Assembly: GCF_020216685.1 (NCBI RefSeq)
Contig: NZ_JAIWNS010000174.1
Location: 1 to 11,298, forward strand
DNA: 11,298 nucleotides
Reading direction: 5' to 3'
From: Methanospirillum hungatei
GTDB lineage: Archaea; Halobacteriota; Methanomicrobia; Methanomicrobiales; Methanospirillaceae
Shown here in pieces: positions 1-11,298 of the stretch (positions are counted from its first letter, which is position 1; each line of letters starts with the position of its first letter). The notes under the pieces are model-generated. The model searched no databases. It worked only from the letters and a program-made list of their open reading frames with translations, and was not told the DNA's origin. The position numbers and the translations under genes are program-made.

Positions 1-1
1 T

Positions 2-208
2 GTGTTAGAGCACCCGGTTGAGAGATGGGATGTTAATACCCGTATCTTATACGGAGCAAAGGATAATCTGGTCGAATTTGATACGATACAACAGTTTACC
101 GGAAAATTTCCGTCTATAGTGGAAATTATGGATGACGGAGAGCATTATTTCCATACGGATGAGCAGTTAGAACGATATACTGGGTGGTTATCCTCACATA
201 TCACGTAA
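2..208 (+). CDS. alpha/beta hydrolase, C-terminal fragment (5' end outside window)
   Basis: Only the last 68 residues are present; the frame is open to the left edge, so the GTG at position 2 is probably internal. The fragment carries the end of an alpha/beta-hydrolase fold: a strand with YGAKDNL, in which Asp21 (fragment numbering) sits where the family places its catalytic acid, and then DGEHYFH, in which His48 sits where the catalytic histidine is expected. The last residues (ERYTGWLSSH) fit the closing helix of the family. The nucleophile serine lies outside the window, so substrate and activity cannot be judged. The stop is TAA at 206-208. The next recognisable element is a Shine-Dalgarno-like GAGGTG at 243-248. 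I am fairly sure of the fold, not of the function. Confidence 0.7.
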   Translation: MLEHPVERWDVNTRILYGAKDNLVEFDTIQQFTGKFPSIVEIMDDGEHYFHTDEQLERYTGWLSSHIT

Positions 209-262
209 GTCCGATTGGTTCGTATTCGTGAGAATTTCCAACGAGGTGTAGGATAATGAACA

Positions 263-616
263 ATGCAAAAAAAATTATACCCAGAAACCTATTCTTTTAT
301 TGATTCGAATCAGGGGAATTACTCATTTTATTACTGGATGGAGCCAGGAAGTACTCACCTATCTGTACGAAGAGCAAAATATTACCGCATCCGGCCATGA
401 AACAACCGATACCGATCCCGGCATTGGAGTAAGTGAGGATACATATCCGCTCGAGACCTACGTACCTCTCCCAGGATACATACCAGGTTGAACTTCTGAC
501 AAATCTGGATCAGGTTCCTGAAACCGGAGCTCTGATTATCGCGGCATTCCCAAAACCCCTGGACGGCTCAGGATTTCCTGCCAGAGTATTTGCAATATGC
601 CCGTGAAAAGGGATAA
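263..616 (+). pseudogene. decayed protein-coding gene with several frame changes, family not recognised
   Basis: No single frame spans this region, but successive overlapping open stretches read like one protein of roughly 115 residues. A start at ATG 263 reads MQKKLYPETYSFIDSNQG and stays open to the stop at 398-400. The next frame, open to 491, supplies TYLYEEQNITASGHETTDTD. The following frame, open from 433 to 606, supplies TYQVELLTNLDQVPETGALI and then AAFPKPLDGSGF. The last switch near 577 gives LPEYLQYAREKG and a TAA at 614-616. All switches are in the same direction. A strong GAGGTG at 243-248 precedes two starts: ATG 256, which is in a frame that stops at 301, and ATG 263. The 63-residue piece from TTG 300 to 491 is therefore probably not an independent gene. 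I do not recognise the family; sequencing error is an alternative to true decay. Confidence 0.55.
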
Positions 617-1419
617 TGAGATGATCTCTCACTTTTTCGAAAAATCAGTCCCTCCTGTCCTAGATCACAATTTATGATGAAATACGTATACCCATACTCT
701 TTTGAATATTTCCGAAAGATGTCCATCTCCATCTCCAGTCCCTGAATGATGAACTGTGCATCCTGATTCCCGGCAAATTTCTCCTTGAGCATCCCAAGCC
801 GTGCGGCTAACGCATTATAATAATGAGTATACCAGCCGGTATCAGGAAGCCTAAATGACCCGACCAGTGAATACCCCTCTGCCCGTATCATCTCCTCTGT
901 TTGTGCCACGGTTGGCATATCTGGAGAGATCTCATGCATGAACTGTGCACATTCTTCTGACGGAGAATCAGTAAACCAGGTGCAGTCAGAGATCATCATA
1001 TATCCGCCCGGTTTTAAGAATTTCTTCCACGTCTGCAGAGCCGGGAGAATACCAATGATAAACGCTGAACCTTCTGCCCAGATGATATCAAATGACTTCT
1101 CATCAAATGGCAGATTATCCATCGATGCCTGGCGGGTCGTAATTCTCCTGTCAAGTCCGGCTTTCTGTGCCCGGCTGGTGAGATCATCCAGAAACGGCTG
1201 ATGGAGATCTGTAGCAGTAATCTGACAATCCGGGCAGATCCGGGCAAGAGTCAGATCCTGCATACCGGATCCACATCCGATATCAAGGATCTTCCCCCGT
1301 TTGGCATCAGGAGGAAGAAAAGAGAAGGCAAATGCTGTTGCTTCGTCAAGACCCGGACCCTGCCTGGGCAATCCTTCAAACATTGAACAGATAAGCGTTA
1401 CATCCATGGGGAAACACAT
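568..1419 (-). CDS. class I SAM-dependent methyltransferase
   Basis: The 283-residue protein is a cytoplasmic Rossmann-fold methyltransferase. Motif I is ILDIGCGSG at residues 44-52, the glycine-rich SAM loop. The acidic end of strand 2 is ATDL at about 69-72, and motif III/IV corresponds to DNLPFDEKSFDIIWAEGSAF at about 101-120. A later KPGGYMMISD segment is the usual post-motif strand and turn. The substrate is unknown; the N-terminal stretch with GLPRQGPG resembles that of a common uncharacterised methyltransferase subgroup, as I recall it. Two starts are possible, ATG at 1419 and an in-frame ATG at 1407 that begins MDVTLICSMFEGLPRQ. Neither has a clear Shine-Dalgarno, and 1407 fits the subgroup's usual N-terminus better. 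The last 20 or so residues are polar and overlap the opposite-strand decayed gene, so the C-terminus may be an extension past the ancestral stop. Confidence 0.82.
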   Translation of the reverse strand: MCFPMDVTLICSMFEGLPRQGPGLDEATAFAFSFLPPDAKRGKILDIGCGSGMQDLTLARICPDCQITATDLHQPFLDDLTSRAQKAGLDRRITTRQASMDNLPFDEKSFDIIWAEGSAFIIGILPALQTWKKFLKPGGYMMISDCTWFTDSPSEECAQFMHEISPDMPTVAQTEEMIRAEGYSLVGSFRLPDTGWYTHYYNALAARLGMLKEKFAGNQDAQFIIQGLEMEMDIFRKYSKEYGYTYFIINCDLGQEGLIFRKSERSSHYPFSRAYCKYSGRKS

Positions 1420-1571
1420 TGGAATGAAGATGTGAAATGCTTTCTGATCTATTCCACTTTAAAGACCAATATGTCATTTTTGTGTATGAAAAAAGCGACC
1501 CAGAATATTGCAGAATTTCCAGATTAAATTGAAAAAGATAGAGAATTTCGAAAGAAATGGTGGTGATAAGG

Positions 1572-2063
1572 TCACACCTGTTCATCAGCCATCTCATACC
1601 AGTAATACCGGTGATCATTCCAGAGCCATTCACAGGCCAGTACAGCCGGAACAAACATGGGTTTATACCGGATTCTGATACGGAAACGCTTTTTCGTCCG
1701 GTCCCGTACTGCTCTTTTCCCATGAGCCTGCTGATGACAGGAATGACAGAGAACACGAAGATTTGACGCGGTTGAATCCCCTCCTTCAGAAAGCGGGATT
1801 ACATGATGCACTGAAAGATCACGCTGTTCTCCGCATATCTGACACCGGTACCCATCCCGCTCCAGTATCTGCCTGCGGATAACATTCCAATACTGTGGCC
1901 TTCTTCCCCTGATAGATGCATGTTCCTGCTCAACCCATGAATAAAAGAGATCCCTGCACCGGGAAGAGCAGCATGAATCAAAGGAGTGTTCAGAATCAAG
2001 AGGCATTTCACACCAGCGACAGAGCCCGGTGTGGTTCAGGGCAGACTCACCGGATTGATTCAT
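1572..2063 (-). CDS. HNH endonuclease domain protein with N-terminal cysteine cluster
   Basis: The protein has 163 residues. The HNH nuclease core runs from about residue 62 to 115. RDGYRCQICG carries the zinc pair Cys74/Cys77, LSVHHVIPL carries the His86-His87 pair of the beta-beta-alpha-metal fold, Asn101 follows in ASNLRVLCHSCH, and Cys106/Cys109 form the second zinc pair with His110 as the final motif residue. Before it, residues 15-36 hold Cys15/Cys18, Cys31/Cys32 and Cys36, which look like an extra small zinc-binding knuckle. The C-terminal 50 residues are basic and then aromatic (CEWLWNDHRYYWYEM). Stand-alone HNH proteins of this size occur in restriction, phage and DNA-repair settings; nothing in the neighbourhood decides between these. 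The gene is divergent from the HD-domain gene. A TATA box 28 nt upstream and the lack of a Shine-Dalgarno suggest a leaderless mRNA. Confidence 0.85.
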   Translation of the reverse strand: MNQSGESALNHTGLCRWCEMPLDSEHSFDSCCSSRCRDLFYSWVEQEHASIRGRRPQYWNVIRRQILERDGYRCQICGEQRDLSVHHVIPLSEGGDSTASNLRVLCHSCHQQAHGKRAVRDRTKKRFRIRIRYKPMFVPAVLACEWLWNDHRYYWYEMADEQV

Positions 2064-2088
2064 CCAAACAGTAAATCAGCATGAGAAC

Positions 2089-2093
2089 ATATA
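2089..2093 (-). promoter_or_regulatory. TATA box of the HNH gene
   Basis: On the minus strand the sequence reads CACTATATGTTC, and the TATA core is centred about 28 nt before the ATG at 2063. In archaea transcription starts about 25-27 nt downstream of the TATA centre, which places the start at or next to the ATG. The bases before the ATG (CTGTTTGG) contain no Shine-Dalgarno match. Confidence 0.45.
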
Positions 2094-2137
2094 GTGTTTT
2101 CTATGAAGCAATGAAGCCACGTGAAGATATAGAGAGA

Positions 2138-2152
2138 TATGATAATATCATA
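2138..2152. repeat. perfect 15-bp inverted repeat between divergent genes
   Basis: The sequence TATGATAATATCATA is two perfect 7-base arms around a central A. It lies 75 bp upstream of the HNH start and 58 bp upstream of the HD-gene start. Its position and symmetry fit a dimeric repressor operator. An A/T-rich core inside it could also serve as the TATA element of the HD gene, in which case a bound regulator would block TBP. No regulator gene is adjacent, so this is inference. Confidence 0.4.
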
Positions 2153-2183
2153 GGAACTATAGTCTCATGACCAAACCCCTATC

Positions 2184-2197
2184 TGCACTGAGGTGCA
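2184..2197 (+). promoter_or_regulatory. hairpin covering the likely Shine-Dalgarno of the HD gene
   Basis: TGCAC-TGAG-GTGCA can form a 5-bp stem with a 4-base loop. The Shine-Dalgarno candidate GAGGTG at 2190-2195 lies across the loop and the 3' arm, so folding would hide it. The spacing to the ATG at 2210 is 14 nt, which is long. The stem is short and may be chance. Confidence 0.3.
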
Positions 2198-2209
2198 TGA
2201 AAACATACC

Positions 2210-3079
2210 ATGAATCAAACCGCCCGTTCATGCACGAAAATCACGGAAGATAATACCAATGCACCCTCCCCATACCTCTCACCATATAAGGATCACATTC
2301 TCAAGCCGGATGTCAGACATTCAGCTGGAAAGAGAATCGAAGACCATATCAGCCCATATCCAAAGACCTCCCTTGCCTGGGAGTTATTAACAAAAGTCAG
2401 CCATATATCCGTCCTCTGGGACATGGCAGCATTTACGACCACCGAACGGCTGAGGATGAATGACCATGGAAGGACCCATGCACAGGTCACCGCAGCATCT
2501 GCCCTTACCATCCTGGATCTGCTCTGCTCATCTGATATCAAACCGGATATAATAAAAAAGGGGGGAGACTTGGATGATGCAACCCTCATAGTCCTGGTAA
2601 GTGCCCTCTGCCATGATATCGGGAATGCAATTCACCGGGATTCCCACCTGTCACACTCCATGATGCTGGCCCAGCCAATCCTTGATATGATCCTGCCGGT
2701 CATCTATCCTGACCCGAAAACCGCTCTGCTTATCAGAGCCTTCATTCTCTCGGCGATTCATTCCCATCACGGAGACCCGAAACCTCTGACCATCGAAGGG
2801 AGTATTATCAGTGTTGCTGATGCCAGTGATATGACCAAGGGGCGTGCATGTCATTCGACTGATATCTCCACCGCTTCCATGCATGCAATATCCACCCTGG
2901 CAATCGATGATGTGATAATCACGAGAGGGTTGAATCGTCCGGTTGAGATACAGATTGTCATGTCCCAATTGGCCGGGATGTTTCAGATTCATGAAACACT
3001 GATACCAAAGATACATGCAGGATTGTTAAAAGATCATGTTAATGTCTATATTCCGCTCCAGGACCAGTATATCTATTAA
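2210..3079 (+). CDS. HD-domain metal-dependent phosphohydrolase
   Basis: The protein has 289 residues and is predicted cytoplasmic. The HD superfamily signature is clear: a first histidine in NDHGRTHAQVTA (His90), the doublet in SALCHDIGNAIHRDSH (His135-Asp136), histidines in SAIHSHHGDPKP (His184, His186, His187) and a late aspartate in SVADASDMTKGR (Asp204). This order is that of archaeal HD-type phosphodiesterases/phosphohydrolases, which act on nucleotides or phosphoesters with a bound metal pair. The substrate cannot be read from the sequence. The first 55 residues are low in conserved features and the C-terminal 70 residues form a separate alpha/beta-looking tail. The start is taken at ATG 2210, after a GAGGTG at 2190-2195. 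The gene is alone in its transcription unit; the next gene starts 160 bp downstream with its own promoter. Confidence 0.82.
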   Translation: MNQTARSCTKITEDNTNAPSPYLSPYKDHILKPDVRHSAGKRIEDHISPYPKTSLAWELLTKVSHISVLWDMAAFTTTERLRMNDHGRTHAQVTAASALTILDLLCSSDIKPDIIKKGGDLDDATLIVLVSALCHDIGNAIHRDSHLSHSMMLAQPILDMILPVIYPDPKTALLIRAFILSAIHSHHGDPKPLTIEGSIISVADASDMTKGRACHSTDISTASMHAISTLAIDDVIITRGLNRPVEIQIVMSQLAGMFQIHETLIPKIHAGLLKDHVNVYIPLQDQYIY

Positions 3080-3202
3080 AAAGACGGATGCATGAATGAA
3101 TTATCCCTATCTGATCAGGAAAGCAGATATCGAAATAGTATTTGCAGACAACCAGGGGTTAAAAAATCATCAGAACACACTTAAGGAACTAATTATGGAT
3201 TC

Positions 3203-3216
3203 AAAAAATATAAATT
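3203..3216 (+). promoter_or_regulatory. TATA box of the membrane-protein gene
   Basis: The A/T-rich element AAAAAATATAAATT is centred about 30 nt before the ATG at 3241. The bases just before the ATG (GCTGTTAAAAA) show no Shine-Dalgarno. Together this predicts a leaderless or almost leaderless transcript. The remainder of the 161-bp gap (3080-3240) holds no supported gene. Confidence 0.5.
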
Positions 3217-3240
3217 GAATAATAACAAAGCTGTTAAAAA

Positions 3241-3795
3241 ATGAATCCAATTGTATTTTTGATTTCATTTCTGCCATGGATCCTTTTCGGATTATTTGCC
3301 GGACATTCTCTGGTTGAACTTGAAACCGCCCTTGTTATCTCTTTAGTTATTTCAATAATCGTCGGATACCGGGACATGCGGGACAAGCTCATAGTGCCCT
3401 GGATAACATTCTTCTTCTTTGTGGGAATGGTCATTGCCCTGATAGTCCTTCAATGGTATAGTATCATCCCGTATATTGGAATTGCATCAAATACAGTTCT
3501 CACGGGAATTGCATTTGGAAGTCTTGCAATTGGTATTCCCTTCACCATCCAGTATGCAAAACGGGATGTTCCCCGCGAACGCTGGGAGAACCCAGTATTT
3601 ATTCAGATTAATAAAGACCTCACCGCATTCTGGGGAATTCTCTTTTTCCTGGGATTACTCAAGAGTATATACACATTCTATTATCCGGATTCTCTGGGGA
3701 TATTCGGTGATGCTTACATGTGGATCTCCATCATCGTCGGTATCGTTTTCACCATGAAATACCCGGCATATGCGAAAGCCAGAAGTCAGACATAA
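3241..3795 (+). CDS. polytopic membrane protein of unknown function
   Basis: The 184-residue protein has five or six hydrophobic segments, at about residues 4-22, 28-42, 52-70, 77-103, 130-146 and 158-173. The longest soluble loop, about 104-128, contains the polar motif QYAKRDVPRERWENPVF followed by INKDLTAFWG. I have an impression of similar Q-Y-A-[KR] motifs in small uncharacterised bacterial and archaeal integral membrane proteins, but I cannot name a domain family. No signal peptide beyond the first membrane segment and no catalytic signature are visible. The gene has its own TATA box and is convergent with the TMEM175-like gene; the 169-bp gap between the two stops holds a terminator-like hairpin. 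Function unknown; the membrane location is secure. Confidence 0.75.
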   Translation: MNPIVFLISFLPWILFGLFAGHSLVELETALVISLVISIIVGYRDMRDKLIVPWITFFFFVGMVIALIVLQWYSIIPYIGIASNTVLTGIAFGSLAIGIPFTIQYAKRDVPRERWENPVFIQINKDLTAFWGILFFLGLLKSIYTFYYPDSLGIFGDAYMWISIIVGIVFTMKYPAYAKARSQT

Positions 3796-3816
3796 TCAAA
3801 ATTTAGAAAATTGTCA

Positions 3817-3847
3817 GGTCATGGATTGACCATTTCAAATCTTTTTT
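3817..3847 (+). terminator. hairpin followed by a T-run
   Basis: GGTCA at 3817-3821 and TGACC at 3827-3831 pair around a 5-base loop, and a run of six T follows at 3842-3847, about 22-50 nt after the stop of the membrane-protein gene. Archaeal termination depends mainly on the T-run. Weak stem, so moderate confidence. A GGCCGGCCGG palindrome at 3955-3964 lies beside the stop of the opposite-strand gene and could fold in its transcript. Confidence 0.4.
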
Positions 3848-3964
3848 CAAAAACCATTGCAGAGGAACCCGCGCCCTGTATGACCTGCTCCAGGCTGCGA
3901 AGTAATCTTTGTGAATACCATGCAAAAGAGAGAGGGAGCTTAATTCAGGTCCCTGGCCGGCCGG

Positions 3965-4597
3965 TTAATCATCCTCTATGATGTCAGGAAACAGAATATC
4001 AGCGATGATGTGCGCAGGGAAGAGGAAGAGCCAGAAATAGAGGGCGAAAGACGGCCTGATAAAAGAGAGCGGAATTGAGAGGAGAAAGATACCGGGACTG
4101 ATATAATTCTTTATTCTTGTCAGTCTGACAAAATCCTCTGGCAGATCTTTATTGATATGCATGTACCGCTTTGATGCATAGTGCCATATCAGCCCCAGCA
4201 GTAACCCGGGAGCGGCATACCCGATTGCAGCAATAATTACTGCTATCTGCAGATGACCATACTCATTGATGAGTTTTGTCACAAACGGCATCATAATGAT
4301 GAACAGCAGGAAAAAGGTATTCAGCCGCATCAGAATACCGTCATACCCGACGATAAATCTGAAGATCCGGTGATGATTTGACCAGTATGCTGCAGTGATG
4401 ATAAAGGTCAGGAAAAAGTAGAGGAACCGGGAGTATTCATCAGCAAGTCCCTGGACCAGAAGTGCATCCTGCTGTTTCTGGAGATCGGGAACGACCAGAT
4501 CAATTGCCAGGAGGGTCAGGGAAAATGCAAAGACTGCATCACTAATCCCGATAATACGGTCCAGACCACGCCGTTCGTAATAATCACTTCTTTTCAT
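3965..4597 (-). CDS. TMEM175/DUF1211-family potassium channel
   Basis: The protein has 210 residues with about six membrane segments. The family signature is at the N-terminus: RIIGISDAVFAFSLTLL (residues 14-30). This is the R-x3-[FI]-S-D motif whose helix lines the pore in TMEM175 channels; here Ile replaces the usual Phe of FSD. YWSNHHRIFR and LNTFFLLFIIMMPF match the conserved segments of membrane helices 3 and 4. Prokaryotic members are tetramers of a single six-helix repeat and conduct K+. The frame is open back to 4798, but I set the start at ATG 4597: GGAGGAG lies 4 nt upstream, the protein then begins MKRSDYYERRGLDR as expected for the family, and the longer form would overlap the upstream gene. 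It is the second gene of an operon, 13 nt after the VIT1-like gene. The C-terminus is acidic (DIIEDD). Confidence 0.87.
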   Translation of the reverse strand: MKRSDYYERRGLDRIIGISDAVFAFSLTLLAIDLVVPDLQKQQDALLVQGLADEYSRFLYFFLTFIITAAYWSNHHRIFRFIVGYDGILMRLNTFFLLFIIMMPFVTKLINEYGHLQIAVIIAAIGYAAPGLLLGLIWHYASKRYMHINKDLPEDFVRLTRIKNYISPGIFLLSIPLSFIRPSFALYFWLFLFPAHIIADILFPDIIEDD

Positions 4598-4610
4598 GCA
4601 CTCCTCCGGA

Positions 4611-5309
4611 TTATGAGAGCAATATACCGACAAACACACCGGCAAGAGCGGCAGCAAGGGCAATTCCCATCGTTTCCATGACTGTCCGGACCGGACTTCT
4701 GTTGCTGATCCGTGCCCGGCCAATACCAAGGAGGAGGAGCAGGATTGCAGTAACCACGATACAGATGATCCAGGCGGTGTGCATCGGGAATAAGACAAAG
4801 GGAATGACCGGAGTCAGACCGGCAAAGAGATCTGACAGAAACATCCAGATTGAATGGATCACGGGGGATGTCTTCTGCCCGATAGTCTTCTGACTGGCAG
4901 CGATCGCCGTTTCTAATCCGGATATGGTGGCAGGATTTTTTGAGATATCTGCATGAATGGAGTTGATGGTCTGCTGTGAGAGGCCTGAATTCTGAAGCAG
5001 CCCCATCAGATCTGATACTGCTCCCTCAGGGTTTTCATTGATTGCAGCAATCCGCTCCTGGTTCTCTTCCTCTTCTTCGTCCCGTTCAGACTCAATCTCC
5101 ATAAAGCAGCCGGCCATCATCGAGACCGAGGCTGCAATGGCTCCGGTGGCACCGGCAAGGACAACAGCATTGGCAGAGTCTGCTCCAGCAGCAACACCAA
5201 GGACCAGACCCAGAATAGATACAGTCCCATCTGACATCCCAAAGACGACTTCGCCATATGAAGCCGCCAGCGATTGTTTAATACGTGATATGAACGACTC
5301 TTCCGACAT
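4611..5309 (-). CDS. VIT1/CCC1-family (DUF125) metal ion transporter
   Basis: The protein has 232 residues. The first membrane helix contains EVVFGMSDGTVSILGLVLGV (residues 20-39), the signature of the vacuolar iron transporter family, with the metal-route Asp27. The second helix ends SVSMMAGCFMEIESERDEEE (61-80). Family members usually have Gly-Glu where this protein has Gly67-Cys68. The cytoplasmic stretch after it is very acidic (Glu72, Glu74, Asp77, Glu78-Glu82), corresponding to the family's metal-binding domain. Three more membrane segments follow at about 157-175, 178-196 and 213-231. The expected role is Fe2+ or Mn2+ transport, probably proton-coupled efflux in a cell without vacuoles. 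A possible AGGT Shine-Dalgarno lies 9 nt before the ATG. The pairing with a K+ channel gene suggests cation homeostasis; the metal specificity is open. Confidence 0.87.
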   Translation of the reverse strand: MSEESFISRIKQSLAASYGEVVFGMSDGTVSILGLVLGVAAGADSANAVVLAGATGAIAASVSMMAGCFMEIESERDEEEEENQERIAAINENPEGAVSDLMGLLQNSGLSQQTINSIHADISKNPATISGLETAIAASQKTIGQKTSPVIHSIWMFLSDLFAGLTPVIPFVLFPMHTAWIICIVVTAILLLLLGIGRARISNRSPVRTVMETMGIALAAALAGVFVGILLS

Positions 5310-5344
5310 TATGATATACCTGTTTCAGTGTTGTGAGTGTTCGG

Positions 5345-5352
5345 ATAAAATA
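5345..5352 (-). promoter_or_regulatory. TATA box of the VIT1-TMEM175 operon
   Basis: The minus strand reads GGTATTTTATCC, centred about 39 nt before the ATG at 5309. A start 26 nt downstream would leave a short leader of about 13 nt, enough to carry the AGGT. The 297-bp divergent gap (5310-5606) is strongly A/T-rich, especially 5467-5515, and I find no supported gene in it. Confidence 0.4.
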
Positions 5353-5575
5353 CCTCTTTCAAGCTATTATGAAAAAGAAAAAATGTTGCATAATTCAGAA
5401 CTCATTTCCGATAGAAGGGAGAACAGAACCTCAATGATTCAGGAGAAAACTGCGCATACTTCTTTTTTCCAAAGAGTATTAAATTGTATTTTTAATATTT
5501 TATTTAAACGATACATCCTGAATACCTTGATACATAATAGATGGCCATCCCATCACTTCTGTCACACTCATTGAA

Positions 5576-5585
5576 TTTATATATT
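5576..5585 (+). promoter_or_regulatory. TATA box of the dipeptidase-AcnX-ferredoxin operon
   Basis: TTTATATATT is a near-ideal archaeal TATA box. Its centre is about 27 nt before the ATG at 5607, so transcription is predicted to begin at or within a few bases of the start codon. A GAGGA at 5590-5594 is about 12 nt from the ATG and would lie upstream of the predicted transcript start. Confidence 0.55.
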
Positions 5586-5606
5586 CCATGAGGAAAATAC
5601 ACAACC

Positions 5607-7409
5607 ATGGTAGAGTGGAGGCTAATTCCAGTTATTCTCCTAATTTTGATGGGTTTTATCCCGTCAGGACTTGGATGTACAACCTTTGTTGTTACTAATG
5701 AAGCATCAGAGGATGGTTCCACGTTTGTCGGACATTCAAATGACGGGTTTGGACCTGGTCTGATCGGGCACCAGATCCGGGAGGATATGATTTCATTTCG
5801 TCATATCATCGCAAAAGATCATCCGGCAGGGGCAATGAGGCCTGTTGTGTATGATCCTAACAGTGGTGGAGAGTTCCTTGGCGAAGCAGCTGCATCAGAC
5901 ACTGAAACGATCATAATCGGTGAGATTCCCCAGGTCAACCATACGTATGCCTACATTACCGGAAGTTACGGGATAATTAATGAACATCAGCTCATGACCG
6001 GAGAATGCACGGACTATGCAAAGATTCATCCTGGGGCAGAGAAGGGGAAACGCATCTTTTACAGTTCTGAACTCTCCAATATCGCACTTGAACGATGTAA
6101 AACAGCAAAAGAGGCAGTGATTCTCATAGGGGACCTTATCGACACCTATGGATATTACGGAACCGGTGAGACTCTCATCTTTGCCGACCCATCAGACGCC
6201 TGGGTTATCGAGATGTGTGGCGGAACTCCTGACGGGACCGGAGGGTACTGGGCTGCCCAGAGAATTCCTCCTGGTGAGATCTTTGTTGCCGCAAATGAGT
6301 TCAGGATTCGGGAACTTTCTGAGGATAACCCTGATCAGATATTTGGGAAAAACCTCAAAGATGATGCACAGACGATGGGCTGGTGGAAACCGGAAGACGG
6401 CCCCCTTGACTGGGCACAGGTGTTTGGCATCGGTGAATATTCGCATCCCTACTACTCTCAGGGCAGAGTATGGAGAATCTTTGACCGTCTGGCCCCGTCA
6501 CTGGGTCTCTCACCCTATGTCGAAGGTCCGTTCTCAAAGGCATATCCCTTCTCAATTAAGCCGGATGCTCCGGTAAACATCACAAATGCACTCTCCATCT
6601 TCCGGGATCATTATGAAGGAACGGTATATGATCTGACTGCACCCCCTGCAGGAGGTCCGTTTGGTGATCCCTACCGGGTATGGGGTCCGTTTGATCTGCA
6701 TGACGCTCCCTATGAAGGACAGTTAAAACCCGGGTCCTGGCCACGACCGATATCTACCGATCCGTGTGGATACTCATATGTCTGTCAGGGCCGATCTGAT
6801 CTCCCTGATCCTATCGGCGGGATCTGCTGGCTTGGGTTATCATCTCCTGCAGAGACGTGTTATCTTCCGTTCTATGCCGGAATATATCACATGCCGGCAC
6901 CGTATCTCCACGGTTCCCACTGGGAGTTTGATTTAAATACTGCATTCTGGCCATATGAACTGCTTCAGAATTATGCACGGCTCATGTACAGTTACATGGC
7001 TCCAGAAATTAAGGCTGAACAGGAGCGGATCGAGGGGGCGGCAATCGCGAACCAGTCGGCAATTGAAGCAAAAGCGCTTGAACTCTACAAGACGAACGAA
7101 CGATCTGCACGGGAATTCCTGACAGAATATTCCAGCGAGACGGCATTGCATGCACTCGATGACTGGAAAAAACTCATGGGGAAGATGATTGTGACGTACC
7201 GAAACGGGAATTACAATGATGTTGATAATAAAACCATCAGCAATATCGGGTATCCTGACTGGTGGTATGAATATGCCCGGTATCAGTACGGTCCACGGGT
7301 ATATGATATTCAAGGATTACAGGCGATTCCTGACGTAAAATATGTCGGGGAGGAAGTAAATATCACAGGAGATCCACTCACCTATATTGCGACGTATCAG
7401 ACCGGATAA
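5607..7409 (+). CDS. secreted C69-family dipeptidase-like Ntn hydrolase
   Basis: The protein has 600 residues. An N-terminal signal peptide (residues 1-23: a WR charge, then a hydrophobic core of about 14 residues ending in SGLG) is followed directly by CTTFVVTNEASEDGSTFVGH. Family C69 enzymes use the N-terminal cysteine exposed by cleavage as nucleophile, so Cys24 is the predicted catalytic residue. The following DGS and HSNDG match the conserved family segment, and EHQLMTGECTDYAKI and FADPSDAWVIEMCG match further conserved blocks as I know them. Family members such as lactobacillus PepD cleave dipeptides. The signal peptide predicts action outside the cell. The protein is longer than the roughly 470-residue cytoplasmic PepD, with extra length in the C-terminal half. 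It is first in an operon with the AcnX gene 13 nt downstream. The substrate is not shown; amidase or acylase activity is an alternative. Confidence 0.83.
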   Translation: MVEWRLIPVILLILMGFIPSGLGCTTFVVTNEASEDGSTFVGHSNDGFGPGLIGHQIREDMISFRHIIAKDHPAGAMRPVVYDPNSGGEFLGEAAASDTETIIIGEIPQVNHTYAYITGSYGIINEHQLMTGECTDYAKIHPGAEKGKRIFYSSELSNIALERCKTAKEAVILIGDLIDTYGYYGTGETLIFADPSDAWVIEMCGGTPDGTGGYWAAQRIPPGEIFVAANEFRIRELSEDNPDQIFGKNLKDDAQTMGWWKPEDGPLDWAQVFGIGEYSHPYYSQGRVWRIFDRLAPSLGLSPYVEGPFSKAYPFSIKPDAPVNITNALSIFRDHYEGTVYDLTAPPAGGPFGDPYRVWGPFDLHDAPYEGQLKPGSWPRPISTDPCGYSYVCQGRSDLPDPIGGICWLGLSSPAETCYLPFYAGIYHMPAPYLHGSHWEFDLNTAFWPYELLQNYARLMYSYMAPEIKAEQERIEGAAIANQSAIEAKALELYKTNERSAREFLTEYSSETALHALDDWKKLMGKMIVTYRNGNYNDVDNKTISNIGYPDWWYEYARYQYGPRVYDIQGLQAIPDVKYVGEEVNITGDPLTYIATYQTG

Positions 7410-7422
7410 ATGAGGGCTCATT

Positions 7423-9222
7423 ATGCAGAATAATGAAAATCCTATTATTTTGAGGGGAATTACCAGAGTTGAAGGAAATGCTGAAGGAGAAGCTCTGGCC
7501 ACTTCAAGTTTTTTAAGCCACCTCGTGAATGCAGTCACTTCTGACGGGATTATCAGGATATTCGGCCATCCTCTTGTTGGACAGTCGTATGCCGGTAAGA
7601 TTGTGGTATATGACACTGACAAATTCTCTACCGGGGGTGCCTGGGGCCTTTATTTCAAGGCAAAGGTGACAAATGCAGCACCAAAGGCTCTCATCTGTCG
7701 GACTGTCCATCCGATCAGTATTGGTGGTGCCATTGATGCCGGGATTCCTGCAGTTGACTCTTTTGATGTGGACCCATGGACTGTTATTCAGACCGGTGAT
7801 TATGTAAAGATAACTGCACCAAAGGCAGGAGATGAAGGGATTATTGAGATATATCCAAAAGATCCTGCACGGCGAGCAGAACTGGCAGATTTAAAATCCT
7901 CACCAAAAAAAGGGTGGGAAAAAAGTAACGTCTCACTTACCCTCTATGAACAGGAGATGCTAGCCGGAAAGCATGGCAGACCAAAACAGATAGCCATGGA
8001 ACGATTGGTAAAATTTGCTGAAGGGATGGGATCAAAACGTATGGTGCCGATATGTTCCGCCCACCTCTTTGATGATCATCAGAGTCGTGATTATACCGTC
8101 GGGGCATGGCCTGCATTTGAAGAGTTCGCGAATATGGGGGCCAGGGTAAGAGTGCCGACCACGGTTGAGAGTACAGCCATGGGAGATGACCTTGTCGATG
8201 ATGAAGGGATGCCCTGGCATTATTCCGTTATGGCACCGGCCAGAGAAGTGTTCAAGGGGATGGTTCCGGTTCATGAAAATCTGAAGAAGATGGGTGCTAC
8301 GGTAATCCCGACCTGTATCCCCTATGCCCACCTGGCTCCGCCAAAATTTGGTGAAATCCTCGTTACTTCAGAGTCGAACGCTGCTGCATACAGTAATATC
8401 ATGATTGGAGCGAGGGTAAACAGGGACCCTGCGAACATGGTCCTCTACGCTGCAATAACCGGTGTTATGCCTGAATACGGGGTTCACTTGCCGGAGAACC
8501 GGATCGGTCAGATGATCTTTGAGGTTGACCCTGCCGTAGTACAGGAACTTGATGATGTCGGGGATTATGTTGCACTTGGCGGAGCAATCGGGTTTCGGGC
8601 TGGCGACCGGGTACCTGTTGTATGTGGGCTGGAACGGATGACAAATGCTCAGGCAAAGGCATTTTGTGCCTGTGTATCCCCTGCACTGACCTATCCCATG
8701 ATCCATATCGTTGGCATCACTCCTGAAGCAAGGACGATTGAAGAGGCTTTCGGAGGGGAGATCCCTAAGGATGTTGAGCGTGTTCATATCACCAAATCAG
8801 ATCTTGCGGCGGTGTATCAGAACCTTCGACAGACAGAGAAGACCAGTATTGATGCAGCGGTTATCGGCTGTCCGTTTTTGATGTTTGAAGAACTCGCAGA
8901 TATTGCTGAGATGCTGAATGGACAGAAGGTAACCACACGGCTCTGGCTCTACACCGACTATGTGAATTACAGTGCAGCGAAAAAGGCAGGTATCCTTGAG
9001 AAGATAGAGGCCAGCGGAGCACGGGTCGTGCATTCATCCTGTCCGGGTATGGTCGTCAGGGCACCTGCGGATGCGGAGAACCTTGTCTTTGCCACCGACA
9101 GCCTGAAAGTTGCTATGCTCTTTGCCGGTATAGGCTGGCCGAAGAACTGGCTTGGAACACGAAAAGATGTCATCCAGGCAGCGATAACCGGCACGTATGT
9201 TCAGACTAAGTGGCTGAACTGA
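7423..9222 (+). CDS. single-chain aconitase X (DUF126 swivel + DUF521 catalytic domain)
   Basis: The 599-residue cytoplasmic protein has two domains. Residues about 8-146 are the swivel domain (DUF126): TDKFSTGGAWGLY holds the conserved Ser69, and HPISIGGAIDAGIPAVDSF is the second block. Residues about 170-595 are the DUF521 domain: LYEQEMLAGKHG, VPTCIPYAHLAPPKFGEI, SESNAAAYSNIMIGARVNRD and GVMPEYGVHLPENR are family blocks. Candidate Fe-S ligands are Cys298, Cys483 and Cys540. AcnX enzymes are (de)hydratases. Known reactions are phosphomevalonate 5-phosphate dehydration in archaeal isoprenoid synthesis and cis-3-hydroxy-L-proline dehydration in bacteria. The archaeal mevalonate enzymes are normally two separate chains, so this fused form may serve another substrate. 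The usual GCPH motif reads GCPF (481-485 region). GAGGG sits 6 nt before the ATG. The operon context, peptidase before and Fe-S protein after, favours amino-acid-derived substrates, which is inference. Confidence 0.85.
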   Translation: MQNNENPIILRGITRVEGNAEGEALATSSFLSHLVNAVTSDGIIRIFGHPLVGQSYAGKIVVYDTDKFSTGGAWGLYFKAKVTNAAPKALICRTVHPISIGGAIDAGIPAVDSFDVDPWTVIQTGDYVKITAPKAGDEGIIEIYPKDPARRAELADLKSSPKKGWEKSNVSLTLYEQEMLAGKHGRPKQIAMERLVKFAEGMGSKRMVPICSAHLFDDHQSRDYTVGAWPAFEEFANMGARVRVPTTVESTAMGDDLVDDEGMPWHYSVMAPAREVFKGMVPVHENLKKMGATVIPTCIPYAHLAPPKFGEILVTSESNAAAYSNIMIGARVNRDPANMVLYAAITGVMPEYGVHLPENRIGQMIFEVDPAVVQELDDVGDYVALGGAIGFRAGDRVPVVCGLERMTNAQAKAFCACVSPALTYPMIHIVGITPEARTIEEAFGGEIPKDVERVHITKSDLAAVYQNLRQTEKTSIDAAVIGCPFLMFEELADIAEMLNGQKVTTRLWLYTDYVNYSAAKKAGILEKIEASGARVVHSSCPGMVVRAPADAENLVFATDSLKVAMLFAGIGWPKNWLGTRKDVIQAAITGTYVQTKWLN

Positions 9223-9255
9223 TATCCTCTTTCTTTCCCAGGGTGGAGAAACATT

Positions 9256-10353
9256 ATGGATGTATATAAACGATTAGCAAAGAAACTGGATGAATTGCCA
9301 CAGGGGTTCCCCTCTACCGATACAGGGGTTGAACTTAGGATCTTACAGATCATCTTCTCCCCTGAAGATGCAGAGATGGCACTCCAGATGACGCCGGCTC
9401 CTGAGACTGCGGAACAGGTTGCCGCAAGACTTTCAAAACCGGTTGAGGAGACCCGTGCAATGCTGGATCAGATGGCTGAAAAGGGACAGATAGGCTCACT
9501 ATCAATAGGAGGACAGCAGGTCTACCGGCTTATTCCTTTTGTCATTGGGATCTTTGAATTTCAACGTAAAGAAAGATTAACAAAAGAACTTGCCGAACTC
9601 ATCGAAGAGTACGGTCCCCATCTCATGAAGGTTACTGGGGGTCATGCACCTCATATCGCTCGTGTCATACCGGTCAATGCCGCAATTCCAACCGATCTTC
9701 AGGTGCTCCAGCAGGATGATATCCGTCAAATCATCAATAATGCCAAATCATTCAGGGTTCAGGACTGTATCTGTCGGAAAGAGAAGAACCTTCTGGGAGA
9801 TCCCTGTAAACATTCCATTCATAACTGTATCCAATATTCCATGGAAGAGAACGCCTTTGATTACTTCAATCCGGAGGGCGAGATCATCACCAGGGAAGAG
9901 GCGTTACAAATACTAGAGAAGAACAGCCAGGAAGGGCTGGTTCACACTACCTATAACATAATGAATGTCCCCGGAGGCTTTCTCTGCAGTTGTTGTTCCT
10001 GCAGTTGTGCGATGATACGGGCTCTGAAGGAGTTCAAGGCCCCATATATGATTGCCAAAAGCAACTATATGGCCCATATCGATGAGGATGCCTGTATTGC
10101 ATGTGGGATCTGCAGGGATGAACGCTGCCCGATGGATGCGATCGCTAATGAGGATGGAGAATTTCGGGTTTTAAAAGAACGATGTATCGGGTGTGGTGTA
10201 TGTATCATCACCTGTCCTTCCAAAGCACTGAGCCTGATTGAAAGGCCTGTGCATGAGCGTGATCCGATAGCGACGGATGTAACCGAATGGGGAAAGATGC
10301 GGATGGAAAATCGCATGCATGATGAACAGAAGACCCAGAGTGTTCCAAAATGA
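9256..10353 (+). CDS. Fe-S protein: winged-helix-like N-terminus, Cys-rich centre, C-terminal 2[4Fe-4S] ferredoxin
   Basis: The protein has 365 residues. Residues about 25-100 look like a winged helix (TAEQVAARLSKPVEETRAML, then an EKGQI wing and IPFVIGIFEFQ). The centre has Cys171-x-Cys173-Arg, Cys184 and Cys191, and then a dense CSCCSCSC block (Cys244, 246, 247, 249, 251), with spacing able to bind one or two metal centres. The C-terminus is a bacterial-type ferredoxin: Cys280, 283, 286 and 291 (Cx2Cx2Cx4C, one residue longer than usual) and Cys310, 313, 316 and 320 with CP after the last cluster. A family with this layout is widespread in anaerobes, to my recollection without a proven role. 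GGTGGAG lies 7 nt before the ATG, and the gene starts 33 nt after AcnX, so it belongs to the same operon. The likely role is electron transfer linked to AcnX products or a redox-sensing regulator. Confidence 0.82.
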   Translation: MDVYKRLAKKLDELPQGFPSTDTGVELRILQIIFSPEDAEMALQMTPAPETAEQVAARLSKPVEETRAMLDQMAEKGQIGSLSIGGQQVYRLIPFVIGIFEFQRKERLTKELAELIEEYGPHLMKVTGGHAPHIARVIPVNAAIPTDLQVLQQDDIRQIINNAKSFRVQDCICRKEKNLLGDPCKHSIHNCIQYSMEENAFDYFNPEGEIITREEALQILEKNSQEGLVHTTYNIMNVPGGFLCSCCSCSCAMIRALKEFKAPYMIAKSNYMAHIDEDACIACGICRDERCPMDAIANEDGEFRVLKERCIGCGVCIITCPSKALSLIERPVHERDPIATDVTEWGKMRMENRMHDEQKTQSVPK

Positions 10354-10537
10354 AGAGATGAAGAGATCAATACCGAAAATTATTATATCACAGAATACAA
10401 TCACAAGCCTGTAAATTATTCTGGTGATTTGCGGTATTTCTCCGGTAATTTTAGAACACTCCCCCCGGGACTACTTTTTATTGTATTTTCCATGCGTGAT
10501 GAAACATCCTTTTTTATCCAGGGTGATATACTAAGGA
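10354..10537 (+). promoter_or_regulatory. intergenic region with TATA-like element and Shine-Dalgarno of the next gene
   Basis: No gene is supported in these 184 bp. A tandem repeat GAAGAGAT x2 lies at 10352-10367, starting at the upstream stop codon. ACTTTTTATTG at 10473-10483 could be a TATA element for the next gene or a T-run that ends the preceding operon; a second T-run lies at 10509-10515. GGTGAT at 10522-10527, 10 nt before the ATG at 10538, matches the archaeal anti-Shine-Dalgarno. Confidence 0.4.
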
Positions 10538-11298
10538 ATGAGCCCTATCTTAGCGAAGAGGTATTTAGTAGAGGACTTTACAGACACGTTTGATCTCATC
10601 GGAGATCGACTATCAAAATCCCTGATTCAGGAGATTCTTTCAGAGTATGAAGAGATAGGGGCTGATGATCCAGATAATTTTCCAGTATCATTTGACTGCG
10701 AGAGTTTACTTACTCTTCTTGGAGAACATGAAAAAGCCATAAGATGCCTTGATCAGATTCAGTGTGATTATGGAAAAGGGATGCGGATGCTCAGATATGC
10801 CTCCCATTATGCAGGTTTAAACGACATTGAAGGGGTGAAAAAATCCCTGCATCCGCTCCTTACCAATCCCACAGATGAACATGAAAAAGAATGTGCATTT
10901 ATCGCCGCAGGGCGTATTGGGGATCGGGATTTGTCAATCAGGCTATGGGAAGAACTGATAAGAGAGAAAGGACTTGGAAACCAGAGAATTACTCATGAAG
11001 TATTAGGAAGTCCGGATGCATTCAACTGTCTTTCTCACCTGCAATTCCGTGAATGGTACGAGGGAATTCATCTCCTCTATCGATATGACATCAAGGAAAA
11101 CCGGGATATTGAACTATGTGCCCTGGTATCTCTGCTTCATTATCAGATGGGAATAATTTATAATACCATCATTGATATGATTCAGAATACCGGCCCGTAT
11201 GAGTCATTCACCGGGATTGTCGTCGCCATTGCAGTTTCAAGCGGGACCCATTCCTGGATCACTGAATTTCGGGACATTGCAACTATTGATGAACCAAA
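10538..11298 (+). CDS. helical-repeat-like protein of unknown function, 3' end outside window
   Basis: The frame is open for 253 codons from ATG 10538 to the right edge. The protein begins MSPILAKRYLVEDFTDTFDL. It is rich in alternating hydrophobic and charged residues without membrane segments or a signal peptide. Short helix-turn-helix units are suggested, for example FDCESLLTLLGEHEKAIRCL (about residues 52-71) followed by YGKGMRMLRYASHYAGLNDI (78-97), with the small and aromatic residue spacing of TPR-like repeats; the match is loose. No catalytic motif is visible. A GGTGAT lies 10 nt upstream, which supports this start. I do not recognise the family; a scaffold or protein-protein interaction role is possible. 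Confidence 0.7.
   Translation, partial: MSPILAKRYLVEDFTDTFDLIGDRLSKSLIQEILSEYEEIGADDPDNFPVSFDCESLLTLLGEHEKAIRCLDQIQCDYGKGMRMLRYASHYAGLNDIEGVKKSLHPLLTNPTDEHEKECAFIAAGRIGDRDLSIRLWEELIREKGLGNQRITHEVLGSPDAFNCLSHLQFREWYEGIHLLYRYDIKENRDIELCALVSLLHYQMGIIYNTIIDMIQNTGPYESFTGIVVAIAVSSGTHSWITEFRDIATIDEP

Follow-up and report, generated by a model that had tools for sequence, protein, structure and literature searches.

Aconitase X (AcnX) has two described functions, and the bacterial types IIc–IIf are without a known function as far as the accessible text of two papers goes (PMC10040528; PMC8184944). At one locus of Methanospirillum hungatei (contig NZ_JAIWNS010000174.1; the window, the whole stretch of DNA analysed, is 11,298 nt long) a single-chain AcnX lies between the genes of a secreted peptidase-like protein and a cysteine-rich iron-sulfur protein. 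What might this AcnX do, and which of its two neighbours belongs with it? The relevant features, with the evidence for each, are these:

5576-5583, + strand: TATA-like element, TTTATATA, 31 nt before the first ATG (by eye; role putative)
5607-7409, + strand: secreted C69 peptidase-like protein, 600 aa (ORF list, Pfam)
7423-9222, + strand: single-chain AcnX, 599 aa, core of the module (ORF, PF01989 and PF04412, clade, model)
7513-7755, + strand: swivel domain of AcnX, residues 31-111; Ser69, followed by Thr70, is the putative general base (Pfam, residue mapping)
7933-9177, + strand: AcnX catalytic domain, residues 171-585 (Pfam, residue mapping)
9256-10353, + strand: iron-sulfur partner, 365 aa (ORF, Pfam, alignment, model)
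9325-9528, + strand: winged-helix-like N-terminal part of the partner, residues ~24-91 (predicted secondary structure, weak Foldseek matches)
9643-10050, + strand: cysteine-rich middle part of the partner (alignment; Pfam recognises no domain here in the window protein)
10069-10245, + strand: 2[4Fe-4S] ferredoxin domain of the partner (Pfam, alignment, second structural look)

The three open reading frames lie on one strand, separated by 13 nt (peptidase to AcnX) and 33 nt (AcnX to partner). Inspection by eye revealed candidate Shine-Dalgarno elements before the second gene (ATGAGGGCTCATTATG) and the third (GGTGGAGAAACATTATG); upstream of the first only the TATA-like element was noticed. Judged from spacing, it is plausible that the three genes form one operon. 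To this extent an earlier note on the locus describes it well: the ORF coordinates bear out the arrangement and its gaps, the ribosome-binding elements it saw at genes two and three are plausible, Pfam agrees with the types of product that it named, and the window indeed contains no transporter. The note went on to propose a pathway in which a peptide or amide is cleaved outside the cell by the peptidase, the product being handled, after uptake, by an AcnX with a third role and by the iron-sulfur protein.

Membership of the aconitase X superfamily follows from Pfam, both cut-offs being exceeded within one chain (PF04412, 385 bits, cut-off 31.5; AcnX_swivel_put, PF01989, 76.9 bits, cut-off 27), and the best PDB matches of the predicted structure are 7d2r, 7cnq and 7cnp. 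The catalytic domain carries the cluster cysteines Cys298, Cys483 and Cys540 together with Glu317, Ser318 and Lys562, and has changed pocket residues: Phe216, Glu249 and Leu566. Dehydratase activity and the type of cluster are predicted by homology. In all 18 rows of the clade formed by such fused proteins the three cysteines, Glu, Ser and Lys are conserved, Tyr365/534 is replaced by Leu, Asn79/233 by Glu or Gln, and Asp203/Ala47 by Phe.

How does this compare with the two enzymes of known function? With type I, the hydroxyproline dehydratase (7CNP), the window protein shares a one-chain architecture that starts from the swivel domain (domain order 4-linker-1-2-3), the overall fold (TM 0.81 on the query, for a predicted structure) and conserved Ser, Glu, Lys and two cysteines; the closest NCBIfam model is also that of the type I family. 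That it is a type I enzyme is nonetheless extremely improbable: the NCBIfam match, at 227.7 bits, falls short of the cut-off of 700; cluster cysteines 273, 508 and 510 correspond to Cys298, Cys540 and, at site 510, Gly542, the third cluster cysteine sitting elsewhere; Trp35, Thr72, Asp203 and Tyr534 have become Leu34, Gly71, Phe216 and Leu566; and no proline racemase or pyrroline reductase was seen by eye among the ORFs. The resemblance to type IIb, the archaeal phosphomevalonate dehydratase (PMDh; 7CNR/7CNS), is of another kind, with cysteines 110, 283 and 342 all identical, as Cys298, Cys483 and Cys540, and with Glu, Ser and Lys in common. The cysteines favour a second PMDh, an isoprenoid paralogue, which we nevertheless regard as very improbable: PMDh has two subunits versus one 599-aa chain here; its phosphate-binding Asn79 is Glu249 and its carboxylate-water residue Tyr365 is Leu566; the clusters of the bacterial relatives look catabolic; and the genome has its own ordinary AcnX, the large subunit of which adjoins UbiD and UbiX family genes. 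Given that ordinary second copy, the outcome that the earlier note set against its own proposal, an AcnX that is the organism's sole phosphomevalonate dehydratase, is unlikely. Grouping of the fused AcnX with type I (p-AU 0.0002, for one type I row on a long branch) and with PMDh (p-AU 8e-7) was rejected by AU tests on the large-domain tree, the hypotheses having been set after the first tree was seen. By residue pattern the window AcnX is neither of the known functional types, and this pattern, with the separate clade, agrees with the claim of a role other than hydroxyproline or phosphomevalonate dehydration.

In midpoint-rooted trees the fused clade forms one side of a branch (support 100/100 in the larger tree, 98/99 in a smaller set), apart from PMDh and type I and neighbouring a bacterial, mostly two-chain group. 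Among 34 rows of that group, hand-picked from the matches listed (in one search the best 120 of 135), all 34 have Leu or Ile at the Tyr site and 33 an acidic residue at the Asn site, as does the window AcnX; identity to the latter is ~40%, and Phe216 is not in common. Four of the 34 rows are single-chain. At the three loci that were read (G558, G742 and G743) the AcnX is in two chains and has the same partner in its vicinity, along with TRAP genes and a dehydrogenase. The fused clade is rare, and the methanogen shares it with Desulfobacterota and Tritonobacter.

That AcnX and the iron-sulfur partner constitute a two-gene module of archaea and bacteria is well supported. Fused AcnX occurs in three of the 199 genomes of the order, and the same three carry a full-length partner (best 10 matches scored per genome). 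In the phylum of G200, which we take to be Desulfobacterota, AcnX was found at E ≤ 1e-100 in three of 395 genomes (two fused, one two-chain, with two-chain AcnX weaker than this outside the count); these are the only genomes with a partner at least 60% identical (60-61%, the next being 54%; best five scored per genome), a coincidence with a chance of 9.8e-8 if genomes are independent, kinship being ignored. The partner lies near AcnX in eight of nine evaluable loci, one copy being frameshifted; in G199 AcnX is present and the partner was not found at E ≤ 1e-20. Four loci came from an initial, non-exhaustive contig scan and G414, G558, G742 and G743 from later searches; neighbourhood checks were repeated by tblastn. 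In two of the three protein searches, scoring was confined to the ~8000 candidates with most shared words. By the length of the longest contig, four of 47 AcnX matches and six of 112 new ones coincided with one of the 120 partner matches listed; two-chain AcnX outside the nearest 24 (88 of the 112) gave no such coincidence with those 120. On the partner tree (89 rows, of which 16 are linked and three are paralogues, the other 70 following the order of the match list) the label 'AcnX-linked' requires 14 changes, a value as low in 145 of 500 shuffles; the label does no better than shuffles owing to an admixture of rows whose context is unknown. Since the pair is found in archaea and bacteria, confinement to this strain, which the earlier note had named as a refutation, does not hold for AcnX and partner. 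Only the window and G156, which belongs to the same genus, were seen to have all three genes together.

The partner contains 17 cysteines, 16 of them invariant and one kept in 42 of the 45 alignment rows. Those of the middle part are Cys171, 173, 184, 191, 244, 246, 247, 249 and 251; those of the ferredoxin domain, Cys280, 283, 286, 291, 310, 313, 316 and 320, the C-terminus displaying two CxxCxxC...CP motifs. Pfam recognises 4Fe-4S domains, and the C-terminal domain is like a clostridial-type 2[4Fe-4S] ferredoxin (the second structural look at the partner concerned mainly residues 268-336); the protein differs from such ferredoxins in its winged-helix part and its cysteine-rich middle. The structure model has a pLDDT of 92.4, and a PDB fold search with it returned no match at E ≤ 0.001.

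The genes around the pair in bacteria hint at the reaction. All five bacterial loci with the pair include an importer, four a 3-hydroxyacid dehydrogenase and three a beta-keto-acid cleavage enzyme (BKACE); over six bacterial loci the counts are TRAP in four, SBF in two, dehydrogenase in five and BKACE in three. Relatives have TRAP, SBF or MFS genes close by, and the nearest solved relatives of the TRAP binding protein name no usable ligand. The linkage of importer, dehydrogenase and BKACE points to interconversion, by AcnX, of a free 3-hydroxy acid and the corresponding 2-enoate; from gene order, dehydrogenase and BKACE may act with it on one substrate. Homology, residue pattern, phylogeny, co-occurrence and context together lead us to propose, with somewhat more confidence than doubt, a third kind of AcnX: a one-chain [4Fe-4S]-type hydro-lyase for a free, non-phosphorylated 3-hydroxy acid/2-enoate, served by a dedicated Fe-S partner. 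With an AcnX of neither known type and the partner alongside it in distant bacteria, the pair probably handles a small-organic-acid step. What makes a third AcnX function directly testable is the combination of a separate clade, a cluster and pocket pattern peculiar to it, a partner dedicated to it and a catabolic neighbourhood that can be read. No description of an AcnX-partner module was found in the accessible text of the literature (including PMC5144071, PMC10040528, PMC11052028, PMC4704411 and PMC8184944), and neither 'aconitase' nor 'peptidase' occurs (0 occurrences each) in the accessible main text of the JF1 genome paper.

Solved AcnX structures suggest, by homology, that the carboxylate would be held by Ser318 and Lys562, that the 3-hydroxyl would be bound by Glu317 together with the open iron of a cluster on Cys298, Cys483 and Cys540, and that Ser69 would take the C2 proton. 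The reaction should be reversible and could run in either direction; according to the accessible text of PMC10040528, assays of PMDh, whose cluster cysteines are the same, followed hydration. In several Desulfobacterota the linked dehydrogenase would probably then oxidise the 3-hydroxy acid, and the linked BKACE would probably cleave the resulting 3-oxo acid, a scheme in which import, hydration, oxidation and cleavage would all be on free acids. Most likely the partner is an electron donor, for AcnX or for the step that follows, or else it maintains the labile AcnX cluster in an active state. Only AcnX and partner lie near each other in the methanogens, which may have acquired the pair from bacteria. 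No dehydrogenase match was found by tblastn at the three archaeal loci, nor a BKACE (E ≤ 0.001) in any of the eight examined genomes of the window's genus, in G199 or in G414, so the bacterial pathway cannot be complete in the methanogens; the BKACE match of G023, another archaeon with the pair, is a 52-residue fragment only. Possible, and offered tentatively, is a more specific version in which AcnX is the hydration step of a CoA-independent analogue of beta-oxidation (import, AcnX, dehydrogenase, BKACE with acetyl-CoA), the partner serving the AcnX step only and methanogens having borrowed the first step.

The remaining alternatives concern the neighbours and the fate of the pair. The operon-like spacing, seen in both the window and G156, speaks for a three-gene pathway in which the secreted hydrolase frees a small acid and, after uptake, AcnX dehydrates it and the Fe-S protein handles it. 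The peptidase (Peptidase_C69, 170 bits against a cut-off of 23; an NCBIfam equivalog at 175.1 bits, below its cut-off of 250) makes this highly improbable: it occurs in 74 of the 199 genomes of the order, of which two also carry fused AcnX; it was not found in G023, which has the pair; in six relatives it sits among genes other than those of the window, with the single exception of a gene, several kb distant, that matches the MFS gene of G156 at 24.5%; and tblastn found no match to it at seven bacterial AcnX loci. On these grounds the peptidase was rejected as a member of the module, and it is most likely a bystander, an older neighbour of the pair. Of the pathway operon proposed in the earlier note the AcnX-partner pair thus stands, conserved across archaea and bacteria, while the peptidase as first step falls, and nothing was found in favour of a peptide or amide substrate. 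A role of the partner in regulating transcription of the AcnX operon, through a DNA-binding winged helix and clusters that sense redox state, is rather unlikely. The N-terminus is predicted to be a winged helix, with weak Foldseek matches to ArsR/MarR-type folds (none at E ≤ 0.001), six of the 45 partner rows weakly match the TrmB regulator family, and the gene lies within the same operon; however, over the 45 rows the helix presumed to recognise DNA has a mean net charge of -0.09, which is neutral, and the winged-helix part in its entirety one of -1.1, which is slightly acidic, sigma-54-type regulators are already present at five of six bacterial loci, and 17 cysteines would seem to exceed what sensing needs. 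A dedicated partner of AcnX remains our preferred reading. We consider it unlikely that the methanogen pair is a horizontally acquired remnant, of little function and decaying. Its rare and patchy occurrence (three of 199 genomes) would fit such a history, as would an MFS gene of 313 aa in G156 versus 504 aa in G023, with none seen in the window, and a one-base frameshift in the partner gene of G156, on account of which the partner may be dispensable there. Yet the AcnX frame is open in all three archaeal genomes with the fused form, AcnX is under purifying selection (dN/dS 0.09 between the window and G156; 0.044 between the window and G023, with dS saturated), and both halves of the frameshifted partner still have dN/dS under 0.2.

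The earlier note had read three closely spaced genes as one operon, and all three ORFs are borne out in position and domain content; 13 and 33 nt separate them. The first product (C69 peptidase-like) has a signal-peptide-like start followed directly by Cys24, which we take to be the position of the nucleophile of C69 enzymes; the second, an aconitase X (AcnX, 599 aa), holds the swivel and catalytic domains within a single chain; and the third, an iron-sulfur protein (hereafter the partner), has a ferredoxin C-terminus. Other ORFs upstream are as follows:

Window 1572-2063, reverse strand: small HNH protein; top NCBIfam model an IscB nuclease, at 61.1 bits far below the cut-off of 175 bits
Window 3965-5309, reverse strand: VIT1-type transporter ORF overlapped by a TMEM175-type channel ORF; both types recur in the same order, near-identical in sequence, at locus L042 of G156, a genome of the same genus

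The AcnX and partner genes form a pair that is real, rare and conserved. Within the order 187 of 199 genomes match the AcnX query (E <= 1e-20), and full-length relatives occur in only three: the window's genome, G156 and G023 (E 0, 81-100% identity). Best E-values elsewhere in the order are 7e-48 or weaker. The full-length partner is found in the same three genomes (in two frames in G156), and five more match the partner query over residues 125-334 only. Among bacteria, AcnX is present in 3 of 395 genomes from the phylum of G200 (E <= 1e-100), fused in G200 and G414 and two-chain in G558. It is found in 1 of 85 genomes from the order of G200, in 3 of 63 from the class of G558 (G558, G742 and G743) and in 1 of 29 from the class of G414 (all E <= 1e-80), and in 1 of 44 from the phylum of G199 (E <= 1e-100). 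A partner-family protein occurs in 12 of the 395 genomes (E <= 1e-90); identities of 60-61% are confined to G200, G414 and G558, the other 13 matches (nine genomes) reaching at most 54%. Searching by tblastn with both AcnX forms returned no AcnX at the nine of these 13 loci that were examined (2.4-8.8 kb each side), nor at three loci of partner paralogues in G200.

The partner lies near AcnX at eight of nine loci (window, G156, G023, G414, G200, G558, G742 and G743), within ∼170 nt in five of the eight and at 2.1 to 6.5 kb in the others; the sole exception is G199, where no partner is nearby. The second AcnX of G200 (L041), preceded by a piece of a TRAP gene, runs off the contig edge and is excluded from the nine. 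Independent protein searches yielded ten pairs of AcnX and partner matches from equal-sized source contigs, the partner side being the 120 listed matches. Four involve the 47 AcnX matches of the first search, all among its 32 full-length ones, and six the 112 new matches of the second, all among the nearest 24; every paired partner match is at least 57% identical to the window partner. In an 89-row partner-family tree all 16 AcnX-linked rows fall in one subclade of 42 (support 95/95), with partners of fused and two-chain AcnX intermixed; its 26 further rows are of unassigned context, two being identical to linked rows. Across the whole tree the linked label does not cluster beyond shuffles (14 changes versus a mean of 15.0; 145 of 500 as low).

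The gene neighbourhood suggested by the earlier note is thus conserved in archaea and bacteria for AcnX and the iron-sulfur gene, but not for the peptidase, whose proposed place in a pathway with AcnX did not hold up. The peptidase family occurs in 74 of 199 genomes of the order, and among those with a 76-87%-identical copy fused AcnX is absent from all except the window's and G156. Six such neighbourhoods (two short or contig-end) contain no homologues of other window ORFs beside the peptidase; a remote resemblance (24.5% identity) to the MFS gene of G156 occurs in one, and those of G149 and G172 resemble one another. The peptidase, the first gene of the operon, is most likely incidental, probably a gene of longer standing with the pair having inserted downstream of it.

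A 64-row tree of the AcnX large domain places the fused clade, the single-chain group that includes the window, on one side of a branch (support 100/100) next to a bacterial group whose lengths mark most members as two-chain (4 of 34 rows are single-chain). The opposite side (100/100) holds archaeal phosphomevalonate dehydratase (type IIb, two-chain), the single-chain hydroxyproline dehydratase type (type I) and P0045, an unusual fused protein; a smaller row set rebuilt without the longest rows gave the fused clade 98/99. Grouping the fused clade with type I (p-AU 0.0002) or with phosphomevalonate dehydratase (p-AU 8e-7) was rejected in tests that used one type I row, included long branches and defined groups after the first tree was viewed, which argues that its chain fusion probably arose independently of type I. 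Further single-chain proteins (P0045, P0207, P0216, P0233 and P0272) fall outside the window's clade, so fusion of the two parts seems to have occurred several times. The window AcnX and the 90%-identical P0002 lie within the fused clade, without a settled place inside it in the smaller set. Among the 16 rows besides these, P0011 and P0012 bear bacterial names and the remainder are unassigned to taxa, so transfer from bacteria to methanogens is, tentatively, likely. Types IIc-IIf are given no function in the excerpted text of two papers (PMC8184944; PMC10040528), and the two-chain bacterial group may be one of them. Among the papers that our literature searches listed, none describes this AcnX and iron-sulfur module.

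Residues were mapped by alignment onto the two solved AcnX types, using sites from the excerpted text of PMC8184944. All 18 fused-clade rows keep the type IIb cluster cysteines (window Cys298, Cys483 and Cys540). The active-site Glu, Ser and Lys and the swivel-domain Ser-Thr are likewise kept in all 18. The site of type I cysteine 510 is Gly in 17 rows and His in one, and Phe stands in all 18 rows where type I binds the proline nitrogen. The Tyr through which both known types handle the substrate carboxylate is Leu in all 18, and at the site of the Asn that contacts the phosphate of mevalonate 5-phosphate in type IIb, 13 rows have Glu and five have Gln. The window has the acidic residue, which speaks against a phosphorylated substrate. 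An AlphaFold model (mean pLDDT 84.9) matches the type I structure across almost the whole chain and each type IIb subunit over its own part. The enzymatic role of the pair is probably new, and it is testable.

Nor need the window AcnX be the organism's sole phosphomevalonate dehydratase, a possibility that the earlier note had set against a new role, since another AcnX lies elsewhere in the genome:

L044 (contig 41), 2310-5276: ordinary AcnX large subunit with adjoining UbiD and UbiX family genes

Such neighbours are those expected for the archaeal mevalonate pathway.

The bacterial loci carry candidate companion enzymes:

G200, L040 (Desulfobacteraceae BH30): beta-keto-acid cleavage enzyme (BKACE), TRAP binding protein, partner, TRAP membrane protein, AcnX, 3HCDH-type dehydrogenase; sigma-54-type regulator opposite
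G199, L039 (Tritonobacter lacicola): SBF transporter, dehydrogenase, AcnX
G414: SBF transporter, partner, AcnX, regulator
G558, G742, G743: two-chain AcnX and partner, dehydrogenase, TRAP genes (the G742 contig stops inside one), regulator; BKACE and a carboxylase-type gene at G558 and G743; HGD-D-type pair, activator and MinD/ArsA-like ATPase at G558 and G742
L065, 10522-14780: second BKACE with biotin carboxylase-type genes, in a two-chain AcnX cluster
L064, 4676-8905, and L058, 11293-15452: HGD-D pair, activator and MinD/ArsA-like ATPase, in two-chain AcnX clusters

The closest solved proteins are a diketoreductase for the linked dehydrogenase and 3-keto-5-aminohexanoate cleavage enzyme for the linked BKACE. 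BKACE and diketoreductase act on acids other than CoA esters. The same holds for AcnX in the excerpted text of PMC8184944, which suggests a chain in which AcnX would convert an enoate to a 3-hydroxy acid, the dehydrogenase would oxidize this to a 3-oxo acid and BKACE would cleave the product. The chain is incomplete in methanogens, because BKACE is missing from all eight genomes of the window's genus examined and no dehydrogenase match lies within the three archaeal loci.

The partner (365 aa, model pLDDT 92.4) has a predicted layout of winged-helix-like start, cysteine-rich middle (no Pfam match in the window protein) and 2[4Fe-4S] end. Sixteen cysteines are invariant and one nearly so across 45 rows, which could suffice for up to four clusters. 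A DNA-binding role is less likely, because the presumed recognition helix is neutral and other regulators are present at the bacterial loci. In G156 the gene has lost a base:

L042, 11730-12826: frameshifted partner gene, one-base deletion relative to the window, read in two frames

P0083, a relative from environmental sequence with 26 member sequences, is likewise short at 252 aa. In G156 the partner may therefore be dispensable or a recent loss. Two partner paralogues of G200 (L059 and L060) lie in a duplicated neighbourhood where, judging by eye, there appear to be genes for metK, adenosylhomocysteinase, panC and rsmA.
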